The translations under genes and the position numbers were made by a program. This document shows, piece after piece, positions 1 to 64,000 of a stretch of DNA of 64,000 nt; within the stretch, counting starts at the first letter, position 1; the number at the start of each line of letters is the position of its first letter. Under the pieces are notes generated by a model. The model saw only the letters and a program-made list of their open reading frames with translations, did not search any database and was not told the DNA's origin. The DNA lies in the NCBI RefSeq assembly GCF_003584125.1, contig NZ_QXFL01000004.1, positions 430,241-494,240 of the forward strand, given 5' to 3'. This DNA comes from Aurantiacibacter zhengii (GTDB lineage: Bacteria > Pseudomonadota > Alphaproteobacteria > Sphingomonadales > Sphingomonadaceae).

Positions 1-586
1 CATCGGCGGCGTGGGTGGCGGCCCGGCCGTGGCCGTGCAGGATGTCAATCCGGCCACCACGGTGACCCAAGGCACGATGATCCCGGCAATCCTCGAAACT
101 GCCATCAACACCGACGTGCCGGGGTTCGTACGCGCCGTGGTTAGCCAGGACGTGCGCAGCTACGATGGCAGCCGCGTGCTGATCCCGCGCTCCAGCCGTC
201 TCGTCGGCCAGTACCAGTCCGGCCTGCAGGCGGGCCAGCGGCGCGCCTATGTGATCTGGCAACGCGTTATCCGCCCCGATGGTGTTACCGTGTCGCTGCA
301 AAGCCCGGCCACCAGCTTCGATGGCACGGCGGGCCTGCAGGGCGATGTGAACACCCATTTCTTCAGCAGGTTCGGCAGCGCCATGCTGCTGTCGGTCATC
401 GGCGGCCTCACCACCGTCGCCAGCGGTGGCGCGTCGGTTATCCTCGGCGGCGGGGAATCTGCCGCGAGCACGGCCTTGCAGCAGGACGGACAGCGTCCGC
501 CCACCATTCGTGTTCGCATGGGTGAACCGATCCGCGTCTACACCGCGCGCGATCTGGACTTCACCCGCGCGCCGCAGGTCAACTGA
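1..586 (+). CDS. virB10: VirB10/TrbI type IV secretion protein, C-terminal part (5' end outside window)
   Basis: The reading frame is open from base 2 and ends in TGA at 586, so 194 residues of the C-terminus are seen. VirB10 spans both membranes of a type IV secretion channel and its C-terminal beta-barrel forms the outer-membrane cap. The visible part has family features: an early 'GTMIPAILET' stretch, 'VSQDVRSYDGSRVLIPRSS', and a glycine/alanine-rich hydrophobic segment near residues 120-150 that fits the antenna helix. The C-terminus ends soon after a 'GEPIRVYTARDLDF' stretch, as in VirB10/TrbI proteins. virB11 follows after 7 bases, the usual order. Truncation is due only to the window edge. 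Whether the operon serves conjugation or effector export cannot be told here. Confidence 0.9.
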   Translation, partial: IGGVGGGPAVAVQDVNPATTVTQGTMIPAILETAINTDVPGFVRAVVSQDVRSYDGSRVLIPRSSRLVGQYQSGLQAGQRRAYVIWQRVIRPDGVTVSLQSPATSFDGTAGLQGDVNTHFFSRFGSAMLLSVIGGLTTVASGGASVILGGGESAASTALQQDGQRPPTIRVRMGEPIRVYTARDLDFTRAPQVN

Positions 587-593
587 GGCCACC

Positions 594-1652
594 GTGTCGG
601 CGGAAATCCATCATCTGGGTGATAAGCCGGAGCGCGGAGGGGATGCGCCCACGCCCATGGCCGGACCGCCCGAAGACGCGCCGCAGGTGCCCAGTGGTTC
701 GGTCTATCTCGATGCCTACCTGGCGCCTTTCCGCGACTGGCTGGAGCGTGACACGGTAACCGAAATTCTCGTGAATAAGCCAGGAGAGATGTGGGTGGAG
801 GATGCCGCCACCCCGGGCATGCAGCGTGTCGAGAACGAGGCGATCGACGACAAGCTGATCCAGCGCCTAGCCGAACAGGTCGCGCGCATCAGCCACCAGG
901 GTATCAACCGCGAACATCCGCTGCTGGGTGCGACCCTCCCGGACGGCGCGCGCATCCAGTTCTGCGGCCCGCCCGCCACGCGCAAGCACTGGGCGATGGC
1001 CGTACGCCGCCACCGCCGCCTTGATCTGCCGCTGGACGCCTACGATTCCGGGCCGCTGTCGCAGCCGAGCGAAGCGGACATGCCCGATCCGCAAGACCAT
1101 CCGATCGCTTTCCTGCGTGCCGCGATCAGGGCCAAGAAGACGATCCTGATTTCGGGTGGTACCAGCACCGGCAAGACAACCTTCCTCAACGCGATGCTGG
1201 GCGAAATCCCGCGCGACGAACGCGTCGTGCTGGTGGAGGATACGCCCGAACTCAAGTTCCCCGGCGCAAACGCCGTGGGCCTCGTCGCCGTGAAGGGCGA
1301 ACTGGGAGAGGCCAAGGTTACCGCCAACGAACTTCTGCAATCGGCGCTGCGCCTGCGGCCCGACCGCATCGTGCTGGGCGAACTGCGCGGCGCGGAAAGC
1401 GTATCCTTCCTGCGCGCGATCAACACCGGTCACCCCGGCAGTTTTTCCACCATCCATGCCAATTCCCTGCGCGGCGCGCTGGAACAGCTTTCGCTGATGG
1501 TGATGCAGACCGGCATCGGCCTGACCCGCAGCGACACCATTGCCTATGCCGCCAGCGTGATCGACGTGATCGTTCAGCTGAAGCGGTCGGACGGCAAGCG
1601 CGGCATCGCCGCCATTGCCCGCGCCAGCGATCTGGTGGAAACGTGGGCGTGA
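594..1652 (+). CDS. virB11: VirB11 type IV secretion ATPase
   Basis: Hexameric traffic ATPase at the cytoplasmic base of a VirB/D4 type IV secretion system. Seen in the 352-residue product: Walker A 'GGTSTGKT' near residue 188, an Asp box 'VEDTPEL', Walker B 'VLGELRGAE', and a His box 'HPGSFSTIHA', in the family order. The N-terminal domain includes 'DTVTEILVNKPGEMWVE', typical of VirB11. The GTG at 594 is chosen because it follows the virB10 stop by 7 bases and has TGAGG upstream. An in-frame ATG at 657 is the alternative and would remove 21 residues. It is the last gene of the VirB operon, since ppk follows with its own spacing of about 50 bases. Confidence 0.93.
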   Translation: MSAEIHHLGDKPERGGDAPTPMAGPPEDAPQVPSGSVYLDAYLAPFRDWLERDTVTEILVNKPGEMWVEDAATPGMQRVENEAIDDKLIQRLAEQVARISHQGINREHPLLGATLPDGARIQFCGPPATRKHWAMAVRRHRRLDLPLDAYDSGPLSQPSEADMPDPQDHPIAFLRAAIRAKKTILISGGTSTGKTTFLNAMLGEIPRDERVVLVEDTPELKFPGANAVGLVAVKGELGEAKVTANELLQSALRLRPDRIVLGELRGAESVSFLRAINTGHPGSFSTIHANSLRGALEQLSLMVMQTGIGLTRSDTIAYAASVIDVIVQLKRSDGKRGIAAIARASDLVETWA

Positions 1653-1701
1653 AGGGCATTTGCTGATCTAGCCTGCCCATTTCCGACATGACCGAGGATC
1701 G

Positions 1702-3897
1702 ATGAGCACCGCCCCCGATATGCCCCATCCCGAAGGCACCGCCGTCAAGGACTTCGAAGAGCTTCCGGCCGAGGAACGCTATTTCAACCGCGAGATGTCG
1801 TGGCTGTCGTTCAACCAACGCGTGCTGGCCGAAGCACGCCGCAGTTCCTATCCGCTGCTGGAGCGGGTGCGTTTCCTCTCGATATCGGGCAGCAATCTCG
1901 ACGAATTCATGATGATCCGCGTCGCCGGTCTTGCCGGGCAGGTGCGTAGCGGCGTTGCCGAAATGTCGCTGGATGCACGCACGCCCAAGCAACAGCTTTC
2001 GACAATCACGGAAAGGTTTCGGCAGCTGGAAGAGGGGCAGCAGGCCGCCCTCAGCGAACTGCTGCCGCTGCTGGCCGAGCAGGGTATCCACATCAAGGGC
2101 GAGGATCGCCTGGACTCCCGGTCGGACGAATGGCTGCGGCAGTATTTTCTCGATCACATCATGCCGGTGATCACGCCGCAGGCGATCGATCCGGGGCATC
2201 CCTTCCCCTTCGTCGCCAATCTGGGCATCGGCGCACTGTTCAACCTGACCCGGCGCGAGGACAGCAGCCAGCTGGTGGAAATGGTGCTGATCCCCAGCGC
2301 CCTGCCGCGCTTCGTTCGGATTCCTTCCGAGGTATCGGGTGACGAGGCGATCTACGTTGCCATCGAACGGCTGGTGGTGCGCTTTGCCGACTTGCTGTTT
2401 CCCGGGTTCGAGGTGACCGGTGACGGGGTGTTCCGCGTGCTGCGGGACAGCGATATCGAGGTTGAAGAGGAAGCCGAAGACCTCGTGCGCTATTTCCGCA
2501 GCGCCATCCAGCGCCGCCGCCGCGGTCAGGTCATCATGCTGGAAATCGACGAGGGCTTCGATCCCGAAGCGGAAGAGCTGCTACGCGACAAGCTGGGGCT
2601 GGAGCAGGCCTTCGTCACCAAGACCGGCGGCATGCTGGGCATCGTCAGGCTGGCCGAGGTGGTGGAGGAAGACCGGCCCGACCTGAAGTTTCCGCCCTTC
2701 TCCCCCCGCTATCCCGAACGTGTGATGGAGCATGACGGCGATGTCTTCGCCGCTATCTCCGAAAAGGACATGGTGATCCACCATCCCTACGAGAGCTTCG
2801 AGGTGGTGGTGGATTTCCTGCGGCAGGCGGCGAACGATCCCAATGTCGTCTCGATCAAGCAGTCGCTGTACCGCGCCGGCCAGCAATCCTCGGTTATCAA
2901 CGCACTGTGCGAAGCTGCCGAGAACGGCAAGTCGGTTACTGCCGTGGTGGAGCTAAAGGCTCGCTTCGACGAGGAGCAGAACCTGAAGTGGGCAGGCGAA
3001 CTGGAGCGCGCCGGCGTGCAGGTGATCTACGGTTTCATCGACTGGAAGACCCACGCCAAGATCAGCATGGTCGTACGGCAGGAGGAAGGCGGCTATCGCA
3101 CCTACTGCCATTTCGGCACCGGCAATTATCATCCGGTCACCACCAAGATCTATACCGACCTCAGCTATTTCACCGCCGACCCCGCGCTGGGCCGCGATGC
3201 CGCCAAGCTGTTCAATTTCATTACCGGCTATGTCGAGCCCGACCAGCTTGAGCGCATTGCCATCTCGCCCCTGAATCTGCGCGATACCTTACTGGCCAAT
3301 ATCGACGCCGAAATCGCCTTCGCGCGTCAGGGCAAACCGGCCACGATCTGGTGGAAACTGAACCAGATCACCGAGAAGACCGTCATCGACAAGCTGTACG
3401 AGGCCAGCCAGGCCGGGGTGCAGGTCGTGATCGTGTGCCGTGGCATCTGCGGCCTTCGCCCCGGCGTGCCGGGTCTTTCCGACAACATCACAGTCAAGTC
3501 GATCATCGGCCGTTTCCTGGAGCACGGGCGGATCTATGCCTTCGGCAACGGCGATGCGCTGCCGAGCGACAAGGCCAAGGTCTATATCGCCAGCGCCGAC
3601 GTGATGGACCGTAACCTCTACCGCCGGGTGGAAGCCATGGTGCCGATCATCAACGACACCGTTCATGACCAGGTGCTGGAACAGGTGCTGCTCGCCAACC
3701 TGCTGGATACCGAGCAAAGCTGGCTGCTGGACGGCGAAACCGGGGAGTACGAACGCGTCGAAAGCGAGCCGGGGCTTGAGGAAGACGGTTTCAACTGCCA
3801 CGATTACTTCATGACCAATCCCTCCCTTTCCGGCCGCGGGGACGCGCTGAAGGAAGATCGCGTGCCGAAACTGTCGCTGCGCAAAGGAGCCGTATGA
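1702..3897 (+). CDS. ppk: Polyphosphate kinase 1
   Basis: Reversibly polymerises the gamma phosphate of ATP into inorganic polyphosphate at the membrane. The 731-residue product has full family length. The N-terminal domain begins 'YFNREMSWLSFNQRVLAEA', the PPK1 signature. Two conserved histidines are visible: H451 in 'KTHAK' and H470 in 'CHFGTGNYH', 19 residues apart as in the autophosphorylated pair of E. coli PPK. The C-terminal region holds 'ASADVMDRNLYRRVE'. The stop overlaps the ppx start in ATGA, so synthesis and breakdown of polyphosphate are translationally coupled. Only the exact start could be argued; the ATG at 1702 fits the family N-terminus. Confidence 0.97.
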   Translation: MSTAPDMPHPEGTAVKDFEELPAEERYFNREMSWLSFNQRVLAEARRSSYPLLERVRFLSISGSNLDEFMMIRVAGLAGQVRSGVAEMSLDARTPKQQLSTITERFRQLEEGQQAALSELLPLLAEQGIHIKGEDRLDSRSDEWLRQYFLDHIMPVITPQAIDPGHPFPFVANLGIGALFNLTRREDSSQLVEMVLIPSALPRFVRIPSEVSGDEAIYVAIERLVVRFADLLFPGFEVTGDGVFRVLRDSDIEVEEEAEDLVRYFRSAIQRRRRGQVIMLEIDEGFDPEAEELLRDKLGLEQAFVTKTGGMLGIVRLAEVVEEDRPDLKFPPFSPRYPERVMEHDGDVFAAISEKDMVIHHPYESFEVVVDFLRQAANDPNVVSIKQSLYRAGQQSSVINALCEAAENGKSVTAVVELKARFDEEQNLKWAGELERAGVQVIYGFIDWKTHAKISMVVRQEEGGYRTYCHFGTGNYHPVTTKIYTDLSYFTADPALGRDAAKLFNFITGYVEPDQLERIAISPLNLRDTLLANIDAEIAFARQGKPATIWWKLNQITEKTVIDKLYEASQAGVQVVIVCRGICGLRPGVPGLSDNITVKSIIGRFLEHGRIYAFGNGDALPSDKAKVYIASADVMDRNLYRRVEAMVPIINDTVHDQVLEQVLLANLLDTEQSWLLDGETGEYERVESEPGLEEDGFNCHDYFMTNPSLSGRGDALKEDRVPKLSLRKGAV

Positions 3898-5381
3898 CAG
3901 CGACGTTCGCCAGCCAGAGGGCGAAAAACGCCATCCGGCCGCAGCGCGCTGTCATCGATATAGGTTCAAACACTGTCCGCCTGGTTGTCTATTCGGGCCC
4001 GCAGCGTGCGCCCGATGTCTGGCTGAACGAAAAAGTCACCGCCCGCCTGGGCCGCGATCTCGCCAGTTCGGGGAAGATGCCGGAAGAGGCGATCGCACTG
4101 GCCATGCGCGGCCTTGCCCGCTTTGCGACGATCCTGAAGGACATCGAAGTAACCGACGTGCGCACAGTGGCCACGGCGGCGGTGCGCGATGCGAAGAACG
4201 GGCCGCAATTCGTGCAAATAGTGGAAGCCCTGGGCCTGAAGGTCGAAGTCCTTTCCGGGGAAGAGGAAGCGCGCATATCCGCCTGCGGGGTCATCGGCGC
4301 GTTTCCCGGTGCCGAAGGCGTCGTGGCAGACCTTGGCGGTGGCAGTCTGGAACTGGTGGCCATCGGCAATGGCGAGGCGACGCACGGCGTGAGCCTGCCC
4401 TTGGGCACACTGCGCCTGCCCGCCCTTCGCGAGAACGGTACCAAGGGGTTCAACAAGGCGATCAAGGCGGAACTCGCAAAGGCGGACTGGGCAAAAGTGC
4501 ATCCCGGCCCGCTATTCATGGTGGGTGGCACCTGGCGGGCACTGGCAGCCTTTGCGATGCACAAGGCCAAGTACCCGCTTACCGATCCCCAGGCGTTCAC
4601 CCTCTCGGTCGCCGAGGCGGACAAGGCTGCCCGGAAGATAGCGCGTATGGATCCGGAGAAGCTAACGGGGATTCCCGGCATTTCCTCCTCCCGGGCGGAA
4701 GGGCTGCCATGTGCTGCCGCCATGCTTCGCCCGCTGCTGCAATCGCTTAAACCCGAGGGGCTTGTATTCTCGTCGTGGGGTCTACGCGAGGGGGTGCTTT
4801 ATAGCGGCTTGGCCGATGGAGCACAGAAACTCGATCCGCTGCTGGCCGCCGTTTCTCATTTTACCGAACCGCGCGGCGCGTCGCAGACAATGGCGACGCT
4901 GATCGCAGCCTGGACATCGGATGCGGCACGCTCGCGCGGCAACGGCAGCGAGCGATTGCGCCTGGCCGCTATCATGCTCAGCCTGGCGCAGTGGCGGCTC
5001 GAGCCGAACATGCGGCTGAAACATTCCACTGACTGGGCGCTGGACAAGCGCTGGCTGGGGTTGACACACAAGGGCCGGGCCATGCTTGCAGCGGCTCTGC
5101 GCGGCGCGAACGGGCAGCTGGCCCCTATGCCGGAACTGGAAGCGCTCGCCAGCGAGGAAGCTTTGCACGAGGCAACCGCATGGGGACTGGCCTTCCGCCT
5201 TTGCCGCAGGCTAGGCGCCGGATCGCGCATTTCGCTAATGTCGAGCAAGCTTACCCGTGAAGGCGACGAGCTGCGTCTGTGGCTGGAGCCGGGGCGCGCG
5301 CAACTGGTATCCGAACAGGTGGAAACGGAACTCGCCCGCCTCGCCGCGTGGCTGGGGTGCGAAGGTATCGTCGAGGCCTGA
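3894..5381 (+). CDS. ppx: Exopolyphosphatase (Ppx/GppA family)
   Basis: Hydrolyses terminal phosphates from polyphosphate, or the 5' phosphate of pppGpp in the GppA branch. The 495-residue protein starts with the ASKHA phosphate loop 'VIDIGSNTVRLVVY' and carries a second phosphate-binding motif 'VADLGGGSLELV' near residue 145. A catalytic-type Glu lies in the 'VLSGEEEARIS' segment. The C-terminal half is an HD-like helical extension, giving the long Ppx form. It overlaps ppk by four bases, an arrangement common in alphaproteobacteria. The choice between Ppx and GppA activity rests on the neighbour, not on a motif. Confidence 0.94.
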   Translation: MTATFASQRAKNAIRPQRAVIDIGSNTVRLVVYSGPQRAPDVWLNEKVTARLGRDLASSGKMPEEAIALAMRGLARFATILKDIEVTDVRTVATAAVRDAKNGPQFVQIVEALGLKVEVLSGEEEARISACGVIGAFPGAEGVVADLGGGSLELVAIGNGEATHGVSLPLGTLRLPALRENGTKGFNKAIKAELAKADWAKVHPGPLFMVGGTWRALAAFAMHKAKYPLTDPQAFTLSVAEADKAARKIARMDPEKLTGIPGISSSRAEGLPCAAAMLRPLLQSLKPEGLVFSSWGLREGVLYSGLADGAQKLDPLLAAVSHFTEPRGASQTMATLIAAWTSDAARSRGNGSERLRLAAIMLSLAQWRLEPNMRLKHSTDWALDKRWLGLTHKGRAMLAAALRGANGQLAPMPELEALASEEALHEATAWGLAFRLCRRLGAGSRISLMSSKLTREGDELRLWLEPGRAQLVSEQVETELARLAAWLGCEGIVEA

Positions 5382-5478
5382 GGCCGGACAGGGCAATCCT
5401 ATTGCTCCCGGTCAATTTAGTCAGCGCCAATCACTGCTAGGTTTCGCCCAGATCATTCCTTTGACTGGAGCAAAACGC

Positions 5479-5796
5479 ATGACCGACACCGGAAAAGCCC
5501 GTCTCGAAACCCAGCTTGCGGAACTCGAAAGCCGCCTCTCCCGCATCGAACGCGACCTGGACGAGCCGCACGACCCCGATTCAAGCGAACGTGCGGTTCA
5601 GATGGAAGACGACGAAAGCCTTGAAGCACAAGCCCGTCTCGTCACGAGGGAAATTGCATCGACCAGGCGCGCGCTCGACCGGATCGACAGCGGCGAGTAT
5701 GGTATTTGCGTTGAATGCGGGGAGGAAATATCGGCAGAGCGGCTGGAAGCCCGGCCCGAAGCCGCCCTGTGTATTGCCTGCGCGCGAAAAGTTTAG
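5479..5796 (+). CDS. DksA/TraR-type C4 zinc-finger protein
   Basis: Small 105-residue member of the DksA/TraR family, whose larger members bind RNA polymerase through the secondary channel and modulate initiation with ppGpp. The N-terminal two thirds is a predicted coiled coil rich in Glu and Arg ('LETQLAELESRLSRIERDL'). The C-terminal finger has 'CVECGEEI' and 'CIACARKV', that is CxxC paired with CxxC. It is shorter than DksA proper (about 150 residues), closer to the YbiI/TraR-like short forms, so a DksA name is avoided. The ATG at 5479 is preferred over upstream in-frame starts that run into the end of ppx. Confidence 0.85.
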   Translation: MTDTGKARLETQLAELESRLSRIERDLDEPHDPDSSERAVQMEDDESLEAQARLVTREIASTRRALDRIDSGEYGICVECGEEISAERLEARPEAALCIACARKV

Positions 5797-5802
5797 AACG
5801 CA

Positions 5803-5820
5803 TTCCGCGGCTTAGCGGAA
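5803..5820. other. Short perfect inverted repeat after the zinc-finger gene
   Basis: TTCCGC and GCGGAA are separated by six bases, starting 7 bases after the stop at 5796. There is no following T-run, so it is at most a weak or Rho-assisted 3' end structure. Confidence 0.35.
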
Positions 5821-5894
5821 ACATCGGCTGGCTTCGGGGTTTACCTTGACGAAGCATCCCGGAGGAAAGCCGGGGCACAGAAGGTATTTCGGTA

Positions 5895-6011
5895 ATGCGC
5901 GAATTCGCCGGCCTCGGCATTGTGGCCCTCGTGGTGATTGCGACCCTCATCGCGATCTGGTGGTTTCGACGTGCGAAGAAACGTCGGCACCGCGGCAACC
6001 GGATTCCGTAA
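5895..6011 (+). CDS. Small single-pass membrane protein (38 aa)
   Basis: An ATG at 5895 opens a 38-residue frame ending TAA at 6011. The first 24 residues are almost wholly hydrophobic ('GIVALVVIATLIAIWWF') and the last 14 are strongly basic (RRAKKRRHRGNR), which fits one transmembrane helix with a positive cytoplasmic tail. An AGAAGG stretch about 10 bases upstream could be the ribosome site. It faces the convergent TonB-receptor gene. No family is recognised; the charge distribution is the main support. Confidence 0.45.
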   Translation: MREFAGLGIVALVVIATLIAIWWFRRAKKRRHRGNRIP

Positions 6012-6054
6012 GCCCGCCGGCGGGCCGACCGCCGGTATCCAATCACCGTGCTGG

Positions 6055-8058
6055 CTAGAAGCCGTAGCGCAGGCCGATCCAGAACGTCTGCGGCTCTCCC
6101 AGGTCTAAAGCACCTTCGCTGTTCCGGGTCACGATCGTTTCATCCAGCAGGTTTTCCACGCGCACCACGCCGGAAAGTGCGCCGAACAGCGGTAGCTGGG
6201 CAAACAGGTCAACCGTCGTTGCGGCGGGCAACGGCTCCGTTTCCTGATCGCTTTCGTACTGGCGCCCGACATGTCGCAGGGTAGCCGCGAACAGCGCCCC
6301 ATCCGCTGGCTGCCACGTCGCCGTAGCGCTGGCAGCGAACGTCGGCGTTTGCGGAGGAAGGTTGCCATCCAGCACGGATGCCGGGCCTGTCCCTTCTATT
6401 TCCGGAGCGACCAGTGAAAGCGTCGCATTCAAGCCGAAAGTCCCGAAGGCCAGCCGGGTGCCAAGTTCCAGTCCCTGCGCGTCAATGGCATCAAGGTTGC
6501 GGCGCTGGCGCAGGTTCGGCTCCAGCGTCACATTGGCGATGGCATTTTCCACCCTGTTGTCAAAGAACGTGGCCGACAGGTGCATCCAGTCGGCCGCCTG
6601 CATGTCCATGCCCAGTTCCCAGCCCTCAAGCCGCTCCGGTTCGAGCGCGGCATTGGCCTGCGTCACCACCGGGAAGACGACGAAGGGGCGGTAAAGTTCG
6701 TTGATCGTCGGCAGGCGGAAACCGCTGTAGGCAGCGCCGCGCAAGGTCAGCTTGCGGCTGATCTGAAGTCGCGCGCCCGCCCGCCAAGTCACTTCCCAGT
6801 CGGAACGGTCGGCGAAGTCTTCATCGGTAACCACGGTTCCGTCCGGTTCAACCGCGCGGTAAAAACCGTTTTCGATGGAATAGCGGTCTGCGCGCAGGCC
6901 GCCGGTCAGCGTGATCGGGCCGTACTGCCAGTCATGCTCTGCATAGAACCCCAAGTCCATGTTGCTGCCACCGGCAAAGCGGTTCTCGGTAAGATTGCCG
7001 CTGAAGGCTGAGTAGGCATCCTCGAACAGGTCGCCTTCGTTACTACGATAATCGGCACCCAGGCGCAGCGTATGGTTAGTGCCGAGCGGAGGACGCACCT
7101 CGATCTTTCCGCCATAGCCGCTCGCGGGAGTATCCTTCTGATCCAGCACGCGCACGAAGCGGGTGGAGGAAATCACCACGTTGGAGAAATTTCGCCACTG
7201 GGCATAGGCTAGCGCGTCCACCTGCCACGCTCCGCGCGAAACGACGCGCAGCGACAGGTCTTCGCCCCGGATCATGCTGTCCGCACCCTCGAAACGCAAG
7301 GTGCGATTGTCCTCGAACGCAAGACCGCGCACCTGCACTTCCAGCGCATCGCCCAGTTGCTGGACCGCGCGCCCGCTGATGGACCAGCTTTCGTAACTGG
7401 CGCGGGAAGTGGCCGGCACCCGCTCTGCTTGCGGGGTGGTAAAGAACCCCTTGCCGCGGTCAAAACGGCCACTCGCCACGGCATAGCCGCCGTCCCACTG
7501 CGGCGCGACAGTGAGGGACGACTGCGTACCGCCACGATCGTTTAGCAGCGCCTGCCCGCTGACAAGGCCGAGCGTCGCGGCGTCGGCACTGGTCAGCTCG
7601 ATCGTTCCAGCCAGCGCTCCCGCGCCGAATGGACCGGAGCCGCCGCCACGGGTCACACGGATTGACGACAGACGCTCCGGCGCCAGGGCATTGAACGGCA
7701 CATAGCCGAAGAACGGATCGACCATGGGCACCCCGTCGAGCAGCACGAGCGCGCGGCTCGAGGCGTTGCCCCCCAAAGCCCTGAGCGTGGCGCCCTGGGC
7801 GGTTGGGTTGGAACTGCGACTGTCGGAGCGGCGGAACTGCTGGAACCCGGCCACCGAGCCCAGCGCATCCTCCACGGTGCCCGATCCTGTCGCAATGATC
7901 TGCTGGCGGTCCAGCTCGATTACGGAATAGGCGGGTACGGACGGGGCATCCTCCAGCCCTTCCCCCAGCACGATGATCGGATCGCCGGCATTTTCCTCCT
8001 GCGCAAGGGCCGGCGCACTGCAGAGCGCCGCGGCGGTGGCGAAGAGGAGGTATTTCAT
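6055..8058 (-). CDS. TonB-dependent outer-membrane receptor
   Basis: Outer-membrane gated beta-barrel that imports a scarce ligand with TonB energy. The 667-residue product starts with a clear signal peptide (MKYLLFATAAALCSAPALAQ), which is why the ATG at 8058 is taken rather than one seven codons upstream. The plug domain follows, with 'VEDALGSVAGFQQFRRSD', 'LVLLDGVPMVDPFFGYVPFN' and a 'RGGGSGPFGAGALAGTIEL' segment. The barrel ends in an aromatic C-terminus (LRYGF), the usual assembly signal. A Tat-like exported protein gene lies 67 bases upstream on the same strand and may share its transcript. The ligand is not evident, and no cobalamin riboswitch-like element was recognised upstream. Confidence 0.92.
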   Translation of the reverse strand: MKYLLFATAAALCSAPALAQEENAGDPIIVLGEGLEDAPSVPAYSVIELDRQQIIATGSGTVEDALGSVAGFQQFRRSDSRSSNPTAQGATLRALGGNASSRALVLLDGVPMVDPFFGYVPFNALAPERLSSIRVTRGGGSGPFGAGALAGTIELTSADAATLGLVSGQALLNDRGGTQSSLTVAPQWDGGYAVASGRFDRGKGFFTTPQAERVPATSRASYESWSISGRAVQQLGDALEVQVRGLAFEDNRTLRFEGADSMIRGEDLSLRVVSRGAWQVDALAYAQWRNFSNVVISSTRFVRVLDQKDTPASGYGGKIEVRPPLGTNHTLRLGADYRSNEGDLFEDAYSAFSGNLTENRFAGGSNMDLGFYAEHDWQYGPITLTGGLRADRYSIENGFYRAVEPDGTVVTDEDFADRSDWEVTWRAGARLQISRKLTLRGAAYSGFRLPTINELYRPFVVFPVVTQANAALEPERLEGWELGMDMQAADWMHLSATFFDNRVENAIANVTLEPNLRQRRNLDAIDAQGLELGTRLAFGTFGLNATLSLVAPEIEGTGPASVLDGNLPPQTPTFAASATATWQPADGALFAATLRHVGRQYESDQETEPLPAATTVDLFAQLPLFGALSGVVRVENLLDETIVTRNSEGALDLGEPQTFWIGLRYGF

Positions 8059-8125
8059 CGGAAGAGCAATTCGCAACACATCGGCGGGGCACTAGCGATC
8101 CCAGGGCATCGCGTCACCCCGGCGT

Positions 8126-8668
8126 TTAGGCGGTGCGCGGTGACGTGCCGGGCGAAGGCAGCAGGAGCCAGGCGGATACGAGAGTGCCATTGTGAAATCC
8201 CGTGCCGCCCGCCAGAAGCGGCTCGTCCGGCTTTTTCACAAAACCTGCAAAGGTGCCGAGCCATTCCTTCCCCGCACCCACCGCCATTCGGATCGAAGGA
8301 TTCCAGGCGGGATTGTCAGTAAAGCCCGAGCAGCCATGGTCGTTTCCGCGCAGCAGGAATGCCATTTCATAACCTTGCTCCACACCGGCACTGGCGAAAG
8401 CCTGGGCATCGGCATCGGTGGTGACGCCCGCAAGCCTGGGTGGCCGCTGCCGAAGCACGTCGCGCGCTGCAGTCAGCGGATCGCCCGCGACAGCAAGGGT
8501 CGGAAGTCCAGCCGCGCCGAGCGCCCTTGCGAAGGTGCGACCCGCCAAGAGATCTTCGCCATAGACGGCTGCGGGTATTCCGGCTTGCCCGCGCAGGCTC
8601 CATCCCGAAGCTGCTACCGCCGGTACACCAATGGCTGCGACAATGAGGTTGCGGCGGCTAAGTTTCAT
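8126..8668 (-). CDS. Exported protein of unknown function with Tat-like leader
   Basis: 180-residue product not recognised as a named family. The N-terminus 'MKLSRRNLIVAAIGVPAVAA' has a twin arginine followed by a hydrophobic stretch, so Tat export is likely; the ATG at 8668 is chosen because it puts this leader first. The body carries 'LLRGNDHGCSGFTDNPAWNPSIRM', unusual for its single Cys next to His and Gly, which might bind a metal or be acylated, but that is speculation. It precedes the TonB-dependent receptor by 67 bases on the same strand, which suggests a periplasmic role connected to the receptor's ligand. Confidence 0.6.
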   Translation of the reverse strand: MKLSRRNLIVAAIGVPAVAASGWSLRGQAGIPAAVYGEDLLAGRTFARALGAAGLPTLAVAGDPLTAARDVLRQRPPRLAGVTTDADAQAFASAGVEQGYEMAFLLRGNDHGCSGFTDNPAWNPSIRMAVGAGKEWLGTFAGFVKKPDEPLLAGGTGFHNGTLVSAWLLLPSPGTSPRTA

Positions 8669-8744
8669 GGCTTGGAACCACGCGGCGCTGCCCACGCGAA
8701 GCTTTGCACTGGAGTAGAACCGGCCACGATCCGAAGGAGCCGGT

Positions 8745-9758
8745 TCAATTGACCGATTGGCTGGCTAGTCGCAAAGAGCGGCCGCCCGGCCTTGCATCGA
8801 TCTGGTACTCCGCCTGGGCCTGCTGGGCGAAGGCGGCAAAAAGACGCTCCCCAATACCGGAAGAACTGTCGTCTGCCTGAGAGGTACCTACGCCGTTATC
8901 CTCGATTTCCAAACGCCAGTCGCCGTCGTTGCCATCAAAGCGGACGGAGACCTGGCCTTCACGCCCGTCGGGGAAAGCATACTTGGCGCAATTGGTCAGC
9001 GCCTCGTTCGTGAACAGACCGATCGCCACCGCTGTTTCGCGGGGCATGGTCACCCTCTCCTTGCCGACATCGACTTCCACCTTCACGTTTTCCAGGAATG
9101 CCCCGCGGGTGACCCTGTCCACCACGTCCACCAGGTAATCCTGCATCGTCACCATCGCGCCCTCTCCCTGCGTCATGGCCAGGTTCGCATAGGCGGAAGA
9201 GAACGAGTGGATGCGGGCGATCGCCTGTTCCAGCGCGGCGGCGACTTCGGGCATCTGTTCGCGGCGCTTTTGCATTTCCAGCAGGCTGGCAGCGAGGGCA
9301 AAATTGTTCTTCGTGCGGTGTTCCAGCTCCTGCTGCAACATCACGCGCCGCTCGATCTCGTGGTCGCGTTCCTGCAGCGCACTGGCGACGGCGCGGCGGA
9401 ATGCTTCGGCCAGGACCAGTACAATGATTACGGCGACAGCATTGACGATGACGCGTGAGGGGGCGGTTGCCACTTCGAAACCCCAGGCGCGCACCGGAGC
9501 GAGGACGAAATACCACGCCCATAGGAAGCTGGCGAGAAAGGCAGTGACCCCGCCCTGCCAATGGGCGAACAGGGTGGCGATCAGCACCGTGGGATAGACC
9601 ATGGCGAAAGGACCGGCGGTTGGCACCCACACATCCACCACCACGCGCAGGCCCACCATGGCAAGCGCGCAGCCGAGACCGAACAGGATCTTGACGAACA
9701 GGCCTATCCGCTCGCTCTTGAACTGTTTGGCAACATCGAAATTGGCAACGCGATGCAT
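8745..9758 (-). CDS. Membrane sensor histidine kinase, HWE/HisKA_2 type
   Basis: 337-residue kinase. The first 120 residues contain four hydrophobic segments resembling the DUF4118/KdpD-like membrane module. The dimerisation-phosphoacceptor region has 'LEHRTKNNF' with the phospho-accepting His at 147, the HisKA_2 form seen in HWE kinases rather than the usual H-box. An N-box 'NEALTNCAKYAF' and a G1 box 'IEDNGVG' mark the ATPase domain. No response regulator is adjacent, so this is an orphan kinase. In sphingomonads such kinases often feed general-stress or light signalling, but nothing local supports a specific pathway. Confidence 0.88.
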   Translation of the reverse strand: MHRVANFDVAKQFKSERIGLFVKILFGLGCALAMVGLRVVVDVWVPTAGPFAMVYPTVLIATLFAHWQGGVTAFLASFLWAWYFVLAPVRAWGFEVATAPSRVIVNAVAVIIVLVLAEAFRRAVASALQERDHEIERRVMLQQELEHRTKNNFALAASLLEMQKRREQMPEVAAALEQAIARIHSFSSAYANLAMTQGEGAMVTMQDYLVDVVDRVTRGAFLENVKVEVDVGKERVTMPRETAVAIGLFTNEALTNCAKYAFPDGREGQVSVRFDGNDGDWRLEIEDNGVGTSQADDSSSGIGERLFAAFAQQAQAEYQIDARPGGRSLRLASQSVN

Positions 9759-9972
9759 CGTGCATCAGCCTTTCCATAGCGACGCGGAAATGATCGCTCT
9801 CGCTGACCTGATACAGCCTTTGGGCCGTATTTGCGAGTCACGATTGCCGGTTTGTCAATGGGTTGGAACGAGGCGAGAGTGCTCAGTCAATGCCGCTACC
9901 GGTTCGGTATTTGTGGCAATGTCGAACAGGACGACCGCCCTTGGATGTCGACAGTGCATGCGCCGCCCGCTC

Positions 9973-10584
9973 TCACAGCCCCTCGAGAAAATCGGCAGTA
10001 ATGCGCGGCACTTCGCTTTCTTCATCGTCGCCGGCGCCTGTTTCTTCCGGTGCCAGCGCCATATCCTGAAGCGGTTCGAGCGGATCCGCTTCGACGGGCT
10101 CTACATATTCGGCTTCGATCACGGCATTATCGCGATCATAGATGCGGATATCGTCGAACGGTCCCAGCGGCGTGTCACCATTCACCCGGATTAGTGGATA
10201 GGGATCGCCGGGAATTCCGACGTAGTTGAGCTCTGCGCGGTTTTCTTCCAGCAGGCGAAACTGCAGAACGTCGTTGCGCCTCGTCCCCTCGGGTCCGGCG
10301 AAGGTCAGCTGCACCACCCCGTCACGCTCTGCCGTTACCATCGGGCGCACGGTCTGCTCCCCGCTCATGTCACGGAAGATCACTCCGTTGCTGTCGATCG
10401 CCTCCGGCCTCGACCACGCGCCGGCCCAACTGCCATCGGCCTCTTCCTGCAAGGTGAAGACAAAGATCGTGGCCTCGTCGATACGAAAGGCCCAGTGCCC
10501 TTCCAGCGTGGCATCGTGATCGTCTGCGAGGGCAGGCTGGCCGATGAACAGGGCCGCCAGAATGATGAGGAAACGCGCAACCAT
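9973..10584 (-). CDS. Secreted protein of unknown function
   Basis: 203 residues with a signal peptide (MVARFLIILAALFIGQPALA) that fixes the start at 10584. The mature part begins 'DDHDATLEGHWAFRIDEATIFVF', a pattern of short beta strands that reads like a small lipocalin-type or beta-sandwich domain, followed by an acidic, low-complexity tail (VEPVEADPLEPLQDM... ETGAGDDEESE). It is divergent from folD across about 190 bases that must hold promoters for both directions. No family recognised. Confidence 0.6.
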   Translation of the reverse strand: MVARFLIILAALFIGQPALADDHDATLEGHWAFRIDEATIFVFTLQEEADGSWAGAWSRPEAIDSNGVIFRDMSGEQTVRPMVTAERDGVVQLTFAGPEGTRRNDVLQFRLLEENRAELNYVGIPGDPYPLIRVNGDTPLGPFDDIRIYDRDNAVIEAEYVEPVEADPLEPLQDMALAPEETGAGDDEESEVPRITADFLEGL

Positions 10585-10774
10585 CTGCCGAGCATGCCGC
10601 AACCTGCCCCCATCGGGCAAGCGAAAGGGAGAAAAAGGCACGGCAGCTTTTTGGGGTGCAAGAACGGCCCTTTCCCACTATGCGCACAGCGTGGAGCGAT
10701 CGCGGCGAACCGTGGCGATTGCAGCAAGGGCCAGCGGCCCGCACCCGACCGACAAGACTGGAGCCTTGCCTGAC

Positions 10775-11701
10775 ATGGCAGAGATTATCGACGGCCGTGC
10801 AATCGCGCGCCAGATGGACGTGAAAACCAGGGCCGATGTAGAGGCTTTGGTGGCCGAGGGTCATCCCGCGCCGGGCCTCACCGTAATCCTAGTGGGCGAA
10901 GATCCGGCAAGCGAAGTCTATGTTCGCCGCAAGATCAAGGCCTGCGAGAACGTGGGAATCCGCTCCACCGAGCATCGGCTGCCCGCCGAAACATCGCAGG
11001 ATGACCTGCTGGCGCTGATCGATCGCCTGAACCGGGACGACGACGTGCACGGCATCCTGTGCCAGGTGCCGCTGCCCGGCCACATCGATGCCCGCCTGGT
11101 GCTTCGCTCCATCTCTCCCGACAAGGACGTCGACGGTTTCCACCCCGTCAACGTCGGCCGTCTGTCCACTGGTACCGGGGGCATCGTGCCCTGTACTCCG
11201 CTGGGCGTGATGGAACTGCTGCGCAGCGTCATTCCCGATCTCACCGGCAAGTCCGCAGTGGTGATCGGCAAGTCCAACATCGTGGGTAAGCCGGTGGCGA
11301 ACCTGTTGCTGGATGCGGAAGCCACGGTCACCGTCACGCACATTAACACCCACGGCTTGCCGGAAATCTGTCGCCAGTCCGATATCATCGTGGCCGCCGC
11401 CGGTGCGCCCGAACTTGTGCGCGGCCACTGGGTCAAGGATGGCGCGGTCATCATCGACGTGGGAATAACCCGCATGCCTGGCGAGCACGGCAAGACCCGG
11501 CTGGTGGGCGACGTGAAGTTCGACGAAGTGCAGCATGCCCGCGCGGTTACTCCCGTGCCCGGCGGGGTTGGTCCCATGACCATCGCCTGCCTGCTGGCCA
11601 ACACCGTGCAGGCGGCGCGCAACCTGTTCGAGGGCAGGTCGATCATGACCGGTGACGACTACGCCGACGCCCCCGGTCGCGGCGTGCTCGCAGGGCGCTG
11701 A
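10775..11701 (+). CDS. folD: FolD bifunctional methylene-THF dehydrogenase/cyclohydrolase, first copy
   Basis: Converts 5,10-methylene-tetrahydrofolate to 10-formyl-THF using NADP. The 308-residue product shows the active-site Lys in 'SEVYVRRKIKACE', the 'QVPLP' and 'KDVDGFHP' motifs, and the C-terminal '[10 protein letters not shown]' signature. The nucleotide loop is 'GKSNIVGKP' instead of the usual GRSNIVG, and 'THINTHGL' replaces the common HSxT. It also has an extra C-terminal tail of about 25 residues (EGRSIMTGDDYADAPGRGV). A second folD follows 43 bases later, so the pair arose by tandem duplication. The altered cofactor loop suggests a different cofactor preference. The ATG at 10775 matches the start of copy 2. 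Confidence 0.93.
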   Translation: MAEIIDGRAIARQMDVKTRADVEALVAEGHPAPGLTVILVGEDPASEVYVRRKIKACENVGIRSTEHRLPAETSQDDLLALIDRLNRDDDVHGILCQVPLPGHIDARLVLRSISPDKDVDGFHPVNVGRLSTGTGGIVPCTPLGVMELLRSVIPDLTGKSAVVIGKSNIVGKPVANLLLDAEATVTVTHINTHGLPEICRQSDIIVAAAGAPELVRGHWVKDGAVIIDVGITRMPGEHGKTRLVGDVKFDEVQHARAVTPVPGGVGPMTIACLLANTVQAARNLFEGRSIMTGDDYADAPGRGVLAGR

Positions 11702-11744
11702 GCCGGGCTTGCCTTCGCGCCTTTCCTGGTGAAATGTCACCGCC

Positions 11745-12605
11745 ATGGCAGAAAAGATCGACGGACGCGCAATTGCGCGTGAGCTGGACGCGTTAACAAA
11801 GGCAGAGATCGACGCAATGGTTGCCGCGGGCAGGGAGCGTCCCGGCCTTACCGTGGTGCTGGTGGGTGATGACCCCGCCAGCGAGGTCTACGTCACGCAC
11901 AAGGTCAGGGCCTGCGAACGCGTGGGCCTGCGATCTGCCGAACACCGCTTGCCTGCTGCAACCACGCAGGATGAATTGCTCGCCCTGATCGGCAGGCTCA
12001 ATGCCGACGCCCATGTCCACGGCATCCTGGTGCAGGTGCCCCTGCCCGATCACATCGACGAACGCGCCGTGATCGAGGCTATCGATCCGGCCAAGGATGT
12101 GGACGGGTTTCACCCCGTAAACGTGGGCCGCCTGTCGACCGGGACCGGCGGACTGCGGCCCTGCACGCCGCTGGGCTGCATCAAGCTGCTGCAATCGGTG
12201 GAACCCGACCTTGCCGGGATGGACGCGTTGGTGATCGGGCGCTCCAACATCGTCGGAAAGCCCGTGGCCATGATGCTGACCGCGCTCGGCTGCACGGTCA
12301 CGATTGCGCACAGCAAAACTCGCGACCTGCCGGGAAAGGCGCGCGCCGCCGATATCGTGGTGGCGGCCGTGGGTATCGCCAATTTTGTGAAGGGCGACTG
12401 GATCAAGGACGGTGCCATCGTCATCGACGTGGGCATCAACCGGACGCCGGGCGAAAACGGCAAGGACAGGCTGGTGGGCGACGTTGCCTTTGACGAGGTG
12501 CAGCATGCCCGTGCCGTCACCCCCGTTCCCGGTGGCGTGGGCCCGATGACCATCGCCGTTCTGCTGGCCAACACGGTGCAGGCTGCAAAGGCACTCTCCG
12601 CCTGA
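11745..12605 (+). CDS. folD: FolD bifunctional methylene-THF dehydrogenase/cyclohydrolase, second copy
   Basis: 286-residue FolD of standard length, performing the same one-carbon reactions as the upstream copy. Motifs: '[13 protein letters not shown]' with the catalytic Lys, 'VQVPLPDHI', '[10 protein letters not shown]', 'GRSNIVGKP', 'AHSKTRDL' and '[10 protein letters not shown]'. The nucleotide loop and HSxT are canonical, so this copy is the better candidate for the housekeeping enzyme. By eye the two copies agree over most of their length, with the strongest divergence between residues 165 and 215. The two genes are close enough to be co-transcribed. Confidence 0.96.
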
Positions 12606-12653
12606 ACGGCTTGCGGACCAAAGCCACCCTTTGCCACCTGACGATCTGGCCCT

Positions 12654-14204
12654 ATGAGTGAATTCAGTATCGATACGCAACCAGACAGGTCACCAATGCC
12701 GCAGCCCGAAACCGACATCTGCATCATAGGCGCGGGCATATCGGGCATTTCGATGGCCGCGCACATCGGCATGCTGTCCCCCGATCATAGCTACACCATC
12801 CTGGAACGGCGCGATCGGATCGGCGGCACGTGGGACCTGTTCCGCTATCCCGGCGTACGTTCGGATTCCGACATGCACACGCTGGGCTTCAATTTCGAGC
12901 CATGGCGGCACGAGGATGCGATCGCGGGCGGGCCCGATATCCTGGAATATCTCAACCGCATTGCCGACGAACGCGGCATTCGCGAGAACATCCGCTTCGG
13001 CCAGGAGGTGCTGTCTGCCGACTGGGATTCCATGACAGCGCGCTGGACGATCACTTCGCGAGGGGCGGATGGCGCCCAGAGCGTAATCACTGCGCGCTGG
13101 CTTCATTTCGCCAGCGGTTATTACGATTACGACAATCCCCACGACGCGCAGATCCCTGATATCGGAAGCTTCGGTGGGCAGGTGATCCACCCGCAGTTCT
13201 GGCCGGACGAGATCGACTACGCGGGAAAGAACGTGGTGGTGATCGGCTCTGGCGCGACGGCGGTGACGCTGGTGCCGGCGATGGCTGACAAGGCTCGTAG
13301 CGTCACCATGCTGCAGCGCACGCCCACTTGGATGGGGGCAGGCCCGCGGCAGGATGCTTGGAACAAGCGATTCCTGCGCTGGTTTCCGGAGAAATTCGCC
13401 TACCGCCTCACGCGCTGGAAGAACATTGCCCTGCGCAGTTACGTCTTCAGCCTCGCCCGCCGAAAGCCGCAGAAGCTGGCTGACAAATTGCGCGGTATGC
13501 TGAAGGACGAACTGGGCGCGAATTACGATCCGAAGCATTTCGAGCCGCCCTACAACCCGTGGGAGCAGCGCCTGTGCCTCGTGCCCGATAGCGACCTGTT
13601 CCACGCCATCAACGCGGGCAAGGCCGCAGTGGTTACAGACCATATTGCAGGCTTCGACGCCCATGGCATCAATCTGCAATCGGGCGAGCACCTGCCCGCC
13701 GACATGGTCGTTACCGCCACGGGTCTGCGGCTGGTGCTGGCAGGCAAGGTGGAAGTCTCTGTCGATGGTGAGCCGGTCGACTGGACCGGGCACTTCTTCT
13801 ATCGCGGTGCCATGTTCTCGAACCTGCCGAACCTGTCCTTCGTTTTCGGCTACCTCAATGCCAGCTGGACCCTTCGCGCGGATTCCAACTCCCGCTACAC
13901 CTGCGAGGTGCTGAACGAGATGCAAAGGCGCGGGGCCGACGTGGCGGTGGCCGAGTTGGCACCGGAGGATGAACCCGAAGCTGTGGAACCCTGGGACTAC
14001 AGCTCGGGCTATCTCAACCGCGCCCGCGGCCTGATGCCGAAGGTTGCAGCCGATCGACCCTGGACACTGAAGCACAACTACCTTGAAGATCGCCGGGATT
14101 TCCGCCAGCGCCCGGTCGCCGACGGGGTCCTGCGCTTTCGCCCAGCGCCAGCCGCCTCCCAGGCAGATGAAACCCCAGACCATGAGAAGATCGCCGCCGA
14201 ATGA
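12654..14204 (+). CDS. Flavin-containing monooxygenase, Baeyer-Villiger type
   Basis: 516-residue FAD/NADPH enzyme inserting oxygen next to a carbonyl or on a heteroatom. The FAD Rossmann motif 'ICIIGAGISGISMA' starts near residue 22, and a second dinucleotide motif 'VVVIGSGATAVTL' lies near 195. Between them, 'FGGQVIHPQFWP' matches the Baeyer-Villiger fingerprint FxGxxxHxxxWP. The 'RIGGTWDLFRYPGVRSDSDMHT' region is characteristic of the EthA/AlmA-like branch. An ATG at 12696, just before the FAD motif, is an alternative start. The stop overlaps the next gene in ATGA, so the two are probably translated together. Substrate unknown. Confidence 0.92.
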   Translation: MSEFSIDTQPDRSPMPQPETDICIIGAGISGISMAAHIGMLSPDHSYTILERRDRIGGTWDLFRYPGVRSDSDMHTLGFNFEPWRHEDAIAGGPDILEYLNRIADERGIRENIRFGQEVLSADWDSMTARWTITSRGADGAQSVITARWLHFASGYYDYDNPHDAQIPDIGSFGGQVIHPQFWPDEIDYAGKNVVVIGSGATAVTLVPAMADKARSVTMLQRTPTWMGAGPRQDAWNKRFLRWFPEKFAYRLTRWKNIALRSYVFSLARRKPQKLADKLRGMLKDELGANYDPKHFEPPYNPWEQRLCLVPDSDLFHAINAGKAAVVTDHIAGFDAHGINLQSGEHLPADMVVTATGLRLVLAGKVEVSVDGEPVDWTGHFFYRGAMFSNLPNLSFVFGYLNASWTLRADSNSRYTCEVLNEMQRRGADVAVAELAPEDEPEAVEPWDYSSGYLNRARGLMPKVAADRPWTLKHNYLEDRRDFRQRPVADGVLRFRPAPAASQADETPDHEKIAAE

Positions 14205-14968
14205 ACAAGTCCCCGGACAAGGTATGGACCGCCGGCATGGTGGTGATCGGTGACGAAATCCTGTCGGGCCGCACGGCAGACAAGAATATCGCCCAGGTCG
14301 CCAGCTGGCTGCAGGTGCAGGGCATTCGCCTGACCGAGGTGCGCGTGGTGTCGGACGACATGGGTGCGATCGGCGATGCGGTAAACGCCCTTCGCGACGC
14401 TTACGATTATGTCTTTACCACGGGCGGCATTGGCCCCACGCATGACGATATCACTGTCGATGCCGTGGCAGCGGCCTTGGGCGTACCGGTGGTGATCCAC
14501 CCCGAAGCTCGCGACATGCTGGCCGCCTATTACGCCGCCAAGCCCGGTGGACTTACGGAAGCGCGGCTTCGCATGGCAAGGGTGCCAGAAGGGGCCGACC
14601 TCATTCCCAACCGCATGTCAGGCGCACCGGGTATCCGCCACGGCAACCTGTTCCTGATGGCAGGCGTGCCGCACATCACTGCTCAAATGCTGGACGGATT
14701 GACCGGCCAACTCGAAGGGGGCGCGCCGCTGCTTAGTGAAACGGTGGGCTGCTGGACTGCCGAGAGCGAGATCGCTCACATCCTTCGCGAAGTCGAAAAG
14801 GCTCACGAGGATTGCCAGATCGGCAGCTATCCGTTCTTCCGGGAAGGCCAGGTGGGGGCGAACTTCGTGATCCGATCCACCAGCCGTGATGTGCTGAACA
14901 GCGCGGTCGACACCCTCAGCGAGGCTCTGGCCGAAGAGGGGTACGACTTCACACCTGGCGGAATCTGA
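14201..14968 (+). CDS. MoCF/CinA N-terminal-type molybdopterin-binding domain protein
   Basis: 255 residues made mostly of one MoCF_biosynth (molybdopterin-binding-like) domain. Signature stretches are 'VIGDEILSGRTADKN' at the start and 'TTGGIGPTHDDIT' near residue 70, both typical of CinA N-terminal and YfaY-like proteins. The C-terminal nicotinamide deamidase domain of full CinA is absent, so this is the short form common in alphaproteobacteria. It overlaps the upstream monooxygenase by four bases. A role in cofactor repair or nucleotide pyrophosphate cleavage is likely from the family, but not shown here. Confidence 0.88.
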   Translation: MNKSPDKVWTAGMVVIGDEILSGRTADKNIAQVASWLQVQGIRLTEVRVVSDDMGAIGDAVNALRDAYDYVFTTGGIGPTHDDITVDAVAAALGVPVVIHPEARDMLAAYYAAKPGGLTEARLRMARVPEGADLIPNRMSGAPGIRHGNLFLMAGVPHITAQMLDGLTGQLEGGAPLLSETVGCWTAESEIAHILREVEKAHEDCQIGSYPFFREGQVGANFVIRSTSRDVLNSAVDTLSEALAEEGYDFTPGGI

Positions 14969-14970
14969 CC

Positions 14971-15207
14971 CTAGCGCGTCCCGCGCTCTTCCTCGGCCCT
15001 GACAATCTCCTCGCGCACTTCGCGGGCGCTGCGTTCGGAGCGCGCGTCTTCAGCGGGGGTTGTGCGTTTGGTCTGCACGTAGCCGTAGATCAGGCCGGCG
15101 AGTAACAGCAGGGCGCCCGCACCCGCGGCGATGCGATTATCGACCCAGACTGACAGGCCGAAGATCACGGCCAGGGCAAGTACGATGGCGATGATTCTTC
15201 CAGACAT
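14971..15207 (-). CDS. Small membrane protein, two helices (78 aa)
   Basis: Two hydrophobic segments (residues 4-22 and about 27-44) are followed by a charged tail rich in Arg and Glu ('SERSAREVREEIVRAEEE'). The ATG at 15207 is preceded by a GGAA-containing ribosome site and starts the first helix. The segment 'AGALLLLAGLIYGYVQTKR' closely resembles 'GSGIILMVGLIYAFVVARR' in the 65-residue protein at 17374-17571, on the other side of the acyltransferase gene. The two are most likely paralogues. Function unknown. Confidence 0.65.
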   Translation of the reverse strand: MSGRIIAIVLALAVIFGLSVWVDNRIAAGAGALLLLAGLIYGYVQTKRTTPAEDARSERSAREVREEIVRAEEERGTR

Positions 15208-15289
15208 CGAAAATTCCTTTCGGAAAATCAACGCAGCGTGCCGCGCAAGTTTCCGAAAAGGCCGATGCCCTCTGGCGAAGGGAAGTCCG

Positions 15290-17269
15290 TCAGAACTCCA
15301 CGCTCTTGAACATCTGCGGTACCAGCCACCTCGATGCAAAGGTGGAGAGGTGGTTGCTGTCGCGGTAGAGGAGATGACCGCCTGCCATTAGCGGACAATC
15401 GCTTTCGCACATGACCCCGGCCGTATCGATCAGCGTTACACCGGGGCGCATGGCCAGCCGCTGCAGGATCGCGTCTACCGGCGCTTCGCGCTGGCGCACC
15501 GTGGCAAGCGGCCTCGGCTCGAACCGGACCAGTCCGCCGAAACGGGACGCGAGATAAAGCTGCGGCACATCGTGCGCCTGTTCGGGTACCCCGCCCACGA
15601 TCACGACCTGGCGGCCACTGGCGGTGATGCTGTCGACCAGCCGGGTCAGGACCTCTTCTACCACCACACCGGCCCGTTCTTGCGGAATAGCCTTTCCGCT
15701 TTCGACAGACACCAGCGGATCGTGAGTGCCTGGCTCGGCTGCCCCCATGACCTGCGTCATGTGGCTTACCCAGCGCGAACTCAGGATGACGGTACGATAG
15801 GCATCGGGTCGCTCGATCAGCAGGCGCAGGGCGGCAGCGTTTTGCACCGCGCAATCCAAGTCCTCTCCATGCCTTGAGCGCCGAAAACCCGGGATCGGCG
15901 GGCAGGCGGTCGTAACTGCCGCCGCGCCTGCCACTCCGCGCTCGCGAAGCAACCGATCGAGGCCGGGCAGCAGCGAAGCCGCGTGGCTGTCTCCCCACAG
16001 CAGCACCTGCGGAACCTTGTCCGCCGCGCCGAGGCGGCACGCAGTCCTTGTCGCGCGCCAGTTTGCACGGCAGCTTTCCTCCAGCACAGTTCGCGTGGTT
16101 GCCTGCTCCACCATGTCGCGCGCGTCCGGTGCGCGCGACCAGGCTCCGTCGCTGCGGATCACCAGGTTGGCGGTGGCCACGATGGCAATGGCCGCCAACG
16201 CGCTGCCAACGAACACCGCATTGCGGCCAAGCACAGCCTGTGCGCCTCTGCGGCGTAGCGGCGCCTCGACCAGTCGCGTGCTGGCCCATGCGAGCAGCAC
16301 CGATGCCGCAATGGCCAGCACCGTGGCGGTCAGTGGCGGTTCGAAGTCGGCGGTGAGATGCCGCGTCAGCACCAGCGCGGGCCAGTGCCACAGGTAGAGC
16401 GCATAGGAAATCAGTCCCACCCAGACTAGCGGTGGCAGGGAGAGGAAGCGCGTCGCAAAGGTCCCATGGACCTGCCCCGCCCAGATGAGCGCGGCCGTCC
16501 CCAGCACCGGGACCAGGGCGGCCACACCGGGGAAAGGTGTCGACCCGTCGTAGGCCGCCACCGCATATCCGATGGCGCACAGGCCCAGTCCCGCGAGGAC
16601 CTCCGCTGCTCTGCGCGACAGGGTGATACGCGCTCCGCCCAGCGCCAGCATCGCACCCACGCCAAGCTCCCACGCCCGCGACTGGATCGCGTAAAAGGCG
16701 CCCGTGGGCGTCGCGTCTACCATGCGCACGCTCCACGCGAAGGACGCGAGGGTCGCCACCACGACGGCGGGCGCAAGCAGGCGGCGGTCGATGCGCCAGG
16801 CCAGCCAGAGTGCCAGCGGAACGGCGATATAGAATTGCTCCTCCACCGCCAGCGACCAGGTGTGCAGCAGCGGCTGGAACTCGGCGGCGGGGGCGAAGTA
16901 GTCGCTGCCCTCGCCGCGAAAGTGCAGGTTCGACCAGAACAGCGCCGCCGGAATGGCGGAGCGCGCAAGGTCGAGATAGGCTGGCGGGGGCAGCAGGAAC
17001 CAGCCCACCGCAAAGCAAGCGGCGATCACCGCGAACAGCGGCGGCAAGATGCGCCGAACGCGCCGCTCGTAGAAGCTGGCGAGCGAGAACGAGCCCGCGT
17101 CCAGCTCGCGGGCCAGGATCCCGCAGATGAGGTAGCCGGAGATGACGAAGAAACCGTCGACCCCGACGAAGCCGCCCGCAAAACCGGGCAGGCCCGCATG
17201 GCACAGCACCACCGCCAACACGGCCACGGCTCGCAAACCGTCTATGTCACGGCGATAATCCAGCGTCAT
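15290..17269 (-). CDS. Acyltransferase-3 (OafA/YrhL-type) with C-terminal SGNH domain
   Basis: 659-residue membrane enzyme predicted to O-acylate a surface polysaccharide or lipid. The N-terminal part has the acyltransferase-3 start 'YRRDIDGLRAVAVLAVVLCHAG' with the essential 'RxxA' and His, then about ten membrane helices. Near residue 53, 'VDGFFVISGYL' is the second family hallmark. The C-terminal 250 residues are a periplasmic SGNH esterase-like domain with 'LLWGDSHAASLLPGL' (GDS block) and a terminal 'YRDSNHLS' holding Asp and His. This OafA-SGNH fusion is common in O-antigen acetylation. It sits between two related small membrane proteins on the same strand. Confidence 0.93.
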   Translation of the reverse strand: MTLDYRRDIDGLRAVAVLAVVLCHAGLPGFAGGFVGVDGFFVISGYLICGILARELDAGSFSLASFYERRVRRILPPLFAVIAACFAVGWFLLPPPAYLDLARSAIPAALFWSNLHFRGEGSDYFAPAAEFQPLLHTWSLAVEEQFYIAVPLALWLAWRIDRRLLAPAVVVATLASFAWSVRMVDATPTGAFYAIQSRAWELGVGAMLALGGARITLSRRAAEVLAGLGLCAIGYAVAAYDGSTPFPGVAALVPVLGTAALIWAGQVHGTFATRFLSLPPLVWVGLISYALYLWHWPALVLTRHLTADFEPPLTATVLAIAASVLLAWASTRLVEAPLRRRGAQAVLGRNAVFVGSALAAIAIVATANLVIRSDGAWSRAPDARDMVEQATTRTVLEESCRANWRATRTACRLGAADKVPQVLLWGDSHAASLLPGLDRLLRERGVAGAAAVTTACPPIPGFRRSRHGEDLDCAVQNAAALRLLIERPDAYRTVILSSRWVSHMTQVMGAAEPGTHDPLVSVESGKAIPQERAGVVVEEVLTRLVDSITASGRQVVIVGGVPEQAHDVPQLYLASRFGGLVRFEPRPLATVRQREAPVDAILQRLAMRPGVTLIDTAGVMCESDCPLMAGGHLLYRDSNHLSTFASRWLVPQMFKSVEF

Positions 17270-17373
17270 TGCCGATGCCTATTCGGCAACGGCACGCCAA
17301 AGGCAAGCAAGGCGGCGCGAAGCCGCTCGGGCAATGCCGGAGGTGCTGGCAGGGAGCCTGCGCTCTCCGCCCG

Positions 17374-17571
17374 TTATTCGGCAGCGTTCACGCCAGCGGG
17401 CCGCGCCACTTCGCCGCGCTCGGCATCGCGCCGGGCGACGACGAACGCATAGATCAGCCCGACCATCAGGATAATTCCGCTGCCGCCCGCGAAGACCGCG
17501 GAATCGAGTGCGACGGCCACCACGATAAGCGCGATGGCAGCGATGAAAACGCCCAGTGTTACTTTCGACAT
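17374..17571 (-). CDS. Small membrane protein, two helices (65 aa)
   Basis: 65 residues with two hydrophobic stretches (4-22 and 28-46) and a charged tail. Related by eye to the 78-residue protein at 14971-15207, with the shared core 'GLIY(A/G)(F/Y)V' at the same distance from the N-terminus. Start ATG at 17571 follows a GGGGA-type ribosome site. It is upstream of the acyltransferase on the same strand, separated by about 100 bases. No named family. Confidence 0.62.
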   Translation of the reverse strand: MSKVTLGVFIAAIALIVVAVALDSAVFAGGSGIILMVGLIYAFVVARRDAERGEVARPAGVNAAE

Positions 17572-17668
17572 GACTTGGTCCCCTGTTAAGGCGAGCCATC
17601 GTCAAATCCCTGTGGCGCGCCTTTGGGAAAAGTTAACTACGCCAAAAGCCCTAACGAAACGCAAAGAG

Positions 17669-17690
17669 GCCGGAGAATCGCTTCTCCGGC
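17669..17690 (-). terminator. Likely terminator of the rplK-rplA operon
   Basis: GCCGGAGAA pairs perfectly with TTCTCCGGC across a four-base loop. On the minus strand it is followed by CCTCTTTGCGTTT, moderately T-rich. It lies about 75 bases past the rplA stop. Confidence 0.6.
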
Positions 17691-17763
17691 TTCTTCGCTA
17701 TTGATCTGTCCGGTAGGAAAGCGGTTTCGCTGCTGCGCCGCCGCTTCGCTACCTGAGCGCGGG

Positions 17764-18456
17764 TCAGGCGCCTTCGACTTCCGAAAGGTCGATCTTCAGG
17801 CCCGGGCCCATTGTGCTGGTCAGCGAGACCTTGCGCACATACTTGCCCTTCGCGCCGGTCGGCTTCGCCTTGACGATAGCCTGGGTCAGCGCCTCGAAGT
17901 TCTTCTTCAGGTCTGCATCGTCGAAGGAAAGCTTGCCGATGCCGGAGTGGATGATGCCCTGCTTTTCCACGCGGAATTCGACCTGGCCGCCCTTGGCGTC
18001 CTTCACGGCCTGTTCCACGTTCGGGGTGACAGTGCCCAGCTTCGGGTTCGGCATCAGGCCCTTGGGGCCGAGAACCTTACCGAGGCGACCGACGACGCCC
18101 ATCATGTCCGGCGTGGCGATCACGCGGTCATAATCGAGGTTGCCGTTCTGCATGTCTTCCATCAGGTCTTCCGCGCCGACCTTGTCGGCACCGGCAGCCA
18201 GCGCCTTGTCGGCGTTGTCGCCGCGCGCGAACACGGCAACCTTCACGTCCTTGCCCGTGCCCGAAGGCAGCGACACCATGCCGCGCACCATCTGGTCGGC
18301 GTGACGCGGATCGACACCCAGGTTCATGGCGACTTCGACGGTCTCGTCGAACTTGGCCTTGTGCTCGCGCAGCGTGGCGATGGCTTCATCGACGGTGTAC
18401 AGCTTCTCGTTATCGAGCTCGGCCAGCGTCTTCTGCTTCTTGGTAAGCGTTGCCAT
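17764..18456 (-). CDS. rplA: 50S ribosomal protein L1
   Basis: 230-residue ribosomal protein forming the L1 stalk that helps release deacylated tRNA; in many bacteria it also represses its own mRNA. Family motifs: '[24 protein letters not shown]', 'KVAVFARGD', and '[21 protein letters not shown]', the L1 signature. The ATG at 18456 matches the usual N-terminus ([11 protein letters not shown]). The gene is 4 bases from rplK, so the two form the classical rplKA operon. Unlike many bacteria, nusG is not immediately upstream but about 3 kb away. Confidence 0.98.
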
Positions 18457-18460
18457 TATC

Positions 18461-18892
18461 TTAGCCCTCCACCACTTCGATGCCCATCGAACGGGCGGAA
18501 CCGGCAATGATCTTCACGGCCTGGTCGACGTCGTTGGCGTTCAGATCGGCCATCTTCTGCTGGGCGATCTCTTCCAGCTGGCTGGTCTTGATCGAACCGA
18601 TGATGTTCTTGCCCGGCTCCTTCGAACCCGACTTGATCTTCATCGCCTTCTTGATGAGGAAGCTGGCGGGCGGGCTCTTGGTGACGAAGGTGAACGAACG
18701 GTCGGCATAGACCGTGATCTTCGTCGGGATCGGAGCGCCCTTTTCCAGGTCCTGCGTGGCGGCGTTGAAGGCCTTGCAGAATTCCATGATGTTCACGCCG
18801 CGCTGACCCAGCGCAGGGCCGATCGGCGGGGAGGGGTTGGCGGCGCCGGCGGGCACCTGAAGGTTGATGTAACCTTCGATCTTCTTGGCCAT
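18461..18892 (-). CDS. rplK: 50S ribosomal protein L11
   Basis: 143-residue protein of the GTPase-associated centre, needed for RelA activation by uncharged tRNA. It begins '[43 protein letters not shown]', the unmistakable proline-rich L11 N-terminus. The C-terminal rRNA-binding domain ends '[12 protein letters not shown]'. It is the first gene of the rplK-rplA operon, with a leader of about 120 bases from the proposed promoter at 19015-19042. Confidence 0.98.
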
Positions 18893-19014
18893 GATGGCCT
18901 CCTTTTCTCACTCTTGCCTCGCGCCGGGGGCGGGAAGCTCATGTTAAGCGGTCAAGCGGTCCGTGATGACGGGCCTCCCGCGCGGATTTCCAAGCTGTCA
19001 GCTGGGAAGGCGCG

Positions 19015-19042
19015 CAAATAGCGAATCTCGCGCCGATTGCAA
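19015..19042 (-). promoter_or_regulatory. Candidate promoter of rplK-rplA
   Basis: On the minus strand, TTGCAA (19042-19037) and TATTTG (19020-19015) are 16 bases apart, in the right place for an rplK leader of about 120 bases. The stretch 18893-19332 holds no gene; apart from this promoter and the start region of the divergent CPBP gene, I see an AT-rich segment around 19100-19130 and nothing else. Confidence 0.45.
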
Positions 19043-19332
19043 GGGTTTTGGCCAGTCGGGCCGGTGGCAACGTGGAACAGGCAACCGGGCCGATTGAGAA
19101 ACCTTCAATTGCCTTTTTCAGGCTATTTCTCAATAGGTTGTGCGGAAAGAGGGCGCAAGGACTGTGACCTTTCGCCCACCGGCATTCCGAACCCGCACAA
19201 TTCATCAAGAAACAGCCACTAACCATGCGTGCGACCGTGACGCGGTCACCAGCACGTAGGAAAGTCTGCACGGTAGGCTTGCGCCGGGCAAATCCTGCCC
19301 GCACAAGCCCGACAGAAACACAGGGGAGCGCA

Positions 19333-20151
19333 TTGGATAACCAGACCGACATCGCGGCCAAGGGGCCGACACCGCCGTTGGCGGAGCTCAAACATCCGAT
19401 CGGCTGGCCGCTTTTCATTGCCCAGTTCATCACCGTGGCGCTGGCCTACCTGATCGCCAGCATCCTGCCGACCCTGCCGGTGCTGATCGAAACCGTCATG
19501 GCTGCGCTGGAGAATCCAGGCGCCGAACCTGTCGAGCCGCAGCTCGGGTCCGCCCTCGTCGTCTCCACCGTCGTCGCCAGTGCGGTGGCGGGCATTCTCG
19601 TCGCATGGCTGTGGCTGCGGCGGGAGGGGCGCTGGAAGGAGGCCGTCCGGCTGGAAGCGCCTGCCAACTGGCGCTCCACCCTCGGCTGGGCCGCGCTGGG
19701 ACTTGGCGGGACGCTGCTGATCTTCACGGTGGGTGCGCGGCTGGCGGAAGCCATGGGGCTTGGCGCACCGGACCCCACGTTCATCCTGGAACTGGTGACC
19801 GAAAGCCCCGCCCTGCTGGCCCTGTGGATCGTGGCGGTCGCATGGTTCGCCGCCGGTTTCGGCGAGGAAGTGCTCTATCGCGGTTTCCTGATGGACCGGC
19901 TGGAGCGGCTTTCCGGCCTGCGCGGGCGGCCCTGGGCCGTGCTGGTGATCCAGGCACTGCTGTTCGGCCTGCCGCACGCCTACCAGGGGATGGGCGGCAT
20001 GATGGTGACGGCGATGGTCGGCCTGTTCCTTGGCTGGATTCGCAACCGCTGTGGCGGCAACCTGTGGGCCGCGATCATTGCCCACGCCGCGGTGGACACG
20101 GTTTCGATGAGCCTCGCCTATGCCGACAAGCTGGGCTGGATGACGGGATAG
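19333..20151 (+). CDS. CPBP family intramembrane glutamic protease
   Basis: 272-residue membrane protease of the CAAX-prenyl-protease/bacteriocin-processing (Rce1-like) family. The catalytic first motif 'GFGEEVLYRGFL' (EExxxR) is near residue 180, 'FGLPHAYQG' supplies the second-motif His, and 'NLWAAIIAHAAVD' is the third. Several membrane helices precede these. I take the TTG at 19333, since CAGGGGAG lies just upstream and the peptide before it is not membrane-like; an in-frame ATG at 19225 would add 36 residues. Divergent from rplK across a 440-base gap. Substrate unknown. Confidence 0.85.
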   Translation: MDNQTDIAAKGPTPPLAELKHPIGWPLFIAQFITVALAYLIASILPTLPVLIETVMAALENPGAEPVEPQLGSALVVSTVVASAVAGILVAWLWLRREGRWKEAVRLEAPANWRSTLGWAALGLGGTLLIFTVGARLAEAMGLGAPDPTFILELVTESPALLALWIVAVAWFAAGFGEEVLYRGFLMDRLERLSGLRGRPWAVLVIQALLFGLPHAYQGMGGMMVTAMVGLFLGWIRNRCGGNLWAAIIAHAAVDTVSMSLAYADKLGWMTG

Positions 20152-20223
20152 CAGTTCGCTTGCCCTATTCCTTAAACGCTCTATGCCAGTGCCTTACGAA
20201 CTGGAACTGAAGGGGCTGTGGTG

Positions 20224-20874
20224 ATGTTCGAACGCGCGAAACGGGTAGGCCAGCTGGTCACCAGCAACGTCGAGAGCCTGCTCGACAAGGCGAGCGACCC
20301 GCGCAAGATGCTGCTGCTGATGCGTAGCGAGATCGAGGACGGCCTCGTCGCCCTGCAGGGCGAACGGACCAAGGCCGCGCGCAAGGCAGAACGGCTCTCC
20401 ACGAACGCGAAGGCCAAGGCCGACGGGGCGGAAGAATGGACCGCCAAGGCCAAGGTCGCGCTCGACAAGGGCCGCGAGGACCTCGCCCGGTCCGCCCTGA
20501 TGGCGCGCGAGGGGGACCGCAAGCTGGCCGCGCAGCTGGAGGCTGAGGCCAGGGATGCCCGCGCCGAAGTAAGCGAGATCGAAAAGGCTATTGCCGAACT
20601 CGAAGCCAAGCGCGCCGAAACGCAGGCCAAGCTGGATGCGATGCCAGCGCCTGTAAAGGCTAGCGTTGGCGCTGCCCCGACCCGCTCCAGCAAGGCCGAA
20701 AGCCGGCTCGACAACGTGGAAGCGATGGAACGCCGGATGGACTTCAGCGCGAGCCGCGCCGAGCAGGCCTCACCGGTGGACGTCGACGCCGAAATCGCCC
20801 GGCTGCAACAGGAAAGCGCCATCGAGGCAGAACTGGCCGCGATGGCTGGCAAGGGGAAGAGGGCGAAGAGGTAG
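20224..20874 (+). CDS. PspA/IM30 family membrane-stress protein
   Basis: 216-residue, almost wholly helical coiled-coil protein. The N-terminus 'MFERAKRVGQLVTSNVESLLDKASDPRKMLLLMRSEIEDGLV' matches PspA/Vipp1, including the amphipathic first helix that binds membranes and the 'DP..ml' helix-2 start. Such proteins form ESCRT-III-like assemblies that protect the inner membrane. There are two GTG codons just before ATG 20224, but the AAGGGG site is best spaced for the ATG. No pspF or pspBC is nearby, so sigma-54 control is not indicated. Confidence 0.88.
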   Translation: MFERAKRVGQLVTSNVESLLDKASDPRKMLLLMRSEIEDGLVALQGERTKAARKAERLSTNAKAKADGAEEWTAKAKVALDKGREDLARSALMAREGDRKLAAQLEAEARDARAEVSEIEKAIAELEAKRAETQAKLDAMPAPVKASVGAAPTRSSKAESRLDNVEAMERRMDFSASRAEQASPVDVDAEIARLQQESAIEAELAAMAGKGKRAKR

Positions 20875-21040
20875 GGTCAAGGCAGCGCCTCGGCCAGCCC
20901 ACGCCGGGTGAGCATTGGCCGCCCTCGCCACAGGGTTATCCCGAGAAGCCTTTCCCTTCAGGTCAGAGCCGCGTAACCTTCGTGACAGGTCTAGGCAGGT
21001 TGGTGCCTGCCGTTCTTGGCCTGAAAAATGGGGGGTGATT

Positions 21041-21445
21041 ATGGCGGGCTCTGCGAAGGAACTGGTCGAGGGGATTTATGCTGCGTTCTCGGCTGGAGAC
21101 ATGGCGGCTTTCACAAATGCGCTGGCACCGGATGTCGTCTGGAACGAGGCGGAAAACTATCCCTATGCGGACGGCAATCCCTATCGAGGTGCCCAGCAAA
21201 TCATGAAAGGCGTATTCGGTCGGACGGCTGAAGACTGGGACGGGTTTGCAGTCCAGATGAACGACATCGTCGACGGCGGCGACAGGGTGGTGGCGATGGG
21301 CCGCTACACCGCGACGCACAGGCAAACAGGGAACAAGCTGGACGTCCCGGCCGCCCACGTCTGGACAGTGGAGAGCGGCAAAGTCATTCGCTTTCAGCAA
21401 TACATCGATACGCTGGGGACAGCCCGCGCCATGGGAAATGGCTGA
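21041..21445 (+). CDS. SnoaL-like NTF2-fold protein
   Basis: 134 residues with the cone-shaped NTF2/SnoaL layout: N-terminal helix '[31 protein letters not shown]', then strands ending '[19 protein letters not shown]'. Members act as polyketide cyclases, ester or ether isomerases or ligand-binding proteins; nothing local chooses between them. The ATG at 21041 follows GGGGGTGAT. It is between pspA and the convergent nusG. Confidence 0.8.
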
Positions 21446-21505
21446 CAGTCCGAAAGCTTGTTGGTTGGTGGCAGGCCGTAGCCCGCCCCCGGTCTTGCCT
21501 GAACT

Positions 21506-22045
21506 TTACTTGACCAGTTCGACCTGCTCGAAGTCCAGTTCCACCGGCGTTGCACGGCCGAAGATGGACACGCTGACCTTGACCTTGGCCTTGTCGAAAT
21601 CCAGCTCTTCCACCACGCCGTTGAAGCTGGCGAAGGGGCCTTCCAGCACCTTGACCTGGTCGCCGATTTCGTAATCGACGCTGATGTCCTTCTTGGGGGC
21701 CGACTTGGCTTCTTCCACGCCGCCGAAATAGCGCGCGGCTTCCTTTTCGGAAATCGGCTGCGGCTTGTTGTTGTTGCCCAGGAAGCCGGTCACCTTCGGG
21801 GTGTTCTTCACGAGGTGGTACACGTCGTCGGTCATGTTCAGCTTGGCCAGCACGTAGCCGGGCATGAACTTGCGTTCGGTCTGCACCTTCTTGCCGCGCT
21901 TGATCTCGGTCACGGTTTCGGTGGGGACTTCCACTTCCTCCACGCCTTCGGACAGGCCGAGGCGTTCTGCTTCGGAAAGGATCGCGTCGCGCACCTTGTT
22001 CTCGAAACCGGAATAGGCGTGGATGATATACCAGCGGGCAGCCAT
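21506..22045 (-). CDS. nusG: Transcription termination/antitermination factor NusG
   Basis: 179-residue elongation factor that binds RNA polymerase and couples it to Rho or the ribosome. The NGN domain starts '[22 protein letters not shown]', with '[22 protein letters not shown]' in the polymerase-binding region. The C-terminal KOW domain includes '[22 protein letters not shown]'. The ATG at 22045 fits the family. secE lies 55 bases upstream on the same strand, the classical secE-nusG pair. Confidence 0.98.
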
Positions 22046-22100
22046 GAAACTCTCTCTTCTAACCTGAACCTTGGAAGTCTTTACGTACGGCGGACGGCGA

Positions 22101-22331
22101 TCAGAGCAGCGCGAGAAGCTGCTGCACGACCCAGCCGAACACCGAATCGACGCCAAGGAAGAACAGCGACAGGATCACCACCAGGATGAACACGAAGATC
22201 GCGGTGCGCACCGTCTCTTCGCGCGTGGGCCACACCACCTTGGACGTTTCCGCACGCACCTGGCGGATGAACTCACCCGGAGAGGGCTTCTTCTTCGGGG
22301 GCGTTGCGGCTTGTTTCGGTTCTTGGGCCAT
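22101..22331 (-). CDS. secE: Preprotein translocase subunit SecE
   Basis: 76-residue short SecE with one membrane helix, which clamps SecY in the Sec channel. The amphipathic pre-helix 'PGEFIRQVRAETSKVVWPTREET' is the diagnostic motif, followed by the membrane helix 'AIFVFILVVILSLFFLGVD'. The single-helix form is usual for alphaproteobacteria. Co-transcribed with nusG. Confidence 0.97.
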   Translation of the reverse strand: MAQEPKQAATPPKKKPSPGEFIRQVRAETSKVVWPTREETVRTAIFVFILVVILSLFFLGVDSVFGWVVQQLLALL

Positions 22332-22452
22332 GGTCGGTCCGTCGCTTGCTGATTGAAACTCGTGTCGTCTCTTCCGGGTAGGGCTCCTCGCCGCCCCGGG
22401 CTGTATGTCCGGGAGGGGCTGGCGAAGTTTCCAATGTCGGAAGACGAGGGGC

Positions 22453-22481
22453 TATTTAGGCGCGCCGTGCTGGCTTGGCAA
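22453..22481 (-). promoter_or_regulatory. Promoter of secE-nusG
   Basis: On the minus strand TTGCCA (22481-22476) and TAAATA (22458-22453) are separated by exactly 17 bases, about 120 bases before the secE start. Both boxes are close to the sigma-70 consensus for this GC-rich genome. Confidence 0.6.
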
Positions 22482-22605
22482 GGCTTTGCAGGCGGCACTT
22501 TTCCGGCCGCCCGGTTACAAATGCAACGTGGGGGCTATGCAGGGCGGCAGAGCGCCGATAGCACTATGCGCTTATCCAAGGGACGCATGAGGGATTATAA
22601 CAGGA

Positions 22606-24129
22606 ATGGCCGTTGAAACAGAACTGACGCTGGACCAGCAACTGCTTGGTCCGGTCACCAATGTTGCCGATTTCATCTGGGGCGGAACCTGGGACGGGGC
22701 GACCATCCTGCCATTCCCGCCACTGGCAATCATCCTGCTGGGGGCGGGCCTGTGGTTCATGATCGGCCTGCGCGCCTATCCCATCACCAACCTCGTCCCG
22801 GCGGTGAAGAACCTGTTTGCCGGGCGCAAGAGCGGGGGCGATGGTGAGATTTCGCCGTTCGCCGCGCTCTCCACCGCGCTTTCCGGTCAGGTGGGCACCG
22901 GCAACCTTGCCGGCGTCGCCACGGCCATCGCGCTGGGCGGGCCGGGCGCGATTTTCTGGATGTGGGTGACGGCGCTGTTCGGCATGGCGCTGGCCTTTGC
23001 CGAGGGCTCGCTCGCGATCCGCTACCGCGAAACCGCCAGCGACGGCACCAAGCGCGGCGGCCCGATGAGCTACATCATGATGGGTCTTGGCCCGAAATGG
23101 ACCTGGCTGGCGATCTTCTTCTGCATCGGCACGCTCATCAGCGGCCTGGTCACCGGCAATGCGATCCAGGCCAATGCCGTGGCAGACGGTCTGAACGAAC
23201 TGTTCGGGATAGAGGAATGGCTGGGCGGTCTGATCGTCGCGATCCTCGTCTTCATCGTCATCATCGGCGGCATCAAGTCGATCGGCAACGTGGCGGAAAA
23301 GGTCGTCCCGGTGATGGCGGCGGCCTACATCGTGATGGCCATCATCGCCATCCTGCTCAACCTGCAGGACATTCCCGAAACCTTCCAGCGCATCTTCCAC
23401 GGGGCATTCAACCCGCAGGCGGCCAGCGGCGGGTTCGTGGGTGCGGCGGTGATCCTCGCCATCCGTGCCGGCGTGGCGCGCGGGCTGTTCTCGAACGAGG
23501 CAGGCCAGGGCTCCACCCCGATCGCACATGCCGTGGCGCAGACCGACGATCCGCAGTTCCAGGGCCGCATGGCCATGCTGGGCACTTTCATCGACACCAT
23601 CGTCATCTGCACCATGACGGCGCTGGTGATCCTGACGGTGGAAGGCAATTTTACCCATAACGGCGAGCCGGTGCTGCATGCCTGGCAGGCAGACCTCGAC
23701 GGCTTTGCCGTTACCAGCGGTGCCTTTGCCGCGGCATTCCCGTTCGAGATTGCCGCGATCCCTCTCGGCACGCTGATCGCCAGTATCGCGCTACTCCTTT
23801 TCGTGTTCACCACACTGCTGACGTGGAGCTATTACGGCGAGCGGGCCATCACCTTCATCTACGACCGCTTCCCCGGTTCGAATCTGAAGGGCGAAAAGGT
23901 GCTGCACATGGCCTGGCGGGTGCTGTGGTGCGTGGGCATCTTCGTCGGCGCCAGCCGCGAGAGCGACCTGATCTGGCGCATGGGCGACATTGCCAACGCG
24001 GTGATGGTCGTGCCCAACCTGCTGGCGCTGCTGCTGCTGTCGGGCGTGGTCTTCGCCCTCGCTCGCGGCGACAAGAAGGCAGGTCCGGATTACCACGCGG
24101 ATACGCCGGAAGAGCCCGAAGAGTACTAG
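22606..24129 (+). CDS. Alanine/glycine:cation symporter (AGCS family)
   Basis: 507-residue secondary transporter that couples alanine or glycine uptake to Na+ or H+. The family signature lies near residues 85-115 ('FAALSTALSGQVGTGNLAGVA', 'GGPGAIFWMWVTALFGM'), and a second hallmark is 'RGLFSNEAGQGSTPIAHA'. About 11 membrane helices are visible. It starts at the ATG at 22606, preceded by a short AT-rich stretch. It is divergent from secE and has nothing functionally to do with the translation genes that flank it. Confidence 0.95.
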   Translation: MAVETELTLDQQLLGPVTNVADFIWGGTWDGATILPFPPLAIILLGAGLWFMIGLRAYPITNLVPAVKNLFAGRKSGGDGEISPFAALSTALSGQVGTGNLAGVATAIALGGPGAIFWMWVTALFGMALAFAEGSLAIRYRETASDGTKRGGPMSYIMMGLGPKWTWLAIFFCIGTLISGLVTGNAIQANAVADGLNELFGIEEWLGGLIVAILVFIVIIGGIKSIGNVAEKVVPVMAAAYIVMAIIAILLNLQDIPETFQRIFHGAFNPQAASGGFVGAAVILAIRAGVARGLFSNEAGQGSTPIAHAVAQTDDPQFQGRMAMLGTFIDTIVICTMTALVILTVEGNFTHNGEPVLHAWQADLDGFAVTSGAFAAAFPFEIAAIPLGTLIASIALLLFVFTTLLTWSYYGERAITFIYDRFPGSNLKGEKVLHMAWRVLWCVGIFVGASRESDLIWRMGDIANAVMVVPNLLALLLLSGVVFALARGDKKAGPDYHADTPEEPEEY

Positions 24130-24161
24130 GATAAACGCGCCCGCCTGGACGCAATTACGAA

Positions 24162-24198
24162 AAAGGGGCCGGAAAGCGACATGCTTTCCGGCCCCTTT
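24162..24198. terminator. Strong bidirectional terminator
   Basis: A 16-base perfect inverted repeat AAAGGGGCCGGAAAGC/GCTTTCCGGCCCCTTT with a five-base loop. It lies 33 bases after the symporter stop and 22 bases after the stop of the small minus-strand gene, with A- and T-runs built into the stem ends for both directions. Confidence 0.9.
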
Positions 24199-24219
24199 CC
24201 TGTTGTCCTGAATTCGGCG

Positions 24220-24366
24220 CTACACGCGACCGAAGAGCCGAGCGAAAAAGCCCGGCTCTTCCATCGGCTGGATCTTGCCGTGCGACATCGAACGATAGGT
24301 TGCGTCACTGTAGAAGCGCGGGCTGCTCCAGCTATCGGGTTTGCTACTGCGAAAGATTCTGGCCAT
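24220..24366 (-). CDS. Small protein of unknown function (48 aa)
   Basis: Starts at ATG 24366 with a GGAAAGGA ribosome site seven bases upstream. The product 'MARIFRSSKPDSWSSPRFYS...' is hydrophilic, Ser- and Arg-rich, and ends 'EEPGFFARLFGRV'. It ends against the shared terminator at 24162-24198, which supports a real transcript. No family recognised. Confidence 0.5.
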   Translation of the reverse strand: MARIFRSSKPDSWSSPRFYSDATYRSMSHGKIQPMEEPGFFARLFGRV

Positions 24367-24685
24367 GCCGGTATCCTTTCCGTGAAAACATGGAGAGATA
24401 ACCTTCCATGTCGTGCAGCGGTTCCCGCGCAACCGGTTCGGCGCGATGGATGGATAAGGTGCCAAGGTTCTACGGATATGTTCGTCCTCGCTACATGCGC
24501 AGCAAGCTGCGCCCGCTGCGGGAGGCCGTTTAGCCTTGCGGTCCGCTAGTCGCGAACCGTTTCACCGATTATTGGATGCTGAGAAAGTTTCGGTCGCGCC
24601 TAGCGACCGACAGCGCGCGAACGCGCAGCCCGCAGGTGCCCCGAAACGAAGGCGTCAGCCGAGTGGAGGGAATGGCACCGAGGAT

Positions 24686-24705
24686 GATCGCGCGGAGGCG
24701 CGATC
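24686..24705 (-). other. Hairpin downstream of tRNA-Trp
   Basis: GATCGCGC and GCGCGATC pair perfectly around a four-base loop, 10 bases past the tRNA 3' end. There is no U-run, so it could be a processing or Rho-independent-like end structure. The rest of 24373-24715 holds no gene that I can support. Confidence 0.4.
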
Positions 24706-24715
24706 ACCAACGAAA

Positions 24716-24791
24716 TGGCAGGGGTGACAGGATTCGAACCCGTGGCCCTCGGTTTTGGAGACCGATGCTCTACCAGCTGAGCTACACCCCT
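24716..24791 (-). tRNA. tRNA-Trp (anticodon CCA)
   Basis: The minus strand folds into a full cloverleaf of 76 bases with encoded CCA. Acceptor AGGGGTG pairs with CACCCCT, discriminator G, D-arm GCTC...GAGC, anticodon loop CTCCAAA with CCA, T-arm ACGGG-TTCGAAT-CCTGT. Its association with secE-nusG is ancestral in many bacteria, though here they are separated by about 2.4 kb. Confidence 0.97.
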
Positions 24792-24809
24792 GCAGGTTCG
24801 GTCCGCGCC

Positions 24810-24836
24810 TCTATAGCGAAGGCGTTGGGAACGCAA
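24810..24836 (-). promoter_or_regulatory. Candidate promoter of tRNA-Trp
   Basis: On the minus strand TTGCGT (24836-24831) and TATAGA (24815-24810) lie 15 bases apart, about 20 bases before the tRNA 5' end. The -10 box is good, the spacing slightly short. Confidence 0.4.
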
Positions 24837-24860
24837 GCGACCTGATGCGTTCGATTTGCT

Positions 24861-25601
24861 ATGGCGGACACAATGCATTCTCCGGTTCACAAGCTGATTC
24901 CCCCCGATGTGCTGCTGCTGGCCTATCGCAGCGGGGTCTTCCCCATGGCCGATTCGCGCGATGACGAGGAAGTTTTCTGGGTGGAGCCACGCCGCCGGGC
25001 GATCCTGCCGCTGGACGGTTTCCACTGTTCGCGCTCGCTCGCCAAGGTGCTGAAGCAGGGCCGGTTTCGCGTTACCGTGGATGGCGATTTCGGCGCTGTC
25101 ATGGACGCCTGCGCCCAGCCCAGGAGGGAGTCGGGCCCCGATCCCGAAGCGGGCGGAGAGAGCGGCACATGGATCAGCCACACCATCGCCGCCAGTTACC
25201 GCAACCTGCACCGTCACGGCCATGCGCACTCGGTCGAGTGCTGGCTGGAAGACACCCTTGTGGGCGGCCTCTACGGTGTGGCGTTCGAACGGGTGTTCTG
25301 CGGGGAATCGATGTTCAGCCGGACGGACAATGCCAGCAAGGTGGCGCTTGCCTGGCTGGTGGCGCTGCTGAAACGGGCAGGCTTCGTGCTGCTCGACTGC
25401 CAGTTCATGACCGGCCATCTCGCATCGATGGGCGCTGTGGAGATCAGCCGCGACCAGTATCAGGACATGCTGGCTGCAGCCTGTGACAAGCAGCCGCGGT
25501 GCAGCCTGCCGCAGGCGCACGGCCTGCTGCTTCAGGAGGCTTCGGCTTCTTCTTCCTCGCCGGGGAAGCTCATCGCGCAGTCCTTCACCCAGACATCGTA
25601 G
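24861..25601 (+). CDS. aat: Leucyl/phenylalanyl-tRNA-protein transferase
   Basis: Transfers Leu or Phe from tRNA to N-terminal Arg or Lys of proteins, marking them for ClpS/ClpAP degradation. The 246-residue product has the family stretches 'LLLAYRSGVFPMAD', 'FWVEPRRRAILPLDGFH', 'TWISHTIAASYRNLHRHGHAHSVE' and 'ERVFCGESMFSRTDNASKVAL', the catalytic core. The C-terminal end overlaps the tail-to-tail DUF2155 gene by 70 bases, so its last residues (SASSSSPGKLIAQ) are probably unconstrained. Confidence 0.95.
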   Translation: MADTMHSPVHKLIPPDVLLLAYRSGVFPMADSRDDEEVFWVEPRRRAILPLDGFHCSRSLAKVLKQGRFRVTVDGDFGAVMDACAQPRRESGPDPEAGGESGTWISHTIAASYRNLHRHGHAHSVECWLEDTLVGGLYGVAFERVFCGESMFSRTDNASKVALAWLVALLKRAGFVLLDCQFMTGHLASMGAVEISRDQYQDMLAAACDKQPRCSLPQAHGLLLQEASASSSSPGKLIAQSFTQTS

Positions 25602-26038
25602 ATCGGGTGTTCCACCACGTTCAGGCTGGGCGAGTTCTTGAACAGCCAGCCGGAAAACACGCGCGTGAATTCCGGGTCTTCGTCGGGATTGCGCACGTCG
25701 TTGACGAAAACCTGCACGAAGGCACCGGTTTCGGCGGGGCTTTCCCACGGCGCAGTGCGTTCGCAGGCGGCCAGCCGGATCACCACGTCATCGACGCGGG
25801 TCGATTCGCCGGGGCTCAGTTCGACATCGCGCGACAGGTTGTTCCGCTTGTTGATAAGGCCAAGGGTTGCCACGCGCTCTTCCATGGGCGTGCCGATCAC
25901 CTCGATATCGCCCAGGTCCGGCAGCGGATCGCTTACCAGTTCCTCGGGCACCTCGGTGGCCTCGGTTTCGGGCTCGGGTGCGGCGTTATCGCATCCCGCC
26001 AGCACCAGCGCCGCCACGGCAAGCGCCACGAACCTCAC
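25532..26038 (-). CDS. DUF2155 lipoprotein
   Basis: 168 residues with a lipobox 'LVLAGC' at residues 11-16, so likely a lipoprotein. An acidic, Pro-rich linker leads to the DUF2155 domain, with 'LRIAACE'-like 'IRLAACERTAPWE' and the conserved 'VFSGWLFKNSPSLNVVEHPIYDVWVKDC'. This family is alphaproteobacterial and often lies next to the NDUFA12 gene, as here: the start overlaps that gene's stop by four bases. The function is unknown; a role connected to envelope or respiratory complex assembly is suggested only by neighbourhood. Confidence 0.88.
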   Translation of the reverse strand: MRFVALAVAALVLAGCDNAAPEPETEATEVPEELVSDPLPDLGDIEVIGTPMEERVATLGLINKRNNLSRDVELSPGESTRVDDVVIRLAACERTAPWESPAETGAFVQVFVNDVRNPDEDPEFTRVFSGWLFKNSPSLNVVEHPIYDVWVKDCAMSFPGEEEEAEAS

Positions 26039-26433
26039 GCGTCGGGCGTCCAGGCTTCGTAGTCGCCGGTTGCCCGGGCGCGCTTTCCGCCACGCTCAAG
26101 CGCGCCAGCGGGCAGGTAGCGGTTTGCGGAGCCGGTGGCGTTGGGCGTGTAGTCCACTTCCCAGATCTTCGGCGCGGGCAAGTGGCTCTCGGGCAGTTCG
26201 TCATAGGAGCCGTGCAGCCAGCCGTGCCATTCGCTGGGCACGCGGCTGGCATCGTTGGAGCCGTTGTAGATCACCCAGCGGCGTTCGCGCTGGCCCTGCT
26301 TGACGTTCTTGGAACGGTAGTACTCGTTGCCCTGCGCGTCGGTGCCCACATGCTCGCCGTTACGCGCCGACCATAGCGAGGTGCCGATGGTGGCACCGTT
26401 CCACCAGGTGAAAATCTTGCCAAGGAAGCTCAT
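26035..26433 (-). CDS. NDUFA12-type NADH:ubiquinone oxidoreductase subunit
   Basis: 132-residue homologue of the mitochondrial complex I 17.2-kDa accessory subunit, found in alphaproteobacteria. The N-terminus 'MSFLGKIFTWWNGATIGTSLWSARNGEHVGTDAQGNEYYRSK' and 'RWVIYNGSNDASRVPSEWHGWLHGSYDELP' are the conserved family blocks, the second with the W-H-x-W-L-H motif. The ATG at 26433 is the family start. It is coupled with DUF2155. The nuo operon is not in the window. Confidence 0.95.
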   Translation of the reverse strand: MSFLGKIFTWWNGATIGTSLWSARNGEHVGTDAQGNEYYRSKNVKQGQRERRWVIYNGSNDASRVPSEWHGWLHGSYDELPESHLPAPKIWEVDYTPNATGSANRYLPAGALERGGKRARATGDYEAWTPDA

Positions 26434-26553
26434 GGCTGGGCCATTAGCGAGTCCCGCGCAAAACGCCAACAGGTTTGCGCCGGTGCGACCACTACGGGGA
26501 TACAAGCGATGGCCGGTCACCGGCTACCGCGAGACAGGGTCAGCCAGGCTGGC

Positions 26554-27051
26554 TCACCATTCCACCATGTCGCCCGGCCCGATACCCAGTTCCTCGGCAC
26601 GGCCCTGGTTCAGTTCGAGCACGCCGATGGCGGGCCCATCAGAATAGACGCTGCTCTCGTTGTAGGGCACGCCCTCGGCAATATTCAGGATGAGATTGTC
26701 GGGGCCGATGAAGATGATATCCAGCGGCAGCACGGTATTGCGCATCCAGAACCCAAGCTGCTGGGCCGGTTCGTAGGGAAAGATCATCCCCTCGTCAGCG
26801 CCCATTTCGGTGCGGAACATCAGGCCGCGTGCCTGCGCCTCCCGCGTGTCGGCCACTTCGGACATGAACACGTGCGCGCCGCTGTCGGTGGTAACGGTGA
26901 CGGGAATCACCTCCAGCCCCGATTCGGCGTGGGTCGATGGTGCCGCGCTGGTCGGCTCTGGCACCTGCTCCGCGGCCTGCGGCGAACACGCCGCAACGGT
27001 GCCGGCGATCGCCAGCGAGACCATCGCCAGCCATTTGCGGGTTGATTTCAT
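26554..27051 (-). CDS. DUF192 lipoprotein
   Basis: 165 residues: signal and lipobox-like 'AGTVAAC' (Cys22), a Pro/Ala linker, then a complete DUF192 domain with 'ARGLMFRTEMGADEGMIF', 'GFWMRNTVLPLDIIFIGPDNLI' and 'VLELNQGRAEELGIGPGDMVEW'. The domain is a small beta-barrel of unknown function. The start overlaps the recX stop by four bases, so the pair is co-translated. Confidence 0.9.
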   Translation of the reverse strand: MKSTRKWLAMVSLAIAGTVAACSPQAAEQVPEPTSAAPSTHAESGLEVIPVTVTTDSGAHVFMSEVADTREAQARGLMFRTEMGADEGMIFPYEPAQQLGFWMRNTVLPLDIIFIGPDNLILNIAEGVPYNESSVYSDGPAIGVLELNQGRAEELGIGPGDMVEW

Positions 27052-27641
27052 GGTCCCCAAGTTCCGGTCTCCTCGCGGGCTTCCTCTGCCCATTGCTCTG
27101 CGGCTCGTGCGGACTCGGCATCCAGCACGGCCAGCACGTGGTCGAACGTGTGGCCTGCCCGAAGCATTGCCGCAATCTGTTTCTCGCGCTTTTCGCGGGC
27201 CAGCGGTTCGGCCCCGAATGGACCGAAGCCGCGCTTGCGCGCAAGATGCAATGCGGCGGTGCGCGCCGTGTGTTCGGCGGGGGCGACATCGTCCGCCACC
27301 GCCTCGCCGATCCCGGCCTGGCCGAGCGCCTGCTTCACCCGCCGTTCGCCGTAACCTCTGCGCAACAGGTCGTTCGCCTTGGCACGGGCATAGACCGCGT
27401 CGTCGACGTAGCCCTTCTCGACATAGCGTGCGACCATCGCGGCGATGTCCGGCCCTTCCGCGCCATCGTCCTCGCCCGCCCACCCCCGCTCGCGCAGCTT
27501 GCGCTTGAGGTAGCGTTCCAGCTTGGCAGCGCTGGTGGCGAAACGGGCGACATAGGCCAGCGCCATTTCCTCGATACTGGTCGCATCGAGCGGCCTTTTT
27601 CGCCGCGGCTCGCGTTTATAGTCTTGTGAATTGCCGTCCAT
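27048..27641 (-). CDS. recX: RecX-family regulatory protein
   Basis: 197 residues with the repeated three-helix modules of RecX, which caps RecA filaments and limits recombination. Diagnostic parts are 'LERYLKRKLRERG', 'AAMVARYVEKGYVDDAVYARAKANDLLRRGYGERRVKQAL' and 'HTARTAALHLARKRGFG'. It ends with an alanine/glutamate-rich helix. recA is not adjacent, as in many alphaproteobacteria. The ATG at 27641 is chosen because upstream codons encode nothing family-like. Confidence 0.85.
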   Translation of the reverse strand: MDGNSQDYKREPRRKRPLDATSIEEMALAYVARFATSAAKLERYLKRKLRERGWAGEDDGAEGPDIAAMVARYVEKGYVDDAVYARAKANDLLRRGYGERRVKQALGQAGIGEAVADDVAPAEHTARTAALHLARKRGFGPFGAEPLAREKREKQIAAMLRAGHTFDHVLAVLDAESARAAEQWAEEAREETGTWGP

Positions 27642-27770
27642 TGGCCTTATTCGTGCCACACTTCCTGTCAAATGGGAAAGATTGACGCGGTGCCGATAAA
27701 AAATCGGCGCCGCGAATGCTATTCGGGAGGCGCCACAAGCGCGCGCGATAAGGGGTAACCCACAGCACAT

Positions 27771-29516
27771 ATGACCGACCTTACACCTACGCCCAACGAC
27801 TGCCCGCTACCGCGCCGTCGATCGGATTTCGCTACCTTCAACGAAGCCATCGACTACGCCGCACGCAGCGAAAAGGGCATGAATTTCCATGACATGCGCG
27901 GCACGCTCGACCGTGTCTATCCCTATGCGCAGATGCGCGAGGATGCACTGGCCGACGCTTACCGGCTGGCTGCGATGGGCATCGGCAAGGATGACCGCGT
28001 CGCGCTGGTGGCTGAGACCGGGCCGGAATTTGCCGCGCTGTTCTGCGCCTGCGTCTATGCCGGTGCGTGGCCCGTGCCGCTGCCCCTGCCCACCACCTTC
28101 GGCGGCAAGGAAAGCTATATCGACCAGCTGGCAGTGCAGCTGCAAAGCTCCGATCCGAAGATCCTGCTCTACCCGCCGGAAATCGCCGAAATGGCTTCCG
28201 CCGCTGCGGAGCGTCAAGGTTGCAAGGGCGTGGACTGGGCCACTTTCAAGGACAGCGAAGCACCAACCGTAGACCTGCCCGAAGCGCAGCCGGACGATAT
28301 CTGCTACTTGCAGTATTCCAGCGGCTCCACCCGTTTCCCCACCGGCGTCGCCGTGACGCACAAGGCGTTACTGCACAACCTGTTCGGCCATGCCGATTCG
28401 ATGGACATCGGCTATAACGACCGGGTGGTGAGCTGGCTGCCGTGGTATCACGACATGGGCCTCGTCGGCTGCTTCCTGTCGCTGATCGCCAACCAGGTTT
28501 CCGTCGACTACCTGAAGACCGAGCACTTCGCCCGCCGCCCGCTGGCCTGGCTCGACCTCATCAGCCGCAACAAGGGCGCGACGCTCAGCTATTCGCCCAC
28601 TTTCGGCTACGATATCTGCGCGCGGCGCGTGTCCAGCCAGACCAACGTGGCCGACCGGTTCGACCTGTCGCGCTGGCGCACCGCCGGCAACGGAGCCGAC
28701 ATGATCCGGCCCGACGTGATGCAGAATTTCGTGAATGCCTTCGCCGATGCCGGCTTCAAGGCCAGTGCCTTTACGCCCAGCTATGGCCTGGCAGAGGCGA
28801 CGCTGGCCGTCACCGTGATGCCGCCAAGCGAGGGCATCCGCGTGGAACTGGTGGAGGAAGAGCGCCTGTCCGGCAGCCGCCGCGACCTGTCGCGCCCCGC
28901 CCGCTACCGCGCCATCGTGAACTGCGGCAAGCCGCTGCAGGACATGGAAGTCGAGATCCGCGGCGAAAACGGCGATGTGAAGGGCGATCACCAGATCGGC
29001 AAGGTCTGGTGCCGTGGCCCCAGCGTGATGCACTCCTACTTCCGTAACGAGGAAGCGACCGAGGAATGCCTCATCCCCGCCGAGGATGGCAAGGGATCGT
29101 GGCTGGATACAGGCGACATGGGCTACATGGGCGATGGCTATCTGTTCATTGTCGGCCGCGCCAAGGACATGATCATCATCAACGGCAAGAACCACTGGCC
29201 GCAGGATATCGAATGGGCGGTGGAGCAGCTGGCAGGCTTCAACCACGGCGACATCGCCGCCTTCTCGATAGAGACCGAGAACGGCGAGGAAGCGCCAGCC
29301 GTGCTCGTGCATTGCCGCGTGTCCGACCCGGAAGAACGCGTGAAACTGCGCGACCAGATCGCCGACAAAGTGCGCTCTGTCACCGGTATGAACTGCGTCG
29401 TGGAACTGGTGCCACCGCGCACCCTGCCGCGCACCAGCTCGGGCAAGCTAAGCCGCGCGAAGGCAAAGCGGCTGTACCTCTCGGGCGAGATCGAGCCGAT
29501 AGACCTAGCGGCCTAG
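27771..29516 (+). CDS. Fatty-acyl-AMP ligase (FAAL)
   Basis: 581-residue ANL-superfamily enzyme activating a fatty acid as acyl-AMP for transfer to an acyl carrier protein. The P-loop is 'LQYSSGSTRFPTGVAVTH', followed by 'SWLPWYHDMGLVG' and 'YGLAEATLAV'. The motif 'WLDTGDMGYMGDGYLFIVGRAKDMIIINGKNHWPQDIE' is typical of FAAL, rather than CoA ligases. No PKS/NRPS or acyl carrier gene is next to it, so it acts in trans. The ATG at 27771 is preceded by GGGGTAACCC. The substrate is not predictable from this sequence. Confidence 0.9.
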   Translation: MTDLTPTPNDCPLPRRRSDFATFNEAIDYAARSEKGMNFHDMRGTLDRVYPYAQMREDALADAYRLAAMGIGKDDRVALVAETGPEFAALFCACVYAGAWPVPLPLPTTFGGKESYIDQLAVQLQSSDPKILLYPPEIAEMASAAAERQGCKGVDWATFKDSEAPTVDLPEAQPDDICYLQYSSGSTRFPTGVAVTHKALLHNLFGHADSMDIGYNDRVVSWLPWYHDMGLVGCFLSLIANQVSVDYLKTEHFARRPLAWLDLISRNKGATLSYSPTFGYDICARRVSSQTNVADRFDLSRWRTAGNGADMIRPDVMQNFVNAFADAGFKASAFTPSYGLAEATLAVTVMPPSEGIRVELVEEERLSGSRRDLSRPARYRAIVNCGKPLQDMEVEIRGENGDVKGDHQIGKVWCRGPSVMHSYFRNEEATEECLIPAEDGKGSWLDTGDMGYMGDGYLFIVGRAKDMIIINGKNHWPQDIEWAVEQLAGFNHGDIAAFSIETENGEEAPAVLVHCRVSDPEERVKLRDQIADKVRSVTGMNCVVELVPPRTLPRTSSGKLSRAKAKRLYLSGEIEPIDLAA

Positions 29517-29538
29517 GGCTGGGCGGCGTAAGGTCGGC

Positions 29539-29934
29539 TCAACCGATCAGCAGCACGCCCAGCACGAACAGCAGCGCCAGAAGCCCTGCGGCCCACACGT
29601 AAGTGCGGATCTTGGGAATGCCCGCCCAGTACAGTGGCAGGTAGATCAGCCGTGCGGCCAGCCACACCCAGGCGGCAATCGCGGTAAGGTCGCTGGCCTT
29701 GCCCGCCACCACCACACCGCCCAGCGCGATGATCGCCAGGGGCAGCGTCTCGAGGAAATTGCCGCGCGCCCGGTCCAGTCGGCCTGCGATGTCGTTCAGC
29801 GGCTCTGTATCCTCGTCGCGCGCGCCCATGTTCCATTCGAGGCCATATTGCTTGGTCTTGTAATGGGTGGCGGCGAACACGTGGACGAGAAGCAGGACGC
29901 TGGATAGCGCCAGTACGGTCAATTCTGCGGTCAT
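29539..29934 (-). CDS. MAPEG family membrane protein
   Basis: 131 residues, four membrane helices. Family features include 'NMGARDEDTEPLNDIAGRLDRARGNFLETLPLAIIAL', with the conserved RAxGNFxEtxP stretch. Eukaryotic MAPEG proteins handle glutathione and eicosanoids; bacterial ones are mostly unassigned. The start codon overlaps the stop of the DUF389 gene by one base (TGATG), so they are one transcript. Confidence 0.87.
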   Translation of the reverse strand: MTAELTVLALSSVLLLVHVFAATHYKTKQYGLEWNMGARDEDTEPLNDIAGRLDRARGNFLETLPLAIIALGGVVVAGKASDLTAIAAWVWLAARLIYLPLYWAGIPKIRTYVWAAGLLALLFVLGVLLIG

Positions 29935-31523
29935 CAGTCGCTCCCTCGCGTTGCCCACTCAAGCGTTACCGGACCGTAACCGTTCCCGCGCTCCTGCACG
30001 GTGACGGCAACGTTGTGGTGCGAGAAGGCATTGCGCACGGCGGCAACGGCTTCTGCCGGACCGGTGATGGCGATGGGAACGCCCACGCGGCTCTGCGCCC
30101 AGGCTGCCAGCGCCACCGCCTGGCTGCCCTGCGGAGTGAGTGCATAGCTGTCAGGCTCCCCCTCCTCGCCTTCCACCAATTCGAACGTCGCTTGCGAAAG
30201 CGGACGCAGTGGCGGGGTGAGGCGGATGTCCCATTCCGGCTCCAGCGCGTCGATCCTGCGTTCGAGTTCGGCGTAGGCAGCCAGCGTCGCACCATCCAGC
30301 GGGCGCGCAGTCACGAGCGCGCGGCGGCGGTCGCGGTCCACCGTCACCTCGTCCTTGGGCACGCCTGCCAGCAGAGCGAGGCGGTCGGCGATATCGTCCG
30401 CCTGTTCACGCGCGGCGCGTTCCTGCGCGCGGGCTTGCGCCAGTTGTGCTTCCTCTGCCGCCTGCGCCCCGGTGCCGACGCGCAGCTGGGTGAGCGTGAC
30501 ATCGACCGGGCGGCCCAGACGGCGCGAAAGCAGGTCTTCGGCGCGGCCTTCCGCATCGGCGAAAATCTCGGGCGTGAAGACCGTTGCGGAAACCTGCATA
30601 GGCTCCACATCGAAACTCGGCTCCATCTGCGAAACCGTGGCACGCCCGCCGAAAACTTCCTCCACAATGTTGCTCGCCTGCCGGGTAGCCTGCGTTTCCC
30701 ACACGATCTGCCGCAGCGACAGGAACAGCGGGATCGCCAGCGCGACGAAGGCGGTGAAGATCAGGATGGCCTGCCACTGCGTCTGCTTTTCCGAAAGGCT
30801 GGTGGAGAAGCCGTAGACGCGCGCCATCGCCGTTGCCGTCAGCGCGATGGCGGTAAGGTTGGTAACGAACAGGAACAGGCTGCCCCAGAACACGGTCAGG
30901 TTCATGGTCGCCAGGCCAAAGCCCACCACGGCCAGTGGCGGCATCAAGGCCGTGGCAATGGCCACGCCGACGATCGTGCCCTCTCGCCCGCGGATCATGG
31001 CATAGGCGCCCGCAACGGCGGAGAAGAAAGCCACGGCAAGGTCGAACAGGTTGGGCCGCGTGCGCGCGGCGATCTCTGTGGTGACGGTTTGCAGCGGCGA
31101 CAGCATCACGATCAGCGCGCAGAACACGATGGCGAACAGCGTGCCCACGGCCAGCGACTTGCCCGACTGGCGCAGCCACTTGAAATCGCCGGTAGCGAGC
31201 GCGAAACCCACGCCCATGATCGGGTCCATCAGCGGGGAAAGCAGCATGGCCCCGATGACGACGGCAGGCGACGACAGCAGCAGGCCGAGGATGGCGATAC
31301 CCGCCGACATCGACACCATCAGCAGGTAACGCGCGGAAAGCTGGCATTCGGCGCGGCGCTTCTCGATCACCGCGACCTGGTCTACCGTGCCGGTAACCTC
31401 GTGCCCCCACCAGTCACGGAAACTGCTGAGAACCTCGCGAAATCCGGTAGTCCGGCTGGCCGGTGCGGTTCCGGCCCCAGGCGACCGGGTGGCCGTATCG
31501 GCCGAAGTGGGTTCTGATTGCAT
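29934..31523 (-). CDS. DUF389 (TIGR00341-type) membrane protein
   Basis: 529 residues. The first half has about six helices with the DUF389 motifs 'SAGIAILGLLLSSPAVVIGAMLLSPLMDPIMGVGFALATGD' and 'GREGTIVGVAIATALMPPLAVVGFGLA'. The C-terminal half is soluble, with a coiled-coil Ala/Glu/Arg stretch near 350 and an OmpA-like or BON-like tail. The family's role is unknown. Divergent from the TelA gene, with a 110-base spacer. Confidence 0.88.
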   Translation of the reverse strand: MQSEPTSADTATRSPGAGTAPASRTTGFREVLSSFRDWWGHEVTGTVDQVAVIEKRRAECQLSARYLLMVSMSAGIAILGLLLSSPAVVIGAMLLSPLMDPIMGVGFALATGDFKWLRQSGKSLAVGTLFAIVFCALIVMLSPLQTVTTEIAARTRPNLFDLAVAFFSAVAGAYAMIRGREGTIVGVAIATALMPPLAVVGFGLATMNLTVFWGSLFLFVTNLTAIALTATAMARVYGFSTSLSEKQTQWQAILIFTAFVALAIPLFLSLRQIVWETQATRQASNIVEEVFGGRATVSQMEPSFDVEPMQVSATVFTPEIFADAEGRAEDLLSRRLGRPVDVTLTQLRVGTGAQAAEEAQLAQARAQERAAREQADDIADRLALLAGVPKDEVTVDRDRRRALVTARPLDGATLAAYAELERRIDALEPEWDIRLTPPLRPLSQATFELVEGEEGEPDSYALTPQGSQAVALAAWAQSRVGVPIAITGPAEAVAAVRNAFSHHNVAVTVQERGNGYGPVTLEWATRGSD

Positions 31524-31633
31524 TACGCACCATTATCGCGGAAACTCGCCATCGGCAAAACTTGAAACGCGTGTCTTGCATGCCTAATACAGTAGGTGAA
31601 CGCCGGCACGGGCAAAGAGGGAATTGAAGGCGA

Positions 31634-32842
31634 ATGGCCACCGAGAATACGACCAAAACCGCAACGGCAACCGCGTTCGAGCTGACGCCGCCCGACCCGG
31701 TGCCGGAAGTCAAGCCCGCCACGGCAGCGGGGCTGGTGCCGGTGAGCGAGGAGAAGAAGTCCGCGCTGCAGGAAAAGGTGGACGGCTTCGTCAACGAACT
31801 GGTCGCGCTGGATGCCAACTCGCCCGATTTCGGCAAGAAGGTGGACCAGATCACCAACATGGGCCGCAAGGAAATCATGGCTGCCAGCAGCATGTCCAAC
31901 CGCTTCCTTGATCGCCCGGTTCGCGCAATGGACGCCGACAGCGGCGTGGGCACCGACCTTGCCGAACTGCGCCGCACGGTGGAAGACCTCGATCCCGGTC
32001 GCAAGGGTAAGATGACCGGGCGCAAGCTGTTCGGCATCATCCCGTTCGGCAACAAGCTGAAGAACTATTTCGACAGCTACACCTCTGCCCAGGGCCATAT
32101 CCAGGCGATCCTCGCCCGCCTTTCCAGTGGGAAGGACGAGCTGCTGATGGACAATGCCGCCATCGACGTGGAGCGGCAGAAGCTGTGGGAAGCCATGGGC
32201 AACCTCGAGCAGATGATCCACATCGCCAAGACGCTGGATGCGGAGCTGGAGGAAAAGGCCGCCGAACTCGATTCCAGCGATCCGGAAAAGGCCAAGGCCA
32301 TCCGCGAAACCGCGCTGTTCTACGTGCGCCAGCGCACGCAGGACCTGCTGACCCAGATGGCGGTTTCGGTGCAGGGCTACCTCGCGCTGGACCTCGTCAA
32401 GAAGAACAACGTGGAACTGGTGAAGGGCGTGGACCGCGCCAGCACCACCACCGTGGGCGCACTGCGCACCGCGGTTACCGTGGCGCAGGCCATGACCAAC
32501 CAGAAACTGGTGCTGGGCCAGATCACCGCGCTGAACGAAACGACCGCGGGTATCATCGATTCGACCGGCCAGATGCTGCGCGACAACACGGCCAAGATCC
32601 ACGAGCAGGCGGCCAGCAGCACTATCCCCATGGAAACGCTGCAACGCGCCTTCCAGAATATCTACGACACCATGGACGAGGTCGACAGCTTCAAGTTGCG
32701 CGCGCTCGATTCCATGAAGCAGACCGTGAACACTCTCTCGACCGAGGTGGAGAAGTCCAAGGGCTACATCGCCCGTGCCGAAGGGCAGGCACAGGCGGCC
32801 AAGCAGGTGAACGACAGCGGCCTCCTGAGTCTGGAAGGCTGA
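31634..32842 (+). CDS. Toxic anion resistance (TelA/KlaA) family protein
   Basis: 402-residue, mainly helical protein of the TelA family, first linked to tellurite resistance and later seen in stress-response operons with TerD-like and XpaC-like partners. Motifs are 'FGNKLKNYFDSYTSAQGHIQAILARLSSGKDELLMDNAAIDVER' and 'AVSVQGYLALDLVKKNNVELVKGVDRASTTTVGALRTAV'. Seven bases later comes the XpaC-type gene, then a PHA-type gene. Whether it helps with tellurite here is unknown. Confidence 0.93.
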   Translation: MATENTTKTATATAFELTPPDPVPEVKPATAAGLVPVSEEKKSALQEKVDGFVNELVALDANSPDFGKKVDQITNMGRKEIMAASSMSNRFLDRPVRAMDADSGVGTDLAELRRTVEDLDPGRKGKMTGRKLFGIIPFGNKLKNYFDSYTSAQGHIQAILARLSSGKDELLMDNAAIDVERQKLWEAMGNLEQMIHIAKTLDAELEEKAAELDSSDPEKAKAIRETALFYVRQRTQDLLTQMAVSVQGYLALDLVKKNNVELVKGVDRASTTTVGALRTAVTVAQAMTNQKLVLGQITALNETTAGIIDSTGQMLRDNTAKIHEQAASSTIPMETLQRAFQNIYDTMDEVDSFKLRALDSMKQTVNTLSTEVEKSKGYIARAEGQAQAAKQVNDSGLLSLEG

Positions 32843-32849
32843 GCCACAC

Positions 32850-33617
32850 ATGGTCGATTCCACCCGCGAATCCGATGCGATCATCTCGTCGGCAAAGAAA
32901 AGCCTGCAGGTGAATCGCTACGAAGGCGGCTTCCACCGCGCTTCGGGCCGCTCCATCGGGCGCGGTTCGAAGCAGGTGAAGCTGAAGAACATGCTGAAGC
33001 GGGCAGGCTATTTCGGTGCCGCCGTGCTGGCCGTGCTCATCGCGGCGAGCGTCGCGGGCATGATCCTGAACGGCATCGGCTTTGCGGGCGTCATGGTCGC
33101 GTTCTTCGCCATCGTGGCTGCTGCCTTCATCTTCGCCAACTACCCGAAGGTAAAGGTGCCCAACCGCGCAGACCTTTCGCGCACGCAGGATGCCAAGCGG
33201 CTGGTGCAGCGCACCGAGCTGTGGCTGGAAAGCCAGCGCCCCGCCCTTCCCGCGCCCGCCGTCACGCTGGTGGACGATCTGGGTATGCAGCTGGATGCGC
33301 TTGGCAAGCAGCTGGAGCATGTCGACCCCGCCCACCCTGCGGCGCAGGAAACGCGCAAGCTGGTGGGCGAATATCTGCCCGAGACTATCGACAGCTACCG
33401 CAAGATTCCCGATCACCTGCGCCGCGAGGAACGGGCCGGATCGACGCCGGACAAGCAGCTGGTCGACAGCCTCGGCAAGATCAGCAAGGAAATCGACCAC
33501 GTCACCCGGCAACTGGCCGAAGGATCGCTGGACGACCTGGCGATCAAGAACCGCTATCTCGATTACAAGTACGGCGGTGAGGATGCATCGCTTCCTCCGC
33601 CACCGAAGGACAATTGA
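32850..33617 (+). CDS. XpaC-like membrane protein, partner of TelA
   Basis: 255 residues: a basic N-terminal tail, two adjacent hydrophobic segments ('YFGAAVLAVLIAASVAGMIL' and 'GVMVAFFAIVAAAFIFANY'), then a helical cytoplasmic domain with 'LGKQLEHVDPAHPAAQETRKLVGEYLPETIDSYRKIP'. This last block matches the XpaC (5-bromo-4-chloroindolyl phosphate hydrolysis protein) family, which is regularly encoded beside telA. The stop overlaps the next start by one base (TGATG). Confidence 0.82.
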   Translation: MVDSTRESDAIISSAKKSLQVNRYEGGFHRASGRSIGRGSKQVKLKNMLKRAGYFGAAVLAVLIAASVAGMILNGIGFAGVMVAFFAIVAAAFIFANYPKVKVPNRADLSRTQDAKRLVQRTELWLESQRPALPAPAVTLVDDLGMQLDALGKQLEHVDPAHPAAQETRKLVGEYLPETIDSYRKIPDHLRREERAGSTPDKQLVDSLGKISKEIDHVTRQLAEGSLDDLAIKNRYLDYKYGGEDASLPPPPKDN

Positions 33618-33925
33618 TGGACGTTGAAATTCCCCACACCCTCGGCCGCGAGGAAGTGCGTCGCCGCCTGCGTGCAAACAGCCACAGGATCGGTGACAAC
33701 ATTCCCGGCGGTATGGCCGATGTGCAGACCAACTGGCCGAGCGAGGACCGGATGACCATGTCGATCAATGCGATGGGCCAGATGCTGTCAGGCCACGTCG
33801 ACATAGAAGACAGCAAGGTCATCTTCCACATGGTGCTGCCGCCCGCCCTGGGTTTCCTGCAGCCGATGATTGATGCCGCGATCCGCGATCAGGGTCACAA
33901 GATGCTGGAAGCCCCGAAAGACTGA
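33617..33925 (+). CDS. Polyhydroxyalkanoate granule-associated system family protein
   Basis: 102-residue protein. 'VEIPHTLGREEVRRRLRA', 'WPSEDRMTMSINAMGQMLSGHVDIEDSKV' and 'VMLPPALGFLQPMIDAAIRDQG'-like stretches match the putative PHA granule system family (also called PHA_gran_rgn). It is in operon with TelA and XpaC proteins through a TGATG junction. Its role is not established. No PHA synthase is in the window. Confidence 0.8.
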   Translation: MDVEIPHTLGREEVRRRLRANSHRIGDNIPGGMADVQTNWPSEDRMTMSINAMGQMLSGHVDIEDSKVIFHMVLPPALGFLQPMIDAAIRDQGHKMLEAPKD

Positions 33926-33947
33926 GGCCGCCTGCCGGACAGGCCGG

Positions 33948-34400
33948 TTACAACTGGCGGTCCTTTTCCAGGAACTGTTCCGGGATGCGCAGCGCCCGCG
34001 CCGCTTCGCGCGTTTCCTGCAGGAAAGTCAGCAGCGCCCACATCAGCAGGCCGATGGCGACGATGAATGTCGCCGCCGCGACCCGGTTCAGCCCCACGTG
34101 CGCGAATTCCGCCACGAACAGCAGCACCACGGTTATGCCGATGGATATCCCCGCCAGCACCAGCCGCAGCAGCGCGCTGCCGATCAGGGCAATGCGATGA
34201 TCGAGAGAGCGTATCTCGCGCACGATCACGTCGTGCTCCATGCCTTCGGTCTCTCCGTGCAGGCGCTGGACCTGACGGCTGCGATCCACCACGCGGCCAA
34301 GCCGCTGGGTAAGGGTGCCGATGATGTTGCCGATCGCCACCAGCACGAACACCGGCGCCAGCGCCAGCTGGATGGTCTGCGCGATCATGCCTTCCATCAT
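33948..34400 (-). CDS. DUF2721 membrane protein
   Basis: 150 residues with three membrane helices and the DUF2721 core 'IGNIIGTLTQRLGRVVDRSRQ' and 'LDHRIALIGSALLRLVLAGISIGITVVLLF'. Function unknown. It is followed on the minus strand by no close gene, and it is convergent with the TelA operon. Confidence 0.85.
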   Translation of the reverse strand: MMEGMIAQTIQLALAPVFVLVAIGNIIGTLTQRLGRVVDRSRQVQRLHGETEGMEHDVIVREIRSLDHRIALIGSALLRLVLAGISIGITVVLLFVAEFAHVGLNRVAAATFIVAIGLLMWALLTFLQETREAARALRIPEQFLEKDRQL

Positions 34401-34413
34401 CGGCCCGCCCCCG

Positions 34414-35442
34414 TCACTGGTTTGCAGCGCCCGTCAGCTTGCCCACCTTCTGCGCCCCTTCCATGGTGGTGACGAGGACTTCGTCGCCATCCACCACGAT
34501 GGCGATGTCGCTGAGGCCGATGGCGCTGATGCGCGCGCCGTTGCTCTCGGCCAGCACGTTGCGGCAATCGACCAGTTCGACAGGGCCATGCGCGCGGTTG
34601 CCGTTGCCGTCGCCCTTGCGTGCATCGCGCAGGGCATGCCAGTTGCCGATGTCGGACCAGCCCATGGCAACCGGCACCATCGCCGCACGGGCGGTCTCCT
34701 CCATCACGGCGTAGTCGACCGATTCGGATTCGATCCCTGCAAAAGCGGCAGGATCGGGATGGAACTGCGCGCCCTCGGCCTTCCCTTCGCTCACCGAACG
34801 CAAAACCGAATTTGCCAGGTTCGGGCGGTGCTGCGCCAGCTCGTCCATGAAAGCGCCTGCCCGGAAGGTGAAGATGCCCCCGTTCCAGCTGTAGTCGCCC
34901 GAGGCGAGGAACTGCATCGCGCGCTCCAGATCGGGCTTTTCGACGAACTCCGCGACGGTAAAGCCGCCTTCCAGCGCTTCACCCTGGCGGATGTAGCCGA
35001 AACCGGTTTCCGGCGCCGTGGGGGTGATCCCGAAGGCCACCATGTAATCCGCCCGCGCCAGCGATGCGCCCGCCTGCACGGCGGCATGAAAGGCGGGCAC
35101 GTCCGCGATGTAATGGTCGCTGGGGCAAACCAGCATCAGGGCATCGCCGGGCAGCCGCGCTGCAGCCAGTGCAATAGCCGCAGCGGTATTCTTCGCTTCC
35201 GGCTCCACGATAATGGAGGCTTCGCCGGGCAACTGCGCCGTGACATGGGGCAGGTGCGCGCTGCCCGTGACGACCGTCGGCGGGGCGAACAGCGCGGGAT
35301 CGGCCGCGCGTGCCAGCGTCGCTTCGAACAGCGTTTCGTCCCCTACCAGCGGAAGGAACGGCTTCGGCATGGTCTTGCGGCTACGCGGCCACAGGCGCGT
35401 GCCGCTGCCTCCGCACAGGATTACCGGGTGTATTTCGCTCAT
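34414..35442 (-). CDS. manC: Mannose-1-phosphate guanylyltransferase
   Basis: Makes GDP-mannose from mannose-1-phosphate and GTP for polysaccharides. The 342-residue product has the nucleotidyl transferase signature 'LCGGSGTRLWPRSRKTMPKPFL' (usually GGSGTRLWPLSR-P-K), 'LVCPSDHYI', and the family's 'FVEKPDLERAMQFLASGDYSWNGGIF'. It lacks the C-terminal PMI domain, so it is the short GMP type. The ATG at 35442 is the family start; an upstream ATG adds only six residues. It ends 13 bases before the DUF2721 start on the same strand. Confidence 0.94.
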   Translation of the reverse strand: MSEIHPVILCGGSGTRLWPRSRKTMPKPFLPLVGDETLFEATLARAADPALFAPPTVVTGSAHLPHVTAQLPGEASIIVEPEAKNTAAAIALAAARLPGDALMLVCPSDHYIADVPAFHAAVQAGASLARADYMVAFGITPTAPETGFGYIRQGEALEGGFTVAEFVEKPDLERAMQFLASGDYSWNGGIFTFRAGAFMDELAQHRPNLANSVLRSVSEGKAEGAQFHPDPAAFAGIESESVDYAVMEETARAAMVPVAMGWSDIGNWHALRDARKGDGNGNRAHGPVELVDCRNVLAESNGARISAIGLSDIAIVVDGDEVLVTTMEGAQKVGKLTGAANQ

Positions 35443-35508
35443 GCAGCATTCCTCTTTCATCGGGACTGCCTATGCAAGCGCCTTGTTACATCCGGTTTGC
35501 GATCCGGG

Positions 35509-36246
35509 CTATTGCCGCGCGCGAAAGTCGACCCGATAGCCATATCGCGCCTCAACCGGCGTGCCATCGCGCGCGGTGGCTGGGTTGAAGCGGATGCGCT
35601 CGGTTACGAGAGGGCAGACACGCGCCGTGGTGGCAGCATCCACCTGCGTGCTGGCAACGGTGCAACCCTGCGCCCGGCCATCGGTGGTCACGGTGAAATG
35701 CACGGTGACAGACTTGCCGAAGCGTGCCGCACGGCCCCCTTCGGGCACGGGGAAATCACGCGCTTCGTTCAGTTCGCCCGACCGTACCGAGGGGCCGACC
35801 GCGACCGCGCCGCCCTGTCCGGAGCCGCTGCGTCCGCTGCCCGTGCCGTCCCCGCTGCCGCCTGCCCCGGTCCCATCGCCGCTGTCGGTCGCGCCGGAGG
35901 CATTTTCGGTGCCGGTGGAACTGGCTCGCGGTGCCGGGCTTGGGCGGGGAAGCGGCTGCGGCGGTGCGACGACCTCGCGCGCCACGGCCTCCTCTCCTGC
36001 TTCCGCCGCTGCACCTTCGTCAGGCTGGGGAGGCGAAATGCTCGGCTCGGTTTCGGGTGGCTCTTCCTCGTAAGTGGATACGGTGACCGTCACCAGCGAT
36101 GTCGCCTGTTCGATAACGCGCGCGGTGAATTCGGGCGCAAGGGCGCGCGCCAGACCATAAAGCGCGGCAACGTGCAGAACCACGATCAGCACGATCAGCT
36201 TCCAGTTCAGCCGCTTGCCTTTTTCAACGTATCGGCCGGTGGCCAT
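35509..36246 (-). CDS. tonB: TonB energy-transducing protein
   Basis: 245 residues: a cytoplasmic tail, one inner-membrane anchor 'LIVLIVVLHVAALYGLA' near 20, a long periplasmic linker rich in Pro, Glu and then Gly/Ser, and a C-terminal TonB domain ending 'RFNPATARDGTPVEARYGYRVDF'. It transmits proton-motive force to TonB-dependent receptors such as the two in this window. exbB and exbD are not adjacent. The glycine/serine-rich linker near residue 135-150 is unusually flexible for a TonB, where Pro-Lys/Pro-Glu repeats are common. Confidence 0.88.
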   Translation of the reverse strand: MATGRYVEKGKRLNWKLIVLIVVLHVAALYGLARALAPEFTARVIEQATSLVTVTVSTYEEEPPETEPSISPPQPDEGAAAEAGEEAVAREVVAPPQPLPRPSPAPRASSTGTENASGATDSGDGTGAGGSGDGTGSGRSGSGQGGAVAVGPSVRSGELNEARDFPVPEGGRAARFGKSVTVHFTVTTDGRAQGCTVASTQVDAATTARVCPLVTERIRFNPATARDGTPVEARYGYRVDFRARQ

Positions 36247-36394
36247 GCGCTCTCCTTTCGCCGGCACAATTACCAATGAACTCCGCTTTGGCCAGCCCTA
36301 CCGCGAAGCGAGGTGACGACACGACGAGGTGAGGAACGGAGCGCCTGAACCATCCGTTGTTGGAGTGTAAGCAAATAAAAAGAAAGGAAATCTC

Positions 36395-36619
36395 ATGTTT
36401 GAGAAGCTCCGCATCAAGGAACACATGGAAGTCACCGATTTCGGCGGCCAGCACGTTGGAACTGTCGATGAAGTCGATGATGACAAGATCAAGCTGACCC
36501 GCTCCGACAGCAGCGATGACATGCACCACTACATGCCAATCGATTCCGTCGACCGCATCGACGACAACCGCGTCTATCTGAAACAGGACGCCACCATCCC
36601 CGTCGGCCTCGCCTCCTAA
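36395..36619 (+). CDS. DUF2171 protein (small acidic stress-type)
   Basis: 74 residues. 'IKEHMEVTDFGGQHVGTVDEVDDDKIKLTRSD', 'HHYMPIDSVDRIDDNRVYL' is the DUF2171 domain, a short PRC-barrel-like fold. It has its own ribosome site (AAGAAAGGAAA) and a terminator downstream, so it is a monocistronic small gene. Function unknown. Confidence 0.85.
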   Translation: MFEKLRIKEHMEVTDFGGQHVGTVDEVDDDKIKLTRSDSSDDMHHYMPIDSVDRIDDNRVYLKQDATIPVGLAS

Positions 36620-36642
36620 GCGACGCGCACGGACGATTGAAG

Positions 36643-36678
36643 AGCCTCGCAAGCCATTCGGGCATGCGGGGCTTTTTC
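36643..36678 (+). terminator. Rho-independent terminator after the DUF2171 gene
   Basis: AGCCTCGCA pairs with TGCGGGGCT (one G-T pair) and is followed by TTTTTC. It begins 24 bases after the stop. Confidence 0.75.
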
Positions 36679-36736
36679 TTGGCGAGCTCCCTGCAACAGG
36701 TCGACAAGCGGCGCTTGCCTTCCTAGCTCCTAGGAC

Positions 36737-39700
36737 ATGACCGGATCCTATCGCTTTGCCATAGATCGCGGCGGCACCTTCACCGATGTCGTGGCACAGA
36801 CGCCTGCGGGCAACATCGTCACCACCAAACTCCTCTCCAGCAATCCCGAACAGTATCCCGACGCTGCCAGCGAGGCGGTGCGGCGGCTGATGGCGGAGCA
36901 CGGAGAAGGCCCCATCGCGGAACTGCGCATCGGCACCACCATCGCCACCAACGCCTTGCTGGAACGCGAAGGCGAGCGGGTGGCGCTGGCGATCACGCAA
37001 GGCCACGCCGATGCGCTGACAATCGGCAACCAGGCGCGGCCAGATATCTTCGCGCGGCACATCGTGAAGCCGGAACGGCTGGAAAGTCGCACCGTGGAAA
37101 TCGCCGGGCGGGTAGGCGCGGACGGCGAAGTGCTCGTGCCGCTGGAGGAGGATGCCGCGCGGCGCGACCTGAAGGCCTTGCGAGACGACGGCTACGAAGC
37201 GCTCGCCATCGTGCTGATGCATGGCTGGCATTATCAGGACCACGAGAAGCGGCTGGACGCAATCGCACGCGAGCTGGGCTTCACGCAGGTCAGCGCCAGC
37301 CACGAGGTCAGCCCTCTTATCAAGCTGGTGCCGCGCGGCGACACCTCGGTCGCGGATGCCTATCTCTCGCCGGTGATCCGGCAATACGTTGACCAGCTGG
37401 CAGAGCGCCTGCCCGATCACGGGTCTTTACGTTTCATGCAGTCGAACGGCGGCCTTGCCGATGCGCGCGCCTTTCGCGGGAAAGACGCTGTGCTCTCGGG
37501 TCCAGCCGGCGGCGTCGTCGGCATGGTGCAGACAGCCGCGGCCCTTGGCCATGACAAGCTGATCGGGTTCGACATGGGCGGCACCAGCACGGATGTTTGC
37601 CACTATTCCGGCGAGTACGAGCGCACAGGTGACAGCGTGGTGGCGGGCATCCGCATCGCGGCCCCCATGATGCAGGTGCATACCGTGGCCGCAGGCGGCG
37701 GCTCCTTCTGCCGGTTTGACGGGCAATCGCTGCGCGTCGGCCCGGCCAGCGCGGGCGCGGACCCCGGCCCTGCCTGCTATCGCAAGGGCGGCCCCCTGAC
37801 GGTAACCGATTGCAATCTGGTGCTGGGGCGCATCGATCCTGCCGAATTTCCGCAGGTATTCGGCCCCGATGGCGATCAGCCGCTCGACCCCGAAGCCTCC
37901 GCCGCCCGCATCGATGAAATCATCGCACAGCTGCCAGAGGCAATGTCGAGGGAAGACCTCGCCGAGGGCTTCCTCACCCTTGCCGTGGACGAGATGGCCA
38001 ACGCCATCCGCACCATCACGACCGCGCGCGGACACGATGTGACGACCCATGCGCTGGCTTGCTTCGGCGGCGCTGGCGGACAATTCGCCTGCCGGGTGGC
38101 GGACGAACTGGGCATAGAGACGGTGCTAGTCCACCCGCTGGCCGGAATGCTTTCCGCCTATGGCATCGGCCTGGCCCCGGTGGTTTCCATGCGTGAAGCA
38201 GGCGTTGTGCGCCCCTTGACCGAGGACTTCTCCGCAGCGCTGGCCGATCTGGAAAGCCGCGTGAGCGAAGACCTGACAGCGCAGGGGATTGCGCAGGAAA
38301 ACATCGAACTTATCCGTCGCATGCGCCTGCGCTTCGAAGGCAGCGACACCACGCTAGACCTCCCCTTGTCGGATGAAGCCGACGCGCGTTTCCGCGAGCA
38401 GCACCGCCGCCGGTTCGGCTGGTCGGACGAGGAGGCGCCCGTCGTCCTCGAAGCGCTCAGCGTCGAGGGGCGCGGCATGAGCGGCGGCCTTGCCGAGCAG
38501 GCCGTGGTTAAGGAGCGCGGTTCGCTCACCCCCGGCCAGTCGCTGGACGGACCGGCGATGATCCCGGACCCCGGCTCCACCACGATTGTCGAACAGGGCT
38601 GGCGCGCGACGCTGGCGGATGATGGATCGCTGATCCTGAACCGCAGTGCCCCGCGCGAGCACACGCGGGCTGCCGGAACGCAAGTCGATCCAATCCGCCT
38701 CGGCATATTCAACAACATGTTCATGGCCATTGCCGAGGAAATGGGCGTGGTGCTGGAAAGCACGGCCAGCTCGGTGAACATCAAGGAGCGGCTGGATTTC
38801 AGCTGCGCGCTCTTCACCGGTGAAGGCGAATTGATCGCCAACGCGCCGCATATCCCGGTGCATCTTGGCTCCATGTCGGCCAGCATCCGGCGCATCGTGG
38901 AAAACCGCGCGACGAGCGAGCGGGGCATCAGGCGCGGCGATGCCTACTGCCTCAACGATCCCTATGCCGGCGGCACGCACCTGCCCGATGTGACCGTAAT
39001 CGTGCCGGTCTTCCTTGCTGACGACAGCACGCAGCCGGATGCCTTTGTTGCCGCGCGCGGGCACCATGCCGATATCGGCGGCACCGCGCCCGGCTCCATG
39101 CCGCCCGACAGCGCCAGCATCGCCGAGGAAGGCGTGCGGCTGGATGACGTACTGCTGGTGGACGAAGGGCGCTTCTGCGCGGAGGACCTGCGAGTCCTGC
39201 TCACCTCCGGCGAATACCCGGCGCGCAATCCGGCGCGCAACCTTTCGGACCTCAAGGCCCAGCTTGCGGCCTGCGCACGCGGGGCGGACCTGCTGGGCGA
39301 TGCCGCGAGCGAGCATGGCCGCGAAGTCCTGACCGCCTACATGGGCCACGCGCTGGACCACGGCGAAGCCGCCGTGCGCGCGCTGGTGGAACGCCTGACA
39401 TCCGGCAGCTTCACCTACGCAATGGACAATGGTGCCGAGGTGCATGTGGCGGTCAGTATAGACCGGGACGCGCAGACCGCCCGTTTCGACTTCACCGGCA
39501 CCAGCGACCAGTTGCCGAACAACTTCAACGCACCCGCCGCCATCACCCGCGCCGCAGTCCTTTATTGCCTGCGCTGCCTGATCGACGACGATATTCCGCT
39601 CAACGACGGATGCCTGCGACCGGTGGAGATCGTGGTGCCCGAAGGCTCCATGCTTGCACCCCAGCCGCCCGCGGCGGTGGTGGCGGGCAATGTCGAGACA

Positions 39701-40225
39701 AGCCAGGTCGTCACCGATGCCGTGTTCGCTGCCCTGGGCGCGCTCGCCCCTTCCCAAGGTACGATGAACAACTTCACTTTCGGCGACGACACGCGGCAGT
39801 ATTACGAAACCATCGCCGGTGGCTCTGGCGCAGGTGACGGGCACCACGGAACCGACGCCGTGCAGACCAACATGACCAATTCGCGCCTCACCGATCCGGA
39901 AGTGCTGGAAACCCGCCTGCCCGTCCGCGTGGAGCGCTTCGCGATCCGCACCGGTTCCGGTGGCAAGGGCAAATGGCATGGCGGCGAAGGAGTGGAGCGC
40001 GTGGTCCGCTTTCTCGAACCGATGCGCGCGCAGATTCTCGCCAACCGGCGCAAGGTGGCCCCTCGGGGCATTGCTGGCGGGGGCGACGCTTTGCCCGGCC
40101 AAACCTTTGTCGAACGGGCCGACGGCTCGGTGCTTGACCTCGGCGCGACCGGCGGTGCAGACATGGCTCCCGGCGATACGATCGTGATCCGCACGCCCGG
40201 CGGCGGAGGATATGGCGCACCATGA
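36737..40225 (+). CDS. 5-oxoprolinase, fused HyuA-HyuB type
   Basis: 1162-residue ATP-dependent enzyme opening 5-oxoproline to glutamate, with HyuA and HyuB domains in one chain like the eukaryotic OPLAH. The HyuA part starts with '[17 protein letters not shown]', the ASKHA phosphate loop, and has '[20 protein letters not shown]' near 280. The HyuB part starts near residue 650 with '[39 protein letters not shown]', then '[10 protein letters not shown]' and ends in a glycine-rich 'TPGGGGYG'. It overlaps the DUF2891 gene by four bases, an arrangement that suggests linked use, perhaps in glutathione or amino-acid salvage. Confidence 0.94.
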
Positions 40226-41211
40226 GACCGCTTGACGAAAAGCTCGCCAGCCGCTTCGCCCGCACCGCGCTGGGTCACGTCGGGCAGGAGTATCCCAACT
40301 CGCTGGGACACGTGATGGCCGGGCCTTTCGATACCGGCACCCCGCGCGAACTGCACCCGGCCTTCTACGGCAGCTTCGACTGGCATAGCTGCGTGCACAG
40401 CTGGTGGACACTGCTGACCGTGCGCCGCCTGTTTCCCGATATGGCCGAGGCAGGCACGATCTCCGAACTGGCGGACAAGACGTTCACGACGGACCAGCTC
40501 GCCGCGGAACTCGCCTACCTGCAAAGGCCCGAATCCCGCGGGTTCGAGCGGCCCTATGGCTGGGCCTGGCTGCTTTACCTGCATCTGGAAGCGAGCCGCC
40601 ACGATTCCCGGGAATGGGCGACGCTGCTTGCGCCGCTGGCCCGGCACTTCGCTGCCGGGTTCGCCGATTACCTGCCCAAGCTTACCTACCCCATCACCAC
40701 CGGTACCCACGCCAACACCGCGTTCGCGCTGACGCTGGCGCACGACTGGGCCTGTTCCTTCGATCCGGGTCTGCGCTCTTTGATCGAGGAATACGCCAAA
40801 GCGCAGTTCGGCAGTCTGGACGAATATCGCGGGTGGGACGTGGGCGGCGATTCCTTCCTGTCCCCCGTGCTGTCCGTCGCACTGCTGATGCAGCGGGTGA
40901 TGCCGCCGAAGGATTTCGCCAGATGGCTGGAAACGGTCCTGCCCGAAGGCGGCTGGCTGGAAACCGCATGCGCCCCGGTTACAGTCTCGGACCCGACCGA
41001 TGGCAAGATGGCCCACCTCGACGGGCTGAACCTCAGCCGTGCCTGGGCCCTGCGCCAGATTGCAGGGGGGCTAGAGACAGGATCGCGCGCCGGTTACTTG
41101 CACGACCTTGCCGAAAAGCACTTCGCCGCCTCGCTCGAAGCCATCGACGGCGACTACATGGGCTCGCACTGGCTGGCGAGCTTCGCGCTTCTCGCGCTGC
41201 TGGCGAAGTAA
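40222..41211 (+). CDS. DUF2891 protein
   Basis: 329 residues with the DUF2891 features '[28 protein letters not shown]', '[16 protein letters not shown]', and '[13 protein letters not shown]', an alpha/alpha-barrel-like, tryptophan-rich layout. Function not established. It is coupled to the oxoprolinase by ATGA overlap. Its stop lies only 3 bases from the tRNA-Lys fragment, so the island begins immediately after. Confidence 0.88.
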
Positions 41212-41214
41212 AGA

Positions 41215-41262
41215 TGGTGAGCCCTGCTGGGTTCGAACCAGCGACCTACTGATTAAAAGTCA
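41215..41262 (-). other. 3' half of tRNA-Lys(UUU): candidate attL core of the island
   Basis: The minus strand reads the tRNA-Lys sequence from the anticodon loop (CTTTTAA) through the variable region, the T-arm (CTGG-TTCGAAC-CCAG) to the acceptor GGGCTCA and encoded CCA. To the right of 41262 the match stops: 'ATGTGTCGCC' replaces the 5' half and a D-arm is absent. This is the typical duplicate left when an integrase recombines in the 3' end of a tRNA gene. An integrase gene starts 158 bases away. The intact tRNA would lie at the other end of the island; I found none in the window. Confidence 0.75.
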
Positions 41263-41419
41263 TGTGTCGCCGTTTCCCATATAATACTCCCAATTGCCCT
41301 GCGTTACTATTAAACGTTGATTTATCGAATTAAATTGCCTCGCGCGCGTGAGTCGCTTACTATGCAATTCTATCGCTTGCTCCCGAGGGTGGTTGCTATG
41401 TGGTTGTTGGGATGACGTT

Positions 41420-42628
41420 ATGACGGCCGTTGCTAAGATCACCAAGACCAAGGTGGATGAGCTCGTTGCTTATGACGATAGGCCAGTCTTTTTATGGGAA
41501 GTTGGGCTTCCCGGTTTCGGGATCAAATGCACTAGGCAGGGCACAAAAACCTACGTTGTGAAGTATCGAGTTGGTGCTGGAGGGCGATCTGCTCGGCAAC
41601 GTTGGATAACGTTGGGCCGCCACGGACGGCTCACGCCAGATCAAGCACGCAAGCTTGCAAGAGAGGTGCTTGTAGCTGCTTGCAAGGGCGAAGATCCTCA
41701 GGGCGAGAAGATGAGCCAGCGAGGCGAGATGAGGCTCTCCGACCTTTGGTCGCGATACGAACGTGATCACATCCGCCAGCTGAAGCCGCAATCCCGTCGC
41801 GAATATGAACGGAAGTGGGAAAAATTACTTCGACCTTCATTCGGAGTGAAACGGGTAAGTGAAATCACTCGCAGTGACGTGGACAAGTTTCACAAGCAGC
41901 TCAGGGAAACACCTTATCAGGCAAACCGGGCTTTAGCCCTCTTGTCGCGGCTGATGAACCTTGCCGAGGTCTGGGAGTACAGGCCTACAGGCTCGAATCC
42001 CTGCCGCCATGTCGAGAAATTTAGTGAAAAAGCTCGTACCCGCTACCTCACCGCATCAGAGCTAGGGAAGCTAGGCCAGGGACTGAAGGCCCTGCCTAAG
42101 GAGGGCAAAATTTCCCGTGCCGCAGCGAACGCCATCCGACTTCTCCTTTTTACCGGCGCGCGACTGAATGAAATCTTGGCGTTAGAGTGGAGTTGGATTG
42201 ACCTGAAAGCTCGAGTGATCAATCTCCCAGACAGCAAGACAGGTGCGAAGCCGATTTTCCTCAACGATGCAGCAGTATCGGTTCTTGAGGACGAGCGAAA
42301 ATTTTCTTTCGATAGCAAATATGCTTTCCCTGGCGAGGGAAGCTCTGGTCGAATGGTAAATCTTAGGAAGCCTTGGACTAAGCTTTGCACATACGCAGAA
42401 ATCGATGGTGTGCGATTGCATGATCTTCGGCATACCGTAGCTAGCGTAGCAGTCGGACAGGGTGCATCCCTTCCGGTCATCGGGCGGCTCCTAGGGCATA
42501 GTCAGGCACAAACGACACAACGCTACGCACACGTCGATGCTGACCCGGCACTGCTCGCTTCCGATGCGGTGGGCAAAGCCATTAGCAGCGCCTTGACTGA
42601 TGGCGATAGGAGTAGCTCGACAACCTAG
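41420..42628 (+). CDS. int: Tyrosine recombinase/integrase
   Basis: 402-residue site-specific recombinase of the P4/DUF4102-like integrase type. The N-terminal arm-binding part (starting MTAVAKITKTKVDELVAYDDRP) precedes a core-binding region and a C-terminal catalytic domain: the first Arg in 'FTGARLNEILALEW', the box 'HDLRHTVAS', and the nucleophile Tyr in 'GHSQAQTTQRYAHV'. An upstream start at 41348 is possible but the ATG at 41420 starts the family-like domain. Its place beside the tRNA-Lys fragment suggests it integrated this island. Confidence 0.94.
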   Translation: MTAVAKITKTKVDELVAYDDRPVFLWEVGLPGFGIKCTRQGTKTYVVKYRVGAGGRSARQRWITLGRHGRLTPDQARKLAREVLVAACKGEDPQGEKMSQRGEMRLSDLWSRYERDHIRQLKPQSRREYERKWEKLLRPSFGVKRVSEITRSDVDKFHKQLRETPYQANRALALLSRLMNLAEVWEYRPTGSNPCRHVEKFSEKARTRYLTASELGKLGQGLKALPKEGKISRAAANAIRLLLFTGARLNEILALEWSWIDLKARVINLPDSKTGAKPIFLNDAAVSVLEDERKFSFDSKYAFPGEGSSGRMVNLRKPWTKLCTYAEIDGVRLHDLRHTVASVAVGQGASLPVIGRLLGHSQAQTTQRYAHVDADPALLASDAVGKAISSALTDGDRSSSTT

Positions 42629-42816
42629 GCCGCGCCGGCAGATTGTGATTGCCTTCCAACTAAATCCTTACTGCCCAGACAAATAGCTGCTCCGAATCTT
42701 CACCTACGCTCACCACCCCGGTAAATTTCGGATCAGCAGCGAACTTCGCCGTGTTCAGCGACGAAAGCCGTGCTGCTGAACGTCAACCTGACAAATTGAA
42801 AAGAAGGAACCGGGGT

Positions 42817-43434
42817 ATGGACACCACCGAACAGAGAAGCTTGGCCATGGCACAGGACCCGCAGGTCGCTGGCCGCATCGTGCGCGGCATCGCCCAAATC
42901 GAGCAAGACTACCAACTTGCCGAAGGCCACCTCAGTGACTGGATGCTGCGCGAAATCATCTCCGCCATGCGCAACACCGTCCCCGAACCGTCCGAGGTGG
43001 TCACGACAGCCTGGAGCGCGCTGATCACGTGCCCAGACTGGAAGCCCACGAAGCGCATCGGACGCGGCGATGTCTGGCTCGAGATCGTCGAACAGGCTGA
43101 AGACGAAAACGACCACACCTGGTTGGCCGCAGCGCTCAATGCCGGACCGACGGCCATGTGGCTGCAACTGAACTTCCGCGATGGGCTGGCCCACTACATG
43201 GTCAAGCTGGAAGAGAACGCCAGCCTGGTCGCCAAGCTGCGCAAAAAGGGCTTCAAAGTCGATACGAAGGCCAAAGCAATCTACCTGCCCATCGTCATCA
43301 GCGCTGACCTGTTCGCCAAGGCGGTGCAGGAGAACGATTTTGACGCTGCCATGGGACCGGTGCGCGACGCCACTGAACTCGCCATCGCCGCTAAGCCTGA
43401 AATCGACGAACTACTCAAGCAGGTCCGAGGGTGA
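42817..43434 (+). CDS. Unrecognised island protein (205 aa)
   Basis: Start ATG 42817 has an AAGAAGGAA ribosome site. The protein is mixed alpha/beta, with 'EQDYQLAEGHLSDWMLREIISAMRNTV' and 'TAMWLQLNFRDGLAHYMVKLEENASLVAKLRKKGFKVDTKAKAIYLPI'. I know no name for it. The stop overlaps the DUF3768 start in GTGA, and this pairing suggests a shared function. Its GC is higher than that of most of the island. Confidence 0.7.
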   Translation: MDTTEQRSLAMAQDPQVAGRIVRGIAQIEQDYQLAEGHLSDWMLREIISAMRNTVPEPSEVVTTAWSALITCPDWKPTKRIGRGDVWLEIVEQAEDENDHTWLAAALNAGPTAMWLQLNFRDGLAHYMVKLEENASLVAKLRKKGFKVDTKAKAIYLPIVISADLFAKAVQENDFDAAMGPVRDATELAIAAKPEIDELLKQVRG

Positions 43435-43781
43435 GCCCCGTGGTGGACATCAAGGTGCCACGCGCCGAAGCTATTGCCAGGCTCAATGACCAACTCCGCA
43501 AGACCGGCACCGGCGGCACCATCGTCGTCACACGCGGGGTGCTCGCCATTCCCGGCTATGATGCCGAGCAACTCGCAGAGTGTCTTGCAGCGTACGACGA
43601 GTTCGATGCCGACAACGACCCGCATGGCGAACGGGACTTCGGCGACCTGACACTGTGGGGCACCGACCTGCTATGGAAGATCGACTACTACGATGCAGAT
43701 TTGAGGTTCGGCTCGGACGACCCGGCAAACCAAGACGTCACGAGCAGAGTGCTCACCGTCATGTTGGGAGGTGAGTGGTAA
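43431..43781 (+). CDS. DUF3768 family protein
   Basis: 116 residues, GTG start overlapping the previous stop. 'LNDQLRKTGTGGTIVVTRGVLAIPGYD', 'YDEFDADNDPHGERDFGDL' and 'KIDYYDADLRFGSDDPANQDVTSRVLTVML' are DUF3768 hallmarks. This family is common on alphaproteobacterial plasmids and integrative elements, without a known function. It is followed by a strong terminator. Confidence 0.88.
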   Translation: MSPVVDIKVPRAEAIARLNDQLRKTGTGGTIVVTRGVLAIPGYDAEQLAECLAAYDEFDADNDPHGERDFGDLTLWGTDLLWKIDYYDADLRFGSDDPANQDVTSRVLTVMLGGEW

Positions 43782-43800
43782 TTGCCGATAGCTCAAAGGC

Positions 43801-43839
43801 AGCTGCGACCTCGAAGCCGACGAGGTCGCAGCTGTTTTT
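43801..43839. terminator. Perfect terminator shared by two converging genes
   Basis: AGCTGCGACCTCG pairs with CGAGGTCGCAGCT (13 of 13) around a seven-base loop and is followed by GTTTTT. It closes the DUF3768 transcript; the minus-strand gene's stop at 43838 lies inside its tail. Confidence 0.9.
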
Positions 43840-44077
43840 ATGGGGTCCTTTGGTCAGCGAAACCTGGCCCACACCGGACGTCCTTCGAACCGCAGGCTGA
43901 GCAACGCAAACGACATTGAAGCGACGATATCTGGCGCGACCAGCCATTCTGCTGGCAGCGTAAGGTAAGCGCTATGGGATCGATAACGGCGACGCGCTTG
44001 CAAGACTGGCAATCAACGCGAAGGTTGTAGCCGTTGCGCTTGAAGTCTCCAATATCGTCCAGCCGCTTGCTGCTCAT
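43838..44077 (-). CDS. Small zinc-ribbon-like protein (79 aa)
   Basis: 'VDCQSCKRVAVIDP' and 'RLRCSACGSKDVRC' give two CxxC pairs about 35 residues apart, the pattern of a short zinc ribbon. The ATG at 44077 overlaps the stop of the 30-residue membrane peptide in ATGA. Similar short ribbon proteins are frequent in sphingomonad genomic islands, with no known role. Confidence 0.65.
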   Translation of the reverse strand: MSSKRLDDIGDFKRNGYNLRVDCQSCKRVAVIDPIALTLRCQQNGWSRQISSLQCRLRCSACGSKDVRCGPGFADQRTP

Positions 44078-44166
44078 GGCTTGCGCCTGACTGACCACAC
44101 CAGGGTCGAAACGGCGGTGATGATGGCAGCAAGGGCAGCGAGAACCGTGGCGTCGAGAACTATCAT
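44074..44166 (-). CDS. Tiny single-helix membrane peptide (30 aa)
   Basis: Opens at ATG 44166 and ends TGA at 44074: 'MIVLDATVLAALAAIITAV' followed by 'STLVWSVRRKP'. It is one hydrophobic helix with a basic C-terminus. Its stop overlaps the start of the zinc-ribbon gene (ATGA), which favours real translation, since such couplings recur all over this genome. Unnamed family. Confidence 0.5.
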   Translation of the reverse strand: MIVLDATVLAALAAIITAVSTLVWSVRRKP

Positions 44167-44246
44167 GTCTATCTCCGAATCGATGGGCCGCTTGTTCCAC
44201 AAATGTTCCGAGTAGGAAAATTCACTCTTTGGGGTTAGTCAGAAGC

Positions 44247-44594
44247 ATGCTTTTGGTTGCTGCAGCTCTTGCCGTTTGTGCCCCTGGACCCCGTGATCAC
44301 TGTGTCCACGATGGCGACACTGTCTGGTTCGAAGGCGAAAAGATCCGCATCGCCGACATTGATACGCCAGAGCTCAACGGAGAATGCGAATATGAGCGCG
44401 CGCTGGCAATTCAAGCGCGTGACCGGTTGGTCGTCCTCTTGAACACGGACAGCTTCGCTATCGAGCGTTCTGGCACCGACCGCTATGGCCGCACGCTGGC
44501 TGTATTGCATCGCTCCGGTCGTTCTATTGGAGCTCAGCTTGTGGCTGAAGGTCTGGCTCGCACTTGGAGCGGGAGAAGGGAGCCGTGGTGTTGA
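44247..44594 (+). CDS. SNase-like (thermonuclease) nuclease
   Basis: 115 residues. A short hydrophobic leader (MLLVAAALAVCA) suggests export. The SNase/TNase motifs are 'VHDGDTVWFEGEKIRIADIDTPE', with the Ca-binding Asp and the R-x-x-x-I-D-T-P-E block, and 'DRYGRTLAVLH', holding the second catalytic Arg. The chain is shorter than the usual 150 or more residues but the active site is complete. TTG 44229 is an alternative start. Common cargo in plasmids and ICEs. Confidence 0.85.
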   Translation: MLLVAAALAVCAPGPRDHCVHDGDTVWFEGEKIRIADIDTPELNGECEYERALAIQARDRLVVLLNTDSFAIERSGTDRYGRTLAVLHRSGRSIGAQLVAEGLARTWSGRREPWC

Positions 44595-44986
44595 GCAAAG
44601 AATGGGGCCATCCAGAAAGCAGCAGACAACTGTCGGCTTTACAGCGTGCGCGAGAATGGTTGCTGGGCATGCTGTCTGGATTGGCGATGCTAGCCGTCGT
44701 GGTTTCTGGTGCGTTGTTTGTCGCTTCTCCAGCATCGGGACATGGCGGCAGGCTTGCGGCCGATGGCTGTCATAATGATCGCAAAACCGGCACCCGTCAT
44801 TGCCACAGGGCCACTAGCGACACGAGCCCGCAAGCAGACCAGGCGCAGCGCCAACCGGACGGTTCCGTGTATTATCGGAACTGCGATGCAGCCCGCGCTG
44901 CAGGTGCTGCACCAGTAAGGCGCGGTCAGCCAGGCTACGCGCGTCACTTAGACCGAGATGGCGATGGCGTTGGGTGCGAGACTTGA
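44588..44986 (+). CDS. Excalibur calcium-binding domain protein
   Basis: 132 residues with a membrane/signal segment ('LLGMLSGLAMLAVVVSGALFVA'), a 'HGGRLAADGCHNDRKTGTRHCH' motif (YHYH/nuclease-associated) and a C-terminal Excalibur domain: 'YYRNCDAARAAGAAPVRRGQPGYARHLDRDGDGVGCE', with DxDxDG calcium ligands. It overlaps the SNase stop by seven bases; the GTG at 44588 has GGAGAAGGGAG upstream. SNase plus Excalibur is a recurrent extracellular nuclease module, here split over two genes. Confidence 0.82.
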   Translation: MLSKEWGHPESSRQLSALQRAREWLLGMLSGLAMLAVVVSGALFVASPASGHGGRLAADGCHNDRKTGTRHCHRATSDTSPQADQAQRQPDGSVYYRNCDAARAAGAAPVRRGQPGYARHLDRDGDGVGCET

Positions 44987-45180
44987 CGCGCGATCAGGAA
45001 ATCTGGGGCAAGGCGCTGTGGGTCGAAAGGCACTACGGCGAAAATGGATGGTTCCACATCGCGCAACAACAAGACCGACTTCTCGAGCTGGGTGATTTCG
45101 ATGGAATGGCACTCTGGCGTAAGGTTGGCGAACGATTTGACCAATTAAGGTCCATGCGGACAGATGCAGGGGTTCATTAG
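44974..45180 (+). CDS. Small protein resembling the DUF6961 family (68 aa)
   Basis: 'LTRDQEIWGKALWVERHYGENGWFHIAQQQDRLLELGDFDGMALWRKVGERFDQLR' resembles the short DUF6961-type proteins of sphingomonads, with a trp-rich first helix. The GTG at 44974 overlaps the preceding gene's end by 13 bases; a TTG at 44983 is the other choice. It is the last gene before the HNH/PD-(D/E)XK pair, 41 bases upstream of it. Function unknown. Confidence 0.6.
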   Translation: MRDLTRDQEIWGKALWVERHYGENGWFHIAQQQDRLLELGDFDGMALWRKVGERFDQLRSMRTDAGVH

Positions 45181-45221
45181 GACTCTTGTTGCGGTCGGCG
45201 AGTTCTGTCAGCAATTGCGTG

Positions 45222-46304
45222 ATGCAACTTACAATTACCGATAGCGAAGGCAAACCTCTTGATGCCAAGATCGAGGTGGAGGGTGATGCGATTATAGTCC
45301 ATAGCCGTAGTGGAGCTGGGACCAATGCCCGCAATCCCGACTACCGTCCTGCGCTCGAGGCAATTCTTATGCGCCTTGCTGCTATCGGCGCAAAACCAGC
45401 ATTCTATCTTGATAGCCGTCCAGTTGCACATCTGCCGCTCGAACGACGCCGGATTGCGACGCCGGCAGAACTAACAGGCTCACCGGAGGAGAAGTTCCAG
45501 CACCTTGTGCGCGCTATGAATGCGGGGACAGATAGCCATGGCGCATGGCGCCGCATTCGCCTAATAGTGCCCGGACAGACCCAAACCGAGCTTGCCGACG
45601 CCATTGCATCTTTACCTTCTACTTCGCCCACGCGCTTGCCCGCCGCGCAATTGCGACAGGTCACTGCGAAGCATGTTGAGAAGGCGGTAGCAGACATCGC
45701 TTCGGGAAAGGTCGCGACCAATTTCTCTATGTCGCGAGATTATGACCTCATGGTGGCTGGCGGAATACGTCTCGCGCCAAAGCAAGTTTTCGGGCGCGCG
45801 CTCGAACTGGCTCTTGGGATTGAGGCGTTCCCCGAGCATTTCAGTGCTGGTCTCGGCACACCCTGCTTTCAGGCGCTCGAAGCTGCCGGCTACGCTATTG
45901 TCCCCAAACCGGAAGCATCAATTGCGCTCGCTAACCGAGAACGATCGACGGCATCTATTGATGAGGATCAACCCTCGTCCATGTTCCCTGACGAGGACCG
46001 GAAGTTTGTCGAAGGCAGCGCAAAGCGAGCAAACCATCTGCTCCGCGAACGCAACCGAGCCCTAGTTGCTGAGTTCAAGACTGCATTCCGCGCCAAGCAC
46101 GGTCACTTTCACTGCGAGAACTGCAAGAACGATTGGCGAGATCAATATGGAGAAGCTATCGCCGAAGCCTGTTTCGAGGCCCACCACGCGGTCACCCAGG
46201 TCGCCGATATGTTGGAAGATCACCAAACCACCATTGCAGATTTGCAGCTACTCTGCGCGAATTGTCACCGCGCGGAACATCGAAGAATGAGGTTGAAGAA
46301 ATGA
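45222..46304 (+). CDS. HNH endonuclease-domain protein
   Basis: 360-residue protein. The C-terminal HNH domain holds 'HCENC' (298-301), the His pair in 'CFEAHHAV' (321-322), and 'LLCANCHRAEH' (345-348), so both zinc CxxC pairs and the catalytic His are present. The N-terminal 280 residues are unlike known domains and include 'DAKIEVEGDAIIVHSRSG' and 'GSPEEKFQHLVRAMNAG', perhaps for target recognition. The stop overlaps the PD-(D/E)XK gene in ATGA. This suggests a two-nuclease unit, maybe restriction-like, but no methyltransferase is adjacent. Confidence 0.82.
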   Translation: MQLTITDSEGKPLDAKIEVEGDAIIVHSRSGAGTNARNPDYRPALEAILMRLAAIGAKPAFYLDSRPVAHLPLERRRIATPAELTGSPEEKFQHLVRAMNAGTDSHGAWRRIRLIVPGQTQTELADAIASLPSTSPTRLPAAQLRQVTAKHVEKAVADIASGKVATNFSMSRDYDLMVAGGIRLAPKQVFGRALELALGIEAFPEHFSAGLGTPCFQALEAAGYAIVPKPEASIALANRERSTASIDEDQPSSMFPDEDRKFVEGSAKRANHLLRERNRALVAEFKTAFRAKHGHFHCENCKNDWRDQYGEAIAEACFEAHHAVTQVADMLEDHQTTIADLQLLCANCHRAEHRRMRLKK

Positions 46305-47446
46305 GCGATCTATTCTCCGATCTTTACCGCTTTCGACAGCGCGAAAACAAAAACAATCTCGAAGACTGGCTCACCGAATGCCTCGCAGCAGTGTTACGGG
46401 AACTCAATCGAGACGAATGGCAGAAGTTTCTGATCGAAGTGACCGGTGCCGACCAATTTGCAATAGCCAAATTGCTTAGCGAGGAAATTCCGGAAGTTCG
46501 TACGCAAGTTCAAGCGGGAGGGGGCATCGGCATTCCTGATCTCGTGATTTTTCACCGCGATCAACCTTTCGTTCTCTTTGAGAACAAGGTCGCTCATTCG
46601 GTCAGTGTGCATGAGAATGACGCTGGCGAAGTTGTGAACCAATTACACCGATATGCCCGCTGGCTGGTAAAACAATCGCGGCCAGGCGCCGAGGTTCTTC
46701 ATCTCGTCTTCCTTACCCATTTGACGCGCCCACCGGCGGATTTTGGAGTAATGAAGGCGTCAAATCTTTGCCCGTATGAGGGGATCGCGCGCACCACCGA
46801 AAGTTGGGGACGGATTGCCAGGACTTTAAGTCGGATAACTCGGACTGAGAAGCCTGCAAGTCTTGCCGCAGGTCTTGCTAAAGCCTTTCAGACAATGCTG
46901 GAGAACGAAAACATGGCCAACGAATTTCCCGACACGAACTCATTCGCCGCTCTTCAAATCTTTCTGAAGCAAGGAGCTGCCCTTGAAAACCTCGTAAGCA
47001 GAATGTGGGACGAAGCAGCTGGTGTGGCAAATTCTGGAAAGATGAGCGCTCGAAGGGTTGAGGCAGAATTAGATTACGGCCGTTATTCAGCATCGCGTTA
47101 TGCTAATGCTATTGCATCACCTGCAACGAACAGCGCGTTCTTGATGACAGGTATTTGGTACCCTGAGGTCAAAGATGTCTGGCAAGCAGATGAGCTCGGC
47201 GGATATGAGCCGACCGACCCTCATGTCTTTTTGCTTTTCGCTGATGATAAAGATGACGTGTTCACTTCGATACACGGAGTGCCTGGGGAAGGTTGGCACA
47301 GACCAAATTCAGATTTCCTTGCCTTGCAGCCGCTGTACTCATTCAAGGGGTCGCCGGATTCTCGCGCCGCTTCAATTTTGGAATGGGTTGCTCGAGAAGC
47401 CAAACTACTGCGCCCGTTCCTTCTTGAAAACAATTTAAGTACTTGA
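46301..47446 (+). CDS. PD-(D/E)XK nuclease family protein
   Basis: 381 residues. The nuclease core is seen near the N-terminus: E25 in 'LEDWLTECLAAVL', 'GGIGIPDLVIF' (P79-D80), 'VLFENKVAH' (E94-x-K96), then 'VVNQLHRYARWL' (Q114), as in PD-(D/E)XK superfamily members. The C-terminal 250 residues match nothing I know. The start overlaps the HNH gene stop in ATGA. Its 3' end is 60 bases before the IS3 element. In islands this type of protein is often part of restriction or defence. Confidence 0.8.
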   Translation: MSDLFSDLYRFRQRENKNNLEDWLTECLAAVLRELNRDEWQKFLIEVTGADQFAIAKLLSEEIPEVRTQVQAGGGIGIPDLVIFHRDQPFVLFENKVAHSVSVHENDAGEVVNQLHRYARWLVKQSRPGAEVLHLVFLTHLTRPPADFGVMKASNLCPYEGIARTTESWGRIARTLSRITRTEKPASLAAGLAKAFQTMLENENMANEFPDTNSFAALQIFLKQGAALENLVSRMWDEAAGVANSGKMSARRVEAELDYGRYSASRYANAIASPATNSAFLMTGIWYPEVKDVWQADELGGYEPTDPHVFLLFADDKDDVFTSIHGVPGEGWHRPNSDFLALQPLYSFKGSPDSRAASILEWVAREAKLLRPFLLENNLST

Positions 47447-47506
47447 GCATCATTGCCTTGCTCGTTCTGTTTCGGACCGACTGAGAATTGTACCCTTTTT
47501 ACGGGC

Positions 47507-47532
47507 TGCTCTGCCACCTGAAATGTGGACCA
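47507..47532 (+). repeat. IS3 element left inverted repeat
   Basis: TGCTCTGCCACCTG...GTGGACCA; aligned with the right end it shares 19 positions with one gap. Confidence 0.75.
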
Positions 47533-47587
47533 TTTTTGGATAGAGTTTTCTGCCATATGATTCCTTGGCTGGGCGAGGAGTTTTGGT

Positions 47588-48733
47588 ATGAAGGCATCGA
47601 AGTTCACGGACGCGCAGAAGGCGTCCGTCGTGAAGCAGGGCGAAGAAGGCACTCCGGTCGCTGAGATCTGCCGCAAGGCGGGGATCAGCCAGGCGACCTA
47701 CTTCAACTGGAAGAAGAAATACGCGGGGCTGATGCCGCCGGAGATGCGGCGGCTGCGTGCGCTCGAGGATGAGAACGGGCGATTGAAGAAGATCGTGGCC
47801 GATCTGACGCTTGATCGCGATGCTGCAGGACGTTATCCGCCGAAAGCTCTGAGGCCGGATCGGAAGCGCGAGCTGGTCGACGGGATGCTGGCGGACTGGG
47901 GCGTGTCGATCCGGAGGGCCTGCCGAGCTCTGTCGTTCGACACTTCCAGTTATCACTACAAGTCCCGTCGCACCGATCCGGCCTTTCTGAAAAACCGTAT
48001 CAAGGAGATCTGCGAGACGCATGTCCGCTACGGCTATCGGCGGGTCTATTACATCCTGCGCCGGGACGGTTGGTGCGTGAACCTGAAGAAGGTCTGCAGG
48101 CTTTACAGGGAGTTGGGCTTGCAGCTGCGCAACAAGACGCCCAAGCGGCGGGTTAAGGCGAAGCTAAGAGAAGACCGCGCACCAGCAATCAGGCCGAACG
48201 ATGTCTGGGCGATGGACTTTTTGCACGACCAGCTGGCGACGGGTCGCAAGCTGCGCATCCTGACGGTGGTCGATACGTTCTCGCGGCTCTCACCGGTAAT
48301 CGATCCCCGGTTCAGCTACCGGGGCGAGAATGTGGTCGCTACGCTGGACGCGACTTGCCGGAAGATCGGCTACCCGAAGACGATACGAGTGGACAATGGC
48401 AGTGAATTTATCTCTCGGGACATGGATCTGTGGGCTTACCAGCGCGGCGTGATCCTCGACTTCTCCCGCCCTGGCAAGCGCACAGACAATGCGTTCATCG
48501 AAGCGTGCAACAGCAAGCTGCGAAGCGAGTGGCTGAACGCCCACTGGTTCCTGAACCTGCAAGACGCTTGCGAAAAGCTGGAGGCTTGGCGTAGACACTA
48601 CAACGAAGAGCGACCGCACAGCGCGATCGGGAATATCCCCCCGATCATGCTGGCAAACTCAGCCGGTGAAACCAGCCCACCGGACTTGGGAAAGGCGGAA
48701 AACTCCAGATCTGAGTGGTCCAAGGTTGGGTAG
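47588..48733 (+). CDS. IS3/IS407 transposase, OrfA and OrfB in one frame
   Basis: 381 residues. OrfA region: 'SKFTDAQKASVVKQGEEGTPVAEICRKAGISQATYFNWKKKYAG', an HTH plus leucine zipper. OrfB region: the DDE integrase core with 'PNDVWAMDFLHDQ' (D), 'TIRVDNGSEF' (D) and 'DNAFIEACNSKL' (E). In the relatives I know, OrfA ends '...LDREMLQDVIRRKL' and OrfB is reached by a -1 frameshift. Here the text at 47815-47830 lacks two bases, so OrfA runs straight into OrfB as '...LDRDAAGRYPPKAL'. The fused protein would be made without frameshifting. Confidence 0.9.
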   Translation: MKASKFTDAQKASVVKQGEEGTPVAEICRKAGISQATYFNWKKKYAGLMPPEMRRLRALEDENGRLKKIVADLTLDRDAAGRYPPKALRPDRKRELVDGMLADWGVSIRRACRALSFDTSSYHYKSRRTDPAFLKNRIKEICETHVRYGYRRVYYILRRDGWCVNLKKVCRLYRELGLQLRNKTPKRRVKAKLREDRAPAIRPNDVWAMDFLHDQLATGRKLRILTVVDTFSRLSPVIDPRFSYRGENVVATLDATCRKIGYPKTIRVDNGSEFISRDMDLWAYQRGVILDFSRPGKRTDNAFIEACNSKLRSEWLNAHWFLNLQDACEKLEAWRRHYNEERPHSAIGNIPPIMLANSAGETSPPDLGKAENSRSEWSKVG

Positions 48734-48740
48734 CAGTGCA
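48716..48740 (-). repeat. IS3 element right inverted repeat
   Basis: TGGTCCAAGGTTGGGTAGCAGTGCA; the reverse complement begins TGCACTGC, as the left end begins TGCTCTGC. Confidence 0.75.
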
Positions 48741-48772
48741 CCCGATTTGACTTAACTATTCCCCCTCGCTTT

Positions 48773-49756
48773 ATGGGGTTAGTGTACAATCCTAGGAGAC
48801 TGGAGTTGCGGATTTTACTATTTTTTATCGGGGCGTTCTTTGTAGCAGCACCCGTTTCCGCTCAGTGGCCCCCCGCCTCTCCGCTAATCGATGGCGCTTG
48901 TTCGACAGGAGTATCGAACGCAGGGCATGTGATTGCGACCGCTATTATGGATTCAGATAAGTCGGTAGCACTTTTAATAGCCATAGGTGGAAAGCGAGAG
49001 AAAACGTTCGCCTTGTATTTCAGTGACGGAACAACTCAGGTGCTGGCTTACAATAGAAGCGACCAAAGAGTAGATTTTGATCTTTCAGAAGAGGCATTGA
49101 ACGCCTTCCGAGCTAGCGACAGCTTTCGCTTGTACGAACATAACAGAGGCTGGATTACCGCGCCTCTCTCACTTTCGGGAAGTAGCCAAGCTCTTGATTC
49201 TCTCTACGAATGCGTAGAGGCTATAGCTCGCGAAGAAGCCGATACAGTGGCAAGTCAGATTGGCGATACGATTCCGCCCTTTTCTCTTCATGGAATTGAG
49301 TCCGGGATGCTAAAATCCGAAGCTATTCGGATTCTTGAGGATGCGAACTTCACGGTCTCAGACCGTACATTCCAGATTGAATCTCTAGGACCTGAAGGAG
49401 AGAGACTAGTCGTTAACTTCGAGTATTCTTCGGAAGAGAGTATTGTAGACGATTTTTTTGTCGTCATGCCGGGATCCGGTACCACCATGGATGAAAGCTT
49501 GAGGGAACTTGAGAGAAAATACGGAGATCATAGTGCAGTGCATGCTTTGGTTGGCTACAAAATCTGGTATCGCACGCAAGAAGGGCAAATCCTACGCGAG
49601 TTAGGTCAACAGAGTCTTTGTCCGGATTTCGCCGGCTCTCGCCTATCACTCCAGCCATCGGGACAAGGAACGGCGAATTCAAACCATGCGACTACAGCGA
49701 CTGCCGAATCTATCATTAGATACGAGATCGCAGTGAATGACTGCTGGAGGAGTTGA
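48773..49756 (+). CDS. Secreted protein of unknown function
   Basis: 327 residues with a signal peptide (hydrophobic 'ILLFFIGAFFVAAPVSAQ' after a short basic tail). The mature chain has 'IDGACSTGVSNAGHVIATA' and a repeated Cys pattern ('CSTG', 'YECVEAIA', 'LCPDF', 'DCWRS'), suggestive of disulphides. 'GIESGMLKSEAIRILEDANFTVSDRTF' may be a PASTA-like or short-repeat unit. No family recognised. The base composition is low-GC, unlike the host, so it is island cargo. Confidence 0.6.
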   Translation: MGLVYNPRRLELRILLFFIGAFFVAAPVSAQWPPASPLIDGACSTGVSNAGHVIATAIMDSDKSVALLIAIGGKREKTFALYFSDGTTQVLAYNRSDQRVDFDLSEEALNAFRASDSFRLYEHNRGWITAPLSLSGSSQALDSLYECVEAIAREEADTVASQIGDTIPPFSLHGIESGMLKSEAIRILEDANFTVSDRTFQIESLGPEGERLVVNFEYSSEESIVDDFFVVMPGSGTTMDESLRELERKYGDHSAVHALVGYKIWYRTQEGQILRELGQQSLCPDFAGSRLSLQPSGQGTANSNHATTATAESIIRYEIAVNDCWRS

Positions 49757-49941
49757 TGTCCGGGCAAAACAAGTCACCAGGGTGTAGGTCTCTGCAACGA
49801 ATTCAAGATTTCGCTTCATTCAACTTCTCCCGGTTTCCCTGCGCCGTCGGTCAGGAAAACCTTCTACGTGAAGTTAGCAATGAATATCCTGCGCAACAAA
49901 GATGGCTATTAGGTGATCAGCTTTTAATCCTTGGACACTGA
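49756..49941 (+). CDS. Possible short ORF (61 aa), weak
   Basis: Starts at ATG 49756, overlapping the preceding stop (TGATG), and ends TGA at 49941. The peptide 'MSGQNKSPGCRSLQRIQDFASFNFSRF...' has no family I know. Coupling is the only support; it could equally be chance. Confidence 0.25.
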   Translation: MSGQNKSPGCRSLQRIQDFASFNFSRFPCAVGQENLLREVSNEYPAQQRWLLGDQLLILGH

Positions 49942-49954
49942 CTGGGCACATGAT

Positions 49955-50134
49955 TCACGGCCTTATCACTTCGATACTGAGCTCTAGCAGCCTAATCGCC
50001 TGAGTGATCGCGTTTGACACTTTGCAGTTATCACCGTGCAGGGCAGCTTGTGCGTCCTGCTTCAGAATAGCTAGCTTTTCGGATGGTGGAATTGGTGTAG
50101 GTTCGATCTTCAGTACTTCATCGGTTTCGCTGTT
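49955..50134 (-). pseudogene. Start-less 59-codon frame after the serine recombinase
   Basis: On the minus strand an open frame runs from just after a TAG near the recombinase stop to TGA at 49955: '...ETDEVLKIEPTPIPPSEKLAILKQDAQAALHGDNCKVSNAITQAIRLLELSIEVIRP'-like. It has no ATG or GTG near its 5' end and overlaps the recombinase tail in another frame. It may be a frameshifted extension of that protein or the remnant of a second gene. Low confidence. Confidence 0.3.
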
Positions 50135-50696
50135 CTACTCGCTGTATAACGGATCGGCTGACGTCGAGCTCCTTCGCCACCGTTGCCAATGAGTGGCCTT
50201 CAGCTCGCAATCTCAATGCTTCTTTTTCCTGGTCATCGCTAAGCGCACGCGGCCGTCCCAACTTCTTGCCTTCTGCCTTTGCACGTTTGAGCCCGGCCTG
50301 GGTCCGCTCGACCAGCAAGTCGCGCTCAAACTCTGCCACGGCGTTGATCACCGACATGGTCATTTTGCCAGCGGCGCTCGTGAGGTCCACACCACCAAGC
50401 GCCAGGCAATGAACTCTCACTTTCTCCTCGGCCAGATGCTCGACTGTGGTTCGAACATCCATGGCGTTGCGCCCCAATCGATCCAGCTTGGTAACAATCA
50501 GCACATCGTCCCAGTCGAGCTTTTGCATCAATCGGTTGAAGCCGGGGCGCTGCATAGCAGGCACCGAGCCTGAAATTGTCTCTTCCACGGTGCGGCGAGG
50601 TTCGACCAGGAAACCAGCAGCTGCAATTTCCGCGATCTGGTTCTGGGTTGTCTGCTCGCTGGTACTGACGCGGCAGTATGCAAATATTCGCGACAT
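50118..50696 (-). CDS. Serine recombinase (resolvase/invertase type)
   Basis: 192 residues. N-terminal resolvase domain with the nucleophile in 'AYCRVSTSEQTTQNQ' (Ser11/13), then 'VLIVTKLDRLGRNAMD' and 'MTMSVINAVAEFERDLLVERT' typical of Pin/Tn3 resolvases. The C-terminal helix-turn-helix is 'GHSLATVAKELDVSRSVIQRVEQ'. Start at 50696. Candidate res repeats lie directly upstream. No transposase of Tn3 type is nearby, so it may be an orphan resolvase of the island. Confidence 0.93.
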   Translation of the reverse strand: MSRIFAYCRVSTSEQTTQNQIAEIAAAGFLVEPRRTVEETISGSVPAMQRPGFNRLMQKLDWDDVLIVTKLDRLGRNAMDVRTTVEHLAEEKVRVHCLALGGVDLTSAAGKMTMSVINAVAEFERDLLVERTQAGLKRAKAEGKKLGRPRALSDDQEKEALRLRAEGHSLATVAKELDVSRSVIQRVEQRNR

Positions 50697-50709
50697 GGCC
50701 TTTCTCCTC

Positions 50710-50749
50710 GTATCGAAAGTGTGTCACGAAACAAATTAGTGTATCGAAA
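50710..50749. promoter_or_regulatory. Candidate resolvase (res-like) binding repeats
   Basis: GTATCGAAA occurs twice as a direct repeat at 50710-50718 and 50741-50749, 31 bases apart, immediately upstream of the recombinase start. Such spaced repeats are where resolvase dimers bind. The rest of 50697-51064 holds no other gene that I can support. Confidence 0.35.
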
Positions 50750-50857
50750 AGCGTAAGCCTATATTTGGAGCAGGATGCAGCGGGCCTCTAGAGCGGCTCG
50801 AAACCGCTCCTTTCCGAGCGACCGCTTAAGAAGCAGAAAGCATCTGCGCGAAGTCCA

Positions 50858-50922
50858 ATGTCCGCTGTGCGCCCCAGTTTCTGGCGTTCAATCAGCTCGG
50901 CTGTTCGCGGGTAAGCGGACAT
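50858..50922. repeat. Inverted repeat with 49-base loop
   Basis: ATGTCCGC (50858-50865) pairs with GCGGACAT (50915-50922). It could be an IS remnant or a repeat family; its purpose is unclear. Confidence 0.3.
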
Positions 50923-51064
50923 AAGCGTCCGACCTACCCGGTTCAAAAAAGCTCTCAATGAAGCAGGGTCTGAGCGAGACATCACTGGCCTGATGTCGGC
51001 TCACTTAACTTAATGCCTTCCTTCGTCGGCTTATAGTATAGGGTCGAGAGTTGCAGCTTTTTGG

Positions 51065-51358
51065 TCAGAGGCAGGCTTTGAACGAGAACTTTTCGGTCGA
51101 ACCATCGACTCGGTTGATCCAAAAGCACCGTGTTCCAAAGTCCGCCGAACGAATGCTAAAGCTATCCACGCCAGCTCCAATTTTCTCTGATGCTTCAGGG
51201 TGGCGATCTAATAATAGCCTGAGGACGGTTTCATCTTCTTGCGATACTTTGTCTGCAAGATCGTACCTGTAGAGCATCTCTCTGAAAAAGTTCTGAGCAT
51301 CTCCTTTCCTGGCAAAGTGATGCTTTCCAATCGTGAGGGGCTTCGCTGGCATAATCAA
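51065..51358 (-). CDS. DUF3223 family protein
   Basis: 97 residues, matching DUF3223 with 'DAQNFFREMLYRYDLADKVSQEDETVLRLLLDRHPEASEKIGAGVDSFSIR' and 'TRCFWINRVDGSTEKFSFKACL'. This domain occurs in plants (DCL proteins) and in bacterial islands, often near restriction or defence genes. It overlaps the HamB-like gene by four bases, so it is probably the last gene of the same operon. Confidence 0.8.
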   Translation of the reverse strand: MIMPAKPLTIGKHHFARKGDAQNFFREMLYRYDLADKVSQEDETVLRLLLDRHPEASEKIGAGVDSFSIRSADFGTRCFWINRVDGSTEKFSFKACL

Positions 51359-52737
51359 CTCCGGCTGGGATCTTCCAATGGCACTTTCTCTAACACCTCT
51401 TTTGCGATGAGGTTTGGAATGTTCATCCCTTCGAACTCAGGCGAATACCTACGAATCCAACTGAGGCAGCCGTCTCTGTCGAGGTCATCCTGTGCAATCT
51501 TCTCATAGAGTTCGACCGCAGTCATTCGGGAGAGCCCTAGCTCCATTAGTGAAAGCAGCGTCTTGCTCGACACGCCAAATTCCAAGGCAACACCAATATC
51601 AAACTCTTCGTCGATCAGGTCAGAACGCTCAATTTCAACGAGATGATAGTTGAGGACATCGACGTAGGAAGACAGGTATTTGGGAGCCTTGAACCGCGCC
51701 GTTTGCTCAACAATTTCCAGTGTCTCACGGATGAGATTGGGTAGCCGGTATGAGCGCCCATTCCGCTTTTGATAGTCGATACGGTTTCGGATAATCGCGG
51801 CAAGAGAATACCCCTTTAGCCACTCGACAACGATCAACGAATGAAGGGGAATTAAACCAGGCGGCAGAAAGACGGGTACGACGTTCGCATTGACCCGTTC
51901 CATGATCGTTACGAAGCGATCATAAGCATCCACGCTTTCGGACGGCACGCCGCGCTCTACCAAAGGGGCGAGCTGGTAATCTCGATGGACTGCCTTTCGA
52001 GCCAAATCTGCAAGATCAAGAAGCTCTTGATCCTTTTTATCTTGCTCGTCGAGTATCGAATGGACTGAGACGTTTTCGGTATCCTTGAGGAGGGTCTTCA
52101 ACTCGCTTTCGATTTCTGTGACCAGTGCTCGCGTCGGTGCAAGGTAGACTGCGACGCGGTTTTCTGATGTGCGAACGTAATTGTTGAGCCATTGCAGTAT
52201 CAGGAATGTCTTTCCCGATGCGGTCTGTGCGGAGGCCGAAACCCAAGTGTCTTCTGTCGTGGCACCGGACCAAAGCTTTTGTTGAAAGTCGTTGACGGTC
52301 AACCAAGAACCATCCGTTTCGACAAGAACCGAATCCTCCATCTCGCGGCGAAGCGCTTCAAGGCGCATTGAAAAACCGAGCCGCTCATTCCTGTTTGCTT
52401 TCACAAGTTCTCGGTCTTCGGCTAACTTAGCTGCCCTATGGTTGGACAGCTTTTCTAGCAAGACGGCTCCGGCGTCCCTCACTTCGATTTCCGTCGACAG
52501 CGAGATAGCCGCGGTAGCGATGCGCAAAGCCGCCTCCTGGTGTTTCCGCGTTTGAGACTTGGCCAAAATGCTTGCAGCTAAGAGCAGGCGGTTCCAATCG
52601 CAGGTCCGCTCGCCATCTTCCCGGTCAACTTCAGTTATGTTGTCAATTTCTAATGCTACCGTGATTTGGGTAATCGCTTCGATCTCCTTCGAAAGCGCTT
52701 CATCGACTAGCCAGTCGAATAACTCCTCACTTTTCAT
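51355..52737 (-). CDS. HamB-like helicase, internally shortened (Hachiman partner)
   Basis: 460 residues, about half the length I expect of a HamB helicase. The N-terminal half is helical and ends with Walker A 'SAQTASGKT' (169-177) and a motif-Ia-like 'APTRALVTE' (200-208). Twenty residues later comes '...DLARKAVHRDYQLAPLVERGV' (245-264), which in relatives precedes motifs IV-VI, but these do not follow. No DEAH/DExH box and no Q/GRAGR-type motif VI is seen. The C-terminal part ('ALEFGVSSKTLLSLMELGLSR') is helicase-accessory-like. It overlaps the HamA-like gene by 11 bases. It may be a decayed gene or a non-helicase variant. Confidence 0.65.
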   Translation of the reverse strand: MKSEELFDWLVDEALSKEIEAITQITVALEIDNITEVDREDGERTCDWNRLLLAASILAKSQTRKHQEAALRIATAAISLSTEIEVRDAGAVLLEKLSNHRAAKLAEDRELVKANRNERLGFSMRLEALRREMEDSVLVETDGSWLTVNDFQQKLWSGATTEDTWVSASAQTASGKTFLILQWLNNYVRTSENRVAVYLAPTRALVTEIESELKTLLKDTENVSVHSILDEQDKKDQELLDLADLARKAVHRDYQLAPLVERGVPSESVDAYDRFVTIMERVNANVVPVFLPPGLIPLHSLIVVEWLKGYSLAAIIRNRIDYQKRNGRSYRLPNLIRETLEIVEQTARFKAPKYLSSYVDVLNYHLVEIERSDLIDEEFDIGVALEFGVSSKTLLSLMELGLSRMTAVELYEKIAQDDLDRDGCLSWIRRYSPEFEGMNIPNLIAKEVLEKVPLEDPSRS

Positions 52738-53680
52738 GCTTCAGGCCCAACGCTTCTAGGAAACTCGCACGAAATCCTTCAGCGGACGGCATCGGGACAC
52801 AAAGGAGCTGTATGTCGAAATGCTGCATCTTCTCCTCAAGAAGCCGCTTGGAAACATTGCCAAGCCGTGTCGCCATCTCAGCTTTTGCCGCTTTAGCAAT
52901 GTCTTCAGCCACTCCCTTTTCGTCTTCTCCGGGGTAGAAATCAGCATCGAATCCGACGAGCGCCACACCGCAGTACTCAACACGGTTTGATTGAGTCGAA
53001 GTCCTATCAAAGTATTTCTTGAATGCTGCCGTCAATTCGGGATCATTCAGATCAACTTTGTCGCTCAGGAGGCATAAATCGCGCTCCCTGGATGAGCTCT
53101 CATGGTCTTCCTCAATCAAGAATGGAGCAAGTGAATTGAGGCAGTCGCGAATAGCAGCCGCCGGGTCACCATATACTTTCGATTCTCCCCAAAAGAGCTT
53201 CAACAATCCTTCGTCCGAGACACTTGCATAAACTCCATCAGCTCCATGATAATGCATACGAGAATCTGTCTTCAAATCCATTTTGCAAAGGACTTGCGGC
53301 AATCCTAAGAAGCGTTCTGCGAGGATGTAGAGGAGCATTTCTCCGCCTTCTCCGGTTTTGGAGAGATCAGTGAAAGTCGAGACAGCTTCGTGGTGAAGAG
53401 CGGTTGTGGCGCTTGAAGATTTGAACTTCGCGTCACGCTCACGTGCAGCTTCCATCCGCGATTTTGGTATCGCGTAATCCGCAACCGTGTTGCGAAGGAA
53501 TTCTGCTAGTCGCTTGGGGTTGACCCGCCCATTTCCATCGATAGTCAGGCAATGACAATGAATGCGCACACTACAGCTATCAACAGTCAAATCCTTTTCG
53601 ATCAGGCTCAGATGTACGTCCAATTCTTCGGGATCGCCCGCGATAATCACTTGCAGGTCATCTGGTGAGATTGTCGACAA
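52727..53680 (-). CDS. HamA-like DUF1837 nuclease (Hachiman)
   Basis: 317 residues of DUF1837 type. The conserved block is 'GEGGEMLLYILAERFLGLPQVLCKMDLKTDSRMHYHGADGVY' followed by 'LKLFWGESKVY': E114 or nearby, D148 in 'HGADGV', and E166-x-K168 in 'GESK' give a PD-(D/E)XK-type active site. In Hachiman, HamA and HamB together protect from phage, with HamA as a DNA-degrading effector and HamB as its sensor. The gene order HamA then HamB on the same strand fits that system. Annotation is from remembered family features. Confidence 0.75.
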   Translation of the reverse strand: MSTISPDDLQVIIAGDPEELDVHLSLIEKDLTVDSCSVRIHCHCLTIDGNGRVNPKRLAEFLRNTVADYAIPKSRMEAARERDAKFKSSSATTALHHEAVSTFTDLSKTGEGGEMLLYILAERFLGLPQVLCKMDLKTDSRMHYHGADGVYASVSDEGLLKLFWGESKVYGDPAAAIRDCLNSLAPFLIEEDHESSSRERDLCLLSDKVDLNDPELTAAFKKYFDRTSTQSNRVEYCGVALVGFDADFYPGEDEKGVAEDIAKAAKAEMATRLGNVSKRLLEEKMQHFDIQLLCVPMPSAEGFRASFLEALGLKHEK

Positions 53681-53779
53681 TACAGGTCTCCGCGACTCTA
53701 AGGGATAGTTACTTGTAAGGCGACCTTAGGTTGGCCTATTAGGTTGTTCTGAGGTGCACGCGAAAAAAGGAGCGCGCTA

Positions 53780-54868
53780 TCACGGATCGAACTTTCGTCT
53801 GATGTAGGAAAATGGGCCAAGGACAATTATTACCCCCCATCCAATCAAGCGAGCAACCGCTCGCAGCCCAATCCAAGCTGCCTTCCATTGAGTTTGGGTG
53901 TGCTTGTTATCCGAGGCGAAGTTTCCTTCGGGTTGAGTGAGAAATCGTTCCCACAGCCCACCATCCCTTAATTGTTCTTGAAGTCGTGTAGAACGCAAGG
54001 CCTCTGAGTGATCAAACGCAGGGTCCAAATGATTGACCGTATACTTGTCTAGATAACCAATACGTGCTCCAGGTCCCGTCCCAGGAATCATAAATTGGGC
54101 GAACAGCACTGGCATGTCTCTGCCCCCCATATGATTGAGGACGGCTCCGATACGATCATTCTCTGCCAGAGAGGCCCAATCGAAATCTGGTCTCACTATA
54201 CTGCCAACGGTAATCACTCGTCCAAACTTAAGGTCCTCGAACTCTGGGTCTTTCAAAACCTGTGTGAAGAGATGCGTGCCAAAACTATGTGCGATTATAT
54301 CTGGCCTTTCGACAATGCCTCTGGCTCTTGCATAGTCAATCGCCTTCCGCATTCTCCGCCCGAATGATTTGATCTGACGTTTTTGTAACGGGCGCGAAAG
54401 CACGTCGAGCGTTGCCCAGCCGTACTTGTAGATCAATATCGGAGCCGCATACCGAAGCTTATTGGCTATTAGCCAACTGAGGTCTTCCTGCCATGTTCCT
54501 CGTGTGTTGAACCCATGAACTACAATCATCCATGGGATGTCTCGGCTTGGCTTCCCAACGATGCGGTATCGGGTAGAAACGATGGGCTCCTCGTCCTCAA
54601 GAGCGAACTCAAAGTTGCAATTCGCGCATTCACCCGCTGCCAACATGCCGTCGTCGAGGGTCTCGCCGCACTGGTGGTTCGGACAGAGAAAATGATCGAT
54701 CCGCCTCATCAAACCATCGACAACTTGGCTTTCAAGAAAATCGACCAGAGGCTGGTTAGGCCACGGCTCACCTCTCACTTCCGCAAACTGCTGGGCCGAG
54801 AATTCGAGTTGGGTGCCGTCTCGTTGGCGACCCTTTATCTCATAAAGCCAGTCTTCGGCTTTAGTCAT
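53780..54868 (-). CDS. Alpha/beta hydrolase with zinc ribbon and C-terminal membrane anchor
   Basis: 362 residues. Cys62, 67, 81 and 84 ('CPNHQC' and 'CANC') form a probable zinc ribbon. The hydrolase part follows: 'IVVHGFNTRGTW' (115-126) with the oxyanion HGF, and a nucleophile elbow 'IIAHSFGTHL' (Ser195). Candidate acid and base are in 'RPDFDW' and 'NHLDPAFDHSE' (His280 or His287). A membrane segment 'AVARLIGWGVIIVLGPF' (337-353) ends the protein. It overlaps the upstream gene by 8 bases and lies 99 bases before HamA. Lipase-like effectors with membrane anchors are known in abortive infection; this one is not a system I recognise. Confidence 0.7.
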   Translation of the reverse strand: MTKAEDWLYEIKGRQRDGTQLEFSAQQFAEVRGEPWPNQPLVDFLESQVVDGLMRRIDHFLCPNHQCGETLDDGMLAAGECANCNFEFALEDEEPIVSTRYRIVGKPSRDIPWMIVVHGFNTRGTWQEDLSWLIANKLRYAAPILIYKYGWATLDVLSRPLQKRQIKSFGRRMRKAIDYARARGIVERPDIIAHSFGTHLFTQVLKDPEFEDLKFGRVITVGSIVRPDFDWASLAENDRIGAVLNHMGGRDMPVLFAQFMIPGTGPGARIGYLDKYTVNHLDPAFDHSEALRSTRLQEQLRDGGLWERFLTQPEGNFASDNKHTQTQWKAAWIGLRAVARLIGWGVIIVLGPFSYIRRKFDP

Positions 54869-55841
54869 TTTCTGGAGCTGTGTTTAATCGGATGAAACGA
54901 TCAATGACGAAGTGCACAAATTCCCGTTTGCATTGTGCCCATATGCGGATTCGTCCATCTTCCCCGGCAACTTCTACTGAAATCGGTTGGGCCTGGTCAT
55001 CGTTTTGTCGCACTGCGAACCTGCCCTGAGCTCGCGTGAACGCTTCATCGTTCACAGCTCGACGGGCTTGTCGAACAGCCTCAACTTGGTTGATCCCACC
55101 TTCAGCACTGGTTGACTTGAGCTCAACATATCCATCGTCGACTTCCATCCGAGTTTGCCTCGTTCCATCTTGGCGGCTTGCGGTCTTGACCGCTTCGGAA
55201 AGAGAAATAATCGGCCTAGTTGCATCGCAAAGTCCAATCTCTCGAAGCGCCTGCCAGACCACTGCTTTGGCCTCAACATGATCGATATCCTTGTTTCTAT
55301 GGATTAGAACTACGCAGTGATCTTCATCGAAGCGCCAGAGGAAGCGGACAACGCTCCTTTCGCGCATGAGCCGGTAGGCATCGAACCGAAAGATGTCACC
55401 ATCGATCTCTCGTCGATAATCGCGAGCTCTCGCGCGAGGCCATGATTGCTTCCCGATGTGCCAGATAAGGGACACGCCTTGCTCATCGAGATCTATGCCG
55501 GACAGCGAATAGTTATCTGGAAACTCAAATCTTTTCGGCGCTTCTAACAACTCAGCAAACGGGGTCGCTCTTATGGTCGCGGGAACTGTTTCAATCGGTA
55601 TAGTGGGGCTGGCAAAGACATAGAGATGCTGATTTCCCCAACCTTCAACCTCGGCCAGCCAGTCTTCAATCATCTCCTCAGTAAGGGTCCCGTTCTCGAC
55701 CGCCTCCATGAGGTTGTTTGCAAAGTCTCGTTTCGTGGTCCCAATTTTGATTTGATGTTGCCGGAGTAGTTCTTTGATGAAATCGTTCCCTTGTGCGAGA
55801 ACGACGGTAAGAATAACGTTCTTTAGTTCATCGATAGTCAT
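54861..55841 (-). CDS. Unrecognised partner of the membrane hydrolase (326 aa)
   Basis: 326 residues. The first 70 are helical ('FIKELLRQHQIKIGTTKRDFANNLMEAVENGTLTEEMIEDWLAEVEGWG') and look like a small nucleic-acid- or protein-binding helical unit. The rest is beta-rich, with 'RFEFPDNYSLSGIDLDEQGVSLIWHIGKQSW' and 'DEDHCVVLIHRNKDIDHVEAK'. No catalytic motif or membrane segment is seen. Its stop overlaps the hydrolase start by 8 bases, so the two are surely co-translated. I do not recognise a family. The pair could be a sensor-effector defence unit, by context. Confidence 0.55.
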   Translation of the reverse strand: MTIDELKNVILTVVLAQGNDFIKELLRQHQIKIGTTKRDFANNLMEAVENGTLTEEMIEDWLAEVEGWGNQHLYVFASPTIPIETVPATIRATPFAELLEAPKRFEFPDNYSLSGIDLDEQGVSLIWHIGKQSWPRARARDYRREIDGDIFRFDAYRLMRERSVVRFLWRFDEDHCVVLIHRNKDIDHVEAKAVVWQALREIGLCDATRPIISLSEAVKTASRQDGTRQTRMEVDDGYVELKSTSAEGGINQVEAVRQARRAVNDEAFTRAQGRFAVRQNDDQAQPISVEVAGEDGRIRIWAQCKREFVHFVIDRFIRLNTAPEND

Positions 55842-55872
55842 GTTTTAGCCCGGTCTTATTCATGAGTAGGCC

Positions 55873-56130
55873 TCAGTCATAGCAAGTACGGAAACCTTCC
55901 AAAAGGCCTAGGAATGGCAAGAGAATCCAATCGGTGCATAGGTTGAAGTATGTAGTTGAACCATCTCCATGCGGGCCGTCAGCCAACGGTCCAGTTTCTG
56001 CCGCAACGTGAATGAATTGCGATCGGCAGCTTTCGACTTCGTAGTTTGAAGCGTGGAATGTCGGACTTGGGGTGCGAAGCTGCCGCTCGCCGATGCGCCA
56101 GAACTCGGCAGCTTTGCGCCCTAATATCGG
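55873..56130 (-). pseudogene. Start-less 85-codon remnant
   Basis: A minus-strand frame runs from after a TGA at 56131-56133 to TGA at 55873-55875: '...GRKAAEFWRIGERQLRTPSPTFHASNYEVES... HVAAETGPLADGPHGDGSTTYFNLCTDWILLPFLGLLEGFRTCYD'-like. The composition looks coding, with no ATG/GTG start. It is probably the 3' piece of a gene cut off at this island edge. It lies in the 546-base gap 55842-56387, where I see no intact gene. Confidence 0.35.
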
Positions 56131-56387
56131 TCATTCGAATGGTCTCAGAGCGGCCTCGAAAGCAGACGCCGATCTCGTGGTTCCTACCGGTCGATAAGCT
56201 GGCTAAAAACGAAACCTGAGAGCCAAAGAACCACGCTATCAGAGCCTGTCACCCTGGCAGTCACTTGGTTGCGCAAGTGGGCGCGCAAACTTGCAGGAAT
56301 GGGCGAGTCATCCTTTTTGCCTGGGAGTAAGACCTGTCTGACGAGAGCCGCGAAGTCCCGCGCACTTTGCGAAAAAGCGAGAATGTC

Positions 56388-56924
56388 ATGAAGGAATTTC
56401 CAGAACAGCGGCCTGAAGGCGATACCAACGCGCCGGAAGAGACGCGCGGTTTCGTATTCAACCAGACCATGCTCCGGATCAAGGATCCGAAGCGGTCCCT
56501 CCCTTTCTACCAGTATGTTCTCGGCATGACCTTGGTGAGAGCCATTCCCTTCCCGGAGATGGCTTTTACCTTGTATTTCCTTGGCTACGTTTCGCCGGAG
56601 GATGATCTTCCGGGCGATGACGACGGGCGCCTGAAATACGCATTTCGCCAGCCTGCCATGCTGGAACTCACGCATAACCACGGGACAGAGGACGAGGACG
56701 GCGAGCCCTATCACGACGGCAATGCCGATCCGCAGGGCTTCGGCCATATCGGCCTCGCCGTGCCCGATGTCGACGCGGCCTGCGCGCGGTTTGACGAGCT
56801 GGGCGTGGAATTCGTGAAGAAACCAAACGACGGCAAGATGAAGGGCCTAGCCTTCATAAAGGACCCCGATGGCTACTGGATCGAGATACTCAATCCCGCG
56901 AACAGCGCGCAAATCTGCGGATGA
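56388..56924 (+). CDS. gloA: Lactoylglutathione lyase (glyoxalase I)
   Basis: 178 residues of the VOC-fold enzyme that turns the methylglyoxal-glutathione hemithioacetal into S-lactoylglutathione. Family stretches: '[27 protein letters not shown]', '[38 protein letters not shown]', and '[18 protein letters not shown]', including the metal-binding residues (Gln and Glu/His of the second half). Length and order are those of the longer, zinc-type enzymes. The ATG at 56388 is preferred over an upstream TTG. A D-lactate dehydrogenase follows two genes later, but no glyoxalase II is seen. Confidence 0.93.
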
Positions 56925-56961
56925 GCCGTCAAATCGCAACTGATCAATGAAGGATAGTGCA

Positions 56962-57417
56962 ATGAAAACCAGATTCTCGCCTGTCGAAGGCCGCGCGGTG
57001 CAACTGGACGAGATCGAGTGGGTCCCGTTCCCCGATGCACTGAGTGCAGGTGGTATTCGTTGGAAACTGCTCAACGTCGCGCCTGAGCTGGGATCTTGGG
57101 CAGCGATCTTTGATTGCCCTGCGGGTTCTTCCTTCAACAGTCACCATCACATCGGCCCAGGCGAATATTTCTTGACCAAGGGGCGCATGGAGGTTCGCGG
57201 AGGGACTGACGATGGGGGCGAAACCGTTGCCGCCCCTGCCTACGGCTATGAAGCGACCAGCGCCTTTCACGGGAAGACCTACTTCCCTGTCGACAGCGAA
57301 TTCTACATGACCTTCCTCGGGCCGCTCCAGTTCGTCGATGCGCCTGGTGGCACCACGCATGCGCTGGTGACCTGGGATGCGGTGCAGGCTGCATGGGAAG
57401 GAGCCCAATCTGCCTGA
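56962..57417 (+). CDS. Cupin (2,4'-dihydroxyacetophenone dioxygenase-like) protein
   Basis: 151-residue cupin. The metal site is 'FNSHHHIGPGEYFLTKGRMEVRGG', with three histidines and Glu, then 'FVDAPGGTTHALVTW' at the end. This resembles the acetylacetone- and dihydroxyacetophenone-cleaving cupins, which are mononuclear Fe(II) dioxygenases; a non-catalytic ChrR-like cupin is also possible. The ATG at 56962 has AAGGATAG upstream. The 3' end overlaps the Dld frame by 41 bases if Dld starts at 57377. Confidence 0.75.
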   Translation: MKTRFSPVEGRAVQLDEIEWVPFPDALSAGGIRWKLLNVAPELGSWAAIFDCPAGSSFNSHHHIGPGEYFLTKGRMEVRGGTDDGGETVAAPAYGYEATSAFHGKTYFPVDSEFYMTFLGPLQFVDAPGGTTHALVTWDAVQAAWEGAQSA

Positions 57418-59098
57418 AGACCTGATCCGCGATCTTCGTGCTGCGGTCGGCCGGAAATACCTTCTCACCGACGCAAATCGCACTGGCCGCTATAGCAAGG
57501 GATACAGGGTTGGCGGCGGTGCCGTGCTGGCGGTAGTCCGCCCCGGTACACTGGTGGAGCTATGGCGCGCGGTGAAGGCCTGCGTGCATCACCACGCGAT
57601 CATGATTGTCCAGGCCGCCAACACCGGGCTGACGGGCGGCTCGACTCCATATGGCGACTACGACAGGCCAGTCGTGCTGATTTCCACCACACGCATCACC
57701 GGCATCATGCCCATGATGGAGGGAAAGGAAGCTATCTGCCTAGCGGGCAGTACGCTGACCGGGCTCGAGCTGGCGATCAGACCGCTCGGCCGCGTGCCTC
57801 ACTCCGTGATCGGCTCATCGTGCATCGGAGCGTCCGTGGTGGGTGGCATCTGCAACAATTCGGGCGGAGCGCTCGTTCGACGCGGTCCGGCCTTCACGCG
57901 CCGCAGCCTGTTTGCGCGCATAACTGCTGACGGCGAGCTTGAGTTGCACAACGGACTTGATCGCGATCTCGGAGAAACCCCGGAAGCTATTCTGGGCGCG
58001 CTTGATCGTGGACATACCGGAAAAGCGCAAAAGCGAACTTCGATAAGGCCAACGGGACATGGCCTTGATCCATTCAACTATGCCGATCACGTGAGGGAGG
58101 TGGCCGCCACGCCAGCGCGATACAACGCGGACCCTGCCCGATTGCATGCAGCATCGGGCTGTGCAGGAAAACTCGTCGTCTTCGCCGTGCGGGTCCCGAC
58201 ATATGCCGCACCCGAGCGCGAACGCAGCTTTATCGTGGGCACCAATTCGGTCGAACACCTTGCCGGCTTGCGAAGGGTCATGCTGGACAATCTGCAAACG
58301 CTGCCATCCGTCTGCGAATACATGCATCGCAGCGCCATCCAACTCGCTGCCAGCCACGGGCGCGACATCTGCCAGGCGCTGACACTTTTTGGCGCGGCGG
58401 CGATGCCTCGGGTGCTGAGCCTGCAAAAGCGGATGGATGCTATCGGACGCCGCGTGGGCCTTGGCAATCATCTGGCAGGACGGGTTTCGCAAAAGCTGTC
58501 CACGATCGGCGGTCACCCGGCGCCGGTAAATCTGCGGGAGTTCATGCAGGAAAACGAGCACGTGCTGCTGATCACTACGGACGGTAGTGGCATCGAACCT
58601 ATCGAGGCGATGCTGGCCACGTATTGCGCACTCCCCGGCCTGACGTTCCGGCCCATGTCAAAAGCGGAAGCCGAAGCCGCCTTTCGCCTGCGTTTCGCGA
58701 GCGCCGGGGCTACTGTAAGGTTGCGCGATCTCTCGGGCGGGCGCTGCGAACTGGCGGCGCTCGATATCGCCTTGCCGAGAGATACCCCAGACTGGTTGCT
58801 GCACCTGCCGGAGGACCTGGAGAGCCAGGTGAAAGACCGTGCAATATACGGCCACTTCCTGTGCCACGTCTTCCACCTCGATTACGTATTGAAACCGGGT
58901 TTCAGCGCCGAATCCTTCGAAAAAGCAGTGAAGGCACTGGTCGAGGCGCGTGGTGGTCAGATGCCGGCCGAACACAATTTCGGCCACCTTTACAGGGCGC
59001 CCGATCACGTGGCGCAATTCTATCGCAAACTCGATCCGACCAATTCGCTGAACCCGGGAGTCGGCCAAACCTCGCGCGCGCAAAATTGGGCGGATTGA
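57377..59098 (+). CDS. dld: Quinone-dependent D-lactate dehydrogenase
   Basis: 573 residues of the respiratory FAD enzyme that oxidises D-lactate to pyruvate on the membrane. FAD-binding stretch: 'VQAANTGLTGGSTPYGDYDRPVVLISTTRI', then 'PHSVIGSSCIGASVVGGICNNSGGALVRRGPAFT'. The C-terminal membrane domain includes 'YGHFLCHVFHLDYVLKPGF' and 'PAEHNFGHLYRAPDHVAQFYRKLDPTNSLNPGVGQTS', matching E. coli Dld almost block by block. The exact start is uncertain: the ATG at 57377 lies inside the cupin gene, and a CTG at 57410 has a better ribosome site. With gloA it fits methylglyoxal-derived D-lactate use. Confidence 0.93.
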   Translation: MRCRLHGKEPNLPEDLIRDLRAAVGRKYLLTDANRTGRYSKGYRVGGGAVLAVVRPGTLVELWRAVKACVHHHAIMIVQAANTGLTGGSTPYGDYDRPVVLISTTRITGIMPMMEGKEAICLAGSTLTGLELAIRPLGRVPHSVIGSSCIGASVVGGICNNSGGALVRRGPAFTRRSLFARITADGELELHNGLDRDLGETPEAILGALDRGHTGKAQKRTSIRPTGHGLDPFNYADHVREVAATPARYNADPARLHAASGCAGKLVVFAVRVPTYAAPERERSFIVGTNSVEHLAGLRRVMLDNLQTLPSVCEYMHRSAIQLAASHGRDICQALTLFGAAAMPRVLSLQKRMDAIGRRVGLGNHLAGRVSQKLSTIGGHPAPVNLREFMQENEHVLLITTDGSGIEPIEAMLATYCALPGLTFRPMSKAEAEAAFRLRFASAGATVRLRDLSGGRCELAALDIALPRDTPDWLLHLPEDLESQVKDRAIYGHFLCHVFHLDYVLKPGFSAESFEKAVKALVEARGGQMPAEHNFGHLYRAPDHVAQFYRKLDPTNSLNPGVGQTSRAQNWAD

Positions 59099-59227
59099 CC
59101 GATGTCCACCGGAAGATTTTGTAAATGACGAAAACTCGAATAAGTTGAAACAATGGAGCCGGGGCCGCAACCCGGGCACCAAATGCACAGAGGACCAGTC
59201 GAATGGTCCCGGCAGGGGAGAACGACA

Positions 59228-60187
59228 ATGCACGGCTCGATCGATCAGGTAAGCTGGTCCACCTCGGATTTTTCCTCACAGGAACGATACGACGCGTGGG
59301 TTGCAGCGCTGAATGAAACATTCGGCAGCTGGAACCCGGAGTTCCCACGGAGCACTGGGTTCTCAGCCAAGGTAAAAGCCAGTAAATTGCCCGGTCTCTC
59401 TCTAGTCGAATGCTTCTGCGATCCATGCGGGGCCAACCGCTCTCGTGCAGAAACCTCCCTTATCGAAAGCGAACAGCTGACTATCCAGCTGGTGCTGTCC
59501 GGCAAGGAGTACATGAAGCTGGGCGATCAGGAGACGACGCTGTCGCGCGGCGATGTTTTCGTATGGGACAACACCCAGCCGATGCAGTTTTCTGTCCTTG
59601 AACCATTGCACAAGATGTCGCTCGTCGTACCGCTCGACCGGTTGAAGAACTGGGTGCCAAACGGCTGGCGCGACCTTCCGCGCCACCTCAAAAGCGGGGA
59701 GCCGAACGCCGCGATGCTGGGAAGTTACGTGCGCTCTCTTTCGCAGATCGATTTCGACAAGAGTCCCATGCGCTATAACGCCCTTATCGAAGCGGCGATT
59801 GCCATCCTCGTTGCCCCGCTAGCACCGCGAATGAGCGAGAACACCCATCGCGAGGCGCAACTGGAAACGGTCAAGGCCAAGATCCAGCCGATGCTGCGCG
59901 ACCCCGGCTTAGATCTAGAAACGATCGCAGCGCGCAACTGCATATCGCTTCGTTACCTGCATTGGCTGTTCGAATGTGGCGGAACCACGCCGTGGCGCTA
60001 TGTCGTGCAAAAGCGCATGGAAGGCTGCAAGCGCGATCTACAAAACGCCGACCACGCGCACCGCAGCGTCACCGATATCGCTTTCTCCTGGGGCTTTTCC
60101 AATTCCGCACATTTCGGACGCAAGATAAAGGCGGCCTACGGCGTTTCGCCCACAGAGTTACGCAGAACTGCACTCGGCGCACACTGA
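59228..60187 (+). CDS. AraC-family transcriptional regulator
   Basis: 319 residues. The N-terminal sensor has 'QVSWSTSDFSSQERYDAWVAALNETFG', typical of the AraC_binding_2 (FeaR/NitR-like) type. The C-terminal DNA-binding region carries two helix-turn-helices; the second is 'SVTDIAFSWGFSNSAHFGRKIKAAYGVSPTELRR', the AraC signature. ATG 59228 follows GGGGAGAACGACA. It sits between dld and the TonB-dependent receptor, so it is a likely activator of one or both. Confidence 0.93.
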   Translation: MHGSIDQVSWSTSDFSSQERYDAWVAALNETFGSWNPEFPRSTGFSAKVKASKLPGLSLVECFCDPCGANRSRAETSLIESEQLTIQLVLSGKEYMKLGDQETTLSRGDVFVWDNTQPMQFSVLEPLHKMSLVVPLDRLKNWVPNGWRDLPRHLKSGEPNAAMLGSYVRSLSQIDFDKSPMRYNALIEAAIAILVAPLAPRMSENTHREAQLETVKAKIQPMLRDPGLDLETIAARNCISLRYLHWLFECGGTTPWRYVVQKRMEGCKRDLQNADHAHRSVTDIAFSWGFSNSAHFGRKIKAAYGVSPTELRRTALGAH

Positions 60188-60314
60188 GCCGAAGTTCGAC
60201 CGCACAGGCCTTCATTACACAAATCGAACAGTTACGTTGCACTCCACGCAGAGAGCCGAGGGGACAAGCGTGCGACATTGGCTCCTGAAACAAGCATGAT
60301 TTTGGGAGAGTCTC

Positions 60315-62558
60315 ATGTTCGATCTGTCGACCAATAGTCGGGCTTCCTTGCGAGGCGGTGCATCGCTTTTCGGATTGCTGGGCGTGTTAGCCGCAAGTGG
60401 CCCCGCATTTGCACAGAGCAGCGCAGCTCAAGAGGCTGCGGCAGAGCAGACGCCCGGTGTCATCATCGTGACAGCTCGCAAGCGCGCCGAGACAGTGCTG
60501 GAGGTGCCGGAGAGCGTCACAGCATTCGGCCAGGAAACACTGGAACGCGCAAATATTGAGGACATCGACGATGTAGGCCTGGCAGTTCCCAATTTGCAAC
60601 TCAGCACTCGCGCCGATGGCTTTCCGAATGTGACAGTCCGGGGCCTTGGTGGCTTTGGGAATACGCAGGGCGTCGGCTTCTATCTCGATGACGTGCAGCT
60701 GTTCGGCGATGCATCGTCGCGCTTTGGTGACATCGAGCGGATCGAGGTGCTGAAGGGACCGCAGGGCATCCTCTACGGCGGCTCCAATATCGGCGGCGCG
60801 GTGAAGTTCGTCAGCGCGCGACCCGATCCGGGCGTGTTCGAAGGGCGCATTGCCGCCCGCGCCGGGACGGATAACTATTTCGACGGCGAGCTGGAACTGA
60901 ACATCCCATTGGGAGAGGACTGGGCCTTCAAGGTTTTTGCCTTCGGAGAGACCGACGACGGCTTCCTCGTCAACCCACGCACCCCGCGCCTGAACGGCCA
61001 GATAGCCGTTGCCGACGAAGACATCGGCCACCGCGAACAATACGGCGTTCGCGGTGCGTTGTTCGGAGAATTGGCTGGCGGCACGGAGATCTACTTTACC
61101 GCGCGCTACAACGAATATGACGGCCCGAATAACGCCTGGGTCCGGGAAACCGATACGAATTTCGGCTACTCCAATTTGATCGACCTCAGCTACAATCCGC
61201 GCAACGAGCGGGAAACGCTGGGCCTGACCGGGCACATCGACATTCCCATCGGTAACGTGACCTTGCAGTCGATCACCTCCTACACCGATACGTCCTCGCG
61301 CCGCGAGACCGATCTCGACATCCAGAACGAGTTCGTTCTCGATCTGGTGCGACCCGAGGAATTCGATGCCTTCACGCAGGAAATCCGGCTTTCCTCGGAC
61401 AGTGGTGGGCCTTTCGAGTGGCAAGTTGGCGCCTACTATCTCGACCTGACGCGCGATCTCGATTCAAACCTGCTGATTCGCGAGGCTTTCTGTTATCTCG
61501 ATCCGGGCACCTGTGCTCCGCTTGGCCAGGATGACGACGTGCTGCTGGCGGAAGTGCCTTTCGAGATAAGTCGGCGAGAGCGGGAGCAGCTGGCTGCCTT
61601 CATCAATGCCTCCTACACCTTCGGCCAGATCGAACTGAGTGGTGGCCTGCGGGTCGACAACACCCGCACCAGCCGCGCAAACCTCGATACCGGTCTTGAC
61701 GGCGAGAATAAGGAGACGGTCGTCCTCGGCCGCGCATCGATCGCCTGGCAGAACCCGGATGAAACGACACTGCTCTACGCCACCTTCTCGCAAGGCTTCG
61801 AACCGGCTGATTTCTCGCTATCGAATTTAACCGGCGCCAATACGTTGCTAGGCTATGGCGAGGAAACTGCCGACCAGATCGAGATCGGTTATAAAGGTCG
61901 ACTGCTCGACAACTCGCTGTTCCTGACGGTGGCGGCTTTCTACATCGCGTACAATGATCGCCAGTTCGAATTGCAGGCCGCAGACCCCCAGACCGGGGGC
62001 TTTGTCGAAGGGGTCGTCAATGTCGGCGATTCGACCCAGATGGGGGTCGAGTTCGACCTGACATGGCAACTGACCAACAACCTCACCCTCTCTGGCGGTG
62101 CGGGCTACATCGATGCCGAGTGGGACGATGGCACCTTTTCTCCTGTAACCGGCCGCGATCTATCGGGCGTACAGCCGCCCAACGTGGCCAGCTGGAGCGG
62201 CAGCGCCGCACTGGAATACGAAGGCGATATCGGGCTCAACGAATTCTTCATCCGCGGACAGGCCCGTTACAAGGGCAATAGCTCTACCAATTCCCAGTTC
62301 TTCGATGCGCCCGGCGATGAATATCCCGTGTTCGACAACCCGTCCTATTTCGTTGTCGACCTTGCGGCAGGTATCGATTTCGGATCCTTCAAAATCGGCG
62401 CGAGAGTCGAAAACCTTTTCGACGAGCGGTACTTCAACGACCTACAGGAATTTCCCAATTTCGCCGGCAGCCTGAACCCCGGCGAGCCCGGGCAAATCAT
62501 TATCGGAACCCTGGGGCAGACACGCCGCTTTATTGTCTCTGCCGGTTTCGAATTCTAA
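60315..62558 (+). CDS. TonB-dependent outer-membrane receptor
   Basis: 747 residues. Signal peptide (…SLFGLLGVLAASGPAFAQ), then the TonB-box/plug segment with 'VIIVTARKRAETVLEVPESVTAFGQETLERANIEDIDDV', 'VTVRGLGGFGNTQGVGFYLDDVQLFGDASSRFGDIERIEVLKGPQGILYGGSNIGGAVKFVS', typical of the sphingomonad 'pigmentiphaga'-type receptors. The barrel ends 'TRRFIVSAGFEF'. It follows the AraC regulator by 127 bases. Substrate is not known, but the local genes suggest an organic nutrient rather than iron. Confidence 0.92.
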   Translation: MFDLSTNSRASLRGGASLFGLLGVLAASGPAFAQSSAAQEAAAEQTPGVIIVTARKRAETVLEVPESVTAFGQETLERANIEDIDDVGLAVPNLQLSTRADGFPNVTVRGLGGFGNTQGVGFYLDDVQLFGDASSRFGDIERIEVLKGPQGILYGGSNIGGAVKFVSARPDPGVFEGRIAARAGTDNYFDGELELNIPLGEDWAFKVFAFGETDDGFLVNPRTPRLNGQIAVADEDIGHREQYGVRGALFGELAGGTEIYFTARYNEYDGPNNAWVRETDTNFGYSNLIDLSYNPRNERETLGLTGHIDIPIGNVTLQSITSYTDTSSRRETDLDIQNEFVLDLVRPEEFDAFTQEIRLSSDSGGPFEWQVGAYYLDLTRDLDSNLLIREAFCYLDPGTCAPLGQDDDVLLAEVPFEISRREREQLAAFINASYTFGQIELSGGLRVDNTRTSRANLDTGLDGENKETVVLGRASIAWQNPDETTLLYATFSQGFEPADFSLSNLTGANTLLGYGEETADQIEIGYKGRLLDNSLFLTVAAFYIAYNDRQFELQAADPQTGGFVEGVVNVGDSTQMGVEFDLTWQLTNNLTLSGGAGYIDAEWDDGTFSPVTGRDLSGVQPPNVASWSGSAALEYEGDIGLNEFFIRGQARYKGNSSTNSQFFDAPGDEYPVFDNPSYFVVDLAAGIDFGSFKIGARVENLFDERYFNDLQEFPNFAGSLNPGEPGQIIIGTLGQTRRFIVSAGFEF

Positions 62559-62628
62559 AAGGGTTCCCCTCTCTGGGGTCTGCTTGCAGTTCGCGGAGTA
62601 GCATTAGCTGACCGTCCGCTACTGATGC

Positions 62629-62643
62629 TGTGGACGGCTCTCC
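62629..62643 (+). repeat. IS1111-type left subterminal inverted repeat
   Basis: TGTGGACGGCTCTCC, paired with the right-hand repeat with one mismatch. Confidence 0.7.
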
Positions 62644-62690
62644 ATCCACCTGCGGTAGTATCGCGGGATTGAGCTGGAAGGAGACTCGAG

Positions 62691-63725
62691 ATGAGCGAAG
62701 TGGTTACGATTGGTCTGGATATCGCGAAGTCGGTGTTCCAGGTGCATGGCGTTGGAGCAGATGGCAAGGTGCTGATCCGCCGCCGACTGACGCGAGCGAG
62801 GATGCTGCCGTTCTTCGCGACGCTGCCGCGGTGTCTCGTCGGCATCGAGGCGTGCAACAACTCGCATTACTGGGCGCGAGAGTTGACCGCACTGGGTCAC
62901 GATGTGAAGCTGATGCCGGCGCAATACGTGAAGCCCTACGTCAAGCGCGGGAAGAACGACGCTGCCGATGCGGAAGCGATCTGCGAGGCGGTGACCCGGC
63001 CGACGATGCGCTTCGTCGCGGTGAAGAGCCCAGAGCAGCAGAGCCTGATGATGCTTCACCGTGTGCGGTTGATGCTGAACCGCCAACGCACCCAGATCTC
63101 GAACGCGATCCGTGCACACATCTCGGAGTTTGGAGTGGTGGCACCGGTCGGCCGACTTGGGGTCGAACGGCTGCTCGAGGTGGTCGCCGATGCAGGCGAC
63201 GATCGCGTGCCGGAGGATGCGCGTCTTTGTCTGCAGATGCTGGCAGCGCAGCTTGATGTCGTGAAGCAGCAGATTCTCGAGAATGACCGACGCGTACTGG
63301 CCAGTGCACGGCGGACCGAGCTCGGCCGCCGATTGATGGAGATCCCCGGCGTGGGGCCGCTTCTCGCAAGCGCATTCGTTGCATCGGTCGCCGACCCCAC
63401 AGTGTTCAAGACCGGTCGCGATCTCGCTGCATGGATCGGGCTCGTGCCCAAGCAGAACTCGTCGGGCGGTAAGGAGCGGCTCGGCAGTATAACCCGGGCG
63501 GGCAACCGATACCTGCGGCAGATGCTCGTCGTCGGGGCGATGGCGGTCATCCGCCATGCCGAGCGGCATGGCACGAAGCGACCTTGGCTAGTTCAATTGC
63601 TTGCCCGCCGGCCTGCCAAGGTCGCGGCGGTGGCGCTTGCGAACAAAAACGCCCGCATGGTCTGGGCGCTGATGACCAGTGGCGAACGCTATCGCCAGCC
63701 GCAGCCGCAGCCGATGCCGGTATAG
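62691..63725 (+). CDS. IS110/IS1111 transposase (DEDD)
   Basis: 344 residues. N-terminal RuvC-like DEDD domain with 'VVTIGLDIAKSVFQVHGV' (Asp), 'CLVGIEACNNSHYWAREL' (Glu), and 'YVKRGKNDAADAEAICEA' (Asp pair). The C-terminal Tnp_IS110 domain has 'LMEIPGVGPLLASAFVASV' and 'RDLAAWIGLVPKQNSSGGKERLGSITRAGNRYLRQML', with the serine in SSGGKERLG proposed as the nucleophile. Intact and of normal length. Such enzymes work with a guide RNA encoded in the element's non-coding end. Confidence 0.94.
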   Translation: MSEVVTIGLDIAKSVFQVHGVGADGKVLIRRRLTRARMLPFFATLPRCLVGIEACNNSHYWARELTALGHDVKLMPAQYVKPYVKRGKNDAADAEAICEAVTRPTMRFVAVKSPEQQSLMMLHRVRLMLNRQRTQISNAIRAHISEFGVVAPVGRLGVERLLEVVADAGDDRVPEDARLCLQMLAAQLDVVKQQILENDRRVLASARRTELGRRLMEIPGVGPLLASAFVASVADPTVFKTGRDLAAWIGLVPKQNSSGGKERLGSITRAGNRYLRQMLVVGAMAVIRHAERHGTKRPWLVQLLARRPAKVAAVALANKNARMVWALMTSGERYRQPQPQPMPV

Positions 63726-63976
63726 AAGCTTCGCGCGGTCACCGCGCTGACGAAGTTGGAAAGGGCAAAGAGGAGTTGATGCACGAAGCCGGTTGAAACC
63801 GCCGGATCGGGAAAACCCATTTTGGGCCGTGGCGCTTCGAGCGCGTGCTATAGGTCGGGACCCGGTTCGCGCGAAAGGCATCATGGCCAGCGGCGCATGA
63901 CACAGCCGCATTCAAAGGCCGGACACATGGCCGCCTCGACCAGCAGAATGCAAAACTTCATAAAACCCTTGCCAAC
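63726..63976 (+). ncRNA. Candidate guide (bridge/seek) RNA region of the IS1111 element
   Basis: A 250-base non-coding stretch between the transposase stop and the right subterminal repeat. It starts with a strong hairpin at 63729-63755 (CTTCG CGCGGT/ACCGCG with a four-base bulge, then CGAAG). In IS1111-group elements the guide RNA is encoded downstream of the transposase. The loop sequences that would specify target and donor were not resolved. Confidence 0.35.
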
Positions 63977-63991
63977 GGAGGGCCGTCCACA
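63977..63991 (-). repeat. IS1111-type right subterminal inverted repeat
   Basis: GGAGGGCCGTCCACA, paired with the left-hand repeat with one mismatch. Only nine bases remain to the window end. Confidence 0.7.
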
Positions 63992-64000
63992 CACGGCCCA

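What the first reader, a model, noticed from the sequence alone, without database searches (positions are those of the whole stretch)
53780..55841. Undescribed two-gene unit: zinc-ribbon membrane hydrolase and its overlapping partner
Two genes on the minus strand overlap by 8 bases. One encodes an alpha/beta hydrolase with a CxxxxC/CxxC ribbon, a Ser195 elbow (AHSFG) and a C-terminal membrane helix. The other is a 326-residue protein with no family I recognise. They lie directly upstream of a Hachiman-like pair in an integrated island. A lipase-like, membrane-anchored effector coupled to an unknown sensor is the layout of an abortive-infection system, but this pair matches none I know. The function is inference from context.
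Basis: partly seen in the sequence, partly recalled or inferred. Interest (0 to 1): 0.75.

Follow-up and report, generated by a model that had tools for sequence, protein, structure and literature searches.

The report
DNA-sensor and membrane-lipase suicide pair
Two overlapping genes that travel together between scattered bacteria encode a protein predicted to grip DNA, with a predicted shape like that of a DNA-recombination and a chromosome-segregation protein, and a predicted membrane-bound lipase; together they likely act as a suicide switch that stops phages, and they match no entry of the defence-gene catalogue searched.

Summary
In detail: two minus-strand genes (53780-54868, 54861-55841) overlap by 8 bases, 99 bp upstream of a Hachiman operon. 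They form a conserved unit: in 22 of 25 related loci read, an intact first gene (N) lies directly upstream of the second (H), and the two diverge in step (r 0.975). Neither matches Pfam, NCBIfam or PADLOC above cut-off. The unit is rare (full-length H in 1 of 398 phylum and 3 of 396 order genomes), of foreign base composition, and shared with Erythrobacter sp. YT30 as one 5.1-kb block with Hachiman in different surroundings. At least four of 18 neighbourhoods hold near-full-length known defence genes; eight Pseudomonas loci share one neighbourhood, so it is not always island-borne. Predicted structures: H is a lipase-like alpha/beta hydrolase with an invariant Ser-Asp-His set, an invariant four-cysteine site and a C-terminal hydrophobic helix; N resembles RdgC and kinetochore CENP-L/N, the fold also reported for lambda RexA. 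I propose a RexAB-like abortive-infection system with a lipase in place of the RexB membrane protein. Sequence tests place N in none of RdgC, RexA or CENP-N. Defence, DNA binding and lipase activity are untested.

The parts
54861..55841 (-). Gene N: 326-aa predicted DNA-binding sensor, RdgC/CENP-N-like predicted fold
55647..55841 (-). N residues 1-65: helical N-terminal domain, the most conserved part (invariant Q17 G18 N19 I22 K23 L25 R27 K37 F40 W61 L62)
   Evidence: lies where CENP-N has its pyrin-type domain in the structural alignment (model 2..320 against CENP-N 1..207)
55236..55631 (-). N residues 71-202: antiparallel beta-sheet domain, TBP / CENP-L/N homology-domain-like
   Evidence: strands 71-181 then helix 188-202
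54879..55199 (-). N residues 215-321: second alpha/beta domain, in the place of the dimerisation (base) domain of RdgC
   Evidence: RdgC alignment spans model 66..324
53780..54868 (-). Gene H: 362-aa predicted membrane-attached alpha/beta hydrolase (lipase-like effector)
54861..54868 (-). 8-base overlap of N and H
   Evidence: overlap present in 19 of 20 pairs examined (16 of 4 nt, 2 of 8 nt, 1 of 1 nt; one 14-nt gap)
54617..54685 (-). H four-cysteine site C62-x4-C67 / C81-xx-C84 (zinc-ribbon-like)
   Evidence: invariant in 43 rows
54284..54286 (-). H predicted nucleophile Ser195 (AHSFG)
   Evidence: invariant, follows strand 190-194
54116..54118 (-). H predicted catalytic Asp251
   Evidence: invariant, follows strand 242-248
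54008..54010 (-). H predicted catalytic His287
   Evidence: invariant, follows strand 277-282
53789..53872 (-). H C-terminal hydrophobic helix (residues 333-360), predicted membrane anchor
52727..53680 (-). Neighbour: HamA (Hachiman)
   Evidence: PF08878 4.2e-64, PADLOC HamA 6.5e-144
51355..52737 (-). Neighbour: HamB, internally shortened (460 aa)
51065..51358 (-). Neighbour: HamC (DUF3223)
50861..55993 (.). Block shared with Erythrobacter sp. YT30 (N, H, HamABC), 88-94% DNA identity in three pieces, the flanks differing

Best explanation
The two genes are a conserved, overlapping two-gene unit whose first product (N) is predicted to bind DNA and likely switches on the second (H), a predicted membrane-attached lipase, so that an infected cell would damage its own membrane and the infection would be aborted. 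Proposed steps: (1) N, made first and kept level with H by the overlapping frames, would sit as a dimeric clamp on DNA, as RdgC and RexA are thought to do; (2) phage replication or recombination intermediates would change N's shape; (3) N would touch H, most plausibly through H's N-terminal helical and four-cysteine region; (4) the H active site (Ser195, Asp251, His287) would cleave acyl esters, probably phospholipids, at the inner membrane to which its C-terminal helix would hold it; (5) the cell would stop growing before phage is released. Shown here: the unit, its conservation, its mobility, and at some sites its defence neighbourhood. Predicted: both folds, the catalytic residues, the membrane helix. 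Inferred and untested: DNA binding, activation, lipase activity, phage defence.
Confidence: 0.45

Rival explanations
1. Toxin-antitoxin: H is a constitutively toxic lipase and N its antitoxin and DNA-binding autorepressor; phage takeover or loss of the element releases H.
For: Overlapping two-gene order with the putative regulator first; N predicted DNA-binding fold; patchy, mobile distribution.
Against: In Sphingobium ummariense (L003) only the last 33 residues of N stand before a fully open H, behind a DDE transposase gene near the contig start; a free toxin should not tolerate that unless silent. N (326 aa) is large for an antitoxin (recalled yardstick).
Confidence: 0.2
2. Anti-plasmid or DNA-uptake defence: N recognises foreign or replicating plasmid DNA rather than phage and triggers H.
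For: Same anatomy; occurs on large Rhizobium and Aminobacter plasmids, which might use it against competitors; no phage record carries it.
Against: The neighbours that could be named are anti-phage systems (Hachiman, Avs4, PD-Lambda-4, Bil).
Confidence: 0.13
3. A resident membrane-lipid or DNA-repair function without a role in defence, moved about by chance.
For: Eight Pseudomonas loci keep the pair in one neighbourhood; PADLOC-DB has no model for it; most neighbourhoods gave no mapped defence gene.
Against: Full-length H in 1 of 398 phylum genomes and 3 of 396 order genomes, and in 3 of 79 genomes of the genus of L004; relatives do not follow species kinship; four sites beside known defence genes.
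Confidence: 0.15
4. N and H are accessory subunits of Hachiman, extending HamABC.
For: One block with HamABC in two Erythrobacter-type genomes, 99 bp apart.
Against: Hachiman was matched at 1 of the 18 neighbourhoods (not every flanking protein was scanned or shown); here HamB has lost much of its helicase while N and H are open.
Confidence: 0.04

Closest known systems
RexAB of phage lambda and the RexAB-type system of a Pseudomonas putida prophage
   Same: Two-gene unit, soluble partner first, membrane effector second; RexA has an RdgC-like fold and binds DNA (PMC11077077); overproduced RexA of P. putida causes RexB-dependent membrane damage (PMC12894663).
   Different: The effector here is a predicted lipase with one C-terminal helix, not a four-helix membrane protein; N carries an N-terminal helical domain of its own; no sequence relation to lambda-type RexA found (the P. 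putida RexA was not compared); not found in any phage record.
RdgC, recombination-associated DNA-ring protein
   Different: PF04381 does not match (0 of 58 class genomes, the own one included); hhalign 1%; N is paired with a lipase.
Inner-kinetochore CENP-N and CENP-L (yeast Chl4, Iml3)
   Same: N's order of parts, helical domain then antiparallel sheet domain then second alpha/beta domain, matches that described for CENP-N (PMC5777823 passages); a CENP-N chain aligns from N residue 2 to 320.
Lipase effectors of other defence systems (CBASS CapV; Lamassu lipase/hydrolase variants; recalled)
   Same: Membrane-directed lipid hydrolase as the killing part (recalled; CapV papers seen only in the listing).
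   Different: H is an alpha/beta hydrolase of its own family with a four-cysteine site; CapV is patatin-type and driven by cyclic nucleotides (recalled).
DUF900 / bacterial lipase A family alpha/beta hydrolases
   Same: Fold and catalytic order.
   Different: DUF900 scores 14.2 bits against a cut-off of 20.5; N-terminal domain, Cys4 site and C-terminal helix are added.

Membership tests
RexAB | RexA profile PF15969 matches the first protein | tested here: not met
   Not among the matches of 46 N proteins nor in 7 genomes at E <= 10; lambda RexA itself 1e-97 as positive control; hhalign 0.1%
RexAB | RexB-type four-helix membrane protein (PF15968) as effector | tested here: not met
   H is an alpha/beta hydrolase by predicted fold; lambda RexB gives PF15968 8.5e-92, H gives only DUF900 below cut-off
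RexAB | first protein has the RexA/RdgC fold | tested here: inconclusive
RexAB | DNA binding and infection-triggered membrane damage | not testable with these tools
   needs bench work
RdgC | PF04381 profile match | tested here: not met
   Not among the matches of 46 N proteins nor in the own genome
RdgC | RdgC-like predicted fold | tested here: met
CENP-N | PF05238 profile match | tested here: not met
   0 of 7 genomes that carry the pair, E <= 10
CENP-N | pyrin-type domain, CENP-L/N homology domain and dimerisation domain in that order | tested here: inconclusive
alpha/beta hydrolase fold lipases | fold plus nucleophile-acid-histidine in canonical order | tested here: met
DUF900 (PF05990) | score above the curated cut-off | tested here: not met
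   14.2 against 20.5 bits
any system in PADLOC-DB 2.0.0 | a model matches N or H | tested here: not met
   0 families for both at E <= 1
Hachiman | N-H occurs regularly with HamA/HamB | tested here: not met
   1 of 18 neighbourhoods among the flanking proteins scanned and shown

The most novel reading that the evidence does not exclude
N is a true bacterial homologue of the kinetochore pair CENP-N/CENP-L: the three-part DNA-gripping protein of the eukaryotic inner kinetochore descends from, or shares its ancestor with, a bacterial phage sensor that arms a membrane lipase.
Probability: 0.2. Interest if true: 0.88.

Novelty: new variant of a known kind. Interest (0 to 1): 0.62.

Why it matters
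If true, it is a RexAB-style system in which the membrane protein RexB is replaced by an enzyme with a testable active site, so that the open question of what RexA-fold proteins sense could be read out with a simple lipase assay. The fold link also gives a bacterial protein with the full order of parts of CENP-N, a kinetochore protein of unsettled origin (recalled). The pair is absent from the defence catalogue searched and present in Alpha- and Gammaproteobacteria.

Tried and rejected
Sequence routes to N's family: Pfam on one protein and on 46 rows (only scattered weak matches, best AIP3 at 0.0015 in one member), NCBIfam, PADLOC, PHROGs, PDB by sequence and by profile (chance-level matches, E 0.69 or more), RexA and RdgC profiles, PF05238 and PF15969 in 7 genomes: no relation found. 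The phrog_6357 match of N (1.6e-4) was rejected as chance: that family rings in 53 of 200 genomes, mostly through another part of the profile. No copy in viral contigs or phage records. RexA (8twq) did not appear in the rows listed by the fold searches.

Defence neighbours: a tally of 117 flanking proteins (four to each side where present, those over 1400 aa left out) from 17 loci gave 115 PADLOC families at E <= 1e-10, of which 25 were shown; 111 control proteins from 13 regions elsewhere in 11 of the same genomes and on two of the plasmids gave 26, of which 25 were shown. No control could be had for L003 (the region did not exist), and none was taken for L012, L019 and L022. The family counts are inflated because one helicase matches many models, and the control itself held a DpdF-type match of 1.1e-192; I therefore dropped the DpdF/PsyrT match beside L008 (3.3e-101) as unspecific and counted only near-full-length matches. 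L083 and L084 were added later with three flanking proteins each, and 2002 of 2712 residues of the large L018 neighbour; the control was not extended to match. Neighbourhoods: I count 18 by treating eight Pseudomonas loci as one; merging every locus that shares even one flanking protein of 50% identity or more (this brings in L011 and L013) gives 16.

Rows left out of the 25 loci: L085 (same record as L017), L077-L079 and L081-L082 (the same places as L084, L004, L085, L002, L083), L001/L027/L032 (window), and partial, distant hydrolase matches of at most 78 bits (L025, L026, L028-L031, L080 and three more). In the genus of L004, 7 of 79 genomes match at E <= 0.001 but only 3 are full-length.

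Toxin-antitoxin and Hachiman-subunit readings were considered and ranked lower (see rivals).

Full report
WHAT IS THERE. On the minus strand, gene N (326 aa, 54861-55841) is followed by gene H (362 aa, 53780-54868), overlapping by 8 bases. HamA, HamB and HamC of a Hachiman system follow after 99 bp.

IT IS A UNIT. Searches found 196 relatives of H and 132 of N (503 with a profile). A genome-contig scan gave 21 loci with H, plasmid records two more with most of the query covered, and genome searches two more that were read in full (L083, L084). An intact N lies directly upstream of H in 22 of these 25. In L019 an rve-type transposase gene lies inside N; in L003 only the last 33 residues of N stand before H, behind a DDE transposase gene near the contig start; L020 is a decayed fragment of H without N. 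Among 20 pairs examined the frames overlap in 19; in one of these (L021) H is frame-shifted. Pairwise distances of N and H across 21 pairs, the window included, correlate at 0.975; shared descent of the whole unit suffices to explain this. On plasmids N occurs in two records, the same two that hold full-length H.

IT MOVES. Full-length H occurs in 1 of 398 genomes drawn from the phylum (the other four matches are partial and below 56 bits), N in 1 of 398, H in 3 of 396 from the order and in 3 of 79 from the genus of L004. Window 50861-55993 aligns to Erythrobacter sp. YT30 (8876-15233 of L002) at 88-94% in three pieces, while nothing else in the 21-kb locus matches the window at E <= 1e-10. 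In YT30 a tyrosine integrase gene stands 240 bp upstream of N. Block GC is 50.7% against 61.1% for the window. L083, from the window's own order, has a pair 83%/75% (N/H) identical to that of Rhizobium dioscoreae but 43%/39% to the window's, whose H is 54% identical to that of a Rhizobium leguminosarum plasmid.

ITS COMPANY. Treating eight Pseudomonas loci with a shared neighbourhood as one, I count 18 neighbourhoods (16 by the strictest merging). Four carry near-full-length defence genes: Hachiman (L002 and the window), PD-Lambda-4_A at 1.3e-288 (L023) and BilD at 3.7e-164 with a GajB-like helicase (L024), and Avs4 at 3.7e-150 with the candidate PDC-S06 at 2.5e-66 (L084). More may hide in the 90 families of the tally that were not shown. 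The control tally and its limits are given under Tried and rejected. Against the island view, the Pseudomonas loci L004, L005, L006, L009, L010, L015, L017 and, in part, L014 share flanking genes (1 to 9 proteins of 50% identity or more between any two).

HOW IT LIKELY WORKS. lambda RexA is thought to sense infection and to open RexB; in P. putida, RexA overproduction causes RexB-dependent membrane damage (PMC12894663 abstract and passages). By analogy N would sense phage DNA structures and activate H at the membrane. L003, with an open H and almost no N beside it, speaks against H being a free toxin, although H may simply be silent there.

WHAT IT IS NOT SHOWN TO BE. Sequence profiles fail for RdgC, RexA and CENP-N, so N is filed in none of them. 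No paper describing this pair was seen in the listings, in an open-licence library only; newer or subscription papers may hold it.

VERDICT. A real, mobile two-gene unit that the catalogues searched do not hold; abortive infection by a DNA-sensing partner and a lipase is the best explanation (0.45). Interest 0.62.

Noticed in passing
window 51355-52737 (-): HamB of the Hachiman operon is 460 aa against 868 aa in Erythrobacter sp. YT30: residues about 230-411 and 452-659 of the YT30 protein are absent while the frame stays open, so Hachiman may be inactive here although N-H is open.
   Followed up: partly
window 50118-50696 (-): Serine recombinase/invertase-type gene just beyond the shared block, a candidate for the block's mobility.
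   Followed up: no
L025:2528-7702: On an Enterobacter hormaechei plasmid a distant H-like hydrolase (384 aa) ends a different three-gene row: a 1191-aa unknown protein and a 146-aa receiver-like protein; possibly another system that uses this hydrolase type.
   Followed up: partly
L021:4410-6857: NACHT-type protein (816 aa; just below the Pfam cut-off) near an N-H pair whose H is frame-shifted.
   Followed up: no
L024:2456-8744: BilD with a GajB-like UvrD helicase and a Mov34/MPN gene (BilC in the tally is probably this one) directly upstream of N-H on an Aminobacter plasmid.
   Followed up: partly
window 45186-47446 (+): HNH endonuclease-domain gene followed by a gene with weak HSDR_N similarity, next to a transposase-like gene at 47588-48733, perhaps another defence remnant.
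   Followed up: no
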